Assembly: GCF_900215485.1 (NCBI RefSeq)
Contig: NZ_OCMZ01000001.1
Span: forward strand, 558,001 to 622,000
DNA length: 64,000 nucleotides
From: Nitrosovibrio sp. Nv4
GTDB lineage: Bacteria > Pseudomonadota > Gammaproteobacteria > Burkholderiales > Nitrosomonadaceae
Direction of reading: 5' to 3'
Part shown: positions 1 to 64,000 of the stretch, one piece after another
Layout: each line of letters begins with the position of its first letter
How positions within the stretch are numbered: position 1 is the first letter of the stretch
The notes under the pieces: model-generated
Seen by the model: the letters and a program-made list of their open reading frames with translations, nothing else
The model's database searches: none
What the model was told of the DNA's origin: nothing
Translations under genes and position numbers: made by a program

Positions 1-578
1 ACACCAAAACCGCCGCGCAGCTTTTTATCGTAATATCCGATGGGAGGCGGCTTGATTATATCGAACAAACGGAACAGCAGAAACGCAAATGCTTGCCAGA
101 TCAGGTTATTGGGCGTAAGGAACAGTACCAGCAGGAAAGCGGTAATCTCATCCCAAACCATACCGCCGTGGTCGTGACTGCCCAGCGTCTTGCCGGTTAC
201 GCTACACGCCCAGATGCCAGCAACAAACATGACGTTGATCAGCAGGAAAAATTTAACCGGGTCGAGGACATAGTTAAACACCCAGAACAAGGGGAATGCC
301 GCGAGCGTCCCTGCGGTGCCGGGCGCAACCGGGCTTAGGCCTGCGCCACCACCGAACGCGATGAAATGCGCGGGGTGGTTCCGCACAAATGCCTTACTAG
401 GGCGTGGCGTGGCGGCGCCGGTGGACGGCGCAAGCCCAGGTCCTTCAGATCTGTCAGGCCCACCCGGTCCTTTTGCCGCCCCGGTCTCCCGTTCAGGCGG
501 TAGCAGGCTCTCGGGCGGGCTATCAGGCCGGCCGTCCATCCTGCTACCATGTGGATTACCCGATGTGGAAGTGGTCAT
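1..578 (-). CDS. pgpA: Phosphatidylglycerophosphatase A (3' end outside window)
   Basis: Dephosphorylates phosphatidylglycerophosphate to phosphatidylglycerol at the inner membrane. The minus strand reads from ATG at 578 to the window edge, 192 visible codons. The PgpA signature (FIAFGGGAGLSPVAPGTAGT) begins about residue 62 and is followed by hydrophobic segments and the DEI and YYDKKLRGGFG motifs; the final residues lie outside. About 50 residues before the domain are rich in Pro, Gly and Ser, an extension that typical PgpA proteins (about 165-170 aa) lack, so a later start is possible, but no better start codon is seen. The start overlaps the end of thiL by 23 bp, indicating coupling in the rib-nusB-thiL-pgpA operon. 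Confidence 0.88.
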   Translation of the reverse strand, partial: MTTSTSGNPHGSRMDGRPDSPPESLLPPERETGAAKGPGGPDRSEGPGLAPSTGAATPRPSKAFVRNHPAHFIAFGGGAGLSPVAPGTAGTLAAFPLFWVFNYVLDPVKFFLLINVMFVAGIWACSVTGKTLGSHDHGGMVWDEITAFLLVLFLTPNNLIWQAFAFLLFRLFDIIKPPPIGYYDKKLRGGFG

Positions 579-1530
579 AACCTTTTGTCTCCGGTGTTAC
601 TGCTCGGCCCGTAGCATCCAGCACGACCAATCCTTCTCCCTCGCAGACATCACCGATGCGTGTCAGTGGAATTCCTTGCTCACGGGAAAGCATTTCGATT
701 TTTGCTCGCTTCCGCCTGGAAGCCGTGAAGCAGAGTTCGTAGTCGTCTCCTCCGGCCAGCATGCATTGGATCGCCACCGGATGCGGGAGGTATCTTTTTA
801 CTGACGCCGAGCAATTTATCTCAGCCATTCTGATGACAGCCGCGACGTTTGAACGTTTCAGAATATGCTCCAGGTCGGCCAGCAGTCCGTCGGAGATATC
901 GATTGCGCTACGGGCCAGACCGATCAATCGCTGCCCCAAGGCGACCCGCGGCGTTGGAGTATGCAGCGCAGGCAGGCATTCTTCCATATCCCCGGTCTCA
1001 AGCACGATGCGCCGCTGCTGATGGGCAAGCGCCAGAGCGGCATCGCCCAAATGGCCGGATATCCAGATATCATCGCCCGGCCTGGCCCCGCTGCGGCGTA
1101 AAGCCTTTCCCTTCCCTACCTCGCCAATGATAGTCACACAGATATTGAGCGGGCCCCTGGTGGTATCTCCACCGATAAGCTCCACCTGATGTGCATGAGC
1201 AAGGTCGAAAAACCCGTCGGCGAACGACTGCAGCCACTTGTCATTCTCCCTCGCCACTGGTTCGGGTAGTGCCAGCGAAAGCATGACCCAGCGCGGGGTT
1301 GCACCCATCGCGGCCATGTCGGAAAGATTCACCGCCAGGGATTTGTGGCCCAACTTGCGCGGGTCGGCATCGGAAAAGAAATGCTGGCCGGATACCAGCA
1401 TATCGGTGGAAACTGCCAATTCCATTCCCGCGGGAGGCCTGATCAGAGCAGCATCATCTCCTATGCCTAATACGGCATGGGAGGCGGAACGGATAAAATA
1501 ACGCTGAATGATGTCGAATTCGGAGAGCAC
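556..1530 (-). CDS. thiL: Thiamine-monophosphate kinase
   Basis: Phosphorylates thiamine monophosphate to thiamine diphosphate, the active cofactor, in the cytoplasm. The 324-aa length is normal for ThiL. Visible family motifs are the N-terminal GIGDDAAL, the metal and substrate segment around residues 45-75 (LAVNLSDMAAMGATP), GGDTTRG near residue 120, the DISDGL motif near residue 215 and GGDDYELCF near residue 265. It lies 18 bp after nusB and overlaps pgpA, the standard betaproteobacterial order, so it is almost certainly transcribed with the riboflavin genes upstream. Confidence 0.96.
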   Translation of the reverse strand: MLSEFDIIQRYFIRSASHAVLGIGDDAALIRPPAGMELAVSTDMLVSGQHFFSDADPRKLGHKSLAVNLSDMAAMGATPRWVMLSLALPEPVARENDKWLQSFADGFFDLAHAHQVELIGGDTTRGPLNICVTIIGEVGKGKALRRSGARPGDDIWISGHLGDAALALAHQQRRIVLETGDMEECLPALHTPTPRVALGQRLIGLARSAIDISDGLLADLEHILKRSNVAAVIRMAEINCSASVKRYLPHPVAIQCMLAGGDDYELCFTASRRKRAKIEMLSREQGIPLTRIGDVCEGEGLVVLDATGRAVTPETKGYDHFHIG

Positions 1531-1548
1531 TTTTTTGGCGTTTTGCGA

Positions 1549-2094
1549 TCAAAACTTTGCACTGACCTCGGCTGCTCGCAGCTTGGCTGCCAATTTATCC
1601 AGTACACCGTTTACGTATTTATGTCCGTGCGTGCCGCCGTAGGTTTTGGCTAGCTCGACGGCTTCATTGATTATTGCCCGATAGGGTATTTCCGGGTGAC
1701 TCTCCAGCTCGTGGGTGCCGAGCAGCAGTATGGAAATTTCCACTGGACTGAGTTCCTTCAATGGCCGATCCAGATAAGGCTGAATCTGCTTCTCCAGTTG
1801 CGGTACATTCCCAAGCACACCTCGTAGCAGGCCCGAGAAATATTCCTCATCCGTCTTGGGGAATTCCCTCGTTTCGTGTAGCTGCGCTTCGATTGCCTCA
1901 GCGGTTCCGCCGGCCACGCACCACTGGTAAAGCCCTTGCAAAGCCAGTTCGCGGGCTTGGCGGCGGCGCGTTTTACGTCCCGGCCTGGTGTGCGGTTTGA
2001 CGGACGGCGTGTTGGCTGGCGCATCCGCTACCGGCTGGTTTGGTGGCTGATTTGGCTGGTTTCCCCGTTTGACTACCGGTTTGGTCTGTGTCAT
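1549..2094 (-). CDS. nusB: Transcription antitermination factor NusB
   Basis: NusB pairs with NusE (ribosomal protein S10) on boxA RNA to prevent premature termination, mainly in rRNA operons. The conserved all-helical domain starts near residue 43 (RRRQARELALQGLYQW) and ends with the usual segment around ELAKTYGGTHGHKYVNGVLD. At 181 aa it is longer than typical NusB (about 140-150) because of about 40 N-terminal residues rich in Pro, Gln and Asn with a short NQP repeat, probably disordered. It starts 10 nt after the ribH stop, so the two are coupled. Confidence 0.95.
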   Translation of the reverse strand: MTQTKPVVKRGNQPNQPPNQPVADAPANTPSVKPHTRPGRKTRRRQARELALQGLYQWCVAGGTAEAIEAQLHETREFPKTDEEYFSGLLRGVLGNVPQLEKQIQPYLDRPLKELSPVEISILLLGTHELESHPEIPYRAIINEAVELAKTYGGTHGHKYVNGVLDKLAAKLRAAEVSAKF

Positions 2095-2104
2095 TGCGCT
2101 AAAT

Positions 2105-2587
2105 TCATTGTGTCACTTCATCCAGTTCTCTGAGTAGATTTGCCATCTCTATCGCCACCTGCGCGGCTTCTGTTCCTTTCTGGCTCATCCGCGCCAATGC
2201 CTGGTCGTCGGTGTCGGTAGTAAGAATGCCGTTGGCAATAGGGATGCCGGTGTCCAATTGCACTGCGGCTACGCCGCTGGTGGACTGATTGGATACGACT
2301 TCAAAATGATAAGTATCGCCGCGTATCACAGAACCCAAGGCTATCAGTGCGTCGAACTGGTCGGTCAAAGCCATTTTTTGCAGCGCCATGGGAATTTCCA
2401 ACGCGCCGGGGACTGTCACCAGTAACATGGCCGCGTCGTCCACGCCCTGCTTCGCCAGTTCCGCGGTGCAGGCGCTGAGCAATCCCTCACTTACATCAAT
2501 GTTAAAACGACTCATAACGATGCCGATACGCAACTCGGCGCCGTCGAGATCGGGTTCAAGTTCAAGAATGTTTTCATATCGTGCCAT
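2105..2587 (-). CDS. ribH: 6,7-dimethyl-8-ribityllumazine synthase
   Basis: Condenses 5-amino-6-ribitylaminouracil with 3,4-dihydroxy-2-butanone 4-phosphate, the penultimate step to riboflavin. The 160-aa product has the lumazine synthase motifs: the SRFN segment near residue 27, VPGALEIP near residue 58 and [12 protein letters not shown] near residue 84, whose His is the catalytic residue. ATG at 2587 was chosen over an in-frame start 18 nt upstream because AAAGGAG lies 5 nt before it. It sits between ribBX and nusB in the same operon. Confidence 0.96.
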
Positions 2588-2793
2588 GTTTGCTCCTTTA
2601 AACAAGATCTGGCTGCTACAGACGAAGAGTAAATCCGGACTATCCGAAAGCGAAAGCGGTTAAAGCTGCCATTAAAACCGGGCTTGCAAGTATCCGTTGG
2701 GAGACGCCAATTTACTCAGGTTGCCGCGGATACTGTTGGAAAATGTTTTTCCTGTTAACGAAAATGAAACGGTGCCAAATCTCGGCTGGATTT

Positions 2794-3909
2794 TCAGCGG
2801 TGCTGCGTCCGGCCTTTATTTATCGGCTCCAGATAGCCCGTTACCTCGAGCCCGAAACCCGTCATGCTGGGCATTTTTCGCGGGACGGCCAGTAGCCGCA
2901 TCTTGCCCACATCAAGGTCCTTGAGTATCTGCGCACCTATACCATAATCGCGCAGGTCCGTCCGGGCAACAATACGTTGGGATTTTGCCGGTACAACCCG
3001 TTCCATCAACTCCGCCGCGCTTTCCCTGCAGTGGAGCAGCACGATAACGCCGCTTTTCGCATTCGAGATTACGTGAAGCGTATCATTTACATTCCAGGAA
3101 TGGGTATCGTCCTTTATGTCGAGCAAATCCATGACCGAAAGCGGCTCATGCACACGCACCAGTGTTTCAGTGTCCGGATCAATCGTGCCTTTGATCAAAG
3201 CCAGGTGGGTAGCATTGACTGTTTTATCCAGATAGGCGACAAGCCGGAACTCGCCGTGAACTGTCTGGATGGAACGTTCGGCCATCCGTTTAACGAGGCT
3301 CTCGGTGCGGCTGCGGTAATGAATGAGATCAGCGATAGCACCGATCTTGAGTTGATGCTTTGCGGCAAATTCCACCAGATCCGGTAGACGAGCCATGCTT
3401 CCATCATCCTTCAGAATTTCGCAAATCACGGAGGCAGGACCAAGCCCCGCCAGATTCGCTAAATCACAACCGGCTTCCGTGTGCCCCGCCCGCACAAGTA
3501 CGCCTCCGTTCTGGGCCATCAGCGGAAAAATGTGTCCAGGCTGAACAATATCGTCGGGTTTTGCGTCACGATTCACCGCTGCCTGCACGGTGCGGGCACG
3601 GTCGGCGGCGGAAATGCCAGTCGTGACCCCGCTGGCCGCCTCGATGGAGGCCGTGAAATTCGTGCCCAGCGGAGAGCGATTCGACACTACCATGAGCGGC
3701 AGATTGAGCTTGCGGCAGCGCTCTTCGGTTAATGTCAGGCAAATCAGCCCACGGCCATGCGTCGCCATGAAATTGATGGCTTCGGGGGTGACGAAATCAG
3801 CCGCGAGTACTAGATCCCCTTCGTTTTCGCGATTTTCCTCATCTACGAGGATTACCATTTTGCCGGCCCTGATTTCGGCAACTATTTCCTGAATCGAACT
3901 GGTAACCAT
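2794..3909 (-). CDS. ribBX: RibBX: DHBP synthase with degenerate GTP cyclohydrolase II domain
   Basis: The N-terminal half (residues about 5-205) is a complete 3,4-dihydroxy-2-butanone-4-phosphate synthase, with the [11 protein letters not shown] motif and [12 protein letters not shown]. The C-terminal half aligns with GTP cyclohydrolase II (EFRLVAYLD, then VRVHEPLSV and [12 protein letters not shown]), but the zinc ligands expected as three closely spaced Cys residues are absent and the usual GRGIGL stretch is replaced by unrelated sequence. This matches the RibBX variant common in Proteobacteria, in which the second domain is not a cyclohydrolase; a separate ribA should exist elsewhere. ATG at 3909 with upstream GAGG is preferred over TTG at 3921. 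It begins 8 nt after the ribE stop. Confidence 0.9.
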
Positions 3910-3917
3910 GTCAAACC

Positions 3918-4532
3918 TCAACCATTATTCAGCGGCTCACGCGCCGCCAGCAAGCGTTCTACATATCGTGCAATCATATCGACTTCGAGATTTACCTTCG
4001 CGCCAAGACGCAAATCCTTCAATGTCGTTACAGCCAGGGTGTGAGGAATGAGATTGGTCTCCAACTCGTCTCCTTCTATTCGATTTACCGTCAAACTGAC
4101 GCCGTTCACCGTGATTGAACCTTTCCTGGCAATATACTTCAATAATGAGCGGGGCGCCTTGATCGCCAGTAAATAACTTTCTCCTGCCGGCTCGAACCTG
4201 ACCACATCACCGATGCCGTCCACGTGGCCGCTTACCAGATGGCCGTCGAGTCTGTCCGACAGGCGCAGTGCCCTTTCGAGGTTGACTCGCCCCCCCTGTT
4301 TATCCAGACCTTCGGTACAGCTCAATGTTTCGTATGATACATCCACCGAAAACGTTTCCTTTTCTAACACGACAACGGTGAGGCAGACACCATTTACCGA
4401 GATGCTATCCCCAGTTTTGATATCGCCCAGGTCCAGTTTGCCGGGCGCAGGGGCAATACTCAAGGCTATGCCACCCTCCCGTGAGACGGCTTGTTTTATC
4501 TCGCCAACCGCTTCGACAATTCCGGTGAACAT
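3918..4532 (-). CDS. ribE: Riboflavin synthase, alpha subunit
   Basis: Dismutates two molecules of 6,7-dimethyl-8-ribityllumazine to riboflavin, the last step of the pathway. The 204-aa protein has the internal duplication of this family: the N-terminal MFTGIVEAVGEI start and the two lumazine-binding repeats, each with a VNGVCLTV or VNGVSLTV motif. ATG at 4532 is chosen because the family always begins MFTGIV and GGAGG lies 5 nt upstream; the open frame extends further but without support. First gene of the ribE-ribBX-ribH-nusB-thiL-pgpA run. Confidence 0.96.
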   Translation of the reverse strand: MFTGIVEAVGEIKQAVSREGGIALSIAPAPGKLDLGDIKTGDSISVNGVCLTVVVLEKETFSVDVSYETLSCTEGLDKQGGRVNLERALRLSDRLDGHLVSGHVDGIGDVVRFEPAGESYLLAIKAPRSLLKYIARKGSITVNGVSLTVNRIEGDELETNLIPHTLAVTTLKDLRLGAKVNLEVDMIARYVERLLAAREPLNNG

Positions 4533-4688
4533 CAAACCCTCCAATTTCAAATACAATAACCTCTGATTGCACGCCTGTTCAGGACAAGAAGGCATGGGGC
4601 AATTTGCTGCGGGATCCTGAATGGCAATATACGCTAATGTCCAGCTTACATATTACACAAACACGTCGCGCAGGAACCAGCAACGAAA
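4533..4688. promoter_or_regulatory. Divergent intergenic region, ribE operon / regB
   Basis: About 156 bp between the divergent ribE operon and the sensor kinase gene must hold promoters for both. I looked for the conserved stretches of an FMN riboswitch upstream of ribE and did not see them. No individual promoter box could be assigned with confidence. Confidence 0.4.
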
Positions 4689-5954
4689 ATGTTCAGTGAT
4701 TCCAGCCAATCGCCGCTAAGCAAGAATTTGCACCGACTGTTCCTGCTCAGGAATATTGTCATTGCGGCTCAATGCCTGACTTTTGCACTGGCGCACTGGG
4801 TACTCGAAATGGAGCTGCCGTGGTCCGAAATGGTTGCGGTAGCGGTTATGCTGGGCGTCTTGAACGTCGCAACATGGATACGCCTCCGCCGCAAGTGGCC
4901 GGTTTCGAGCGTCGAGTTTTTTGTTCAGCTATTGGTTGATGTCTTTGCATTAAGCGCATTGCTGTATTTCAGCGGCGGCTCGACCAATCCTTTTATCTCT
5001 CTGTATCTCTTGCCGCTGACGATTGCCGCCGCCGCCTTGCCCTGGGCTTACACCTGGGTAATGGCCGCAATCACGATAAGCTGTTACACGCTGCTGCTTT
5101 TTTATTATGTACCGTTGCCGCATGATCATGAAGAGCATAACAGCGAGTTCAACCTGCATGTGTCCGGAATGTGGCTGGCATTTGTGCTAAGCACCGTATT
5201 GATCGCCTGGTTCGTTGTCAAGATGGGGATTTCGATACGCGAACGCGACAAGGACCTGGCACTGGCGCGCGAACAGGCATTACGTAATGAACAGATCATC
5301 GCGCTTGGGACATTGGCTGCAGGCGCGGCGCACGAACTCGGTACGCCGCTGGCAACGATGGCGGTGGTAACCGGGGAACTGCAGAATGAACATACGGAAA
5401 ATAGCGAATTTCAAGGCAATATCCGAATACTGCGCGATCAGATCACCCAGTGCAAGCGTACATTGACACAATTGCTGGCCGATGCCGGTCAAGCGCGAGC
5501 GGAAGACGGCAGCGGTCAGGCTGTCGATTATTTTTTGCGCCAGGTATTGGATAAATGGCAATTGATGCGGCCAGCCGTCCAGTTTACTTACCGCGGCAGC
5601 GGCGTACAGCCCGCTCCCCAAATCCTGAATACGCAGTTATTGAGCCAGTCGATTTTAAATCTGTTGAATAATGCGGCCGATGCCTCACTGAAACATATTG
5701 AGATAGAAGTGACCTGGAACTATGAGGAATTACACCTTAAAATACTCGACTACGGCGAGGGACTCACCGGGGAAGCCGTACAGCGCGCGGGCCAACCTTT
5801 CTTTACGAGCAAGGCGCCAGGGCAGGGTTTCGGAATCGGCTTATTTCTAGCGAACGCCAATATCGAGCGGTTTGGCGGCACTGTGCGCCTTACCAATCGG
5901 GAAGGCGGTGCCTGTACTCAAGTTATACTACCTCTGATACGGCAATCAATATGA
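4689..5954 (+). CDS. regB: RegB/PrrB-type redox-sensing histidine kinase
   Basis: Membrane sensor kinase of the RegB/PrrB/ActS family, which in other Proteobacteria reads quinone-pool redox state. The N-terminal 180 residues form about six membrane segments. The loop motif GGSTNPF (residues 96-102) matches the GGxxNPF quinone-interaction motif of RegB. The H-box is LGTLAAGAAHELGTPL with the phosphorylated His at 215, and the redox-active Cys of the family is present at 255 (RDQITQCKR). The HATPase end has NLLNNAADAS, DYGEGL and GFGIGLFLA. It overlaps the response regulator by 4 nt (ATGA). It is inserted between ribD and ribE, on the opposite strand to both. Confidence 0.9.
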   Translation: MFSDSSQSPLSKNLHRLFLLRNIVIAAQCLTFALAHWVLEMELPWSEMVAVAVMLGVLNVATWIRLRRKWPVSSVEFFVQLLVDVFALSALLYFSGGSTNPFISLYLLPLTIAAAALPWAYTWVMAAITISCYTLLLFYYVPLPHDHEEHNSEFNLHVSGMWLAFVLSTVLIAWFVVKMGISIRERDKDLALAREQALRNEQIIALGTLAAGAAHELGTPLATMAVVTGELQNEHTENSEFQGNIRILRDQITQCKRTLTQLLADAGQARAEDGSGQAVDYFLRQVLDKWQLMRPAVQFTYRGSGVQPAPQILNTQLLSQSILNLLNNAADASLKHIEIEVTWNYEELHLKILDYGEGLTGEAVQRAGQPFFTSKAPGQGFGIGLFLANANIERFGGTVRLTNREGGACTQVILPLIRQSI

Positions 5955-6511
5955 CAATGGTTACGACGATGGAAGTGGAGGATCGCCCCACTTTGCTGAT
6001 TGTCGACGACGATACGACTTTTTGTACCGTTCTCGCGAACGCAATGACAAAACGCGGGTTCGATGTCACCTGCGCGCATACCGTCGAACAGGCTTTGGAA
6101 TGTGTCGAGCTTTGCACGCCCGAATATGCGGTTATCGACCTCCGGCTACCCGGCACTTCCGGATTGACCCTGGTTGAAAAACTGCAAATGCTTGATCCCG
6201 GTACCCGCATAGTCATGTTGACTGGTTATGCCAGTATCGCCACTGCGGTGGAGGCTATCAAACTCGGGGCAACGCATTATCTGGCGAAACCCGTCGATGT
6301 GGATGAAATCTTGCTTGCATTTGAGCGCACTTCAGGCGATGCGGATGTGCAGATTCGCTCGCATCCGCTGTCGGTTGGGCGGCTTGAATGGGAATATATT
6401 CAGCGCGTCCTGAATGAGAACAAAGGCAATGTTTCCGTAACAGCGAGAATACTCAACATGCATCGCCGGACGCTGCAGCGAAAACTTACCAAATACCCGG
6501 CTAAAACATGA
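5951..6511 (+). CDS. regA: RegA/PrrA-type response regulator
   Basis: DNA-binding partner of the upstream kinase. The receiver domain (residues 13-130) has the acidic cluster LLIVDDDTTF, the phosphorylated Asp at 63 (YAVIDLRLPG), the conserved Thr in MLTGYAS and the Lys in AKPVD. The C-terminus is a FIS-type helix-turn-helix (WEYIQRVLNENKGNVS, then ARILNMHRRTLQRKL), as in RegA/PrrA/ActR. The 186-aa length is normal for the family. RegA proteins control respiratory, carbon fixation and nitrogen genes elsewhere; its targets here are unknown. Confidence 0.9.
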   Translation: MTMVTTMEVEDRPTLLIVDDDTTFCTVLANAMTKRGFDVTCAHTVEQALECVELCTPEYAVIDLRLPGTSGLTLVEKLQMLDPGTRIVMLTGYASIATAVEAIKLGATHYLAKPVDVDEILLAFERTSGDADVQIRSHPLSVGRLEWEYIQRVLNENKGNVSVTARILNMHRRTLQRKLTKYPAKT

Positions 6512-6549
6512 GGACAGCCCTAAAACCCTAAAACTTTTCTTGATGCCGT

Positions 6550-7659
6550 CTACGAAAAACGGCTGATGATACGAATGTCCGGCCCAATCGTTCGCAAATC
6601 ATGAATCTTGAGCGCACGCTTTTCCGCAAGATTCGATAATTCCGGCAGCTTTAACATGCCGCGCGCCATATCACCTATCAGATATGGCGCAAGATAAATC
6701 ACCAGCTCATCCACCAGTCCCGCCTGGATAAGCGAGCCATTCAATTTGCAGCCCGCCTCAACCAGCAGCTCGTTTATTTCAAAATCGGCAAGCCTCTGCA
6801 TCATTGCAGCCAGATCGACACCGTTATTTTCCCCCGGCAATACGATCACGCGCGCGCCCATGTCATGTAACGCCAGGATTTTACCCTCGCTGGCGCTTGT
6901 GGTAAAAATCAATTCTCCGCCCCCCCGCAACAGGCTGGCGTCCACTGGGATTTCCAGACGGCTATCCACTACCACCCGGAGCGGCTGCCTGATGTTTTCG
7001 CGACTGGTTTCCATGTGGCGGACCGTGAGTTGCGGATTGTCCGCCAGCACAGTGCCAATACCAGTCATGACTGCACAGGACCGGGCTCGGAGCCGATGGC
7101 CATCGCGCCGCGCTGCCTCACTGGTAATCCATTGGCTGATGCCATTGTTGAGTGCGGTCTTGCCATCGAGACTCGCCGCTATTTTCATTCTTACCCACGG
7201 TCGCCCATGCGTCATGCGGGCGATGAAACCGATATTCAGCGCCTTTGCTTCTGCTTCCATTAAACCGGTTTGCACTTCTATCCCGGCATTTTGCAGCAGC
7301 GCGCAGCCCCTGCCTGATACCAGGGGATTTGGGTCCTGCATGGCTGTTACGAGTCTGGCAATGCCAGCTTTGATCAATGCGTCGGCACAAGGAGGGGTGC
7401 GTCCATGATGACTGCACGGCTCCAGCGTAAGATAAGCAGTCGCGCCTCGCGCCGCCGCGCCGGCTGCAGCAAGAGCGTTTATTTCGGCATGAGGCTCGCC
7501 CGCGCGTTCGTGCCAGCCGCTGCCCACTACCTGATCGCCGCGCACCAGTACGCAGCCGACGCGGGGATTGGGGCTGGTGCTATACAGCCCTTTTTCGGCA
7601 AGCCGCAAGGCTTGGGCCATGTAGCCGTAATCGGTTGACGAGAACATATGGGAACCCAT
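6550..7659 (-). CDS. ribD: Bifunctional riboflavin deaminase/reductase RibD
   Basis: Catalyses the second and third steps of riboflavin synthesis after GTP ring opening. The N-terminal deaminase domain (residues 7-150) has the zinc motifs HAEINAL and PCSHHGRTPPC; the C-terminal reductase domain (residues 155-369) has VRMKIAASLDGKTAL and LLVEAGCKLNGSLI. The 369-aa length is typical. ATG at 7659 and a second in-frame ATG at 7647 are both possible; neither has a strong ribosome-binding site. The gene follows nrdR and is cut off from ribE by the regBA insertion. Confidence 0.95.
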   Translation of the reverse strand: MGSHMFSSTDYGYMAQALRLAEKGLYSTSPNPRVGCVLVRGDQVVGSGWHERAGEPHAEINALAAAGAAARGATAYLTLEPCSHHGRTPPCADALIKAGIARLVTAMQDPNPLVSGRGCALLQNAGIEVQTGLMEAEAKALNIGFIARMTHGRPWVRMKIAASLDGKTALNNGISQWITSEAARRDGHRLRARSCAVMTGIGTVLADNPQLTVRHMETSRENIRQPLRVVVDSRLEIPVDASLLRGGGELIFTTSASEGKILALHDMGARVIVLPGENNGVDLAAMMQRLADFEINELLVEAGCKLNGSLIQAGLVDELVIYLAPYLIGDMARGMLKLPELSNLAEKRALKIHDLRTIGPDIRIISRFS

Positions 7660-7748
7660 AATTCCGAAATGCGGGGCGCTGCTGCGACTTTCAGTTACTG
7701 CTCTGTCCAGTAGGGAATGATGAAGAGTTGCTGGATGCTGGGTTTGAA

Positions 7749-8228
7749 TCAGGCTTTTTTTACTGCCTTCCTCTTCTGCGGCCTTTGCATTTCCCTGATC
7801 GCGTTATGAAAATCGTCAGCGTCCTGAAAGCTCCTGTAAACCGAGGCAAAGCGGATATATGCGACCTTGTCCAGTTTATACAATTCCTCCATTACCATCT
7901 CGCCGATCCTGCGCGAAGGTATCTCGCGTTCGCCCAGACTCAAAAGCTTTTGCACGATGCGGTCCATCGCTGCATCCACCTCTCCGGTGGGAACAGGACG
8001 CTTGTGCAACGCTCTCATGAAACTGGTCAGCAGTTTCTTGCGATCGAACTCGGTGCGGTTGCCATCCTGTTTTACTACCTGAGGCAAACGCAGTTCCACC
8101 GTTTCATAGGTGGTAAAGCGTTTATCGCATACAGGGCAACGGCGGCGGCGGCGTATTCTGTCGCCTTCCTCGCTTACCCGGGAGTCGATTACGCTTGTGT
8201 CATCTGCATTGCAGAAGGGGCATTTCAT
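7749..8228 (-). CDS. nrdR: Transcriptional repressor NrdR
   Basis: Zinc-finger and ATP-cone repressor of ribonucleotide reductase genes. The 159-aa protein begins [17 protein letters not shown] and carries the second Cys pair in [14 protein letters not shown], giving the zinc ribbon; residues 49-139 form the ATP-cone. Between glyA and ribD, the standard position in betaproteobacteria. The start is fixed by the invariant MxCPxC N-terminus. Confidence 0.97.
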
Positions 8229-8325
8229 GATTCATATTCAAGTCAAGAGAATGAGCCGTTAAATCGGCCGGTGCTGCCCATAGCCGCTCCCCCTGCGGCA
8301 GCGGCAATTTCGACCCTTGCACAAA

Positions 8326-9576
8326 TCAACGCTGATAAACGGGGAATTTCGCACATAGGGATCTTGCCTCATGCGCCACGTGCGAAAGCACCGCGACATC
8401 GGCGGGCGCATCCAGCACATCGGCAACCAGATTCGCCAGTTGTTCCGCTTCAATTTCCTTGAAACCACGCGTCGTCATGGCTGGCGTGCCGATACGGATC
8501 CCGCTGGTGACAAAAGGCTTTTGCGGATCATTGGGTATGGCATTCTTGTTGACGGTGATGTGCGCCAACTCCAGCGACTCGGCCGCCTGCTTGCCGGTAA
8601 TATGCTTGGGGCGCAAGTCCACCAGAAACATATGACAATCGGTGCGCCCGGAGACGATGCGCAGACCGCGCTCCTGCAACACCTTGGTCATCACGCGCGC
8701 GTTATCGATCACCTGTTCCTGGTAATTCTTGAATTCTTCGCTGGCGGCTTCTTTGAAAGCTACCGCCTTGGCTGCGATTACGTGCATCAGTGGGCCGCCC
8801 TGAGTTTGGGGAAAAATGGCTGAATTAAGCGCTTTCTCATGCTCCGGCCTGGCCATGATGAATCCGCCGCGCGGCCCGCGCAATGTTTTGTGCGTGGTGC
8901 TCGTGACAAAATCTGCAATGCCGACAGGGTTGGGATAATACCCTGCTGCTACCAATCCTGCGTAGTGCGCCATATCGACGAATAAATAGGCGCCCACTTC
9001 ATCGGCGATCTTGCGAAAACGCTTCCAGTCTATCACTAACGCATAAGCGGAAGCCCCTGCAACGATCATTTTAGGCTTGTGTTCGTGCGCGAGGCGTGCC
9101 ACTTCTTCGTAATCGAGCTCTTCGGTTTTTGGATCGAGTCCGTAGGAAACCGCATTGAAAATTTTGCCGCTGAGATTGACCGAGGCGCCGTGAGTCAAAT
9201 GCCCGCCATGGGCGAGCGACATGCCAAGGAGCGTATCGCCCGGCTTCAGGGCCGTCAAATACACCGCGGCGTTGGCCTGCGATCCGGAATGCGGCTGAAC
9301 ATTCACATATTCCGCATTAAACAGCGCCTTTACCCGGTCTATTGCAAGCTGTTCCACTACGTCGACATATTCGCAACCTCCGTAATAACGCTTGCCGGGG
9401 TAGCCCTCCGCGTATTTGTTGGTCAGCACCGTTCCTTGCGCCTGCATCACCGCCGGGCTGGCATAGTTCTCGGAGGCGATCAACTCGATATATTCTTCCT
9501 GCCGTTGTATTTCACCTTTGATTGCCTGCCAGACATCGGGGTCAACGCTTTCCAGGGTTAATTTCGGGGACAACAT
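8326..9576 (-). CDS. glyA: Serine hydroxymethyltransferase
   Basis: PLP enzyme converting serine and tetrahydrofolate to glycine and 5,10-methylene-tetrahydrofolate, the main one-carbon source. The 416-aa length is standard. Motifs include [15 protein letters not shown] near the N-terminus, [14 protein letters not shown], and the PLP-lysine segment [13 protein letters not shown]. First gene of a glyA-nrdR-ribD run; about 97 bp separate it from nrdR. Confidence 0.98.
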
Positions 9577-9783
9577 GGCGGTTCAGTCCTTTGATATTTT
9601 TAGAAAATGAATCGGGCATTTTACCACTGGTAATCTGCCGAAGAATCCGGTTAGTCTTCTTAATTTTAAATGGCTTCGAACTCTTATGTTCCAGCGCTCA
9701 ACACCAGAAAACTGGACGCATATGCACCGGGAAGTGCCACGAGATTGCAAGGTTTTTGCATTTTAAGCGGCAATGCACATCCA

Positions 9784-12228
<2,445 letters not shown>

Positions 12229-12241
12229 TCAGTTGTTTTCA

Positions 12242-12255
12242 GTTTCACGTGAAAC
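12242..12255. promoter_or_regulatory. parS: parS-like centromere site 1
   Basis: The palindrome GTTTCACGTGAAAC matches the central 14 positions of the universal ParB-binding parS consensus TGTTTCACGTGAAACA; only the outermost base on each side differs. It lies just upstream of gyrB, between dnaN and gyrB, and about 10.5 kb from parAB. Confidence 0.85.
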
Positions 12256-12333
12256 GTGGTTGCTCGACTCGTTGACTGTTGAGATTTATCTTCGCCAGAA
12301 TGGGTTTAAGCTGTTCTTGCCAGTTCGCGCCAC

Positions 12334-13443
12334 CTAGATCCTCATCGGCATTACGACATACTTGAAATCATCGTTGCCCGGGATAGCGATAAGCGCGCTG
12401 CTATTGGCATCTCCGAACGAGCACCGCACTGTTTCACTGCTCAGATTATTCAACACATCCAGCAGATAAGTAATATTGAATCCTATATCAAGCGCATCTC
12501 CATCATATTGAAGCTCCAGTTCTTCCTGTGCTTCTTCCTGTTCGCTGTTGTTACAGACGATACGAAGATTACCGGTGGTCAATATCAAACGGACTCCACG
12601 AAATTTTTCGTTTGACAGAATCGATGCGCGCTGCAGTGTCTGCAACAGCAGCAGCCGGTTTATATCGAATTGCTTCTCGTATCCCGTTGGGATAACCCGG
12701 TTGTAGTCGGGAAATTTGCCATCCACAACCTTGGACACCAGTATCACATTCGAAAAGCTGAAGCGTACCTGATTTTGCAGAATTTCTACTGTTACAGGTT
12801 CATCACTGTCATTCAATAATCTGACCAGCTCAAGTACCACCTTGCGGGGCAAAATGACCTCTTTTTTTTCCTGAGACGCTTCCAGCATCATCAGCGCAAA
12901 CGCCAGACGATGACCATCAGTGGCCACTACCCTCAAGTAATTATCTTCCAGCAGCAGTAGCAAGCCGTTCAAATAGTAGCGGATGTCCTGTTGCGCCATG
13001 GCATATTGCACCAGAGACAGCATATGTTTCAGTTCCTTCTGCTGAACCGTTATTTTTGCCTGGGGTTCTGTGCCCTCGGGAAATTTGGGAAAATCTTCGA
13101 CAGGAAGCGTTTGTAGACTGAAACGGCTTTTTCCCGCTTTGGCTCGAAGCCGGTTTTCGTCGGTTTCAAGTATCACCTGTGCCTTGTCAGGAAGAGCACG
13201 CAATATGTCCTGAAGCTTTTTTGCCGCCACAGTGACAGCATATTCTTCACTGTCAGGATTAACATGCTCTGCGGAAGTGGTAATCTGGATTTCCAGATCA
13301 GTTGCAACAAACGATATTTTTTCCTGCTTTCGTTCTATCAGCACGTTGGAAAGTATAGGTAAGGTATGACGACGCTCGACAATACCGGTAACCGTCTGTA
13401 ACGGTTTAAGCAAAGTATCCCTATCGGTTTCTATTAGTTTCAT
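12334..13443 (-). CDS. dnaN: DNA polymerase III beta subunit (sliding clamp)
   Basis: Ring-shaped processivity factor of the replicative polymerase. The 369-aa protein aligns with DnaN along its length: MKLIETDRDTLLKPL at the N-terminus, GIVERRHTLPILSNVL, GHRLAFA, the FPDYNRVIP segment, and the terminal YVVMPMRI. ATG at 13443 was chosen over TTG at 13458 because it gives the family N-terminus. Follows dnaA after a 200-bp A/T-rich gap that may be part of the origin. Confidence 0.97.
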   Translation of the reverse strand: MKLIETDRDTLLKPLQTVTGIVERRHTLPILSNVLIERKQEKISFVATDLEIQITTSAEHVNPDSEEYAVTVAAKKLQDILRALPDKAQVILETDENRLRAKAGKSRFSLQTLPVEDFPKFPEGTEPQAKITVQQKELKHMLSLVQYAMAQQDIRYYLNGLLLLLEDNYLRVVATDGHRLAFALMMLEASQEKKEVILPRKVVLELVRLLNDSDEPVTVEILQNQVRFSFSNVILVSKVVDGKFPDYNRVIPTGYEKQFDINRLLLLQTLQRASILSNEKFRGVRLILTTGNLRIVCNNSEQEEAQEELELQYDGDALDIGFNITYLLDVLNNLSSETVRCSFGDANSSALIAIPGNDDFKYVVMPMRI

Positions 13444-13458
13444 TGTTTTAAAATCCAA

Positions 13459-13644
13459 TAATCATTAATAAAGGTCCGCCAAGTCCGGTATAAATAAAAA
13501 AACAGTAATACTATTAATCAGTTAAGTATTATCTTGACTCGGTATCGATGCGGTATTGCCTGTGGATAGTTTGTGCATGTAATTAGCCTTTCCGCAAAAG
13601 TGGCAACTTATCCACAAATAATTCTGTTTTATTCCCTGCTATGG
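13459..13644. other. oriC: Candidate replication origin segment, dnaA-dnaN gap
   Basis: This gap holds a DnaA box TTATCCACA at 13608-13616 and a near-match TGTGGATAG (reverse of CTATCCACA) at 13561-13569. An A/T-rich stretch at about 13470-13530 could unwind. A further perfect box lies at 15130-15138 on the other side of dnaA. Gene order (gyrB-dnaN-dnaA diverging from rpmH-rnpA-yidC-mnmE-mnmG-parAB) places the origin close by, but which gap is oriC is not settled from sequence alone. Confidence 0.55.
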
Positions 13645-15060
13645 TCAACCGCGCAGAATATGTAACAAGGTATTGAAATCCCGATTGATCGTTGGGTCGG
13701 ATGCCCGTAATTCAGCAATTTTCCGATAACCGTGCAGTACGGTAGTGTGATCTCTGCCACCAAAAGCTTCGCCGATATCAGGCAGACTCAGAGGGGTGAG
13801 TTCCTTGGATATGGCCATGGCCATTTGCCGGGGCCTTGCAACGATGCGCGAACGCTTTTTCGAATACATCTCGGCGACCTTGATTTTATAGTAGTCCGCA
13901 ACGGTCTTCTGGATATTTTCGATGGAAATCTGCCGATTTTGCACCGCCAGCAGATCTTTCAGCGCTTCCCTTGCAAGATCCAGAGATAGCGAGTGGCCGG
14001 TAAAGCGGGAATAAGCAAGCACCCGTTTCAAGGCGCCTTCCAGTTCGCGGACATTGGAACGAATATGTTTGGCGATGAAAAAGGCAACGTTTTCATCCAG
14101 GACAATGTTTTCCATCAGTGCTTTTTTCAACAGGATGGCAACCCGCATTTCCAGCTCCGGAGGTTCGACTGCAACCGTCAAACCCCAGCCAAAACGGGAA
14201 ATCAGGCGCTCTTCCATGCCGGAGATTTCCTTCGGGTAGGAATCGCAGGTAATGATTACCTGCTTATGCGCTTCGATTAATGCGTTGAATGCGTAAAAAA
14301 ATTCTTCTTGAGTTCGATTCTTGCCGCCGAAAAACTGGATATCGTCTATCAGCAGAAGATCCAACGAATGATAGTATCTTTTAAAATCGTCAAAAGCTTT
14401 ATGTTGGTAAGCCCTTACTACGTCTGAGACGTATTGTTCAGAGTGTATATATCTGACCTTAGCCGCGCTGTTATGTTCCACCACAAAATTGCCGATAGCC
14501 TGAATCAGATGTGTTTTGCCGAGTCCAACGCCCCCATAAATAAAAAACGGGTTGTAGGCGGTTCCGGGACGTTCCGCAACCTGGATAGCGCCGGCTCGCG
14601 CCAGTTGATTAGCCTTTCCCGTGACGAAAGTATTGAAGGTGAATGAAGGATTCAGCCTGCTGGGATTTTTTTCGCGTTTTTCCTTCGTATCTTTGGAAGC
14701 TTTTCCTGCCGGCACCGCTGGCGCATTAAATCTGGCAGACAGCTGGACTGGATCGATGGCGGCTTCCGCTGCGACGGAATTGGTTGTTTTCACCAAGGCC
14801 TGATCAGCAAGCTTTAATTGGAAATGAACGGTCCGAGAAAAACAGTTTTCCGCCATCTGTTCAATTTGGAATAGAAAGTTGTCCTTGACCCATTGCATCA
14901 CGAAACGGTTGGGAGCAACAAGGGCGGGCTCGGGGACGTTATGCGACAATTCCAGGTACAGGGGCTTGATCCATGTATTGAACTGCTGTGCGCTTAATTC
15001 TTTCTCAAAATGTTTAAGACAGGAAAGCCAAAAGGTGTCCATTGCAGGCAGGGTCATCAT
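13645..15060 (-). CDS. dnaA: Chromosomal replication initiator DnaA
   Basis: AAA+ initiator that binds DnaA boxes and opens oriC. The 471-aa protein has domain I ([19 protein letters not shown]), a Lys-rich linker, domain III with Walker [11 protein letters not shown] and Walker [10 protein letters not shown], and the domain IV box-binding signature [15 protein letters not shown]. Adjacent Met codons at 15060 and 15057 and a third six codons in are all possible starts. Divergent from rpmH. Confidence 0.97.
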
Positions 15061-15221
15061 TGCGGATCGGGAAAGAAGCGGAAATTCGAAAGCGGGGCGA
15101 GTGACGTATTTTAGACTCTTCCTACCTACTTATCCACAGGGGGAGAAAAAAATATTGGTTGACATCAACCTCCGTAAAGAGTTGTAATGCCGAGTTTTAT
15201 TTACCAGACCCAGGGGAAGCG
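15061..15221. other. dnaA-rpmH divergent region with DnaA box
   Basis: The 161 bp between dnaA (minus) and rpmH (plus) contain a perfect DnaA box TTATCCACA at 15130-15138 followed by GGGGGA. It must carry promoters for both directions and may be part of the origin or a site for DnaA autoregulation. Confidence 0.5.
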
Positions 15222-15356
15222 ATGAAACGCACTTATCAACCATCCGTCACGCGAAGAAAGCGAACCCATGGCTTTCGGGTTCGCATGAAAACCACAGGCG
15301 GGGCGGCTGTTATACGGGCTCGCCGCGCAAAGGGGCGAGTTCGCCTGGGGGTATAA
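15222..15356 (+). CDS. rpmH: Ribosomal protein bL34
   Basis: 44-residue basic protein of the large ribosomal subunit. The sequence [19 protein letters not shown], the RMKTTGG turn and the closing [11 protein letters not shown] are characteristic. AGGGGAAG precedes the ATG by a few bases. First gene of the rpmH-rnpA-yidD-yidC run leading away from dnaA. Confidence 0.98.
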
Positions 15357-15388
15357 CCGGCAGCGTCAAATGCACCTAGAGGAATCGT

Positions 15389-15736
15389 ATTATTCGCTTT
15401 CCGAAAACTCACCGGTTGCGTAAAGCAGAAGAATTCTCCTCGGTTATTCGATTCAGATGTTCTGCCCGCAGCGAACTTCTTCAGATTTTCGCAAAACCCA
15501 ACGGTCTGTTAAATTCTAGATTGGGGCTGATTGTCGCTGGTAAAATCGAGCGGCTGGCCGTGAGACGTAACAGGACGAAGCGCTTGTTGCGGGAAGTGTT
15601 TCGTGCGCGGCAACATGAATTGGCGGGCCTTGATCTGGTGGTGCGACTGCGCCGTCGCGTCAGTCATAACGATTTGTCACGAATGGCGGGAGAACTCGAA
15701 AGTCTCATGGTTCAATTGCAGCGATGTCGCGGATAA
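15389..15736 (+). CDS. rnpA: Ribonuclease P protein component (likely non-standard start)
   Basis: Protein subunit of RNase P, which trims tRNA 5' ends. The family motif is RLAVRRNRTKRLLREVFR, near the middle. The first ordinary start is TTG at 15416, but the conserved RnpA N-terminus FPKxHRLxKxxEF is encoded upstream in the same frame (FPKTHRLRKAEEF from 15398). The frame opens after a TAG at 15377, and only ATT codons at 15389 and 15392 lie between an AGAGGA ribosome-binding site (15378) and that motif. An ATT start at 15389 is therefore inferred; a TTG start would lose part of the conserved end. The 3' end overlaps yidD by 13 bp. Confidence 0.85.
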   Translation: MIRFPKTHRLRKAEEFSSVIRFRCSARSELLQIFAKPNGLLNSRLGLIVAGKIERLAVRRNRTKRLLREVFRARQHELAGLDLVVRLRRRVSHNDLSRMAGELESLMVQLQRCRG

Positions 15737-15933
15737 TTATTGGATTTATCAAGCTCTACCAATATTGCCTGAGTCCTTTTTTTGGACCCTCGTGCCGGTT
15801 CAGCCCCTCTTGTTCACACTATGCATGTGAGGCGCTAGCCAGACATGGCGCGCTGCGTGGGATATTCCTCAGTGTATGGCGGATACTGCGCTGCAATCCC
15901 TGGGCTCGCGGTGGACATGATCCTGTTCCATAG
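15724..15933 (+). CDS. yidD: Membrane protein insertion efficiency factor YidD
   Basis: Small inner-membrane-associated protein that helps YidC insert proteins. The 69-aa product has the invariant Cys-containing core FFGPSCRFSPSCSHYACEAL and the terminal RCNPWARGGHDPVP. It overlaps the end of rnpA and precedes yidC, the usual arrangement. Confidence 0.96.
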   Translation: MSRIIIGFIKLYQYCLSPFFGPSCRFSPSCSHYACEALARHGALRGIFLSVWRILRCNPWARGGHDPVP

Positions 15934-16000
15934 AACTTATCAGACCTGAATTACTTCGATACCGATACGCGTATCGCAAAACATAAAAACGCAAAGCAAG

Positions 16001-17710
16001 ATGGATACACAAAAATTTGTACTGTTCCTGATTTTTTCAACGTCGATGCTGTTTCTGTGGGACGCCTGGCAGAAAGAACAACTTCCGCCGGCCCCTCCGA
16101 CATCATCGGCGCCCGCGCCTCAGGGATCGCGAAATCAGCCGCCTCCAAGTGCTCAGGAAGGGGCGCCGGTTCCCGGGGATAAACTGATTTCGACACAGCC
16201 CGCGAAAAGCGAAACCGCAGCGGACGGCGCTCCGGTTAAGGCAATCGACAGGCTGGAGTCAGGGGAAAAGATAGTTGTCAAGACCGACATGGTGGTCGCG
16301 GAAATCGATACCGCCGGCGGTGATTTGCGCCGTCTTGAGCTGCTGTATCACCCTGATAAGGAGGATAAAAGCAAGCCTTTCGCGTTGCTGGAAAATCAAC
16401 CCGATCACGTCTATGTGGCTCAGTCTGGTCTGATTGGAGAGAATTTGCCCACGCACAAAACGCGTTATACAGCGGAGCCGGGTACGTATAGCCTGGAGGC
16501 AGGCCAGGAGAAAATCGAATTACGGCTGGCTGCACCCGCTACCGACGGCGTGCGCGTGAACAAGGTATACACATTTCATCGCGGAAGTTATCTCATCGAT
16601 GTCAGTTTCGAGGTGACCAACGATACAGCTGCTCCCATCAATCCGTTTTCCTATTTCCAGATGTTACGTGACAGCCAGCCGCCGGCGGGTTCGTTCTTCA
16701 TGATTCCCACGTATACCGGCGCAGCGCTTTTTACCGAGCAGGATAAATTCAAGAAGATCGAATTCTCCGCGCTCGACAAGGGCACCGCAACGTATCCAAA
16801 AAATGCGGATAATGGCTGGATTGCCATGCTGCAGCAATACTTTCTTGCAGCGTGGCTGCCTAAGGATAAGCAACCGCGCGAGTATTACGCGAAGCGTCTC
16901 AGCGAAAACGAGTATTCCGCCGGTGTGATCGTACCTGTGGGCACAATTGAGCCTGGCGAAACCGCCACGGTCAGCGTTCCGCTCTATGCCGGCCCGGAGG
17001 AACAGAGCAAACTCGCATCAATCGCGCCAGGACTGGATCTTACGGTCGATTACGGATGGCTGACGATAATTGGCGCGCCCCTGTTCTGGTTGTTGTCGTT
17101 GTTCCATTCCTGGACCGGAAACTGGGGAGTGGCTATTATTCTCCTGACCATGTCCGTCAAGATAGCGTTTTTCCCATTATCCGCGGCAGGCTATCGTTCC
17201 ATGGCAAAATTACGGCTGGTCACGCCAAAGCTGCAGCGACTGCGTGAACAGCACGGCCACGACCGTCAGCGCCTGAACCAGGCGATGATGGATTTTTACA
17301 AGACGGAAAAAATTAACCCCATGGGCGGGTGCCTGCCCATCATCGTCCAGATTCCCGTATTCATCTCGCTGTACTGGGTTCTGCTCGCTAGCGTTGAATT
17401 GCGTAACGCACCCTTTGCCTTATGGATACAGGATTTGTCATCGCCCGATCCTTATTATGTACTGCCGGTAATCATGGGCATTTCCATGTTTATTCAGACG
17501 AGGCTCAATCCGCCTGCAACAGACCCCATCCAGGCCAAGGTGACGCAGATTATGCCTTTCGCCTTCAGTATCTTCTTCTTCTTCTTTCCGGCTGGACTGG
17601 TGCTGTATTCACTGGTAAACAACGTCCTTTCCATCTTGCAGCAATGGCAAATCACGCGCATGATCGAGGGCTCCGCAGCAGCTGCCGGCAAGCAGAAAAA
17701 AGCGAATTAG
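16001..17710 (+). CDS. yidC: Membrane protein insertase YidC
   Basis: Inserts and folds inner-membrane proteins, alone or with SecYEG. The 569-aa protein has the gram-negative layout: an N-terminal anchor (residues 5-23), a Pro-rich linker, a large periplasmic P1 domain (about 75-345), then five C-terminal membrane segments. The conserved core includes GNWGVAIILLTMSVKIAFFP with its Arg soon after, and MGGCLPIIVQIPVFISLYWV. Start ATG at 16001 lies 67 bp after yidD. Confidence 0.97.
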   Translation: MDTQKFVLFLIFSTSMLFLWDAWQKEQLPPAPPTSSAPAPQGSRNQPPPSAQEGAPVPGDKLISTQPAKSETAADGAPVKAIDRLESGEKIVVKTDMVVAEIDTAGGDLRRLELLYHPDKEDKSKPFALLENQPDHVYVAQSGLIGENLPTHKTRYTAEPGTYSLEAGQEKIELRLAAPATDGVRVNKVYTFHRGSYLIDVSFEVTNDTAAPINPFSYFQMLRDSQPPAGSFFMIPTYTGAALFTEQDKFKKIEFSALDKGTATYPKNADNGWIAMLQQYFLAAWLPKDKQPREYYAKRLSENEYSAGVIVPVGTIEPGETATVSVPLYAGPEEQSKLASIAPGLDLTVDYGWLTIIGAPLFWLLSLFHSWTGNWGVAIILLTMSVKIAFFPLSAAGYRSMAKLRLVTPKLQRLREQHGHDRQRLNQAMMDFYKTEKINPMGGCLPIIVQIPVFISLYWVLLASVELRNAPFALWIQDLSSPDPYYVLPVIMGISMFIQTRLNPPATDPIQAKVTQIMPFAFSIFFFFFPAGLVLYSLVNNVLSILQQWQITRMIEGSAAAAGKQKKAN

Positions 17711-17796
17711 CAAGTGTGAACCTGCTAACCTGCAAGCAGTTAACGCCTGGAATCCTCATATCTGACTGAATGAACCTCTCGCCGGGTGAATGTCGG

Positions 17797-19161
17797 ATGG
17801 AAAATTCTGACATTATTGCCGCTATCGCTACGCCGCCCGGAAGAGGCGGTATCGGTGTTGTGCGGGTCTCTGGCAAGAACCTGAGCACTTTAGCGCGGAA
17901 AGTCATTGGGTCTACTCCCCAAGCCCGTCATGCACGTCTGAGCAAGTTCCTCGATGAACGGGGGTCGATTATCGACCAGGGAATCGCTCTTTTTTTTCCA
18001 GCTCCTCATTCATATACCGGCGAAGATGTACTGGAACTGCAGGGCCATGGCGGGCCTGCTGTAATGAATCTGGTGTTATCCAGTTGTCTTTTCGCAGGCG
18101 CCCGCTTGGCGCAGCCAGGGGAATTTACGCTGCGCGCCTTCCTGAACAACAAGCTGGATCTTGCTCAGGCTGAAAGCGTAGCAGATATCATCGATGCCGG
18201 GACAAGCGAAGCCGCGCGGTGTGCAATGCGCTCCCTTCAGGGGGAATTTTCCGCCGCGATCCATATTCTTGTGCAAGCGCTTACTGACCTGCGAATGCTT
18301 GTGGAAGCGTCATTGGACTTCCCAGAGGAGGCGGATTTTCTCGCAGGGGCCGACGTCGGCAGCGAGCTGGGAAAGATTCAGATGCAACTGGAGCAGGTGT
18401 TCACGTCAGCCCGGCAGGGCAGCATCCTGCGGGAAGGTATATCCGTCGTTTTGGTAGGCCAACCCAACGTGGGAAAATCCAGCCTGTTGAATCAGCTGGC
18501 GGGGGAAGAGGCAGCCATCGTCACGGAAGTGCCAGGTACGACACGGGATGCTATCCGCCAGACAATCGAAATTGAAGGTGTTCCGCTACATCTGGTGGAT
18601 ACAGCCGGGTTAAGGGAAACCGAGGATGCGGTGGAAAAAATTGGCATCGCTCGAAGTCGCACTGCTATCGAAAGGGCAAATCTGGTGTTATTGCTCTGCG
18701 ATAGCCGGGAGGGTGCCACGGAGGAAGATCAGGCGATTCTGGATAGTCTTCCCGCCGGCCTGCCGGTCATTCATGTTTATAATAAAATAGATTTGATGAG
18801 CGGATCGCCGCGGATTTTCCATCGGGAAAATAGGGCGGAGGGGGCAGCGGAAATTTATCTTTCCGCTAAAACGGGCGCTGGCGTCGAACTACTTCGCCGA
18901 GAGCTGCTTGAAATGGCTGGGTGGAGATCCTCTTCCGGGGGTGAAGGGGTATTCATGGCGCGCAATCGCCACCTCCAGGCCCTGACCGATGCGCGGAAAC
19001 ACCTTGAAAGTGCGCGCGGATTGACTGGGGGGAACATTCAGCTCGATCTGCTGGCGGAAGAGCTGCGGCTTGCCCAGCAGGCATTGTCGTCCATTACCGG
19101 TGAGTTCAGCGCCGACGATTTACTGGGGGAGATATTCTCCCGATTCTGTATCGGCAAGTAG
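17797..19161 (+). CDS. mnmE: tRNA modification GTPase MnmE
   Basis: With MnmG it adds the carboxymethylaminomethyl group to wobble U34 of several tRNAs. Motifs: N-terminal [21 protein letters not shown]1 [13 protein letters not shown]3 DTAGLRE, G4 NKID and the terminal CIGK whose Cys is conserved. The start at 17797 gives a 454-aa protein of usual size; an in-frame ATG at 17770 would add nine residues, and neither has a strong ribosome-binding site. Confidence 0.96.
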
Positions 19162-19205
19162 TTCTCTAGCTTTTTCCTGGCGATTCTTTCTATTTTTGAA
19201 CCAAA

Positions 19206-19221
19206 TGTTTCACGTGAAACA
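19206..19221. promoter_or_regulatory. parS: parS centromere site 2 (perfect consensus)
   Basis: TGTTTCACGTGAAACA is an exact 16-bp match to the consensus parS palindrome bound by ParB. It lies between mnmE and mnmG, about 2.7 kb before parA, so ParB loading should occur here during segregation. Confidence 0.95.
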
Positions 19222-19323
19222 GGTGCCTGGCCCTTCGAGACCCGGATACGGCCGCCTTACGCAACCTTTCTTTTTGTCGTAGAATGCGCCCTCGTTTAAA
19301 CAGTATATCTAACGGCTATTCCA

Positions 19324-21240
19324 GTGACTTTTTCTGAAAACTCTGACAGATTCGATGTAATTGTGATTGGCGGCGGTCATGCGGGTACCGAAGCCGCGCT
19401 TGCGGCTGCGCGCATGGGGCAAAGAACGCTGCTGCTGTCGCACAATATCGAGACGCTGGGGCAGATGTCATGTAATCCCTCGATAGGGGGCATCGGCAAG
19501 GGCCATCTGGTGAAAGAGGTGGATGCGCTGGGGGGTGCAATGGCTGCTGCGGCTGACGAGGCCGGCATACAATTTCGTACGCTAAACTCAAGCAAGGGCC
19601 CGGCGGTACGCGCGACCCGGGTTCAGGCCGATCGAATGCTCTATCGCCAGGCAATTCGCCGCCGCCTGGAAAATCAGCCAAATCTCTGGATATTTCAGCA
19701 AGCCGTGGATGATCTCGTGCTTGAGGGGGAGCGCGTCGCCGGTGTCGTCACACAGTTGGGAATACGATTTTCAGCGCAAACAGTAGTGCTGACTGCAGGA
19801 ACCTTTCTTGCCGGGTTGGCGCATGTGGGGTCGGCTAATTTTCAGGCGGGACGGGCTGGCGATCTCCCCTCCATCAGCCTTGCCGCACGTCTGCGCGAAA
19901 TGAAACTGCCGGTTGGACGACTGAAAACCGGCACGCCGCCGCGCATAGATGGCCGCAGCATCGATTACTCTGCGGTTGCCGAACAACCCGGCGATAATCC
20001 GGCCCCGGTCTTTTCCTTCATGGGCGACGCTGCTCAACATCCTCGTCAGCTGTCGTGCTGGATAACGCACACCAATAGCCGCACTCACGACATTATTCGC
20101 AGCGGCCTGGATCGTTCCCCGCTATTTACCGGTGTGATCGAAGGCACAGGGCCGCGGTATTGCCCGTCCATCGAGGACAAAGTAGTGCGGTTTTCAACGA
20201 AAGAATCGCATCAGGTTTTTCTGGAACCGGAAGGACTGGACACCCACGAGGTATACCCTAACGGAATATCAACCAGCTTGCCCTTCGATTTGCAGGTTAA
20301 ACTGGTACGTTCCATCCGGGGGCTCGAAAATGCGCATATCACACGGCCCGGCTATGCGATTGAATACGATTATTTTGATCCGCGCGGGTTGAAAAGCTCA
20401 CTTGAAACCAAGACCATCGAGGGCCTGTTTTTTGCCGGGCAAATTAATGGTACGACCGGCTATGAAGAGGCTGCGGCGCAGGGGTTGCTGGCTGGCATCA
20501 ACGCCGCACTCAAGACGCAAGGCAGAAAAGCATGGTGTCCGCGCCGTGATGAGGCCTACCTGGGTGTTCTGGTCGACGACCTTATCACCCGAGGTGTTAC
20601 CGAACCCTACCGCATGTTCACCAGTCGCGCCGAATATCGTTTGCAGCTGCGCGAAGATAATGCTGACCTGCGTCTGACTGAAATCGGACGCGGGATAGGT
20701 GTGGTGGACGACGCGCGTTGGGCGTGCTTCATTGCCAAACGGGAAGCCATTGCTTGCGAACAAGACAGGCTCAAAGCGGTCTGGCTCAGCCCGAAAGCCG
20801 GTTTGAACGCCCTCCCCCAAGCGGAAGCGTTGCGGGTATTGGGCAAAGCCATTGAACGCGAATACTCGTTATATGACCTGCTGCGCCGCCCAGACGTGAC
20901 TTATGCAGGACTGATGACGCTGCCATTGGCGGGAGAGGCTGTCACTGACCCCCTTGTGGCTGAGCAAGTTGAAATCCAGGCCAAGTATCACGGCTATATT
21001 GAGCGCCAGAAGGATGAAGTAGCACGCAGCGTGCGCTACGAGGAAATTCGTTTACCGCAGGATCTGGATTATCGGACGGTACGAGGCCTCTCCAGCGAGG
21101 TACAGCAAAAATTGAATCAGTTCAAACCCGAAACAGCAGGACAGGCGGCAAGGATTTCCGGTATAACTCCGGCTGCAATTTCATTATTACTGGTACACGT
21201 GAAGCGCGGTTTTCCCGATCATAAAAAGATAAGCGCATGA
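19324..21240 (+). CDS. mnmG: tRNA uridine-5-carboxymethylaminomethyl modification enzyme MnmG
   Basis: FAD-dependent partner of MnmE in wobble uridine modification. The 638-aa protein opens with the dinucleotide fold [20 protein letters not shown] and the [18 protein letters not shown] motif; [13 protein letters not shown] marks the C-terminal part of the FAD domain. It begins with GTG at 19324; no strong ribosome-binding site is seen. It overlaps rsmG by 4 nt. Confidence 0.97.
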
Positions 21241-21872
21241 GTCTGGCGACACAGCTCGCTGAAGGGATCGAGGTCCTGGAATTAACGCTTCCGCCCGAAA
21301 CTCAAATCCACTTGTTGCAGCATCTCGCGTTAATTCAAAAATGGAACCAGATTCATAATCTGACCGCGGTGCGTGAGCCTGAAACAATGCTGGTTCGCCA
21401 CCTGCTTGATAGCCTGGCGGTTCTGCCGCATGTCAGCGGGCCACGTATTGCCGATATCGGCAGTGGCGCCGGCTTGCCGGGGATTCCCCTGGCTTTGGCG
21501 CGGCCCGAGTGGCGTGTGGCACTGGTCGAAAGCAGTCATAAAAAAGCGGTATTCCTGCAGCAGGCACGAATTGAATTGAAATTGAAAAATGTCGAGGTGG
21601 TGGCTGAACGGGTCGAGAACTTTCATTCGAAAGAGGGGTTCGATATTGTTATTTCCCGTGCTTTTTCCGATCTGGCTGATTTTGTCAGGCTTGCGGGACA
21701 TCTGTGTGTTCCGGGAAGCGATGGCGGCAGGCTTGTGGCAATGAAAGGTATTTATCCGCATGAAGAACTGGCGCAGTTGCCGTCACCGTTCATCGTGGAA
21801 AAAATATTGCCTATTGCAATTCCTGGCCTTGAGGCAGAGCGACATCTGGTCATAATGAAGCGGGCGAGTTAG
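21237..21872 (+). CDS. rsmG: 16S rRNA m7G527 methyltransferase RsmG
   Basis: Methylates N7 of G527 in 16S rRNA. The 211-aa protein has the SAM-binding motif [17 protein letters not shown] near residue 75 and the upstream [15 protein letters not shown] segment. ATG at 21237 overlaps the mnmG stop (ATGA), the usual translational coupling. Confidence 0.96.
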
Positions 21873-21941
21873 CGGGCAAGGGATTAATCCGCGAACCCGC
21901 GGTTCGATCCGATGGTACTGTGCCGTTCTGGAGCGGACGAG

Positions 21942-22751
21942 ATGGCAAAAATTCTGGCAATTACGAATCAAAAAGGGGGCGTGGGTAAAACCACTACCAG
22001 CGTTAATCTGGCGGCGAGCCTTGCAGCCGCGAAGCGGCGAGTCTTGTTGATTGATCTTGATCCGCAAGGTAATGCCACCATGGGGAGCGGCGTGGATAAA
22101 CGCGCTCTGCATCACACTGTATACCAGGTATTACTGGGTAGCCAAAGTATCTCGGATGTGCGCGTAGCCTCTACCACCGGCAAATTTGATCTGATTCCCG
22201 CCAACAGGGACTTGGCCGGTGCTGAAATAGAGATGGTGGATCTACCCCAACGGGAAACGCGCCTGAAAGAAGCTCTGGAAGTGGTGGTCGGAGAATATGA
22301 CTTCATTCTCATCGATTGCCCCCCGGCACTCAATCTGCTGACACTCAATGGTTTGTGCGCAGCCCATGCGGTAATGATACCGATGCAGTGCGAATATTAC
22401 GCCCTGGAGGGGCTAAGCGATCTGGTGAATACGATAAAAAAAGTTCGTACCAATCTCAATCCGGTGCTGGAGATCGAGGGTTTGCTGCGTACCATGTTTG
22501 ATCCTCGCAATATACTGGCACAACAGGTGTCGGACCAGTTGCAGCAACACTTTGGCGACAAGGTTTACCGTACAGTGATCCCGCGCAATGTGCGACTGGC
22601 CGAAGCGCCGAGCTTCGGTATTCCGGCGCTATACCATGACAAGCTATCCAAAGGCACACAGGCCTACCTGGCGCTGGCAGGGGAAATGCTGAACAGATAT
22701 TTTCCAAATGCCGAGCGGGAACACGATGACGAACAGAAGCTGGAAGCATAA
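21942..22751 (+). CDS. parA: Chromosome partitioning ATPase ParA
   Basis: Walker-type ATPase that moves ParB-parS complexes and so segregates origins. The deviant Walker A motif QKGGVGKTTTSVNL is near the N-terminus, with DLDPQGNAT and LIDCPPALNLLT following. ATG at 21942 gives a 269-aa protein with GGAG upstream; the frame extends 30 nt further but without support. Followed after 23 bp by parB. Confidence 0.96.
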   Translation: MAKILAITNQKGGVGKTTTSVNLAASLAAAKRRVLLIDLDPQGNATMGSGVDKRALHHTVYQVLLGSQSISDVRVASTTGKFDLIPANRDLAGAEIEMVDLPQRETRLKEALEVVVGEYDFILIDCPPALNLLTLNGLCAAHAVMIPMQCEYYALEGLSDLVNTIKKVRTNLNPVLEIEGLLRTMFDPRNILAQQVSDQLQQHFGDKVYRTVIPRNVRLAEAPSFGIPALYHDKLSKGTQAYLALAGEMLNRYFPNAEREHDDEQKLEA

Positions 22752-22774
22752 AGCGTAGAACAGGTATAAAACTT

Positions 22775-23611
22775 ATGAAAGTGAAGGGCTTAGGAAGAGG
22801 ATTGGATGCGCTGTTGGCGGGCGACAGCGAGAGCGGCAAGGTGGCGGAATCACTGCAGAATCTGAAAATATCGCTGCTGCAGCCCGGCAAATATCAGCCC
22901 CGCACCCAAATGGATAAGGAATCCCTGGCGGAACTTGCGGAATCCATCCGAGCCCAGGGAGTAATGCAGCCCGTGCTGGTACGGCCTGTATCTTCCGGGG
23001 GTTATGAAATCATAGCAGGGGAGCGGCGCTGGAGGGCAGCACAACTGGCGGGCCTCTCTGAAGTGCCGGCACTCATCCGCCACGTCCCGGATGAGTCCGC
23101 GCTGGCCATGTCGCTGATCGAGAACATCCAGCGAGAGAATTTGAACCCGTTGGAAGAAGCGATGGGTATTCAACGGCTTATCAAGGAATTCGGCATGACG
23201 CATCAAGCGGCGAGCGAGGCGTTGGGCAGTTCACGCAGCGCGGTTTCCAATCTTTTGCGGCTGCTGAATCTACCGCCTCCTGTGCAGGAATTGCTGATGC
23301 AGGGAAAGATCGACATGGGGCACAGCCGCGCGCTGCTCTCGCTTCCTGCGGCGAAGCAGATAGAAATCGCAAATCTTGTGGCGAACAAACAGCTTTCGGT
23401 ACGTGAGACCGAAAGGCTGGTGCATCGGATAGAGCACCCGGTAGCGCAGCAGCACCCTAAACGCGACCGTGATTTGTTACGGTTACAGGAGAATATTTCC
23501 GCAAAACTGGGTACGCAAGTCGTTATAAATTCGGGAAAAAAAGGCAAGGGGACAATAGTGGTCCATTACAATAGTTTAGAGCAACTGGATGGAATACTGT
23601 CTCTGTGGTAA
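22775..23611 (+). CDS. parB: Chromosome partitioning CTPase ParB
   Basis: Binds parS and spreads as a CTP-dependent clamp. The 278-aa protein has the GERRWRAAQLAG segment and ENIQRENLNPLEEA of the CTP-binding domain, the helix-turn-helix MTHQAASEALGSSRSAVSN, and a C-terminal dimerisation domain. The MKVKGLGRGLDALLAG start is typical. Two parS-like sites are present at 12242 and 19206. Confidence 0.96.
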   Translation: MKVKGLGRGLDALLAGDSESGKVAESLQNLKISLLQPGKYQPRTQMDKESLAELAESIRAQGVMQPVLVRPVSSGGYEIIAGERRWRAAQLAGLSEVPALIRHVPDESALAMSLIENIQRENLNPLEEAMGIQRLIKEFGMTHQAASEALGSSRSAVSNLLRLLNLPPPVQELLMQGKIDMGHSRALLSLPAAKQIEIANLVANKQLSVRETERLVHRIEHPVAQQHPKRDRDLLRLQENISAKLGTQVVINSGKKGKGTIVVHYNSLEQLDGILSLW

Positions 23612-23691
23612 TTCGTAATTTCAGGCTGGCGTTTTGCTCCTGGAAAAGGCAAATTCATGGCCGTTAAGGATCATCAAATACGGCTCATACG

Positions 23692-23719
23692 CCGCAGGAG
23701 AGCTTGTTCTGCGGTTTTT
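23692..23719 (+). terminator. Rho-independent terminator after parB
   Basis: Inverted repeat CCGCAG ... CTGCGG with an 11-nt loop, followed directly by TTTTT. Positioned 80 bp after the parB stop, it should separate parAB transcription from the amo operon. Confidence 0.7.
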
Positions 23720-23829
23720 CAAGGGGAAGTGATTGGCGGAATCTGCAAACTGCTTGACTTGTAGAATCTTCGGGGATAGTCTTTACGGGGTTGTGGGTAT
23801 GTAAAGTACTGGTAGCAACAAAATTGGTG

Positions 23830-23862
23830 GTACCAATATTGTTACTGATAGTACCAATATTG
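23830..23862. promoter_or_regulatory. Paired 12-bp repeats upstream of amoC
   Basis: GTACCAATATTG occurs twice, at 23830-23841 and 23851-23862. Each copy contains the 8-bp palindrome CAATATTG, and the copies are 21 bp apart start to start, two helical turns, so both would face the same side of the DNA. This is the geometry of a dimeric regulator site, but no known regulator can be named. Confidence 0.35.
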
Positions 23863-23945
23863 CAGAAACAACTTGAAACAATTGGAAACAACTCGGCAGC
23901 ACAAAGGAAACAGGAAACTTGGCAGCAACCGCGGTAGCAGGATAG

Positions 23946-27461
<3,516 letters not shown>

Positions 27462-27516
27462 GCAAAAGAGACGCTGCCCGGGTTCGACGAACACCGGGCG
27501 GCTTGTCAAAGGCATG

Positions 27517-27565
27517 ACACCGGTCCGCCACCGTCCCAGACGGAAAGGTGGATCGGTGTTTTTTT
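27517..27565 (+). terminator. Rho-independent terminator after amoB
   Basis: A long stem (ACACCGGTCCGCCACCGTC paired, with G-U pairs, to the complementary stretch ending TCGGTGT) is followed by seven T residues. It lies 55 bp after amoB, so amoCAB can terminate here and amoE/amoD may depend on read-through or a separate promoter. Confidence 0.85.
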
Positions 27566-27634
27566 AACGCAAGTCAAACCGGCACTCATTCCGCCCGCAG
27601 CACCGGGCGCGGACAGGACACAACGTAATACTCA

Positions 27635-28246
27635 GTGAACATCGTGAATAGGCAAGACAAGGACCTGTTCCTGGTCAGGCGACTCAATCAGGCAAGTATT
27701 GCCGCCCTCCTCCTGATAACGGCGCTCTACGCCGGGGCAGTGACGGCACACGGCAAGGAATCGCTGGAAGAAGACAGCTGCGTGCGCCGCATCGGCGAGA
27801 ACATGGTGCATTTCAGCGCCTACCAGCCGCAACATGAGCCGAGCGCCCAATACTGCAGCGAAATCCCCAAGGGAGGCGACACCTACCTGGTGGTCGACCT
27901 CGTCGACGAAGCCCTGCGCGGCATGCCCATCGGCATGCGCGTGGTACGGGGCACCAGTGAAACCGAAGACGAGACCGTGAGCTACCTGCGTCCGAGCTAC
28001 CATCCCGATGGCGTCATCAAGGGCGAGACCAGCCTGGACCAGGGGCTGTATACTGTCATCATTACCGCCGAAGGGCTGCCCCCGCTGCGCTACCAGTATC
28101 CCCTGCGGGTACAGATGATCAACTACGCGAACATCTTTCGCACCGCGGTAGGCCCCCTGATCGGCCTGCTGCTGCTGACCCTGTTGGGATACAAGCTCAT
28201 GAAATCCAAGCGCATGGAGCGCTGGCGCGCCTCGCGCCGCCAGTAG
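27635..28246 (+). CDS. amoE: AmoE (Orf4), periplasmic membrane-anchored amo accessory protein
   Basis: Conserved companion of amoCAB in betaproteobacterial ammonia oxidisers; function not established, probably copper handling or enzyme assembly. The 203-aa product has a signal peptide (hydrophobic core residues 21-36, ending AGAVTAHG), a periplasmic domain with two Cys residues (EDSCVRRIG and QYCSEIP) and a C-terminal membrane helix (about 169-188) with a basic tail. It shares a residue pattern with the next gene, amoD, so the two are paralogues. GTG at 27635 is the best start available and has no strong ribosome-binding site. Confidence 0.88.
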   Translation: MNIVNRQDKDLFLVRRLNQASIAALLLITALYAGAVTAHGKESLEEDSCVRRIGENMVHFSAYQPQHEPSAQYCSEIPKGGDTYLVVDLVDEALRGMPIGMRVVRGTSETEDETVSYLRPSYHPDGVIKGETSLDQGLYTVIITAEGLPPLRYQYPLRVQMINYANIFRTAVGPLIGLLLLTLLGYKLMKSKRMERWRASRRQ

Positions 28247-28272
28247 GCCCGGCTACCCGGGTCAGCCGGGCC
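28246..28272 (+). other. GC-rich hairpin after amoE
   Basis: Perfect 9-bp inverted repeat GGCCCGGCT / AGCCGGGCC with a 9-nt loop starting at the last base of the amoE stop. No T run follows, so it may act as an mRNA-stabilising hairpin rather than a terminator. Confidence 0.4.
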
Positions 28273-28365
28273 AACCCGGGCGGGCGAAAAAAAAGCGCGC
28301 ACAGGCAGCTACCGGATCCGCCTGGCGGATCGACGACTCATCATTTCTTATAGGTGATATTGATA

Positions 28366-28953
28366 ATGTCCTTACAATCTCTCAAACCTGCCCTCATCGG
28401 CCTGATGCTTGCCATCGGCATTCCCTTCTCCGCGCAGGTACAGGCCCATGGCGGCTTATCCCTGGCCGATGACGTATGCAAACTCACGATCGGGCCCTAC
28501 ACCATGCACTTCACCGGCTACCAGCCGGACAGCACCCAGGAAAAGGAATTCTGCGAAGACATCCCGGCCACCGGCCGCACCGTGGTCGCACTCGACTACA
28601 TCGAAGAAGCGCTGCGCCCCCTGCCCACCGAAGTGCGCATCATCCGCGATACCGGCGCAGGGGATCAGGCCGGCAACGAAGCGAACCTGGAGGAAATCAC
28701 CATCCTGCATATCCCGGCCAAGGTCTACCCCAACGGCTCCATCAACTTTGAATACCAGTTTGCCGAGCCGGGCAAGTTCGTGGGGCTGGTGACCGTAACC
28801 GACAAAGAGAAGTATGTTTCGCGCTTTCCCTTCTCGGTAGGCGAACCCAAAGGCACCTCGCCCTACCTGCTGGTCGCCCTGGCCGCGATCGTGGTGGGCG
28901 CCCTGGTATTCTTCCTGCGCGGGCGCAAATCCGAGAAAGTGGGCGCGACCTGA
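28366..28953 (+). CDS. amoD: AmoD (Orf5), periplasmic membrane-anchored amo accessory protein
   Basis: Conserved gene downstream of amoCAB and related to pmoD of methane oxidisers; thought to act in copper binding or in assembly of the monooxygenase. The 195-aa product has a signal peptide ending near AQVQAHGG, a soluble domain with Cys in DDVCKLTIG and EFCEDIP, and a C-terminal membrane helix (LLVALAAIVVGALVFFL). ATG at 28366 with AGGTGA upstream is preferred to GTG at 28354. It parallels amoE position by position through the HFxxYQP and EALRxxP motifs. Confidence 0.9.
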   Translation: MSLQSLKPALIGLMLAIGIPFSAQVQAHGGLSLADDVCKLTIGPYTMHFTGYQPDSTQEKEFCEDIPATGRTVVALDYIEEALRPLPTEVRIIRDTGAGDQAGNEANLEEITILHIPAKVYPNGSINFEYQFAEPGKFVGLVTVTDKEKYVSRFPFSVGEPKGTSPYLLVALAAIVVGALVFFLRGRKSEKVGAT

Positions 28954-29100
28954 ACGCCACCTGAAGTCATCCCGGCCGGCGGTGGCTGCCGCCGGGGCGA
29001 TGCCTGAACCATACGGCAGCAATAGAGTCCAATGAAATAACCTGTGCCGGCCGGGAATAACGCTCCCTGCGGCGGCGCAGTCATGAAAAAGGAGAATAAA

Positions 29101-29511
29101 ATGCAAGCATCGATGGTTTCCGCCGCAAAGCGGGTCATGGCGGGCAGTATCCTGATCATGGCGGCTGCGGCCGGCCTGCACAGCACCCCCGCGCTCGCGC
29201 ACGCCATGCTGGTGAAGGCGGAACCGGCGCGCCGGGCGCAACTCACCCAGACGCCTGCGCAAGTGCGGCTGTGGTTCAACGAAGAAGTCGAGAAGGACTA
29301 TGCTTCGCTGGCCGTACTCGATCCGGCCAAGGCGCCGGTTACCGAAGCCAAGCCCCATATTGCAACTGACGACCCCAAGGCCATCGTGCTGTCCTTGCCG
29401 GAACTGGAACCTGGCAAGTACACGGTCAAATTCCGGGTGCTGTCGGTGGACGGCCACGTGGTTGACTCGTCCTACGACTTCACGGTAAAGAGCAAAGCAG
29501 CGGCAAAATGA
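29101..29511 (+). CDS. copC: CopC-type periplasmic copper-binding protein
   Basis: Small cupredoxin-fold copper carrier. The 136-aa product has a signal peptide ending ALAHA so the mature protein begins with His, the N-terminal Cu(II) ligand of CopC, followed by AEPARRAQL. The C-terminal motif VDGHVVDSSYDF supplies further His/Asp ligands. AAAGGAG precedes ATG 29101. The stop overlaps the copD start, so the pair is translationally coupled, and the position after amoD suggests delivery of copper to the monooxygenase. Confidence 0.93.
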   Translation: MQASMVSAAKRVMAGSILIMAAAAGLHSTPALAHAMLVKAEPARRAQLTQTPAQVRLWFNEEVEKDYASLAVLDPAKAPVTEAKPHIATDDPKAIVLSLPELEPGKYTVKFRVLSVDGHVVDSSYDFTVKSKAAAK

Positions 29512-31628
29512 TCGAGGTCATCGCGACGCTCCTGCGCTGGTTACAGCTTGCGTCCAACATGATCCTGGTCGGCGGTTGCGTGTTCCTGGCGATTGCCGGC
29601 TCCATCCACTCCCCCTGGGTGACCCGTCTGGAGCGGGCGCTGCCCTGGCTTGCACTGATCCTCCTCACCGGCTTGCTGGGCATACTCGCCACCACCACCG
29701 CGCAGGCCACGGGCGTGGACGAGAACGCCTGGCGGCCGCAGGCCTGGCTTGCCCTCATGCAGAATACCCGCATGGGGCAGATATGGGTGGGACGCGCCGC
29801 CTGCGCCGTCCTGGTCGCAGCCATTGCCCTCTATATCCGCTTCTCCGCCCCGGCGCGCTGGCAATATGTATTGTGCGCCACCGTAGCCGCCATGACCTTG
29901 ACCGTCGGTTCGCTCGCGAGTCACGCCGCGGCTGAAGACCTGTCGGTGATATCGATCCTGCCCTACGCCCTGCATATCATCATGGCCAGCGTCTGGTTTG
30001 GCGCATTGCCGGCCTTCCTGGTGGTATGTTTTGCCTGCACCGAAGAAGAGCCTGCCCCCCAGTCCCACGGCCAAGGCCAGACCCCGGGACGCCCCCACCG
30101 CCACAGCGAAGCCCTCGAGCGCATCCATGCCGTGTTCCAGTCCCGCCAGGACGCGATCCAGGCCGACACCCTGGCCTTGAAGCGCTTCTCCGCCATGGCC
30201 CTGCCGGTCATGCTGATGGTGGTGGCCACCGGCCTCATCATTACCTACCGCATGGTCGACAGCAGCTATGGGGCGCTCGTGTCCACCAACTACGGCTGGC
30301 TGCTCGACGCCAAGATCGGCCTGCTTGCGGTGGTGCTCGTCATCGCCTCGCGCGCGCGTTCCACCTGGCTGCCGCTCTTCGCCCAGCGCGATTCCAGCCT
30401 GGCCATGGCGGGCGGGCGGCGGTTGCGCAAATGGGTCAGCTTCGAATTCGTGCTGGCGCTGGGCATCGTGCTCCTGGCCACGGTGGTGGCCAATACCGTC
30501 CCGGCCAAGCACGCCATCATCCAGAACTGGCCCTATCCCTTCCGTTTCTCGCTGGCCGCCACCTGGGGCGATCCCACCGTGATGACGCGCGTCTGGAGCG
30601 GTCTTGCGCTGCTGTTCATCGCCATCGGCGCCACCGCCTACGGGCGCATCAAGCACTGGGACAAAAAGCGGCGCATCGGCCTGCCGGTGCTGCTTGCGCT
30701 GGTGGCCGTGGGCGTAGGCCTGCCGCCGCTGGCGGTGGACGCCTATCCCGAGACCTACCGCAAGACGCCGGTGCCGTTTGACACCATTTCCATTGCCAAC
30801 GGCTCGGCCCACTTCGCCGAGAACTGCGTGGCCTGTCACGGCCTGCAGGGCAAGGGCGATGGCGTCATGGCCAAGAGCTTTGCCAAGCCGCCGGTGGACA
30901 TGCTCACTGAACCGCATACCGCCAAGCATACTGCGGGCGACTTCTTCCACTGGCTGACCTTCGGCATTGCCGACACCGGCATGCCCTCATTTGGCGACAA
31001 GCTCTCGGAAGAGGACCGCTGGGATGTGGTCAACTTCCTGCATGCCATGTCCCGCGGCTACCAGGCGCGCCTGATGAGTCCCACCGTCAAACCCGAACAG
31101 CCCCAGCCCTCCATGGGCCCGCCCAACTTCTCCTATGCCGCGCAGGATGGCTCAAGCGGCACCCTGAAGGACTTCCGCGGGCAGAAGAATGTGCTGCTGG
31201 TGCTGTTCTCGTGGCCGCAGTCGCGCGAACGGCTGCAGCAGCTGGAGCAGCTGCATGCGCAGCTGAAGGCGGCCAATACGGTATTGCTGGCTGTGCCGGA
31301 GGATGACCCCAGTGCAGAGGAATTGGCGCAGATCACGGCACAAGTGCCTTTCCCGGTGGTGACCCAGGGGGCCGATGAGATCGTGCAGAGCTACAAGCTG
31401 TTCCGCCGCACCCTGGGCAAGCCCGATCTGCTGGGGGCGGGAACCCTGCCCCCGCACATGGAATTCCTGGTGGACCGCTTCGGCTATCTGCGCGCCCGCT
31501 GGATCCCGGAGGCTGACGGCGGCGGCGACGGGTCAGGCTGGGCCAATACCGAGATGCTGATCCGGCAGATCGCCCAACTCAACCGGGAAGAGGAAATCCT
31601 CCCGCCGCCAGGCGATCATGTGCATTGA
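29508..31628 (+). CDS. copD: CopD-cytochrome c-thioredoxin-like fusion protein
   Basis: 706-residue fusion. Residues 1 to about 415 are a CopD-type membrane domain with eight or more hydrophobic segments, matching copper-import proteins. Residues about 425-525 are a class I cytochrome c domain: heme motif C440-V-A-C443-H444 (NCVACHGLQGKGDG) and a likely Met ligand in TGMPSFGDKL. Residues about 540-706 look like a thioredoxin/redoxin fold (PPNFSYAAQDG, NVLLVLFSWPQSRERL, EFLVDRFGYLRARW), but the CxxC active site is replaced by WPQS, so it is unlikely to be a disulfide enzyme. Coupled to copC by ATGA overlap. The parts suggest copper transport linked to a redox step. Confidence 0.88.
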   Translation: MIEVIATLLRWLQLASNMILVGGCVFLAIAGSIHSPWVTRLERALPWLALILLTGLLGILATTTAQATGVDENAWRPQAWLALMQNTRMGQIWVGRAACAVLVAAIALYIRFSAPARWQYVLCATVAAMTLTVGSLASHAAAEDLSVISILPYALHIIMASVWFGALPAFLVVCFACTEEEPAPQSHGQGQTPGRPHRHSEALERIHAVFQSRQDAIQADTLALKRFSAMALPVMLMVVATGLIITYRMVDSSYGALVSTNYGWLLDAKIGLLAVVLVIASRARSTWLPLFAQRDSSLAMAGGRRLRKWVSFEFVLALGIVLLATVVANTVPAKHAIIQNWPYPFRFSLAATWGDPTVMTRVWSGLALLFIAIGATAYGRIKHWDKKRRIGLPVLLALVAVGVGLPPLAVDAYPETYRKTPVPFDTISIANGSAHFAENCVACHGLQGKGDGVMAKSFAKPPVDMLTEPHTAKHTAGDFFHWLTFGIADTGMPSFGDKLSEEDRWDVVNFLHAMSRGYQARLMSPTVKPEQPQPSMGPPNFSYAAQDGSSGTLKDFRGQKNVLLVLFSWPQSRERLQQLEQLHAQLKAANTVLLAVPEDDPSAEELAQITAQVPFPVVTQGADEIVQSYKLFRRTLGKPDLLGAGTLPPHMEFLVDRFGYLRARWIPEADGGGDGSGWANTEMLIRQIAQLNREEEILPPPGDHVH

Positions 31629-31741
31629 ACCCGGGTAACAAGGTAGAAGAAGCAAGAGCAAGAGCGGCAAACCGATATGAGTCGCGGTTCACGCGCTCAA
31701 TTACAAAAAGTTTTCAAGTAGTTCTTACAGGAGAGATAGAA

Positions 31742-32287
31742 ATGATTAAATCGATGGCCATGGTCTTGGTTAGCGCTTCGCTGGTCGCCTCAATGCCCGC
31801 CTCGGCGCATACCGAAGAATATTTCGACTCTCACGCCGCCCCGCATGGAGGGCAGATGCGCATGGCCGGACCTTATCATCTGGAGCTTATTGCAAAAGAA
31901 AAGGAAATCGAGCTCTATGTGACGGACCACGGGGATACCAAGATCAGCACTGAGGGTGGCATCGGTAAGGCAACCATACAGGCCGGCAAGGCCAAGCCTA
32001 AAACCACGGTCCAACTTGAGCCCACTGGGGACAATATATTCAAGGGGACTGGAGATTTCACGCTCACTCCGGATACGGTAATCGTCGTATTTATCAAATT
32101 GCCTGAACAGGAAGCACAGTCGACCCGCTTTACTCCGCTCAAGCCGAAGGCAAAGGATGGAAAAAAGCCTCAGGACGGTAAAAAACCGGGGGAAGATCAC
32201 AGCGGACACAGCCACCACATGCACCAGGATGATAAAAAGCCGGCAGAGGATCACAGTGGGCACAATAACCATCACATGCACCACTGA
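31742..32287 (+). CDS. Secreted His-rich metal-binding protein
   Basis: 181-residue protein with a signal peptide ending SMPASAHTEE. The middle domain (HAAPHGGQMRMAGPYHLELI and following beta-rich sequence) resembles small periplasmic proteins found near copper efflux genes; I cannot name its family with certainty. The C-terminal 45 residues are Lys- and His-rich with a near-repeated KKPxEDHSGH unit and end HHMHH, a likely metal-chelating tail. ATG at 31742 has AGGAG upstream. It lies 113 bp after copD in the same direction, so a copper-buffering role is inferred from composition and context. Confidence 0.85.
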   Translation: MIKSMAMVLVSASLVASMPASAHTEEYFDSHAAPHGGQMRMAGPYHLELIAKEKEIELYVTDHGDTKISTEGGIGKATIQAGKAKPKTTVQLEPTGDNIFKGTGDFTLTPDTVIVVFIKLPEQEAQSTRFTPLKPKAKDGKKPQDGKKPGEDHSGHSHHMHQDDKKPAEDHSGHNNHHMHH

Positions 32288-32347
32288 GGTAAGCTGAAAG
32301 CATAATTAAAAGTAGCCGGAATAGAGCGCATCTACAAGGATACGAAA

Positions 32348-32381
32348 GGCTAGATCCGGGAACGTATACTCGGGTCTAGCC
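32348..32381. terminator. Bidirectional terminator hairpin
   Basis: GGCTAGATCCG pairs with CGGGTCTAGCC around a 12-nt loop, flanked by AAA on one side and TTCC on the other. It lies between the convergent His-rich protein and MFS genes and contains the MFS stop codon. Confidence 0.55.
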
Positions 32382-33704
32382 TTCCGCTGTTGCGCTACTT
32401 CCTCCGGCACGCAGCGCAGCTTGCCGGCCTCTTGGGACATCTATACCTATCAAAATCACCAGGCCGACAATAAAATAACTGCCGGTGATCAGCATGGCGA
32501 GCCGGTGGTCGCCCCGCGAAATCCAGCTTACAAGCCCGTATGTCACGGGGCCTAATATCGATGATAAATTAACTGCCAGCCCCCATAGCCCAAAAAATTC
32601 AGCGCGCCTGGCGTCAGGACTGAAATAGCCTATCAACGCCCGCCCAGCTGACTGAGAAGCCCCAAGACACAGGCCGGCGAAGTTCGCAGCCAGCCAGAAC
32701 ATCGCCCGGTCTTCGGCCATCCAGGCCAGCAACACCATCACAATCCAGCCCACAAGGGTCAGCGCTATTGTTGGAATATGGCCGATCCTGTCCTGTACAC
32801 TGCCGAACCCGAACGCACCCACTGAGGCGGTAACATTGACCACCAGAACCAGAAACATGGTGTCTCCGGTGTCAAACCCCATTACCTGTTGAGCGTATAT
32901 TGCCGCCAACGTTATGACCGTCTGAATACCTGCCTGGTAAAACACGATGCAGGCAAGAAACCGTACCAGGTCTCGATAATCGCGTACATGATTGACTGTA
33001 TCGCCAATCCGCGCAAACGCCTCACGCACTACCGTCCTTCCGGAAAGATGCGGCTGTGGCAGTGCACGCTCCTTCAAGAAAAGAAAGGTAGGGATACACG
33101 ATAGCGCAAACATACAAGCGGTTATCAGCATCGTTATGGGTACAAACTCTTCAGCTGGTTTCCCCTGCCCCTGCGCCCATGTCACATACCCTAGAGATAA
33201 CCCAAGGCTGACCAGCCCGCCTATATAGCCGAAGCTCCAGCCCCAGCCCGATACTTTCCCTAGCGCTCTTCCCTGCGCCAGTTCCGGTAAAAACGCGGAA
33301 ATCAGGTTCCCGCCGCAAGTGAAAAAGAAATTGGAAAGAATGATTAGTACGACCGCCAGCCATAAATCACCCGAACCGACAAAGTAAAGCAATGCGGTAA
33401 AAAGGATGCAGCCTACCGTACTCAGGAATAGCAGGCGTTTTTTCGCAGCGTATGCATCGGCATAAGCCCCAAGCACGGGCGCGGTCAGAATAATAAGTGC
33501 ATAGGAAACCGCCAGCGCCGCCGTCCATGCAAATGTCCCCCACGCCTCATTCCTGGTTACCACCGCAACGAAATATGCGTTAAAAATCGCAGTGATTACG
33601 ACCGTGGTATAGCCGGAATTGGCGAAATCGTACATCGCCCAGGACCAAACTTCCCGCCGGCTTACGCCCGAAGCAAGGTATTGAGGCTTATCTTCCATAC
33701 GCAT
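32376..33704 (-). CDS. MFS transporter, UMF1/Atg22-like
   Basis: 442-residue inner-membrane protein with about twelve membrane segments. The N-terminal SWAMYDFANSGYTTVVITAIF and the GWGWSFGYIGGLVSLGLSLG segment are typical of the UMF1 family of the major facilitator superfamily, related to vacuolar Atg22 exporters. Substrate is unknown. Met codons at 33704 and 33698 are both possible starts. Convergent with the amo/cop cluster. Confidence 0.88.
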   Translation of the reverse strand: MRMEDKPQYLASGVSRREVWSWAMYDFANSGYTTVVITAIFNAYFVAVVTRNEAWGTFAWTAALAVSYALIILTAPVLGAYADAYAAKKRLLFLSTVGCILFTALLYFVGSGDLWLAVVLIILSNFFFTCGGNLISAFLPELAQGRALGKVSGWGWSFGYIGGLVSLGLSLGYVTWAQGQGKPAEEFVPITMLITACMFALSCIPTFLFLKERALPQPHLSGRTVVREAFARIGDTVNHVRDYRDLVRFLACIVFYQAGIQTVITLAAIYAQQVMGFDTGDTMFLVLVVNVTASVGAFGFGSVQDRIGHIPTIALTLVGWIVMVLLAWMAEDRAMFWLAANFAGLCLGASQSAGRALIGYFSPDARRAEFFGLWGLAVNLSSILGPVTYGLVSWISRGDHRLAMLITGSYFIVGLVILIGIDVPRGRQAALRAGGSSATAEG

Positions 33705-34073
33705 AAGATAGAGAGTGAAGCGGAGTACTTATGGGAATACGCGCCTAACATGCGCCTTTAAAAGAGTGAGCGCACACTTTAATCGATGACATCTAAAGGT
33801 TGTATTTCAGTCGAATAGAAAGCGATCAACAGGACAAAAAGATGCATTGTGCAGTACGACGGCATTCCTGCGCGCCTTATGGAGATAGGGTTATTACTAC
33901 CTGCTGCATCCGATACGTCACTCGCAAAAGGAACTTCGATCCGTAGATTACCAGTCAACAGTTTCACACATTTTCATCCTATATATATCGATTTATGCGC
34001 ATAGAAATGATGTGATTGCGGCATGAAAGGTATCTGGCAGCGCCGCTATACAAGAAGAACCCAAAGAAATAAA
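33705..34073. other. Intergenic, no supported gene
   Basis: About 370 bp between the MFS gene and the small protein gene. A 62-codon frame on the minus strand (33779-33967) has no ribosome-binding site and no recognisable sequence, so it is not called. The segment is A/T-richer than the genes around it. Confidence 0.5.
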
Positions 34074-34355
34074 TCAATGCCTTGTCTGATTCAAGGCGTC
34101 ACCGCTAACGTTTACCAGCACCCCTATCAGGTTAAGCATGCCTTCCATCAGCAAGTTTAAATGCTCCTCGCTTCGCTCGAACGAACGTAATAACGCCAGG
34201 GTTTGATCCACGGGGATCTCGCCCTGCTTTATCTGATGGTGTGCGAGGTTCAATGCGAGCAAACGCGCACACTCGGCCAATTGATCTTTTGTTACCTTAT
34301 TTATCAGAATATCTGTAAGTTCGTACGCTTGATCGAATGTTAACCGATCCGTCAT
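34074..34355 (-). CDS. Small helical protein of unknown function
   Basis: 93-residue acidic, Leu-rich protein (MTDRLTFDQAYELTDILINK ... LLMEGMLNLIGVLVNVSGDA) predicted to be mostly helical with no signal peptide or membrane helix. I do not recognise its family. Clean codon use and a weak AGGCG site before ATG 34355 favour a real gene. It stands alone between the MFS transporter and the accessory region. Confidence 0.6.
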   Translation of the reverse strand: MTDRLTFDQAYELTDILINKVTKDQLAECARLLALNLAHHQIKQGEIPVDQTLALLRSFERSEEHLNLLMEGMLNLIGVLVNVSGDALNQTRH

Positions 34356-34865
34356 GATAATCGCCTGTTATGAGGTTCTTTAGTTGTTGATCTTGCAATC
34401 CATTGGATAACCTCAGCCACACGTGCTTCCGGCGCGTAAGCCTTGGAGCAGTATATATTTATGATCGAGTTAAGCGACATGCAAAGCCAGTCCAGCAGCA
34501 GGCAAAATTACCCTGTTAGCATGTTAACCGCATTATGAGGTTTTACCATTGGACTTAAGTACATATACGGGTGAAGCTCTACCTCAATCCCTGGAAGACA
34601 CTCAACCCTAGATCGACGTGTACATGCATTGTGCATGCGTGAAGGTCCCAATATTCCTGAACTGGTACTCCGCAACGCCACAGCAACCCCGGTTTCACGT
34701 CGTAGCAGGCTAGTAGCGAGCTTCTATACCCATAAACTAATGTACCAAAGGGTGCCTTCGCAATGATAGGGAGATTGTTGCTGCAAGATCACTAAGGAGT
34801 CTTAGCCCCAATCCTCGTAATACAGGCGAGCGCTATCTGCCTCTGATAACGTCCGGCGTGGCGCG
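34356..34865. other. Intergenic, left edge of accessory region
   Basis: About 510 bp with no supported gene. It contains a small perfect palindrome (CATGCA-TTG-TGCATG, 34623-34637) and, at 34721-34742, an imperfect copy of a sequence found again at 40430-40452 (shared core TACCCATAAACT). Confidence 0.5.
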
Positions 34866-35870
34866 CTAGGGGTGTCCTTCCCCGCCAGAGGCACCGTACA
34901 CTTGACCGGTTGCGTAGCTTGATTCCTGCGAGGCAAGCAACACGTACAGAGCAGCTAGCTCCGCCGGCTGGCCGGGACGTCCAAGCGGGGTATCTTTGCC
35001 GAACCTGCGGAGATCTGCCCATCCAGTCGTTTGCATCGGAGTCCAGAACGGTCCCGGCGCCACCGCGTTTACCCGTATGCCCTGCCGGGCTACCTGCTTC
35101 GCCAGCGATTTTGTAAAAGCAACGATGCACGCTTTCGTCTGCGCGTAGTCGAGAAACGCCTCGGACGGCGTGTAAGCCTCGACAGAACTCGTATTGATTA
35201 TCGTCGCGCCAGGCTTAAGGTGCGGCATTGCCGCCTTGGTAATCCAGAACATCGCATAGACGTTGCATTTGAATATCGAGTCGAACTGCTCGGTCGTGAG
35301 ATCGGCAATCGAGGGCTGCGCGGCCTGCATGGCCGCATTGTTGACAAGGATGTCCAGTCCGTTCAGATCCCGGACGGCGTTGGCGACGAGCCTGGAGCAA
35401 AAATCCTCATTCCGGATGTCGCCGGGGATCGCAACCGCCTTTCGCCCTTCCGCCCGGATCAGTTCCACGACCTCCCGAGCGTCGGGCTCCTCAACAGGGA
35501 GATAGTTGATTGCGACATCGGCACCCTCACGCGCAAAGGCGATGACGGCGGCGCGGCCAATGCCGGAATCGCCGCCGGTCACGAGTGCCTTTCTACCCAT
35601 CAGCCGGCCCGAGCCCTTGTAGGTTGTTTCGCCATGATCTGGCCGGGGTACCATCTTGATTGCAAGGCCGGGCGGCTCCTGTTTCTGCGGGGGGAAAGGG
35701 GCACGCGGGTATTGAGTTGTCGGGTCCTGCTTGCCAGGCCCTTGCAGCGAACCGGCGGGACCGCTTTCCTGCTGCCCGAAGGCTGGGGAGACAAATGCCG
35801 CAGCAAGGCCAGCAGTCATGCCGCCAACAAACTGGCGTCGTGAGGCGCTGGCGTCGTCTTCTGGTTTCAT
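34866..35870 (-). CDS. Short-chain dehydrogenase/reductase with Tat signal
   Basis: 334-residue SDR oxidoreductase. The core (residues about 90-334) has the NAD(P) motif [14 protein letters not shown], the catalytic Ser in NTSSVEAY and the YxxxK motif (YAQTK), plus the PG motif VAPGPFWTP. The N-terminus [20 protein letters not shown] is a twin-arginine signal, so the folded enzyme should be exported with its cofactor; most SDRs are cytoplasmic. A Pro-rich linker (residues 40-75) joins the two. The closest general class is the glucose/ribitol dehydrogenase-like SDRs with N-terminal extension; substrate unknown. Confidence 0.9.
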
Positions 35871-36384
35871 ACCTGTTCTCCCATGAAAATTGCTGAGGTA
35901 GTTTCCGATCAGAGATTCTCGCCAGTCCCGCGATCAGGCTGGAAGCGTAGCCGGAAGCGGTCTCGCTGCGAACGATGTGCGAACAGGGCCACGAAAACAA
36001 GCACTAATTGTCCCGACACGGGAACATATGATTTCGCTTTTCGTTTATCCCATCCGTGCGTTAAGGCACATTAGAGGCAAGTGTGTAACGTAATAGGGAC
36101 AGACTGAGCTGGCCCCGGTTTTCCGGACGCTTTAATTTGGAACCTTGCTGTTTACTGGATCCGCAACCGGTTACTAACCGCATCCTCTCCGGTTTAATGG
36201 GGGCAACTCCAGCATGAAAGTATCGTTCTATCCAGTCGGGTGCCGCTTGGGACCGCTTGTGATGTTCGACTGCGATCTGGAACCGGCGCTCGCGTTGTAC
36301 CTCTATCCAGGTCTGGCTGGCGATCGACCACACGATGCTTGCCGCAAACGATGCCTGCCTGGTTGAGGCGGGACGCTTGGCTGA
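35871..36384. other. Intergenic, upstream of phage remnant
   Basis: About 510 bp. Frames are open on both strands but none has a ribosome-binding site or recognisable family motif. It may include decayed sequence from the phage gene that follows. Confidence 0.4.
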
Positions 36385-37245
<861 letters not shown>

Positions 37246-37378
37246 TAAAGTAGCCCATGGAATATCCCTGCTAGCTAGGGGTACCAAGGTACAGTGGTGG
37301 TTGCTATTGAACTCGGTAAGATGGAGACTTTGGCTAAAACATATCAGAGTCATGCTGTTACTACTTGATGAGATTGCA

Positions 37379-37565
37379 ATGAATGCCAAATTTAGAATCG
37401 GTAACATGGTACGGCCGAAATGTGACCCAGAAATGGCGGTCACAGACGTTTTGAAAAAAACATGTTCGTACGGCTTGGTTCGAGTTCGTTCGCTGGGTTC
37501 ACTGGAAGCAAATAAGGAGATGGACAATTTTCATACGACGCTTTCATTATCGATGAGGAAGAAAC
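37379..37565 (+). pseudogene. DUF2158/YodC-like small gene, frameshifted
   Basis: The 5' part encodes MNAKFRIGNMVRPKCDPEMA, similar to the xFxxGDxVxLKSGGPxM start of YodC-like proteins. In another frame the 3' part reads FTGSK-stop-GDGQFSYDAF then IIDEEE, similar to the WFxGxK ... GxF end of the same family. Together they suggest one small gene broken by at least one indel and a stop. Similarity is judged by eye and is modest. Confidence 0.35.
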
Positions 37566-37578
37566 AAAATCTTAAGTC

Positions 37579-37815
37579 ATGGTAATCTCTCCCGAAGATG
37601 TGGCGCAGTGGATGCACTATGAACTTCATAAGAACAAATACTTTTTCAAGACCCAATCGTATATGACATTAACATTAGATTTGGGGACGAGTTTATATAC
37701 AGTAATAGAAGCGGAAACCTTGCTATTGATCTTAAAGTTCTCGCCGCAGCAGGAGAGAAAGTTCGGACCCATGGTTTCGGCCTGGATCGCGAAGATGCTT
37801 GAAAAAGGCGGCTAG
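37579..37815 (+). pseudogene. DUF6953-like small gene, frameshifted
   Basis: The start MVISPEDVAQWMHYELHKNK matches the opening of a family of about 90-100 aa (tentatively DUF6953) often seen in gene cassettes and islands. After KYFF the family sequence continues in a different frame (DPIVYDINIRFGDEFIYSN, then RSGNLAIDLKVLAA), so one base is missing near 37641. The frame later ends in TGA at about 37795. The gene is broken; the original function is unknown. Confidence 0.5.
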
Positions 37816-37954
37816 CGGCACTTGGAACATTGAACTTGGAGCTGCCGGCACGCTTCTCGCTACCGTCATCGATCGCTACTTCGGCCTGGGTGAATGAAGT
37901 CTGACTGATCGGCTCGCTGCCAGAATCCATTAACTACGACTCATGAGATAGCCC

Positions 37955-39064
37955 ATGCAGCTTAAATCTTTCGAAGTAATCGGCCTTCTCGGACGAGAGG
38001 CTTCATTTCGCCTCGACTTTAACGAGGACATCAACATCATTACAGGCCGTAACGGCTCTGGTAAGACGAGCGTACTCAAGTTGCTTTGGTACATTATGAG
38101 CGGCAATATACTTCTGGCACTAAAAGAAGTTAATTTCAAGAAGGCAACGCTCGAAACTACAGAGTACGAGTGCGCCATATACAGACTGTCGCCATACACC
38201 TGCCGAATAGATTGGCGTGACGCCGACGGACAGAGAACCTTCGAGGACATGAGAGACGAAGACGGGGATGTTGTGGTAAACGCCGAGGATCAGGCAAATA
38301 AACTTCTATCCGGTACCGGCTCATCTGTCTTTCTGCCGACGTTCCGTAGAATAGAAGGAGGTTTCACGCTAAGCGAAAGAAGCTCGAATATGCTTTCTCG
38401 GGCGAAGGGAGATATTGAAGAGTCGCTTGTAGCACTTTCTAAGCGGCTTACCAATGACAACCATGTTTTTGTTGCAGCGCTTAGCACTGTAGACGTGGTA
38501 TCGCTTCTCGTACGCCAGTATACGGACCTGTCGGAGGAGTACAACCAACTCCAGCAGAAAACCTCGCAGGAGATTATCTCAAAAATTAAGGAATTTAAAC
38601 AAGACAACTCCGATGTCAACCAACTCAAGGCTGCAAACGGCATGCTCGATGAGATTCGAATTCAGATCGAGGGGATGGAGGACTCGCGCGAGGCAATAAT
38701 GCGACCTTTAGAGGCTGTACGAAACTTGGCCATGAAGCTCTTTCGTCATTCTGGCATAAAGCTGGGAAAAAACCTGAGCTTTGGTGACGCTGCCAATGCT
38801 ATCAACTCAGATGCATTGTCTGCGGGAGAGAAGCAGATGTTAAGTTTTATTGCATACAATGCGTTCTACAGTGACGCAGTCGTGCTTATTGACGAGCCAG
38901 AGCTCAGTCTTCACGTTGATTGGCAAAGGCAACTATTTCCGATTCTACTAGGACAGCAAGCATCAAATCAGTTCCTAATCGCCACACATTCGCCATTTAT
39001 CTACAGCAAGTATCCAGACAAAGAAATTCAGATCGATTCTGACCGGGGCGACATCGGGCAATGA
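37955..39064 (+). CDS. AAA/ABC-type ATPase, AriA-like (PARIS defence)
   Basis: 369-residue ATPase of the AAA_15/OLD-like ABC class. Walker A is ITGRNGSGKTS (residues 29-39), a helical coiled-coil region spans about 190-270, the signature motif is LSAGEKQML (about 288-296), Walker B is VVLIDEPELSLH (about 309-320) and the switch His is in IATHSP (about 343). There is no nuclease domain in the protein itself. It overlaps the next gene by 4 nt (ATGA). An ATPase of this kind followed by a DUF4435 TOPRIM protein is the composition of PARIS (AriA+AriB). The base composition is A/T-richer than neighbouring housekeeping genes, as expected for acquired DNA. Both genes are intact. Confidence 0.85.
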   Translation: MQLKSFEVIGLLGREASFRLDFNEDINIITGRNGSGKTSVLKLLWYIMSGNILLALKEVNFKKATLETTEYECAIYRLSPYTCRIDWRDADGQRTFEDMRDEDGDVVVNAEDQANKLLSGTGSSVFLPTFRRIEGGFTLSERSSNMLSRAKGDIEESLVALSKRLTNDNHVFVAALSTVDVVSLLVRQYTDLSEEYNQLQQKTSQEIISKIKEFKQDNSDVNQLKAANGMLDEIRIQIEGMEDSREAIMRPLEAVRNLAMKLFRHSGIKLGKNLSFGDAANAINSDALSAGEKQMLSFIAYNAFYSDAVVLIDEPELSLHVDWQRQLFPILLGQQASNQFLIATHSPFIYSKYPDKEIQIDSDRGDIGQ

Positions 39065-39819
39065 GCGTGCCAATGTACTCGCCTGCGAAGGTTGAACTGG
39101 ACGTTGAAGAGATCATCGCACTTCTGAAGAAGACGTCGCTCCCAACGGTTATTGTTGAAGGATCCGACGATATGATCGTTTATCGCAGGTTCGAAATTCG
39201 TCTTGCCCATTTGGGAATTTCTATCTTTCCTGTCTGCGGGCGTAAGAAGGTACTCGATATTTTTCTTAGAAAGTCTGAGATACCGGCGGACGTGAAGTTG
39301 GTCTTTGTGGCTGATCAAGATACTTGGGTAAATACTGGTGTCCCTGCCCAGTATCAAAGTTCGCAAATGGTGCTAACTACCGGATACTCCATCGAGAATG
39401 ATGTATTTATGGATGGAAACCTAGTAAGCCTTCTAAAGGGGCAGGAGGTTGCGAAGTTTTCCTCGGAGTTGGAAAGCTTTGTCGAGTGGTACTCACTTGC
39501 ACTTTCCAGACATCTGAATGGTTCGAATCATCTTATTTCGCTTCATCCAGATCACGTACTAAATCCTGTTCAGCGGCCCGCGCTACTTGCGCTATGCGCG
39601 GGAGAGCAATATCCAGATGCACTGCGTCAACAAATGTTGGTGGATTATCAGAGACTCTTGCGTGGGAAGTCTCTCATTGCACTTCTGGTTCGGAATACGA
39701 ACTATAAGGGTCGGCAACCTCATCACTCCGATAGAGCGCTCCTTGAGATGGTTGCTGTTCGGCCGGGTCCTTTGCTGCAACTTGTTTCTAGCCAAGTGGA
39801 GGCGGCGATCACAAATTGA
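39061..39819 (+). CDS. DUF4435 TOPRIM-type protein, AriB-like (PARIS defence)
   Basis: 252-residue protein with a DUF4435 domain, a TOPRIM-like nuclease fold. Acidic residues expected for metal binding are visible: E33 in VIVEGSDDMIVYRR, D85 and D87 in VFVADQDTW, and E112 in GYSIENDVF. The C-terminal half is helical and unassigned. Co-translated with the ATPase through ATGA overlap. In studied PARIS systems AriB is held by AriA and released as an RNase acting on host tRNA when a phage blocks restriction; that role is inferred here from family and pairing only. Confidence 0.82.
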   Translation: MSVPMYSPAKVELDVEEIIALLKKTSLPTVIVEGSDDMIVYRRFEIRLAHLGISIFPVCGRKKVLDIFLRKSEIPADVKLVFVADQDTWVNTGVPAQYQSSQMVLTTGYSIENDVFMDGNLVSLLKGQEVAKFSSELESFVEWYSLALSRHLNGSNHLISLHPDHVLNPVQRPALLALCAGEQYPDALRQQMLVDYQRLLRGKSLIALLVRNTNYKGRQPHHSDRALLEMVAVRPGPLLQLVSSQVEAAITN

Positions 39820-40360
39820 CCGTGACCCACAATGCCATCCGTCTGCCCGGTCGAGTTTAGATACTATTTCCTCTTGCCTTTCTAAATTTGCAAAAAACTC
39901 ATAGGTTATTTCTGGCAGTCTAGGGTATGTTTGGCCGAAGCTGATGCGATCCTTTTTAAGGTGGAAATATGAGGCTTTAAATCCTCGTGTTTGAAATTGA
40001 ATATTTTTTACCTGCCCCTCACACACCTATTAATAATTTCGGGAATAATCGCGGAGTTAGTGGGTACCTATCGAGTTGATTTGTGGGCACGGCTCCAGAT
40101 GGGTAACAGCGGGAAAGCTAGCGCAGTGGATAGGGGTAGAGAATACCCAGGTTCGAATTGACCCCCTTCCCCCATTTGGTTAGGTATCCCTACTCTTCGT
40201 GTCTGCCATTGCAAAAGAATTTGTTGGCTATCTCCAAAAAAGCTATATAGGAAAGGCGAAAAAACAGGAAATGGCGCGTTATTAGTATGTTCACAACCTA
40301 CTATAAGGCTACTATCAAAAGTAAACAGGTACTTACATTATTGTAAGTACCTGTTTTACA
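39820..40360. other. Intergenic after defence pair, tRNA-like debris
   Basis: About 540 bp with no supported gene. Around 40110-40175 the plus strand has pieces that recall a tRNA (AGCGCAGTGGATAGGGG, GGTTCGAATTGACC, CCCCCA), but no cloverleaf closes. A perfect 15-bp inverted repeat lies near its end. Confidence 0.4.
40323..40356. terminator. Perfect 15-bp inverted repeat hairpin
   Basis: AAACAGGTACTTACA and its exact complement are separated by only TTAT. TTTT follows on the plus strand side. On the minus strand it comes just after a tRNA-Lys-like fragment, as a tRNA gene terminator would. It could also serve as terminator for the defence pair on the plus strand. Confidence 0.6.
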
Positions 40361-40443
40361 TGATGGGCCGTGAGCGGCTCGAACGCTCGACCTACGATTA
40401 AGATTCGGTTTTACTTCCTTTCGATGAGCCTTCTGCTACCCAT
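40361..40443 (-). pseudogene. tRNA-Lys(CUU)-like remnant
   Basis: On the minus strand, 40406 down to 40361 reads as the 3' half of a tRNA-Lys: anticodon-loop sequence TCTTAATC, GTAGGTC, a T arm with GAGCG and CGCTC arms around TTCGAGC, and the acceptor strand ACGGCCCA followed by TCA instead of CCA. The 5' half (to about 40443) keeps only a GCTCA trace and cannot pair with the acceptor. It is a tRNA fragment or pseudogene, possibly an integration scar. Confidence 0.5.
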
Positions 40444-40610
40444 AAACTGATGCGGTCGGCAACTTATGAGGTCCTTAAATACTTCAAGCTCGAGAATTTC
40501 AGAGTCGCTAGGTATTGGGATTAGACGGCCAATTCATGGGGCTATCGTCTACACCGTGTCTACATCACTGCACAGCTATTTCAGTTAGTGTACGTAGGTA
40601 CTGATAATTA

Positions 40611-40686
<76 letters not shown>

Positions 40687-41010
40687 CCGAAGGGAAATCG
40701 AACAGCTCTGATTATAGAGGTTTGGGAAACGCCGGGCAAATTGAGTAGCGCTCAAGGCCAGGGCGAACTTACATGAACCCAAGGTGAGGAAGACTGACCT
40801 CCTCCTCGCAGATATCATCTCGATAATTTTGCCAAGTGAGAATTCAGAAAATCCGGGCTAAGGGTTAATACGGGCCTTCTCTTCGCAAGTTAAGCTCCCG
40901 TGGCCAGTAATTCTTTTAACATTTCTACAACTACGGCCACTTTCCCCAATTGTCGTCGATATCACCTTAAATGCTAGACTTTTTTATTAGGTTGCGTCAC
41001 ACTTGCCGCC
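40687..41010. other. Intergenic tRNA-Thr / aroQ
   Basis: About 324 bp between the minus-strand tRNA and plus-strand aroQ. It should carry promoters for both. I see no gene; an apparent reading frame entering from the tRNA is an artefact of the tRNA sequence. Confidence 0.5.
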
Positions 41011-41484
41011 ATGAAAAGCAATGTAACGCGAAGAGAACGCATCTTGATTTTGCATGGTCCAAACCTGAATCTATTGGGAACCAGGGAACCAGAATTCTAT
41101 GGAAGCGCGACGTTAAAGGAAATTAACGGAAGTTTGTCTACTTTGGCGGATAATAATGGAATTGGGCTTGTTCACTTTCAAAGTAACGCAGAGGCGGAAT
41201 TGATAGACCGGGTCCAGCAGGCCGGCGGCGAGGGGATCAGCTTTATTATCATCAATCCCGCGGCTTTTACCCATACCAGCATCGCCCTACGTGATGCGTT
41301 GGCATCGACCAGGATCCCCTTTATCGAAGTTCATCTTTCCAATATCTTCGCTCGCGAGCCTTTCCGGAGGAAATCCTATTTTTCCGATTTGGCTGTGGGT
41401 GTCATCAGCGGCCTTGGCGCAACTGGATACGAGCTGGCGCTGAAATATGCGCTGTCAGCCCTATTGGAAGAGGATCAAAGTTAG
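41011..41484 (+). CDS. aroQ: Type II 3-dehydroquinate dehydratase
   Basis: Third enzyme of the shikimate pathway, converting 3-dehydroquinate to 3-dehydroshikimate. The 157-aa protein has the type II motifs: [18 protein letters not shown] with the catalytic Tyr, [30 protein letters not shown] and [14 protein letters not shown] with the catalytic His. It stands before accB and accC, an arrangement shared by many Proteobacteria. Confidence 0.97.
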
Positions 41485-41685
41485 AAAAACTCCGATGTTT
41501 ACGGTAAATAAAAGCGTTTTTACCGAAAATGCCGAGGATTACTGCTATTGAAATACTATGCTGGGAAGGAAAAATCATTTTGGAAAAATCGTGATTGCAG
41601 CCGTCAATGAGTCGGTAAACGGCGAAGTAATAGTGGCGATATTAATGCATATGCATGAAGGAGAGTTATCTCCAGGGGGTCTATT

Positions 41686-42147
41686 ATGGATCTGAGAAAG
41701 CTGAAGAAATTGATTGATCTGGTCGAGGAATCGGGCATCGCGGAATTGGAAATTACCGAGGGTGAGGAAAAAGTGCGTATCAGTAGGTCCGCATCTTCCA
41801 TCCAGAGCCAGGTAATTCCAACCGCACCACCTCCGCAACTGACTGTGCCGGCTCCCGTGCCCCAGCCTGCGGCAGTTACCGCGGCTACCGCGGCGGCCCA
41901 GATATTGCCAGAGGGGCACGTGGTGAAATCGCCCATGGTGGGTACGTTTTACCGTAGCTCGGCACCTGCCTCGAGCCCATTCGTAGAGGTTGGGCAGACC
42001 GTCAAGGAGGGGGAAACCCTTTGCATCATCGAAGCGATGAAGCTGCTCAATGAAATAGAATCGGACAAAAGCGGAGTTATAAAGGCAATCCTGGTGGAAA
42101 ATGGACAGCCGGTGGAGTATGGCGAACCATTATTCATTATCGAATGA
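41686..42147 (+). CDS. accB: Biotin carboxyl carrier protein of acetyl-CoA carboxylase
   Basis: Carries biotin between biotin carboxylase and carboxyltransferase in the first step of fatty acid synthesis. The 153-aa protein has an N-terminal helix ([20 protein letters not shown]), an Ala/Pro/Thr-rich linker, and the biotinyl domain with the EAMKLLNEI motif whose Lys is biotinylated. AGGGGG lies upstream of ATG 41686. Followed by accC. Confidence 0.97.
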
Positions 42148-42265
42148 TTTTCGTTTCGCCAAACTGGCGCAGTCAGGCCGCAGCTAGGCTTGTCACACGC
42201 AGAAAAGCAGATTGTGTAGAAAAGCAGACCTTCTGCCGTCGCTAAAATAGTTATTTCCGGTAAAC

Positions 42266-43615
42266 ATGTTTGAAAAAATTTTAATAGCAAACCGCGGCGA
42301 GATCGCCTTGCGGATACAGCGCGCATGCCGTGAGATGGGCATCAAAACCGTTGCCGTGCATTCCCAGGCGGACGCCGAGGCCAAGTATGTAAAACTGGCC
42401 GACGAGTCCGTCTGCATCGGACCCGCGCCATCGGCCTTAAGCTACCTCAATATCCCCGCAATCATTAGCGCGGCGGAAGTAACCGATTCGGAAGCGATCC
42501 ATCCCGGCTACGGGTTTCTATCGGAAAACGCTGATTTTGCGGAACGCGTGGAAAAAAGCGGATTTGTCTTTATAGGTCCGCGTCCCGACACTATTCGCAT
42601 GATGGGCGACAAGGTCAGCGCCAAGAACGCCATGAAAAAGGCCGGGGTGCCCTGTGTTCCCGGGTCTAATGGTGGCTTGCCGGAATCCCCTGAAGAAATC
42701 AAGGCTATTGTCCGTGCCATCGGGTACCCCATAATAATCAAGGCGGCGGCCGGTGGCGGTGGCCGCGGAATGCGGGTAGTACATACCGAAGCGGCCCTGT
42801 CGAACGCCGTAATAATAACCCGGAACGAAGCTCAGGCAGCTTTCGGCAACCCGACGGTTTATGCAGAAAAGTATCTGGAAAACCCGCGCCATATCGAGTT
42901 CCAGGTACTTGCCGACGAGCACCGGAATGCCATCTATCTGGGAGAGCGGGATTGTTCCATGCAGCGGCGGCATCAGAAAATTCTTGAGGAAGCGCCCGCC
43001 GTTGGTATCCCTCCCCGGTTGCGCGACAAGATGGGTTCCCGCTGCGCCGATGCATGCCGTCGTATCGGTTATCGCAGCGCCGGTACGTTCGAGTTTCTGT
43101 TTGAGAAGAATGAATTTTACTTCATCGAAATGAATACGCGTTTACAGGTGGAACACCCGGTAACTGAAGCTATTACCGGGATTGATTTGGTGCAAGCGCA
43201 AATCCGTGTTGCCGCCGGCGAAAAACTGAACATTCGCCAGCGCGACGTAGTCATAAGAGGACATGCCATTGAATGCCGCATCAACGCCGAGGACCCTTAT
43301 AAACTTACGCCGTCCGCCGGTCGTATCACCCAATATCACGCTCCAGGGGGTCCCGGCATTCGTGTCGATTCCCATATTTACCACAACTACGTGGTGCCGC
43401 CATATTACGATTCCATGATCGGTAAAATCATCGCCTACGGTGATAACCGCGACCAGGCAATCGCCCGAATGCGCATAGCACTGTCCGAAATGGTAATTGA
43501 AGGTATCAAGACCAACGCCCCATTACACCTTGACCTGTTGTCCGATGCCGCTTTTCTGAATGGGGGTACCAACATTCATTATCTGGAGCAAAAGCTCGCC
43601 AATTATCCTAAGTGA
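42266..43615 (+). CDS. accC: Biotin carboxylase subunit of acetyl-CoA carboxylase
   Basis: ATP-grasp enzyme that carboxylates biotin on AccB. The 449-aa protein starts [19 protein letters not shown] and has the Gly-rich ATP loop [10 protein letters not shown], the [18 protein letters not shown] motif and the [13 protein letters not shown] active-site segment. Length is standard. About 118 bp after accB. Confidence 0.98.
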
Positions 43616-43798
43616 GCCAAAAAACTGGTGAGATAGAAAACGCAGAGAGCAATATTTTTCCCAGTATCAGGATGAAGTAAAACGCAAAATCTCCCAAACG
43701 ATTGAGTCGTCACCCCTTAAATAGCGATATCCGTAGTGTATCGAGGGTGTTCATATGCCTAAAGCCGTGTCTGCGGTTACACAAGCCTTAATACGTTA

Positions 43799-44713
43799 AT
43801 GTCCTGGGTCTCGCTCTCCATACAAACCGATAATACGCATGCCGAAGTTTTGAGTGATGCAATGCTTGAGCTTGGCGCGTTGTCGACAGACATTCATGAT
43901 GCAGCCACCGGAACCGACGAAGAGCAGTTTCTGTTCGACGAACCAGGCGAATCGTCCGGCGGAATCTGGTCCGCATCGGAACTGACCGCCCTATTCAATA
44001 CGGATGTTCACATTCCGTCTATTGTGGAGGCAGCGGCGCAAGCGGCCCAGCTTCCCAGTCCGCCCAGCTATAGCGTTACATATGTGGAAGAGCAGGATTG
44101 GGTTCGGATAACTCAATCGCAATTTCGTCCGATCCAGATATCGGATCGCCTGTGGATCGTGCCTAGCTGGCATCAGGCGCCCGATCCCGATGGCGTCAAC
44201 CTGATACTCGATCCCGGGCTTGCCTTTGGCACAGGCAGCCATCCTTCCACTCAACTTTGTCTTGCCTGGCTTGACGAAAACCTGTTTGGCGGCGAAGATG
44301 TTCTGGATTATGGTTGCGGTTCAGGCATACTGGCGATCGCCGCATTGAAGCTGGGCGCGCGTCATGTAGTGGGAATCGATATAGATCCCCAGGCAGTTGC
44401 GGCGAGCCGTCAAAACGCCACGCTCAATCAGTGCAATGAAACGATGGCGGAATTTTTCACGACACATGTTGTGACCCGGAAAGGTGCTCAAAATGAAGCC
44501 GCAGACGTGGTCATTGCCAATATTCTTGCCAATCCCTTGATCGTGCTGGCTCCGATATTGATGAGTGCTACCCGCTTTGGCGGTCGTATCGTCCTTTCCG
44601 GTATACTTATGGAACAGGCGGAAGATGTGGTAAACATCTACCGGCGATGGTTCGACATGCATATTGCGCGAGAGCAGGCGGGTTGGGCCTTGCTCACGGG
44701 GACTAGACGATGA
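43799..44713 (+). CDS. prmA: Ribosomal protein L11 methyltransferase
   Basis: Trimethylates ribosomal protein L11. The 304-aa protein has the PrmA N-terminal domain and SAM-binding motifs LDPGLAFGTGSHPSTQLCL, VLDYGCGSGILAIAALKLGA and the NILANPL substrate motif. Downstream of accBC, as in many Proteobacteria, with a 183-bp gap. Confidence 0.96.
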   Translation: MSWVSLSIQTDNTHAEVLSDAMLELGALSTDIHDAATGTDEEQFLFDEPGESSGGIWSASELTALFNTDVHIPSIVEAAAQAAQLPSPPSYSVTYVEEQDWVRITQSQFRPIQISDRLWIVPSWHQAPDPDGVNLILDPGLAFGTGSHPSTQLCLAWLDENLFGGEDVLDYGCGSGILAIAALKLGARHVVGIDIDPQAVAASRQNATLNQCNETMAEFFTTHVVTRKGAQNEAADVVIANILANPLIVLAPILMSATRFGGRIVLSGILMEQAEDVVNIYRRWFDMHIAREQAGWALLTGTRR

Positions 44714-44741
44714 ATTTTAATTTGTCGCAACAACGACGGCT

Positions 44742-45767
44742 ATGGCGCTTGTAACTCGTTGCCCCAGCTGCGCGACCACCTTCCGGGTAACCCCTCTCCA
44801 TTTACAGGCGCACGGTGGGGAGGTGCGCTGCGGACACTGCGCTCAGGTATTTAACGGTTTTGCCGCTCTGGCAACAATGCAGGAGCCGGAAGCAGCAGAT
44901 TTGGGCGACCCCAAAAGCGATCCAGAAGCTGAGGAAACGCCGCCCTACTCCCCTGACATCCCCTCCGGAAGTGATGCGCCCGCGCAGGCCCTGCCTGATC
45001 AGAAAGATTTACCTTCAGCTTCCGGACACAAAATAATTCCGGATGAAGTTGCTGCAGACCAGATAAGGGAGGAGGCGCCGCCGTCGGGACCGCCCGTTTC
45101 GGAAGAATCCATCCCGAAAACAGCAGGCGCTAGAAACAGTTCTGCCGCAGTGAGTGCGGGCGAAGAAAAATCTGCTCCAAAAGTTTCCGAAACGGGCAGC
45201 TCTTGGACGGAAAATGATGTGCTGGCAAATTACCCGCCGGAGAATTACGCTTTCGATGAGGGGCAGCCACCCAGAGCGTCCCTGGCAGCCTCCCTCGCGT
45301 GGGGTTTCGCCAGCCTCGTTCTGGTAGTCGTGCTGGCGGCGCAGGCTATTTATGCTTACCGTGGCGAACTTGCTGTTATTGCGCCTGACGCCAAGCCGTA
45401 TCTTGAACGATATTGCGAGCTGCTGGAGTGTACTATCCCGACGCCCCAGCATGCGAAATTGCTGAATATCGAGTCATCCGAGATGCAATCGGATACAGAG
45501 CAGCCCGGAGTCATCACGCTTAATGCCACGATACGTAATCACGCGCCCTATCCACAGGCATTTCCATCGTTTCAACTTACACTCATCGACACGCAGAACC
45601 GGCCTCTTGCAAGCCGTACCTTTCCTCCCGATGCATACCTTGAAGAAAAGGAAAACAGCGGGAGCGGCGTCGCACCCAATGATGAATTCAACGTGAAGCT
45701 TCACCTCGATAGTGGGGATTTGAACGCGGCCGGGTATCGGCTGCTGTTGCTTTATCCACACTCTTAG
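44742..45767 (+). CDS. Zinc-ribbon and DUF3426 membrane protein
   Basis: 341-residue protein. The N-terminus is an MJ0042-type zinc ribbon (TRCPSCATTFRV and VRCGHCAQVFNG). A long acidic, Pro-rich segment (about 50-175) is followed by one membrane helix (about 187-207) and a DUF3426 domain. Proteins of this layout follow prmA in many betaproteobacteria; the function is not known. Confidence 0.9.
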   Translation: MALVTRCPSCATTFRVTPLHLQAHGGEVRCGHCAQVFNGFAALATMQEPEAADLGDPKSDPEAEETPPYSPDIPSGSDAPAQALPDQKDLPSASGHKIIPDEVAADQIREEAPPSGPPVSEESIPKTAGARNSSAAVSAGEEKSAPKVSETGSSWTENDVLANYPPENYAFDEGQPPRASLAASLAWGFASLVLVVVLAAQAIYAYRGELAVIAPDAKPYLERYCELLECTIPTPQHAKLLNIESSEMQSDTEQPGVITLNATIRNHAPYPQAFPSFQLTLIDTQNRPLASRTFPPDAYLEEKENSGSGVAPNDEFNVKLHLDSGDLNAAGYRLLLLYPHS

Positions 45768-45984
45768 ATAGCTTTCGGGCAGTTGAACAATACGCTGTCG
45801 CTGCGGTATCGAACTCGCGAGATTCTGTCAGATAGCTCGAATGCAACAATGAAATTCGTCAATCCCAGAACATATTGGATAACAACGTTGCCTCAAGAGC
45901 CCGATACAAATATGGGGCTGTGCTGAAAGCGCATTTGGATTAAAATCGACGTCCCCGTCAAATCACGCATCCTATTCTGCCAGA

Positions 45985-46797
45985 ATGACATCTGAACCCT
46001 TGGTCGAAATCAAAGGCCTGAATTTCTCCTATGGGGAGCGTTCGATCCTTAAGGGGATCGACATGACAATGGCACATGGCAAAGTCATCGCCATCATGGG
46101 CGGCAGCGGTAGCGGCAAGACTACGCTATTGCGTCTTATCGGCGGCGCGGTACGTCCGTCCTCGGGTAATGTCAAGGTAGCCGGCAAGGTAGTGCATGAG
46201 CTGAAAAGGGATGAGCTTTTTCTGATGCGTCGAAAAATGAGCATGCTGTTTCAGTTCGGCGCGCTGTTTACCGACCTCTCGGTATTCGACAATGTGGCGT
46301 TCCAGATGCGCGAACATACCGATCTGCCGGAATCCATGATTCGCGATCTGGTACTGATGAAGCTGCATGCTGTCGGCCTGCGTGGCGCGCACGATCTGAT
46401 GCCTGCGCAACTTTCCGGAGGTATGGCGCGGCGCGTGGCATTGGCTCGTTCGATTGCGCTTGATCCGCTACTCATCATGTATGATGAGCCTTTTACCGGC
46501 CTTGACCCCATTTCACTCACGGTGATCGGAAATTTGATACGCCGGCTGACCGACGCATTAGGCATGACCTCCATTGTCGTTACGCACGATGTGCAGGAGT
46601 CCCTGAAAATTGTTGACCAGGTGTATTTCATTTCAGACGGGGTGATTGCAGCCCACGGCACACCGGACGAAGTGCGTGGATCAATTGCGCCTTTCGTACA
46701 TCAGTTCGTGCATGGCGAAGAAGACGGCCCTGTCTCGTTCCACTACCCTGCCAACGCCTATGCACGCGACCTGAAACTGGAGGGAAGTTTTGCCTAG
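45985..46797 (+). CDS. mlaF: Phospholipid transport ABC ATPase MlaF
   Basis: ATPase of the Mla system, which keeps phospholipids out of the outer leaflet of the outer membrane. The 270-aa protein has Walker A GGSGSGKTT, signature LSGGMARRVALARS, Walker B LLIMYDEPFTGLD and VVTHD. First gene of mlaFEDCB; the lipoprotein gene mlaA is not in this cluster. Confidence 0.96.
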   Translation: MTSEPLVEIKGLNFSYGERSILKGIDMTMAHGKVIAIMGGSGSGKTTLLRLIGGAVRPSSGNVKVAGKVVHELKRDELFLMRRKMSMLFQFGALFTDLSVFDNVAFQMREHTDLPESMIRDLVLMKLHAVGLRGAHDLMPAQLSGGMARRVALARSIALDPLLIMYDEPFTGLDPISLTVIGNLIRRLTDALGMTSIVVTHDVQESLKIVDQVYFISDGVIAAHGTPDEVRGSIAPFVHQFVHGEEDGPVSFHYPANAYARDLKLEGSFA

Positions 46798-47587
46798 GCG
46801 TATCGTTACTGGAATCCAGGGCATCGGTCATCGGGTAATAGACAGTGTTTGGCGGCTGGGCTACGCCAGCCGTTTTTTCCTGTTGACCCTGCTGAAATCG
46901 GGCACCAGTCTGAGGCGTTTCGGCCTGATCATCCGTGAGCTTTATTTCACGGGCGTACTATCGCTGATCATTATTATTGTGTCGGGACTATTTGTCGGCA
47001 TGGTGCTCGGCTTGCAGGGTTACGAAACCTTGCAGCGGTATGGCGCCGAATCGGCCGTAGGCACGATGGTGGCATTATCGCTGCTGCGGGAACTAGGGCC
47101 GGTGGTTGCTGCGCTGTTGTTCGCCAGCCGTGCCGGTTCCGCCATTACAGCGGAAATCGGCCTGATGAAGGCTACCGAGCAATTGGCGGCGATGGAAATG
47201 ATGGCGGTGGATCCCATTGCGCGGGTGGTAGCGCCGCGATTCTGGGCTGGCGTGATTTCCATGCCGCTTCTGGCGGCGTTATTCTCCGCAATTGGTATTT
47301 TCGGCGGTTACCTGGTGGCGGTGATCCTCATCGGGGTGGACGAGGGTTCATTCTGGTCGCAAATGCAAGGTGCGGTTGACTTCAGGTACGACATTGTCAA
47401 CGGCGTAATAAAAACCTTTGTTTTTGGTATCGCGATAACGGCAATAGCGGTGTTCGAGGGTTATGATGCGTCCCCCACGGCGGAGGGAGTGTCCGGCGCC
47501 ACTACCCGGACCGTCGTAACGTCGGCGCTGGCGATTCTGGGACTCGATTTTATTTTAACCTCATTCATGTTCAGGGGAATGGGCTGA
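46790..47587 (+). CDS. mlaE: Phospholipid transport permease MlaE
   Basis: Inner-membrane permease of the Mla system. The 265-aa protein carries the ESAVGTMVALSLLRELGPVV and ASRAGSAITAEIGLMKATEQ segments and about five membrane helices. The start is TTG at 46790, supported by GGAGG 5 nt upstream; the frame overlaps the mlaF stop. The stop abuts the mlaD start. Confidence 0.96.
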   Translation: MPRRIVTGIQGIGHRVIDSVWRLGYASRFFLLTLLKSGTSLRRFGLIIRELYFTGVLSLIIIIVSGLFVGMVLGLQGYETLQRYGAESAVGTMVALSLLRELGPVVAALLFASRAGSAITAEIGLMKATEQLAAMEMMAVDPIARVVAPRFWAGVISMPLLAALFSAIGIFGGYLVAVILIGVDEGSFWSQMQGAVDFRYDIVNGVIKTFVFGIAITAIAVFEGYDASPTAEGVSGATTRTVVTSALAILGLDFILTSFMFRGMG

Positions 47588-48072
47588 TGCAGCGAACAAC
47601 AATGGATTTATGGGTAGGGCTGTTTGTCATGGCAGGAGTAGGCGCTTTGCTGGTATTGGCATTGAAAGTCGGAAATCTCGGCACCTACAGTGCGGCTGAC
47701 AGCTACACGCTAACGGGGAATTTCGAAAATATCGGAGGATTGAAAGTCAGGGCGCCCGTAAAAAGCGCTGGCGTGGTTGTGGGACGCGTGACAGATATTC
47801 AATTCAGCACCGAAACCTACGATGCCCTGGTGATAATGAGCATAGACAGCCGCTACCAGTTTCCCAAGGATACTTTTGCCAGTATTCTTACCTCGGGGCT
47901 TATCGGCGAACAGTACATCGGTTTAGCGGCGGGTGGCGATGACGCCATGCTGAAGAGTGGTGATAAAATGATGAAAACCAATTCCGCGCTCGTCCTCGAA
48001 GAGATGATCGGACGATTTCTGTTCAATAAGGCCTCAGAGGGAGACGGGAACGAAGATGCCCAGAAGAACTAG
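47587..48072 (+). CDS. mlaD: Phospholipid-binding MCE protein MlaD
   Basis: Anchored periplasmic ring protein that passes lipid between MlaC and the MlaFE transporter. The 161-aa protein has one N-terminal membrane helix (residues 8-27) and an MCE domain (YTLTGNFENIGGLKVRAPVK and after). The length is normal. It begins at the last base of the mlaE stop region; 146 bp separate it from mlaC. Confidence 0.95.
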   Translation: MQRTTMDLWVGLFVMAGVGALLVLALKVGNLGTYSAADSYTLTGNFENIGGLKVRAPVKSAGVVVGRVTDIQFSTETYDALVIMSIDSRYQFPKDTFASILTSGLIGEQYIGLAAGGDDAMLKSGDKMMKTNSALVLEEMIGRFLFNKASEGDGNEDAQKN

Positions 48073-48218
48073 GGAGTTTCGAAACAGTCCAATGCGCAGC
48101 GCGATAATGGTTTTGAGTGTCCTCCTTGCGAGTGGCGAGGATGCGCAAATGTTTGGTTTCCGTGCATCACAACACACCGGTTTGTTAAGCAGTTTAAATA
48201 AATTTTAGTGAGGAAATC

Positions 48219-48854
48219 ATGAAAAAATATCTTGGTATCTCCGTATTGCTGGCGGCGTGGTGGCTTGCGCTTCCCGCTTGGGCAATGGCAACCAGTCCCG
48301 ATACGCTGGTGGATAATACAGCGCAGGAAGTGCTCGCCATTGTCCGGCAGGATAAAGAGTTGCAGTCGGGTAACACCGCCAAGATTCTCGATCTGGTGGA
48401 GGCCAAGGTGTTGCCTCATTTCAACTTCGCACGGATGACCCGGCTGGCGATGGGCAAGAACTGGTCCAAGGCCACGCCCGAGCAACAGCAGGAACTGGTG
48501 AAAGAGTTTCGCACTTTGCTGGTCCGCACCTATTCCAACGCGCTCAGTACCTATAGCGACTACACCATCAAGGTCGAACCGCTGAAAAGCAACGCGGCCG
48601 ACACCGACACCACAGTTAAAACAAAGGTAATGGACAGCGGACAACAGCCGGTACCCATCGACTACAGCATGGAAAAGACAAATGACGGCTGGAAGGTATA
48701 CGATGTGACAGTAGCCGGAGTAAGTCTTGTGACCAATTACCGCAGCACTTTCAATAGCCAGGTACGCGAGGGCGGTGTGGAAAAACTGATCAAAACGCTG
48801 GCTGACAAAAACCGCTCGCTGGTCGCTGCCGATAAAAAAGCGTCAGCTCAGTAA
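48219..48854 (+). CDS. mlaC: Periplasmic phospholipid-binding protein MlaC
   Basis: Soluble carrier of the Mla pathway. The 211-aa protein has a signal peptide ending ALPAWAMA and the Tol-Tol-Ttg2 domain, including PHFNFARMTRLAMGKNW and DVTVAGVSLVTNYRSTF. TGAGGA precedes ATG 48219. Confidence 0.95.
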   Translation: MKKYLGISVLLAAWWLALPAWAMATSPDTLVDNTAQEVLAIVRQDKELQSGNTAKILDLVEAKVLPHFNFARMTRLAMGKNWSKATPEQQQELVKEFRTLLVRTYSNALSTYSDYTIKVEPLKSNAADTDTTVKTKVMDSGQQPVPIDYSMEKTNDGWKVYDVTVAGVSLVTNYRSTFNSQVREGGVEKLIKTLADKNRSLVAADKKASAQ

Positions 48855-48871
48855 TCGATGGTTTTTCCGCG

Positions 48872-49171
48872 ATGGCCAGCGTGGCTGAGATAGTCTTGCA
48901 GGAGGGCGGCGGACTGAGCGTCAAGGGACCCATAACCATCGACAACGCCGTCGCAGTGGTTGCGCGGGGCGCCGCCTGGTTCGATCATGACGATTTGATA
49001 ATCGACCTGACGCTGGTGACTGAAGTGGATTCTTCGGCCGTCAGTGTATTGCTGGAGTGGCAGCGCGAGGCCACTCGCCGCAACTGCCGGATGTCTTTCG
49101 CCAACATGCCACCAAAACTGCAAAGCCTCGTGCAGTTGTATGGCGTTTCGGAATTGATGAGCTTGGCATAA
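48872..49171 (+). CDS. mlaB: STAS-domain protein MlaB
   Basis: Cytoplasmic STAS protein that binds and regulates MlaF. The 99-aa product has the STAS core DLTLVTEVDSSAVSVLLEW. It follows mlaC after 17 bp, completing mlaFEDCB. Confidence 0.92.
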   Translation: MASVAEIVLQEGGGLSVKGPITIDNAVAVVARGAAWFDHDDLIIDLTLVTEVDSSAVSVLLEWQREATRRNCRMSFANMPPKLQSLVQLYGVSELMSLA

Positions 49172-49338
49172 AGCAAAGAGGAAGGCGGATTCGTTTTGCC
49201 TTGAGTGCCCTGGCATAAGCACGTTCGTATCAAAAGCAGCGCTCACTCGCCGCCCATGATGGGACATGCCGGATGCTTTGCAGCCTGTGCCGTCGATCCC
49301 CGCTACCCGTATATCGGTCGTCCTATTCTATTTTCTCA

Positions 49339-50268
49339 ATGACCCCGGCAATTGAAGTCAAACAGATGCACAAGCGCTTCGGCAGGTTGCACGCTCTGGC
49401 TGGTGTTGATCTTGAAATACGGACCGGCGAATTTTTTGCTTTGCTCGGCCCCAACGGTGCGGGCAAGACCACACTGATCAACATAATAGCCGGGCTTACC
49501 CGTGCTACCAGCGGCAGCGTCAGAGTAATGGGATACGATGTCGTCGCGGACTACCGTGACGCACGGCGCATGTTAGGGGTAGTACCGCAGGAGCTTGTGT
49601 ATGACCCGTTCTTCACCGTTCGCGAAACACTTCTAATTCAATCCGGATATTACGGCCTGAAGAATAACGAGGCTTGGATAGACGAAATAATCCACCACCT
49701 GGACCTTGCGGACAAGGCCGGCGTCAATATGCGCGCACTGTCGGGCGGCATGAAGCGGCGCGTGCTCGTGGCTCAGGCATTGGTACATAAACCACCGGTA
49801 ATCGTGCTGGATGAGCCCACGGCGGGAGTGGATGTGGAGCTGCGCCAGGGGCTATGGCGTTTCGTCAGGCAATTGAATCGCGATGGTCACACAATTGTGC
49901 TTACCACCCATTACCTGGACGAAGCAGAAGCCTTGTGCAGTCGCGTGGCAATGCTGAAACAAGGCAATATCGTCGCGCTCGACACCATCAGCAACCTTGT
50001 TAACAGCGTGCCGGGATGCGCTGTGCGACTGCGATTGTCGCCTGATACGCTGCCGTCCGCGCTACGGCCGCTGATGAGCACTCGCGAAGAGGGATATTAC
50101 ATCCTGACGCTCGCTGAATACTCCCAGCTTGAGCATGTCATGGCCGCGTTGCGTGAGGCGGCGTCGCAGGTGCTGGAAATGCAGGTATTGCAGCCTGATC
50201 TGGAAGAGGTATTCGTAAAAATAATGGGCGACGCCGAAATCACGGAATCCGCGGCCGTTCCTACATGA
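49339..50268 (+). CDS. ABC-2 type transporter ATP-binding protein (YadG-like)
   Basis: 309-residue ATPase with Walker A GPNGAGKTTLINIIAGL, signature LSGGMKRRVLVAQAL, Walker B VIVLDEPTAGVD and the TTHYLDEAEALC segment. Residues before ATG 49339 in the open frame (from 49273) do not match the family, so 49339 is preferred although no clear ribosome-binding site is seen. Paired by ATGA overlap with the permease. Substrate unknown. Confidence 0.92.
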   Translation: MTPAIEVKQMHKRFGRLHALAGVDLEIRTGEFFALLGPNGAGKTTLINIIAGLTRATSGSVRVMGYDVVADYRDARRMLGVVPQELVYDPFFTVRETLLIQSGYYGLKNNEAWIDEIIHHLDLADKAGVNMRALSGGMKRRVLVAQALVHKPPVIVLDEPTAGVDVELRQGLWRFVRQLNRDGHTIVLTTHYLDEAEALCSRVAMLKQGNIVALDTISNLVNSVPGCAVRLRLSPDTLPSALRPLMSTREEGYYILTLAEYSQLEHVMAALREAASQVLEMQVLQPDLEEVFVKIMGDAEITESAAVPT

Positions 50269-51020
50269 CCGGCTTTCTTACTCTGCTCCACAAGGAATTG
50301 CTGCGATTCTGGAAAGTTGGATTTCAGACAGTGTTCGCGCCGATGGTATCCACTCTGCTTTATCTCATGATTTTTTCCCATGTGCTGGAAGAACATGTGG
50401 AGGCATATCCAGGGGTCACCTACACGGTTTTTCTGATCCCGGGTCTGATAATGATGGCGATGCTCCAGAATGCGTTTGCCAACTCGTCATCCAGCCTGAT
50501 TCAGTCGAAAATTACAGGTAACCTCGTGTTCGTCCTGTTATCGCCATTGTCTTACCAGGAAATATTTTTTGCCTATGTCCTCGCATCGGTAGTGCGCGGA
50601 CTGGCTGTCGGCCTGGGTGTTTATCTGGTAACGCTTGGGTTTTTCGATTTGTCCGTGACCTCGCTTCCATGGGTGTTCCTGTTTGCCTTGATAGGCAGCG
50701 CATTGCTGGGTGCGCTGGGTATTATCGCGGGCATATGGGCGGAAAAATTTGATCAGCTGGCCGCATTTCAGAATTTCGTCATTCTGCCGCTGACATTTTT
50801 GTCCGGGGTATTCTACACAATCCATTCGTTGCCGCCCTTCTGGCAGGGCCTGTCCCATTTGAATCCATTTTTCTACGTAATTGACGGGTTTCGCTATGGT
50901 TTCTTCAATGCCTCCGATATTTCACCCTATGTCAGCCTTGGGATTGTGGCAATGTGCTTCTTGGCGGTATCATGGCTGACGCTGCAAATGCTGAAGGCGG
51001 GGTACAAGATCCGCCATTAA
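50265..51020 (+). CDS. ABC-2 type transporter permease (YadH-like)
   Basis: 251-residue inner-membrane permease with about six helices. The GLSHLNPFFYVIDGFRYGFF motif near the C-terminus is typical of YadH-type ABC-2 exporters. Works with the preceding ATPase; it stands between mlaB and ibaG, which is a common order in betaproteobacteria. Confidence 0.92.
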   Translation: MTGFLTLLHKELLRFWKVGFQTVFAPMVSTLLYLMIFSHVLEEHVEAYPGVTYTVFLIPGLIMMAMLQNAFANSSSSLIQSKITGNLVFVLLSPLSYQEIFFAYVLASVVRGLAVGLGVYLVTLGFFDLSVTSLPWVFLFALIGSALLGALGIIAGIWAEKFDQLAAFQNFVILPLTFLSGVFYTIHSLPPFWQGLSHLNPFFYVIDGFRYGFFNASDISPYVSLGIVAMCFLAVSWLTLQMLKAGYKIRH

Positions 51021-51076
51021 GGATATTTGTAGAAATTTAGCTCGTGGCATAGCATCATTCACATAGGACGGGATGA

Positions 51077-51325
51077 ATGGTTACATCAGACAGCATTAAA
51101 ACCCATATCGAAGCTTCCATGCCATGCGAACTGGTGCATGTGGAAGGCGATGACGGTTATCATTTCAACGCCATTATTGTCAGCCCCGAATTCCGGGGGA
51201 AGAATATGGTGCAGCAACATCAGCTGGTTTATCGAGCGCTCGGCGACCGGATGAAGCAGGAGATTCATGCCTTATCCATGAAAACCCTTACGCCGGAACA
51301 ATGGGCGGAATCCAACCAGGCCTGA
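51077..51325 (+). CDS. ibaG: BolA-family protein IbaG
   Basis: Small BolA-type protein that forms iron-sulfur complexes with monothiol glutaredoxin. The 82-aa product has the DGYHFNAIIVSPEFRGKNMVQQHQLVYRALG core typical of IbaG/YrbA, including the conserved His. GGACGGG lies before ATG 51077. It ends the mla and ABC run; murA, which often follows, is not here. Confidence 0.93.
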   Translation: MVTSDSIKTHIEASMPCELVHVEGDDGYHFNAIIVSPEFRGKNMVQQHQLVYRALGDRMKQEIHALSMKTLTPEQWAESNQA

Positions 51326-51432
51326 TGCCCAATTCCTGACGTGATGGCGATGTAGAAATCATCGACATCGTCAAGAATTGGCGGCTTTTGTGAAGGTGTT
51401 AAATCAATTTTCGTGGAGATTTCACCGCACCA

Positions 51433-52284
51433 TCACCCTGCTGGCGACATGGCGGTACGCATCTTCTGCATCGCTTTCGCTTCAATCTGACGGACGCGCT
51501 CGGCGGATACGCCCAGTTCGTCAGCAAGATCATGCAGCGTTGCTGTGTCTTTCTCCCGTAACCAGCGGGCCTCGATAATGTGCCGGCTGCGAGCGTCGAG
51601 GCTGGACAGGGCCTCCTCCAAACCTTCACCGCGCAGGCGGCTGGTTTGTTCCGCCTCCAGCACCTGCGAAGGTTCGCTCCCATCAGTGAGGTATGCGATA
51701 GGGCTGAACGTTTCATCGTCATCGTCTTCAGACAGGGGTTCAAGAGAGACATCTCGTCCGCTGAAGCGGGTCTCCATTTCCACCACTTCTTCGGCTTTGA
51801 CGCCCAACTGCCTGGCCATGGCATTCACTTCTTCCGGATTCATGGTGTCCAGAACGGGCTTCATGCTGCGCAGATTGAAGAACAGTTTTCGTTGCGCCTT
51901 GGTCGTGGCGATTTTGACCAGCCGCCAGTTACGCAGTATGAATTCATGGATCTCCGCTTTGATCCAGTGCACCGCAAACGATACCAGCCTCACACCGCGT
52001 TCTGGATCATAGCGTTTGACGGCTTTCATTAAACCGATATTGCCTTCCTGGATCAGGTCGGCCTGGGGCAGGCCGTAGCCTTTGTACCCGCGAGCAATCG
52101 CGACCACAACGCGCAAGTGTGAAAGCACCAGTTGGCGGGCGGCATCGATGTTACCTTCATTCTTCAGGGATCGCGCGAGGCGAATCTCTTCTTCCTGCGA
52201 AAGAATGCGAAAGCGATTGACCGACTGGATGTAACCCTCGATGCTACCGGATAACGGTACGGGTACGGTTAAAGCGAAATTCAT
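51433..52284 (-). CDS. rpoH: RNA polymerase heat-shock sigma factor RpoH
   Basis: Sigma-32. The 283-aa protein has region 2 (VVAIARGYKGYGLPQADLIQEG and GVRLVSFAVHWIKAEIHEFI), the RpoH box around TTKAQRKLFFNLR, and region 4 helix-turn-helix (LHDLADELGVSAERVRQIE). ATG at 52284 has AAGGAGG upstream, so it is chosen over a start 24 nt earlier. Next to ftsX, the common gammaproteobacterial and betaproteobacterial order. Confidence 0.96.
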   Translation of the reverse strand: MNFALTVPVPLSGSIEGYIQSVNRFRILSQEEEIRLARSLKNEGNIDAARQLVLSHLRVVVAIARGYKGYGLPQADLIQEGNIGLMKAVKRYDPERGVRLVSFAVHWIKAEIHEFILRNWRLVKIATTKAQRKLFFNLRSMKPVLDTMNPEEVNAMARQLGVKAEEVVEMETRFSGRDVSLEPLSEDDDDETFSPIAYLTDGSEPSQVLEAEQTSRLRGEGLEEALSSLDARSRHIIEARWLREKDTATLHDLADELGVSAERVRQIEAKAMQKMRTAMSPAG

Positions 52285-52377
52285 TTGCCCTCCTTGATTT
52301 CCTGCCAAAGTTAACCTTTTCCGATGAGAGCGTCAACAATTCCGAAAAGTTCCCTGTAAACGCCTTAAGCTCATGAA

Positions 52378-53286
52378 TTATCGTGGTTCTATTCGCCAGA
52401 GATGATTGGTTACCGATAGCCATGCGCCGGCCCAGCCGAGCCACGCCGAGAACAATAACAGGCTCAGGCTGTCTTCGAGGGAAAGATGGTAGAGGCGAAA
52501 ATTCGCATCGTATAGCGCCATCAGGCCCCTCAATTGCTCATCAGTCAGATGAATGCCTAAAGAAATGATGAGCCAGGCGGCGGCCCCTCCAACCACGCCC
52601 TGCATCGCCCCAAAATACAGAAAAGGACGGCGGATAAAACCTTTGGTCGCGCCAATCAGCTTCGCTACTTCTATTTCATCCCGCATCGTCAGAATTTGCA
52701 GACGTATCGTATTGAACGCCACGGCTACCAGCGAGAAGCTAAGCAGGCCGCCAAGCATGAACACTGCCAATCTACCCAGCCTGAGGAAGGAGTCCAGCCG
52801 CTTGGCCCAGGCTGAGTCAAGCTGCGCATGTTCGACCAAGGGCAGTTCCCCTAGCTCCGCACGTAATGCTTCCAGCGTCTCGGGTGAGATGTCCCTGGCC
52901 GTGATGACAAAGGCGTCCGGCAGTGGATTCCCCTCAAGCCCATCTATTACGTCCGCGAGTCCGCTGCCTTCCTTGAACTGCTCCAGCGCGCTGTCCCTGG
53001 AAATGAACCTGAACGCCGCCACGTGCGGATGCTGATCCAGGTGCGATTCAATTTCAGCCACTGCACTTTTGTCTGCGTCCAGCTTCAGGAACAGGCTTAA
53101 CTCAGGCTCTCCGGAAAATTGGCCGGAGAGAGCCTGGAGGTTTTCCAGCAGCACATAAATTCCGGCAGGCAGGCTGAAAGCGATCCCGATCACGGCAATG
53201 CTGAGCAGGCTGCCGAGCGGAGTGATTGCCAGTCGTTTGAACGCCAGCGCAAAAGCATGCAGATGATGCGAAAACCAGACGCTCAT
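52378..53286 (-). CDS. ftsX: Cell division protein FtsX
   Basis: Membrane partner of FtsE that controls septal peptidoglycan hydrolysis. The 302-aa protein has an N-terminal helix, a periplasmic domain (about 50-165) and three further membrane helices; the RDEIEVAKLIGATKGFIRRPF segment is the FtsX permease motif. It overlaps ftsE by 4 nt. Confidence 0.96.
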   Translation of the reverse strand: MSVWFSHHLHAFALAFKRLAITPLGSLLSIAVIGIAFSLPAGIYVLLENLQALSGQFSGEPELSLFLKLDADKSAVAEIESHLDQHPHVAAFRFISRDSALEQFKEGSGLADVIDGLEGNPLPDAFVITARDISPETLEALRAELGELPLVEHAQLDSAWAKRLDSFLRLGRLAVFMLGGLLSFSLVAVAFNTIRLQILTMRDEIEVAKLIGATKGFIRRPFLYFGAMQGVVGGAAAWLIISLGIHLTDEQLRGLMALYDANFRLYHLSLEDSLSLLLFSAWLGWAGAWLSVTNHLWRIEPR

Positions 53287-53936
53287 GCTGTCAATTCCCC
53301 GTGACTAAGCGTAAACATACGTTGATGCATACCGCCGAGCAGTTCAACGTCATGAGTCGCTATCAGCACCGTAACGCCGACCTGATTAAACGACTTGAAC
53401 ATGTCCATGATATCTCGTGCGTAATCCGCGTCAAGGTTACTGGTTGGCTCATCCGCGATGAGTATGGAAGGCCTGTTCACGATAGCGCGTGCGATACACA
53501 GGCGCTGTTGCTCGCCGCCCGAGAGGGTGATGGGCCGCGCTCTTTCCCTGTCAAGCAATCCTACCTTGTCGAGCGCGGCGCGAACTCGTCCGGTTGCCGC
53601 CCTGGAGCTGAAACCGCTAATTTGCAGAGGTAATAGCACATTCTGAAAAACAGTGCGATCGAACAGGATCTTCTGATCCTGGAATACAAGGCCGAGATTG
53701 CGCCGCAGGAAAGGAATTGCGCCACTCTTGAGAGTGCTGACATTCTGCCCGTTGACGATAATGCTGCCGGCGGTAGGGCGTTCGATAGCGGCAATGAGCC
53801 TCAGCAGCGTGGTTTTTCCCGCACCCGAATGCCCGTTGATCAAGGCCATTTCGCCTGCCTCAAGGGTAAAACTGACATTCTTGAGCGCTTCGTAGCCGTT
53901 AGGATAACGCTTGTAGACCTGACTGAAGCTAATCAT
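53283..53936 (-). CDS. ftsE: Cell division ATP-binding protein FtsE
   Basis: ABC ATPase acting with FtsX at the divisome. The 217-aa protein starts MISFSQVYKRYPNGYEAL and has Walker A GHSGAGKTTLL, signature LSGGEQQRLCIARAI and Walker B ILIADEPTSNLD. ATG at 53936 is preferred to TTG at 53960 for the family N-terminus. It follows ftsY in the usual ftsYEX-rpoH order. Confidence 0.96.
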   Translation of the reverse strand: MISFSQVYKRYPNGYEALKNVSFTLEAGEMALINGHSGAGKTTLLRLIAAIERPTAGSIIVNGQNVSTLKSGAIPFLRRNLGLVFQDQKILFDRTVFQNVLLPLQISGFSSRAATGRVRAALDKVGLLDRERARPITLSGGEQQRLCIARAIVNRPSILIADEPTSNLDADYARDIMDMFKSFNQVGVTVLIATHDVELLGGMHQRMFTLSHGELTA

Positions 53937-53989
53937 TGAACGCCATGATTGCGATACCAATCCAATTTTTCACGCTTACTCTGCTCGTC

Positions 53990-54985
53990 TCAATCAAACA
54001 GCGCCTCGACAAATTCCCTCGCGACGAACGGCCGCAAGTCATCCATGCCTTCGCCCACGCCTATGAAGCGTATTGGCAACGGCGGCTTTTGCTGGCGTTG
54101 CCTGGCGATTGCAGCGATTACGCCCCCTTTCGCTGTGCCGTCCAGCTTGGTAACGATGAGGCCCGTGAGCCCGAGCGCGTCATCGAAAGCCTGCACCTGA
54201 TTGAGGGCGTTCTGGCCCGTGTTGGCATCCAGCACCAGTAGCGTTTCATGCGGCGCACCCGGTTCGGCCTTGGCGATAACGCGCTTGACCTTTTTTATTT
54301 CTTCCATCAGGTGCAGTTGTGTGGAAAGCCGTCCCGCTGTATCCGCAAGCACGACGTCTGTGCCGCGCGCTTTCGCCGCGTTGATTGCGTCGAATATGAC
54401 TGCCGCCGGATCTCCTTTTTGCTGTCCGTTACCCTCATGGGCGATGACTGAGACATTATTACGCTCGCCCCAGGCCATGAGTTGTTCGCGAGCGGCTGCA
54501 CGAAAAGTATCGCCGGCAGCGAGCAGTACGGTTTTTCCCTGTAACTGAAAATGATGCGCAAGCTTCCCGATGGAAGTGGTTTTTCCCGCTCCATTTACCC
54601 CGGTCAGCATAATGATGAAGGGCTTGTTTTTTTCCATGTCGAGGGGTTGCGCCAGCGGCCCGAGCAGGGCGACCAGGGCCTCCTGCAAGGCGTCCTTGAG
54701 TTGCGCCGCCTCCGTCAGACCATTGCGTTTGACATGCCTGCGCAGTTCATCAAGCAGCCACGCGGTTGCACTTACGCCTGTATCGGCAGTGAGCAGTATC
54801 GTTTCCAGTTCTTCGTAGAGGTCTTCATCTATCTTACCTCCGCCGAATAAACCGGACAGGCGTTTACCGAAGTTATCCCTTGTGCGGGAGAGCCCCTGTC
54901 TAACTCTTGCCGCCCAGTTAGCGCTTGCGGCAGACTGAGGGCCGGCGGCGTCAGAGCTATTTTTGGATTTGAAGAAACCTGGCAT
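53990..54985 (-). CDS. ftsY: Signal recognition particle receptor FtsY
   Basis: GTPase that docks ribosome-SRP complexes at the membrane. The 331-aa protein has a short charged N-terminal part, the helical N domain, G1 GVNGAGKTTSIGKLA, VLADTAGRLST, and TKLDGTAKGG. Its A domain is short, as in many betaproteobacteria. First gene of ftsY-ftsE-ftsX-rpoH. Confidence 0.97.
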   Translation of the reverse strand: MPGFFKSKNSSDAAGPQSAASANWAARVRQGLSRTRDNFGKRLSGLFGGGKIDEDLYEELETILLTADTGVSATAWLLDELRRHVKRNGLTEAAQLKDALQEALVALLGPLAQPLDMEKNKPFIIMLTGVNGAGKTTSIGKLAHHFQLQGKTVLLAAGDTFRAAAREQLMAWGERNNVSVIAHEGNGQQKGDPAAVIFDAINAAKARGTDVVLADTAGRLSTQLHLMEEIKKVKRVIAKAEPGAPHETLLVLDANTGQNALNQVQAFDDALGLTGLIVTKLDGTAKGGVIAAIARQRQQKPPLPIRFIGVGEGMDDLRPFVAREFVEALFD

Positions 54986-55132
54986 TCTGGTAGGCTGTCA
55001 CATTAGTCGAAATTCAGACCGGAATCGAGCAGAAATTATTCCCGATTTTATGCTGTTTACCAAGGTTTGGGGTATTAAGAATGACCCCGATCCGGCAGCG
55101 GTAGCCAGCCAACAATAACAGGTGAAGATCAG

Positions 55133-56620
55133 GTGATGCAAAAGGTCTTTGGGGGGAGTGTGGGACATAGTGTTAAATTGAAAAATGGAGAGCCAGTTGC
55201 CGGATTCAGGATGACGTCTTGTCGTCGTGCTACCGCTCTTTCATCCGCCGTGCGGGCAGCCGCGATGATACTCGTTTCGCTGGCTTTCTCGTTCTCCGGG
55301 GGCGCATTTGCCAATACGCATGAGTATACGCTCGGCAATGGCCTTAAACTGATTGTCAAGGAAGATCATCGCTCTCCCGTCGTAATCTCGCAAATCTGGT
55401 ACAAGGCGGGAAGTATTGATGAGGTAAACGGCGTGACAGGGGTAGCCCATGTACTGGAGCATATGATGTTCAAGGGCACAGAGAAAGTTCCGGGCGGCGA
55501 ATTTTCCACGCGCATCGCAGCGGCGGGGGGACGTGAAAATGCTTTTACCAGCCGTGACTATACCGCCTATTATCAGCAATTGCATAAATCCAGGCTGCCG
55601 CTGGCAATGGAGCTGGAGTCCGACCGGATGCGCAACCTGGTGCTGACGGAAGAAGATTTCGCCCAGGAAATCAAAGTCGTCATGGAAGAACGGCGCCTGC
55701 GCACCGATGATCAACCGCGGGCGCTGGTACATGAGAAAATGATGGCCACCGCCTACCAGTCGCACCCGTACAGGCATCCAGTAGTAGGCTGGATGAACGA
55801 TCTGGAAAACATGAGCGTCCACGACGCGCAGGCATGGTATGACCGATGGTATGTGCCCAACAATGCCGTGCTGGTCGTGGTGGGTGATGTAAACCCGCAG
55901 CAGGTCTTCGTTCTGGCGCGAAAGTATTATGGCCATATCAAGTCTGGGAAGGTGTTGCCGCTGGATAAACGCAAGCCGCAGGCTGAACCAAGTCAACTCG
56001 GTACCAAGCGGCTCACAGTAAAAGCGCCGGCGCGGTTACCGTACCTGGCCATGGCTTATCATGCACCGGCATTGCGCAATCCTGATACTGATTGGGAGCC
56101 TTACGCACTGGAAATGCTGGCCGGAGTGCTGGATGGCAACGAATCGGCGCGGCTCAACAAGGAACTGGTTCGCGAGCAGCGCATTGCAAGTTCGGCAGGC
56201 GCAAGCTACGATTCCACGGCGCGCGGCCCCGGGATGTTTTATCTCGACGGAACGCCCAGTGAAGGCAAAACGGCTTCTGAACTGGAAACCGCGTTGCGTG
56301 CCGAGGTTGAGAAACTCGTGCGCGATGGCGTAACCGCCGAGGAACTCGCGCGTGTCAAGGCTCAGGTCGTGGCTAGCCATGTCTTTCAGCTCGACTCCAT
56401 GTCTTTTCAGGCAATGCAGATCGGACAATTGGAAAGTATCGGATTGTCATATCGTGACGAAGATACGATACTGAGAAAGCTTCAGGCGGTTACGGCCGAA
56501 CAGGTCCGCGACGTGGCAAAAAAATATTTGAGGGATGAAAGCCTGACCGTTGCAGTACTCGACCCGCAACCGCTGGAGCAGAAAGCCCCAGCCGCCGCAC
56601 CTGCCGGGTTGCGGCATTGA
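55133..56620 (+). CDS. M16 zinc peptidase, active member of a pair
   Basis: Insulinase/pitrilysin-type metallopeptidase of 495 aa. The inverted zinc motif HVLEHMMFKGTE (HxxEH) is present with the downstream Glu, and a signal sequence (AAAMILVSLAFSFSGGAFA) targets it to the periplasm. An in-frame ATG at 55211 would place the signal peptide nearer the N-terminus and may be the true start; GTG 55133 and ATG 55136 are alternatives. It overlaps the second M16 gene by 4 nt, forming the usual two-subunit enzyme. Confidence 0.93.
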   Translation: MMQKVFGGSVGHSVKLKNGEPVAGFRMTSCRRATALSSAVRAAAMILVSLAFSFSGGAFANTHEYTLGNGLKLIVKEDHRSPVVISQIWYKAGSIDEVNGVTGVAHVLEHMMFKGTEKVPGGEFSTRIAAAGGRENAFTSRDYTAYYQQLHKSRLPLAMELESDRMRNLVLTEEDFAQEIKVVMEERRLRTDDQPRALVHEKMMATAYQSHPYRHPVVGWMNDLENMSVHDAQAWYDRWYVPNNAVLVVVGDVNPQQVFVLARKYYGHIKSGKVLPLDKRKPQAEPSQLGTKRLTVKAPARLPYLAMAYHAPALRNPDTDWEPYALEMLAGVLDGNESARLNKELVREQRIASSAGASYDSTARGPGMFYLDGTPSEGKTASELETALRAEVEKLVRDGVTAEELARVKAQVVASHVFQLDSMSFQAMQIGQLESIGLSYRDEDTILRKLQAVTAEQVRDVAKKYLRDESLTVAVLDPQPLEQKAPAAAPAGLRH

Positions 56621-57951
56621 GTGATATCAGAGAGGTTCCGATGCATGTGATGCGCTGCCTGTTTTTCCTGCTCGCGGGCGTTTACTCCCAATGGGCGTTT
56701 GCTACTCTGCCAATCCAGCATTGGCAGGCCTCATCAGGCGCGCGAGTCTTCTTCGTCGAAAGCCGCGAGTTGCCGATACTTGATGTCAGCGTGGATTTCA
56801 GTGCGGGCAGCAGCACCGATACACGTGAGAAATCCGGCCGGGCCGGCATGACGCTGTATCTATCCAGCCTGGGTGCGGGCGGTCTCACCGAGGATCAGAT
56901 CTCCAAGGCATTAGCCGATGTCGGCGCCCAGCTCGGCGCGCACTTCGATGAGGATCGTGCGGGACTTACGTTACGCACTTTGAGCAGCGCACGGGAGCGC
57001 GGCCGGGCGCTGGATATACTTGGTCGAGTCGTACAGCATCCGGCGTTCGATATAAATGTGCTGGAGCGGGAGAAGGTGCGGGTAGTCGCCGGGTTGAGGG
57101 AAGCCGACACCAAACCGGATAATATTGCCGACCGCACGCTGATGAAAATGCTCTATGGCAACCATCCATATGGATTACGCGGCTCGGGAGAGATTGATAG
57201 CGTAAGCGCGTTGCAACGCGAGGATCTGGTGGATTTACATCGATCCCGCTATTCCGCCGCTGATGCGGTGGTATCTATCATGGGAGACGTGAGCCGTGCG
57301 GAAGCAGCCGCTATCGCTGAATCACTAACGAAGGAATTGGTGCAGGAAAAGCCTGTGTATAATTTGTTGGAGGTGACGGCGCCGATCGCGGATACCAAAA
57401 GAATCTCCCATCCTGCTACGCAAAGCCATATCCAGCTCGCCTATCCGGGACTCCGCCGCGACGATCCCGACTATTTTCCGCTGCTGGTAGGCAATCACAT
57501 ACTTGGCGGAGGTGGATTCACCTCACGCCTGATGGAAGAAATCCGCCGGAAACGCGGATTGGCTTACAGCGTTCACAGCCATTTTTCGCCGCTCAGGGAG
57601 CAGGGTCCGTTCGAAATCGGCTTGCAAACGCAAAAAGAGCAGTCCGAAGAAGCGCTTGCACTGACTCGCAAAATTCTGGCCGATTTTGTTGCCGGTGGAC
57701 CAACGGAAGAGGAGCTCGCAGCAGCCAAGCAAAACATCATCGGCAGTTTCCCGTTGCGTATAGACAGCAACAGGAAAATCATCAGTTATCTGGCGATGAT
57801 CGGTTTTTACAAACTGCCTCTTACCTATCTTGACGATTACGTGAAGGCAGTGGCAAAAGTAACCGTTTCCCAGGTCTCGGAAGCTTTTCGGCGGCGTATC
57901 GACCCGATGGGGATGGTGGCGGTTGTAGTGGGTGCTGAGAGCAAAAAATAG
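56617..57951 (+). CDS. M16 peptidase family protein, non-catalytic partner
   Basis: 444-aa homologue with a signal peptide (VMRCLFFLLAGVYSQWAFA). The zinc-binding HxxEH is missing; the same place reads AGMTLYLSSLGAGGL. The Arg/Tyr substrate-clamp region is kept (GGGFTSRLMEEIRRKRGLAY). This is the common catalytic plus non-catalytic M16 pair found in Proteobacteria. Confidence 0.92.
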   Translation: MSDIREVPMHVMRCLFFLLAGVYSQWAFATLPIQHWQASSGARVFFVESRELPILDVSVDFSAGSSTDTREKSGRAGMTLYLSSLGAGGLTEDQISKALADVGAQLGAHFDEDRAGLTLRTLSSARERGRALDILGRVVQHPAFDINVLEREKVRVVAGLREADTKPDNIADRTLMKMLYGNHPYGLRGSGEIDSVSALQREDLVDLHRSRYSAADAVVSIMGDVSRAEAAAIAESLTKELVQEKPVYNLLEVTAPIADTKRISHPATQSHIQLAYPGLRRDDPDYFPLLVGNHILGGGGFTSRLMEEIRRKRGLAYSVHSHFSPLREQGPFEIGLQTQKEQSEEALALTRKILADFVAGGPTEEELAAAKQNIIGSFPLRIDSNRKIISYLAMIGFYKLPLTYLDDYVKAVAKVTVSQVSEAFRRRIDPMGMVAVVVGAESKK

Positions 57952-58016
57952 CCAAACACAAGGACGACGGCTGCGTACCCGCCGAATCGTTCTTCCATTT
58001 TTCCATCACGCGCACA

Positions 58017-58551
58017 GTGAATAGAGTCCGCATCATAGGCGGCGAATGGCGCAGTCGCGTACTGACTTTCCCAAGCGACGCAGACCTTCGGCCGACGCCT
58101 GATCGGGTCCGGGAGACTGTATTCAACTGGCTGGGACAGGATCTGAGCGGCAAGCGCTGCCTTGATCTGTTTGCCGGTAGCGGGGCGATGGGCTTAGAGG
58201 CTGCATCACGCGGAGCGGAGCGTGTGGTAATGGTCGAATCGAGCCCGCACGTGTTAAAGGCACTGAAAGCCAACCTGCATAAACTCGGGGCAGAACAAGT
58301 CGATCTTGTGGCAATGGATGCGTTGAAATTTCTTGATTCCGATAAAAACCGGTTCGATGTGATTTTCCTTGACCCGCCCTATCGGCTGGGTCTATTGCCG
58401 AAACTGCTGTCGAGCCTGCATCTGCATCTTGCTCAAGGAGGAGTGGTCTATCTGGAGAATGACACTTCCTGTGCGCTGGATGCGAACTGGGTGACATGGC
58501 GAAAGGGGCAGGCAGGCAACGTGCATTATCAATTATTAAAATTCAAGAAAG

Positions 58552-58559
<8 letters not shown>
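58017..58559 (+). CDS. rsmD: 16S rRNA m2G966 methyltransferase RsmD
   Basis: Methylates N2 of G966 in 16S rRNA. The 180-aa protein has the [22 protein letters not shown] motif and the catalytic FLDPPYRLG. It starts at GTG 58017 ([13 protein letters not shown]). The end overlaps coaD by 8 bp, as in many bacteria. Confidence 0.95.
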
Positions 58560-59294
<735 letters not shown>

Positions 59295-59311
59295 ATCTCT
59301 GCGGAGAGGTA

Positions 59312-60049
59312 TCAGGGATTTCCTTGCCGCGCGGCAAGCTCTTCGGGGATAGGGTACAGTCTAGGTCCAAAAATTGCCGTGCCTACACGGACCATGGTCG
59401 CACCCTCTTCGATTGCAATATCCAGATCCTCGGACATACCCATGGAGATCGTGTCAAGGTCATAGCCGGCCTGTTTTAACTGGTCGTAGGCTTCTTTCAG
59501 CATCTGGAACTGGCTGCGCTGCAGCGCGGTTGCTTTCGTAAGCTCGGGAATGGCCATTACGCCTCTCAGCTTCAACCGCGGCAATTGGACGACATGTGCC
59601 GCCAGATCGGCAACCTCCTCGGGCGCCACTCCGCTCTTGCTATCCTCCCCGCTTACGTTTACCTGCAGGCATATCTGGAGGGGAGGCAATGATTCCGGCC
59701 TGTCCTTCGACAAACGGTCGGCTATTTTTTTTCGGTCTACACCGTGCACCCAGGCAAAATTCTCGGCTATGCGTTTAGTTTTGTTGCTCTGTATGGGGCC
59801 GATAAAATGCCATTCAATCGGCAAATCAGCGAGCGCAGCGATTTTCACCAACGCTTCCTGAAGATAATTCTCACCGAAAATAGTTTGTCCGGCGACAAAG
59901 GCTTCCCGCAGCCGCTCGGCGGGGTTGGTCTTGCTTGCGGCCAACAGTGTGATGGCTTCGGGCTGTCGGCCTGCTTTTTCAGCAACCTCCCTGATGCGGG
60001 TTTTTACCTTCTGCAAGCCAGAGGCAATGGTTGTCGTATTGGGTTCCAT
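59312..60049 (-). CDS. yggS: PLP homeostasis protein YggS
   Basis: PLP-binding protein of the YggS/PROSC family that helps balance vitamin B6. The 245-aa protein has the PLP lysine in LLAASKTNPAERLREA, and FGENYLQEA, WHFIGPIQSNK and LSMGMS-like SMGMSEDLDIAIEEGATMVR motifs. Confidence 0.95.
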   Translation of the reverse strand: MEPNTTTIASGLQKVKTRIREVAEKAGRQPEAITLLAASKTNPAERLREAFVAGQTIFGENYLQEALVKIAALADLPIEWHFIGPIQSNKTKRIAENFAWVHGVDRKKIADRLSKDRPESLPPLQICLQVNVSGEDSKSGVAPEEVADLAAHVVQLPRLKLRGVMAIPELTKATALQRSQFQMLKEAYDQLKQAGYDLDTISMGMSEDLDIAIEEGATMVRVGTAIFGPRLYPIPEELAARQGNP

Positions 60050-60265
60050 TTTCTTTGCCTTATCTTTTATTTACCGGTTACTCCGGGCAGTTACCCATGA
60101 GGATGAAAAAGTGAGGGGAGAGCGAGAACATAGTAGGGCTACTCATCTTTACGGTCAAGAAACGCACTTCCAAAGTTCAAATTCCGCCAAAAGCCCTTTC
60201 ACGCACTTTTCGACGGTTTTATCCGCGGGGCTTTCTGGTAAATCAGCTTTAACTAATAAAACGAA

Positions 60266-63200
60266 TCAGTAAACGATTCTGACATTTTCCTCGTTAAAGT
60301 GCGCCGACAAGGATAGAAGCAGATTCTCTTCGAGACTGACCCGCCACGCGTCACCCAGTTCGAGTTTGCAAGCAGCATCCTGGTTGTGATAAACCACCAG
60401 CACCGGGCAGGACCAGTTGTTGCCACCCCTGGCGTTACCGGCATTCCCTGCATTGCCGGAATGAGTATTACCACGATGAGGCGCAAGCAACTCTTTCAAT
60501 CGTGCAGCATTGGATAATCCATTGCAGTGGAGTTCCATGCGTTTTGCGTAGCGAGAACGCGCACCGTCGAGATTATATAGCTGATCGGCGGTTATACGCA
60601 GGCCCCCGCCATACTCGTCGTCACCGCCCTTATTCACTCTGGCTTCCACGATAAGCAACTGGTCCTCTTTCAGCCAGTTGCGGACAGACTCGAATAACTC
60701 ACTGTACACTACCAGTTCTACCCGTGTGCTGCCGTCATCGAGCACAACCACCCCCATTCTGCCGCGCCGCGTCATCTGCATGCGGACTGCATAGACGATG
60801 CCGGCGAGGAGTTGGGGTTCCCGCTGGGGATTCAACCGGTCCAGGCGGGTGTGTACGAATTGTTTCAGTTCTTCTGCATAAGCATTGAACGGATGGCCGC
60901 TCAAATAGAACCCCAGCGCCATCTTTTCATTTTTAAGCTTTTCCTTTTCCGGCCATGGCGGGACGCTTATCAGGCCCAGGGGTTCGATGGCGCTTTCACA
61001 TTCACCAAAAAGACTCACCTGATTGATGTTACGTCCGGCCTGCTCGGCGGATTCCAATGCAATGCCTACCGATGCCAGCAGGCCCGCGCGATGGCTGTTC
61101 ACAGAATCAAAGGCTCCTGCCCGGATGAGCGATTCCACCACACGGCGGTTGACGATGCGTTTGTCCACTCGGTGACAGAAATCGAACAAGTCGGTATAGG
61201 GGCCGTCCTTCTCCCGTGCCTTGATAATCGCCGCAATCGCAGATTCCCCTGTTCCTTTTATCGCACCCAAGCCATATCGTATGGTTTTTCCGTCTACTGG
61301 AAAAAAGCGATAACCGGACAGGTTGATGTCCGGCGGCAGCATGCTAAGGCCATGAGAAACACTGTCCTCAAAAAATATGTGTACCTTGTCGGTATCATCC
61401 ATATCCGCAGACAGGGTGGCAGCCATGAATTCAGCCGGGTAATGCGTTTTCAGGTAGGCGGTCTGGAACGCGATCAAGGCATAAGCCGCCGCGTGCGACT
61501 TGTTGAATCCATAACCCGCGAATCTCTCCATCAGGTCGAAGAGTTCGGCGGCGTCAGGCTCCGTCAAGCCGTTCTTGACTGCGCCCGTAACAAAAATATC
61601 ACGATGCAAAGCCATTTCCTCAGGCTTTTTCTTACCCATTGCGCGCCGAAGCAGATCGGCGCTCCCGAGACTGTACCCACCTATCACCTGTGCGATCTGC
61701 ATCACCTGTTCCTGATAAACCATCACACCATAAGTGGGCTCGAGGATGGGTTGCAATCGCGGATCAAGGTATTCCACGCGCTTGCCATGCTTGCGCTCCG
61801 TAAACTCGGGAATCAGGGACATCGGGCCCGGACGGTACAATGCGACCAATGCAATGATGTCTTCAAAACGGTCGGGCTTCGCTTTCTGCAGCAGATCCTT
61901 CATGCCGCGCGATTCAAACTGGAACACACCCACTGCGTTACCCCGCCGCAATAGCGCATAGGTCGCCGGGTCATCCAGAGGAAGGTTTTCCAGTGAAAAG
62001 GAGTCCGAGTGTCCCAGGCCGGATTCGCCGTTTTGTCCACGCTGCCTGATGTATCTCACGGCCCAGTCAAGTATGGTCAAAGTCCGCAGTCCCAGGAAGT
62101 CGAACTTCACCAGACCAATTTTCTCCACATCATCCTTATCCAGCTGGCTTACAACCGATTCGCCGGAGTCTGTGCAATAGACCGGGCAAAAATCGGTGAT
62201 CTTGCCTGACGCAATCAGCACGCCGCCCGCGTGCATGCCCACGTTGCGCGTAAGCCCTTCAAGCCGTTCCGCCAGTTCGAGCAGATTGCGCACCTCTTCT
62301 TCCGCTTTTGCGCGCTCATTCAGTTGTGGCTCCTCCTCACGCGCCTTTTTCAGCGTCATACCCAGCTCAAAGGGCACCAGCTTCGCCAACTGGTCGACAA
62401 AGTTATAAGGTAGATCCAGCACCCGGCCCACGTCGCGGACCACCGCTTTCGCCGCCATGGTGCCGAAAGTGGCAATTTGCGAAACGCTCTCGGCGCCATA
62501 CTTCTGCTTTACGTATTCGATAACGTGCTCGCGTCCGTCCTGACAGAAATCGATATCGAAGTCAGGCATGGAAACGCGCTCCGGATTGAGAAAACGCTCG
62601 AAGAGCAGATCGTAACGAAGCGGATCGAGATCCGTAATGCCCAGCGAATAAGCAATGAGCGAACCCGCACCCGAGCCCCGGCCCGGTCCCACAGGCACGC
62701 CGTTGTGTTTGGCCCAATTGATAAAATCGGCGACGATCAGAAAATACCCCGCAAACCCCATTTGCACAATGATGTCCGCCTCGAAATCCAGCCGGGCGCG
62801 ATACTTGGGTATTTCAGCGTTTCTCTGGAGGGGGTCGGGAAACAGCACATTCATCCGCATTTCCAGACCCGCCTCCGCCTGGTCGCGTAGATAGCGCTCC
62901 AGACTCTCATTATTGGGAGTGGGAAATAATGGCAGGCGATTGACGCCTAATTCCAGTGCAAGATTGCAGCGCTTGGAGAGCTCCACGGTATTTGCAAGCG
63001 CCGAGGGTATGTCGGCGAATAATGCCTCCATTTCGACCTGTGTTTTGAAATATTGCTCCTCAGTGCAGCTCTTAGGACGGCGACGATCGCCGAGCACATA
63101 ACCTTCCGCGATGCATACCCGCGCCTCATGTGCGCGGTAGTCTTCTGGATTGAGAAACTGCACGGGTTGCGTGGCAACCACGGGTAACCGCAGGGTGGAA

Positions 63201-63778
63201 GCCAGTACTAATGCCCGCTGAACGAGAGCCTCGGTGTTGGCGTGTCCCGCCCGCTGCACTTCAATATAAAAACGGCCAGGAAACAGGTTCCCCCACTCTT
63301 GCGCGAGTATATTCGCCTGAGTCAGGTCGTTTTGTATCAGTGCCACGCCGACATCGCCGAGATTCGCGCCAGACAGGGCAATCAGGCCTTCTGTTCCAAC
63401 CCCCCGTTCTTTTAACCACGCCTTCCTGATTTCCGCTCGCCCACGGTACTGATTTTCGCGGTAGGCGCGGGACAGCAGCCGGCACAACAACAGATAGCCT
63501 GGATATGACTGACATAGCAGCAGGATGCGCGCGGGCTTGTCTCGATCGGTCTCGTTACTGATCCAGACATCGCAGCCGATAATCGGCTTTATGCCCTTCT
63601 CGCGCGCCTCCTGGTAAAACTTGACCAGCCCGAACAGATTGGAAAGATCAGTCAGCGCCAGCGCCGGCATCCCGTCGGCTACCGCTTTTGCCACTGCCTC
63701 GTCGACACGCACGATGCCGTCTACGATGGAATACTCGCTGTGCAGGCGCAGATGAACAAAAGTTGGCGACGTGGGCAT
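60266..63778 (-). CDS. dnaE: DNA polymerase III alpha subunit
   Basis: Catalytic subunit of the replicative polymerase. The 1170-aa protein has the N-terminal PHP domain (FVHLRLHSEYSIVDGIVRVD), the palm with GPGRGSGAGSLIAYSLGITD and PDFDIDFCQDGRE catalytic acids, the GYGFNKSHAAAY segment, a helix-hairpin-helix region, and a C-terminal OB fold (MTRRGRMGVVVLDDGSTRVE). ATG at 63778. Confidence 0.98.
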   Translation of the reverse strand: MPTSPTFVHLRLHSEYSIVDGIVRVDEAVAKAVADGMPALALTDLSNLFGLVKFYQEAREKGIKPIIGCDVWISNETDRDKPARILLLCQSYPGYLLLCRLLSRAYRENQYRGRAEIRKAWLKERGVGTEGLIALSGANLGDVGVALIQNDLTQANILAQEWGNLFPGRFYIEVQRAGHANTEALVQRALVLASTLRLPVVATQPVQFLNPEDYRAHEARVCIAEGYVLGDRRRPKSCTEEQYFKTQVEMEALFADIPSALANTVELSKRCNLALELGVNRLPLFPTPNNESLERYLRDQAEAGLEMRMNVLFPDPLQRNAEIPKYRARLDFEADIIVQMGFAGYFLIVADFINWAKHNGVPVGPGRGSGAGSLIAYSLGITDLDPLRYDLLFERFLNPERVSMPDFDIDFCQDGREHVIEYVKQKYGAESVSQIATFGTMAAKAVVRDVGRVLDLPYNFVDQLAKLVPFELGMTLKKAREEEPQLNERAKAEEEVRNLLELAERLEGLTRNVGMHAGGVLIASGKITDFCPVYCTDSGESVVSQLDKDDVEKIGLVKFDFLGLRTLTILDWAVRYIRQRGQNGESGLGHSDSFSLENLPLDDPATYALLRRGNAVGVFQFESRGMKDLLQKAKPDRFEDIIALVALYRPGPMSLIPEFTERKHGKRVEYLDPRLQPILEPTYGVMVYQEQVMQIAQVIGGYSLGSADLLRRAMGKKKPEEMALHRDIFVTGAVKNGLTEPDAAELFDLMERFAGYGFNKSHAAAYALIAFQTAYLKTHYPAEFMAATLSADMDDTDKVHIFFEDSVSHGLSMLPPDINLSGYRFFPVDGKTIRYGLGAIKGTGESAIAAIIKAREKDGPYTDLFDFCHRVDKRIVNRRVVESLIRAGAFDSVNSHRAGLLASVGIALESAEQAGRNINQVSLFGECESAIEPLGLISVPPWPEKEKLKNEKMALGFYLSGHPFNAYAEELKQFVHTRLDRLNPQREPQLLAGIVYAVRMQMTRRGRMGVVVLDDGSTRVELVVYSELFESVRNWLKEDQLLIVEARVNKGGDDEYGGGLRITADQLYNLDGARSRYAKRMELHCNGLSNAARLKELLAPHRGNTHSGNAGNAGNARGGNNWSCPVLVVYHNQDAACKLELGDAWRVSLEENLLLSLSAHFNEENVRIVY

Positions 63779-64000
63779 GTTTGTTGCAAGATTGGTGCGA
63801 GGTGGGGGAATTCAGTATTTCGCTGGAATCAGACCGATTCCAATTCGTGAGCCTACGGGCTCAAATTCTATCCGGCTTTAACGCTGTCCCAATTTTACCA
63901 CCAATTGAAAGCAGCGAAGATCCTCCTGCCCATCCCGAGTCTACCCATATTGCATCCACAAAAGCGTTATATGTAGCAACATTGGCAACATCGCATAGGC

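Follow-up and report, generated by a model that had tools for sequence, protein, structure and literature searches.

An ATPase and Toprim gene pair in a variable island

We analyzed a 64,000-nucleotide stretch of the Nitrosovibrio sp. Nv4 genome (hereafter the window), in which an ATPase gene is followed immediately by a gene for a Toprim protein (Table 1). A first-pass annotation of the sequence had proposed an intact two-gene ATPase and TOPRIM unit at 37955-39819 with an ATGA overlap between the genes; we recovered both open reading frames, intact and at the coordinates it had given, and the overlap is present. The ATPase carries the motifs GRNGSGKT (residues 31-38), LSAGEKQ (288-294) and IDEPE (312-316) as well as H345, and scores 71.8 bits against AAA_21 and 68.0 bits against AAA_15 in Pfam, both above the cut-off. 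No nuclease family is among the nine Pfam families listed for it, in agreement with its earlier description as an AAA_15/OLD-type ATPase with all motifs and no nuclease domain. The four acidic residues of the Toprim protein are likewise at the positions reported. The assignment of this protein to DUF4435 TOPRIM was right in part. It scores 17.5 bits against DUF4435 (Pfam PF14491), below the 27-bit cut-off, and 13.3 bits against OLD-like_TOPRIM (Pfam), and DUF4435, searched against the complete genome, gave zero matches at E<=0.001. A TOPRIM fold is predicted, the model matching AriB (see below), but the relation to DUF4435 is a distant one.

A promoter scan found 6 promoters against a mean of 5.3 in shuffled sequences, and the shuffles were not exceeded. 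Between the pair and the tRNA gene to its right, the terminator scan lists an inverted repeat of 15 pairs around a 4-base loop (window 40323-40356), possibly a terminator or else a site of recombination.

Table 1. The gene pair and neighbouring features, in window coordinates.
Feature	Position	Strand	Remarks
AriA-like ABC/OLD-type ATPase, 369 aa	37955..39064	+	Putative sensor and holder; intact ORF
AriB-like Toprim protein, 252 aa	39061..39819	+	Predicted RNase effector; acidic E33, D85, D87, E112
ATGA stop/start overlap of both genes	39061..39064	+	Probable translational coupling
Broken DUF6953-like gene, two pieces in different frames	37579..37802	+	E 0.069 and 1.2e-5
Phage GPA-type replication protein remnant	36240..36845	+	PF05840, 5.3e-22
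tRNA-Thr (CGU), right edge of variable island	40611..40686	-	ARAGORN

The genes just upstream of the pair are broken, as had been noticed before. The pieces of the DUF6953-like gene lie in two frames and, searched separately, both fall below the cut-off, and the Phage_GPA remnant is a 201-aa ORF covering only positions 208-306 of the 321 in the profile. These pieces are island debris and no part of the system formed by the pair. The region had also been called tRNA-flanked, which applies to one side: a tRNA-Thr(CGU) gene lies to the right, but it is the only tRNA of the window and the left side has none. No repeat of the tRNA region longer than 12 bases marks the left island edge, and therefore we claim no attachment site. 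The identification of the host as an ammonia oxidiser follows from three full-length, equal-scoring copies of AMO (PF02461) in the genome, one of them at window 25383-26087, and agrees with the first-pass annotation. The G+C content is 44-48% over 37001-40000 (47.4% in ariA and 48.0% in ariB) against 53.9% for the window. This is a weak sign of foreign origin, because the ORF to the right of the tRNA (41011-41484) has a G+C content of 48.7% too.

The site was compared in five congeners, from 22 other genomes of the genus that were searched. The flanks to the left of about 33.7-34.7 kb and to the right of the tRNA are conserved in the five, the tRNA-Thr is present in all five stretches, and the sequence between the flanks varies. 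The inserts measure about 1.2 kb in G020 and 0.4 kb in G014, while those of G006, G021 and G012 reach 7 to 9 kb. That of G020 contains a 76-column match to window 36378-36451. The G021 insert (L079 3309-10476) encodes an integrase, a metallophosphoesterase and an AAA_15 ATPase whose match to OLD-like Toprim stays, at 20.1 bits, under the 23.2 cut-off; the G006 insert (L078 4506-9637) encodes an AAA_23 ATPase and a DNA methylase, and the G012 insert a PLD-like protein and a TPR protein. Three of the ten ORFs scanned from these three long inserts had no match at E<=0.001. The pair sits in a variable island; of the three long congener inserts scanned, two carry defence-like cargo, and the tRNA-Thr site is possibly a defence hotspot of the genus.

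Similarity to PARIS and related systems

The composition of the pair had been likened to that of PARIS (AriA and AriB), and the profile search suggested with that proposal favors it. AriA is the best of 164 PADLOC families for the ATPase (5.7e-28), followed by PtuA (5.6e-22), and the GajA profile also matches, more weakly than AriA. For the Toprim protein, AriB is the sole PADLOC match at E<=1 (1.1e-5). The ATPase search against PDB sequences returned AriA (8ux9, 1.8e-19) and then retron PtuA (6.8e-11); with a four-sequence ATPase profile the values are 1.1e-26 for AriA and 2.9e-12 for retron PtuA, the next family. The Toprim protein found nothing meaningful among PDB sequences (best E 0.99), and a four-member AriB-like alignment found nothing at E<=1, so that AriB was reached in the PDB by fold search only. 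NCBIfam alone ranks another family first: retron PtuA leads for the ATPase with 64.5 bits against a cut-off of 500, no AriA model is among the 25 matches listed, and the Toprim protein has no match.

The AlphaFold2 models of the AriB-like and AriA-like proteins have mean pLDDT values of 95.0 (alignment of 31 rows, the window protein and its relatives) and 85.4 (30 rows), respectively. As single chains, they were searched with Foldseek against 350,542 PDB chains. The AriB-like model matched only two chains at E<=0.001, 8ux9_A (1.1e-5) and 8v46_D (5.8e-5), both of them AriB, with a probability of 1.00, query-normalised TM-scores of 0.47 and 0.50 and an rmsd of about 10 Å; a TOPRIM fold of the second protein is thus predicted, as had been expected. 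For the AriA-like model, ranks 1-15 are all chains of PARIS entries (3.3e-18 and weaker, TM 0.52-0.63), followed by retron PtuA chains from 1.1e-12. The moderate TM-scores suggest that the proteins are divergent rather than close relatives of the PARIS proteins. On the evidence of profiles and predicted folds, the pair looks like a compact, distant PARIS-like system that extends a known defence type and is not a new type.

Like E. coli PARIS (AriA and AriB; PDB 8ux9, 8v45-8v49), the pair consists of two proteins, an ABC ATPase and a Toprim protein, and E314 of the window ATPase aligns with AriA E393, the residue altered in entry 8v49. Both proteins are shorter than the studied ones, as the first-pass annotation had remarked: the ATPase has 369 aa against 464 in the E. 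coli AriA chain (95 residues fewer), and the Toprim protein is 252 aa long where the solved AriB chain has 306. About 70 of the missing ATPase residues belong to the part that follows the Walker A region and precedes the long helices (profile 55-182 versus AriA chain 57-253). The studied AriB is described in PMC12409363 as a two-metal tRNase that is inactive as E26A. Window E33 would correspond to this E26 (E. coli B185), an equivalence drawn through E25 of a Pseudoalteromonas protein. In a published model, as presented in that article, R236 of E. coli AriB contacts the tRNA D-loop; to name window R201 as its equivalent is a guess.

The ATPase domains of Septu/retron PtuA, Gabija GajA and OLD are related to the window ATPase. 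The partner of PtuA is an HNH nuclease (PtuB), and GajA and OLD carry their ATPase and Toprim domains in a single chain. Unlike Gabija and OLD, the window has ATPase and Toprim on two separate ORFs, and unlike Septu and retron PtuA, its coupled gene matches AriB only (PADLOC, E<=1) and not the HNH nuclease PtuB. The combination of an ATPase with a Toprim domain in OLD and GajA is also mentioned in PMC12409363 and PMC9122126.

The 2022 rule for PARIS, as given in PMC9122126, asks for at least 32 bits to AAA_15 or at least 27 bits to AAA_21, plus at least 27 bits to DUF4435. The two window genes are adjacent, as those of PARIS are, and the ATPase is above its threshold, but the Toprim protein fails at 17.5 versus 27 bits. 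This rule would therefore miss the pair, and we speak of a PARIS-like divergent lineage, not of PARIS. Among the 31 members of the family, DUF4435 is matched by 22 and OLD-like_TOPRIM by 24 at E<=1, and the PADLOC AriB model, with its sensitivity judged by E-value, does better, matching 29 at E<=0.01. As judged by these profile matches, a census that relies on DUF4435 would overlook part of the compact lineage, which is visible to PADLOC models. Counts of PARIS made with the DUF4435 threshold are therefore probably too low.

Relatives, residue conservation and trees

With a single AriB sequence as the query, no relatives were found in the genome-contig or viral-contig collections or among 50,697 phage records, and two were found among 72,556 plasmid records. 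The relative on a Lichenicola plasmid shares 38% (AriB) and 52% (AriA) identity with the window pair, and the Acinetobacter relative, on a 4.09-Mb record, 31% and 34%. The Acinetobacter record (NZ_CP104448.1, L003) is labelled as a plasmid in PLSDB and is probably a mislabelled chromosome. The Nitrosovibrio genome is the sole carrier among 101 related genomes and one of two among 398 genomes of the phylum. In the GTDB collection, a four-protein AriB-like profile picked out 34 relatives from 181 pattern matches; in viral contigs, a 31-member AriB-like profile yielded 12 relatives among 21 pattern matches and an AriA profile 20 viral loci among 40 pattern matches. The compact PARIS-like lineage spans at least four phyla (Pseudomonadota, Bacteroidota, Cyanobacteriota and Chlorobiota, by record titles and tree labels) plus viral contigs. 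The ATPase rows of the Pseudomonas poae locus L011 and the viral contig L091 are identical, so the L011 copy probably lies in a predicted prophage.

An AriA-like ORF, partial or broken in a few cases, lies directly upstream of the AriB-like gene in 33 of the 34 genome loci, and in all 12 viral contigs found with the 31-member profile. The exception, L018, begins at a contig edge. L020 retains the ATPase tail only, also at a contig edge, and a gene is fragmented in L008, L023 and L034. At L008 (1548-6901, Xanthomonas hortorum) each of the two genes is broken up into pieces that lie apart, a pattern that insertions could produce. Across 36 loci (the window, two loci of the plasmid collection and 33 genome loci) the genes are at most 35 bases apart in 35 and share a 4-base overlap in 12, the overlaps being approximate because starts were set as the longest ORF. 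The AriA and AriB trees agree (28 pairs, r 0.74, none of 2000 permutations as high), as is also expected from joint inheritance alone. Among 147 of the 156 neighbouring ORFs, at 31 of the 34 loci, a PADLOC scan found no family with more than two members at 1e-10, and the same 147 ORFs gave four integrase matches at 1e-5. The enrichment of defence islands around the relatives is weak, hence it was not used as evidence.

We aligned the AriB-like protein of the window with 30 of its 34 relatives, excluding L008, L018, L026 and L038 as partial or distant. The residues invariant in all 31 proteins include E33, G34, D37, D85, D87, G108, Y109, E112, N113 and G202, and the invariance of E33, D85, D87 and E112 indicates that these acidic residues are not there by chance. 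In the AriA-like alignment (the window and 29 of the 34 relatives, excluding L008, L018, L020, L023 and L034), N33, G34, K37, T38, S289, G291, E292, D313, E314 and H345 are invariant in all 30 proteins. The Walker B glutamate E314 is also found in each of ten longer AriA-like proteins. Similarly, the Toprim E and DxD/E of the compact pair are kept in the longer PARIS-like pairs: E33 and D85 are present in all ten longer AriB-like proteins, and the D87 position is D in eight and E in two. The position of E112 is E in eight of them and N in two, and the pairs with N (Klebsiella and E. coli DS26-1) may not be PARIS. Directly after the conserved G202, 30 of the 31 compact proteins have K203, versus H in eight of the ten longer proteins.

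The median length of the compact AriB-like proteins is 252 aa versus 272-346 aa in the ten longer pairs. A short ATPase is not unique to the compact lineage, as two of the ten longer-pair ATPases have 336 and 372 aa. The AriB-like protein of Escherichia phage vB_EcoM-813R9 (Peduoviridae) is the closest of the ten longer ones to the compact profile (1.8e-12, set size 20000); the pair of this phage has the same acidic motifs as the compact pair, its proteins are 419 and 283 aa long, and it lies apart from the compact lineage in the AriA tree. The window ATPase has a pI of 4.96 and a net charge of -13, and nine of the ten longer AriA-like proteins also have a pI below 6.2. These values lend no support to an ATPase that is electropositive overall, and as the longer AriA-like proteins are similar, this decides nothing.

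The idea of a divergent subtype, raised in the first-pass annotation, gains from the phylogeny, more from one gene than from the other. In the AriA tree, a branch with SH-aLRT 100 sets 42 compact proteins apart, and in the AriB tree one with a support of 56 does so for 43; the program that made these two trees warned of several long branches among the longer pairs that meet. FastTree support for the compact split is 0.34 (AriA) and 0.87 (AriB). The test of monophyly is biased, because compact queries served to gather the compact members, whereas the longer pairs, ten in all, came from a single E. coli AriA query. The AriA tree supports a separate compact lineage, and the AriB tree does so weakly. 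PMC9122126 describes the PARIS of E. coli O42 as a distant homologue of B185 PARIS, and the compact lineage might include or resemble this O42 type.

Proposed mechanism and alternative explanations

In E. coli PARIS, the ATPase holds the Toprim RNase until a phage protein frees it, whereupon RNA is cleaved and growth stops (PMC11455837). By analogy, we consider it likely that the pair is a compact, divergent PARIS-like abortive-infection system in which a Toprim RNase is kept in check by the ATPase and set free by a phage protein. An oligomer of the AriA-like ATPase would bind and silence the AriB-like Toprim protein; an early phage protein would bind the ATPase and free the Toprim protein, which would then dimerise and, through a two-metal site formed by E33, D85 and D87, cut host RNA, most likely tRNAs. 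The cleavage would stop translation before the phage matures and arrest growth. The oligomer, which for AriA is a hexamer that sequesters AriB, the release, the dimer and tRNA cleavage are proposed because the studied PARIS works in this way.

The first-pass annotation noted that PARIS senses phage anti-restriction proteins; such a trigger, Ocr for instance, should not be taken for granted in the present pair. HSDR_N has no match in the host genome and is matched in 9 of 14 control genomes. In a host with no HSDR_N match, an anti-restriction (anti-type-I) trigger is less self-evident. According to PMC9122126, a type I system is not required for PARIS, and for this reason the missing HSDR_N match neither supports nor excludes such a trigger. 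The neighbouring tRNA-Thr(CGU) was considered as a cleavage target and given no weight, being the conserved edge of the site.

The matches of the ATPase to PtuA and GajA profiles and to PtuA structures, the first rank of PtuA in NCBIfam and the similarity of most family members to OLD-like_TOPRIM could also point to a different ATPase and Toprim system of the OLD/Gabija/Septu/retron superfamily, in which the ATPase would activate a Toprim DNase that attacks phage DNA and would hold back no RNase. We regard this as unlikely, as the PtuA and GajA matches are weaker than those to AriA in both PADLOC and the PDB, and the Toprim protein is a separate protein with a predicted AriB-like fold and a PADLOC match to AriB alone. 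Part of the nearby ORFs were scanned, and those outside the pair match GPA, DUF6953 and SDR.

Another reading takes the setting of the pair at face value: with broken genes adjoining it, a promoter scan no better than shuffles and fragmented genes in L008, L023 and L034, the pair would be an unused relic in a dying island, heading for decay. Both ORFs are full length and coupled and retain the invariant residues of the family, which makes this reading quite improbable. Even less probable in our view is an addiction (toxin-antitoxin) pair that maintains a plasmid or island, with defence as a side effect. In formal terms, an ATPase that holds a toxic nuclease in check is an antitoxin with its toxin, a review classes PARIS in this way (PMC11455837), and the Lichenicola relative is plasmid-borne, with two annotated toxin-antitoxin pairs close by. 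However, loss of either gene of E. coli B185 PARIS is non-toxic, as stated in PMC9122126, and the congeners carry other defence-like cargo at the site of the pair.

Going beyond the PARIS-like abortive-infection system preferred here, the compact lineage may tentatively be viewed as a functionally distinct PARIS branch, a possibility to which we give less than even weight. The shortened ATPase would respond to phage proteins of another class than the acidic DNA mimics that counter restriction. The Toprim protein, with RGK in place of RGH next to a probable tRNA-contacting arginine, would cut different RNAs. If true, the PARIS scaffold would carry a second pairing of sensor and target, one that a census built on DUF4435 would see only in part. 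Knowing the trigger and target of the compact version would split the general traits of PARIS from those specific to E. coli.

The literature search covered titles and abstract openings, with two 2024 Nature papers on PARIS outside it; within this scope, none of the papers listed describes such a compact PARIS lineage or centres on PARIS in nitrifiers or ammonia oxidisers. For nitrifying bacteria, the analysis adds a candidate defence pair, along with a variable site at tRNA-Thr that holds defence-like genes. Another congener (G002, L041 198-2292) has a different ATPase frame, identified by eye, beside a distant DUF4435-like protein (22.2 bits, under the cut-off), and this is possibly another PARIS relative in the genus.
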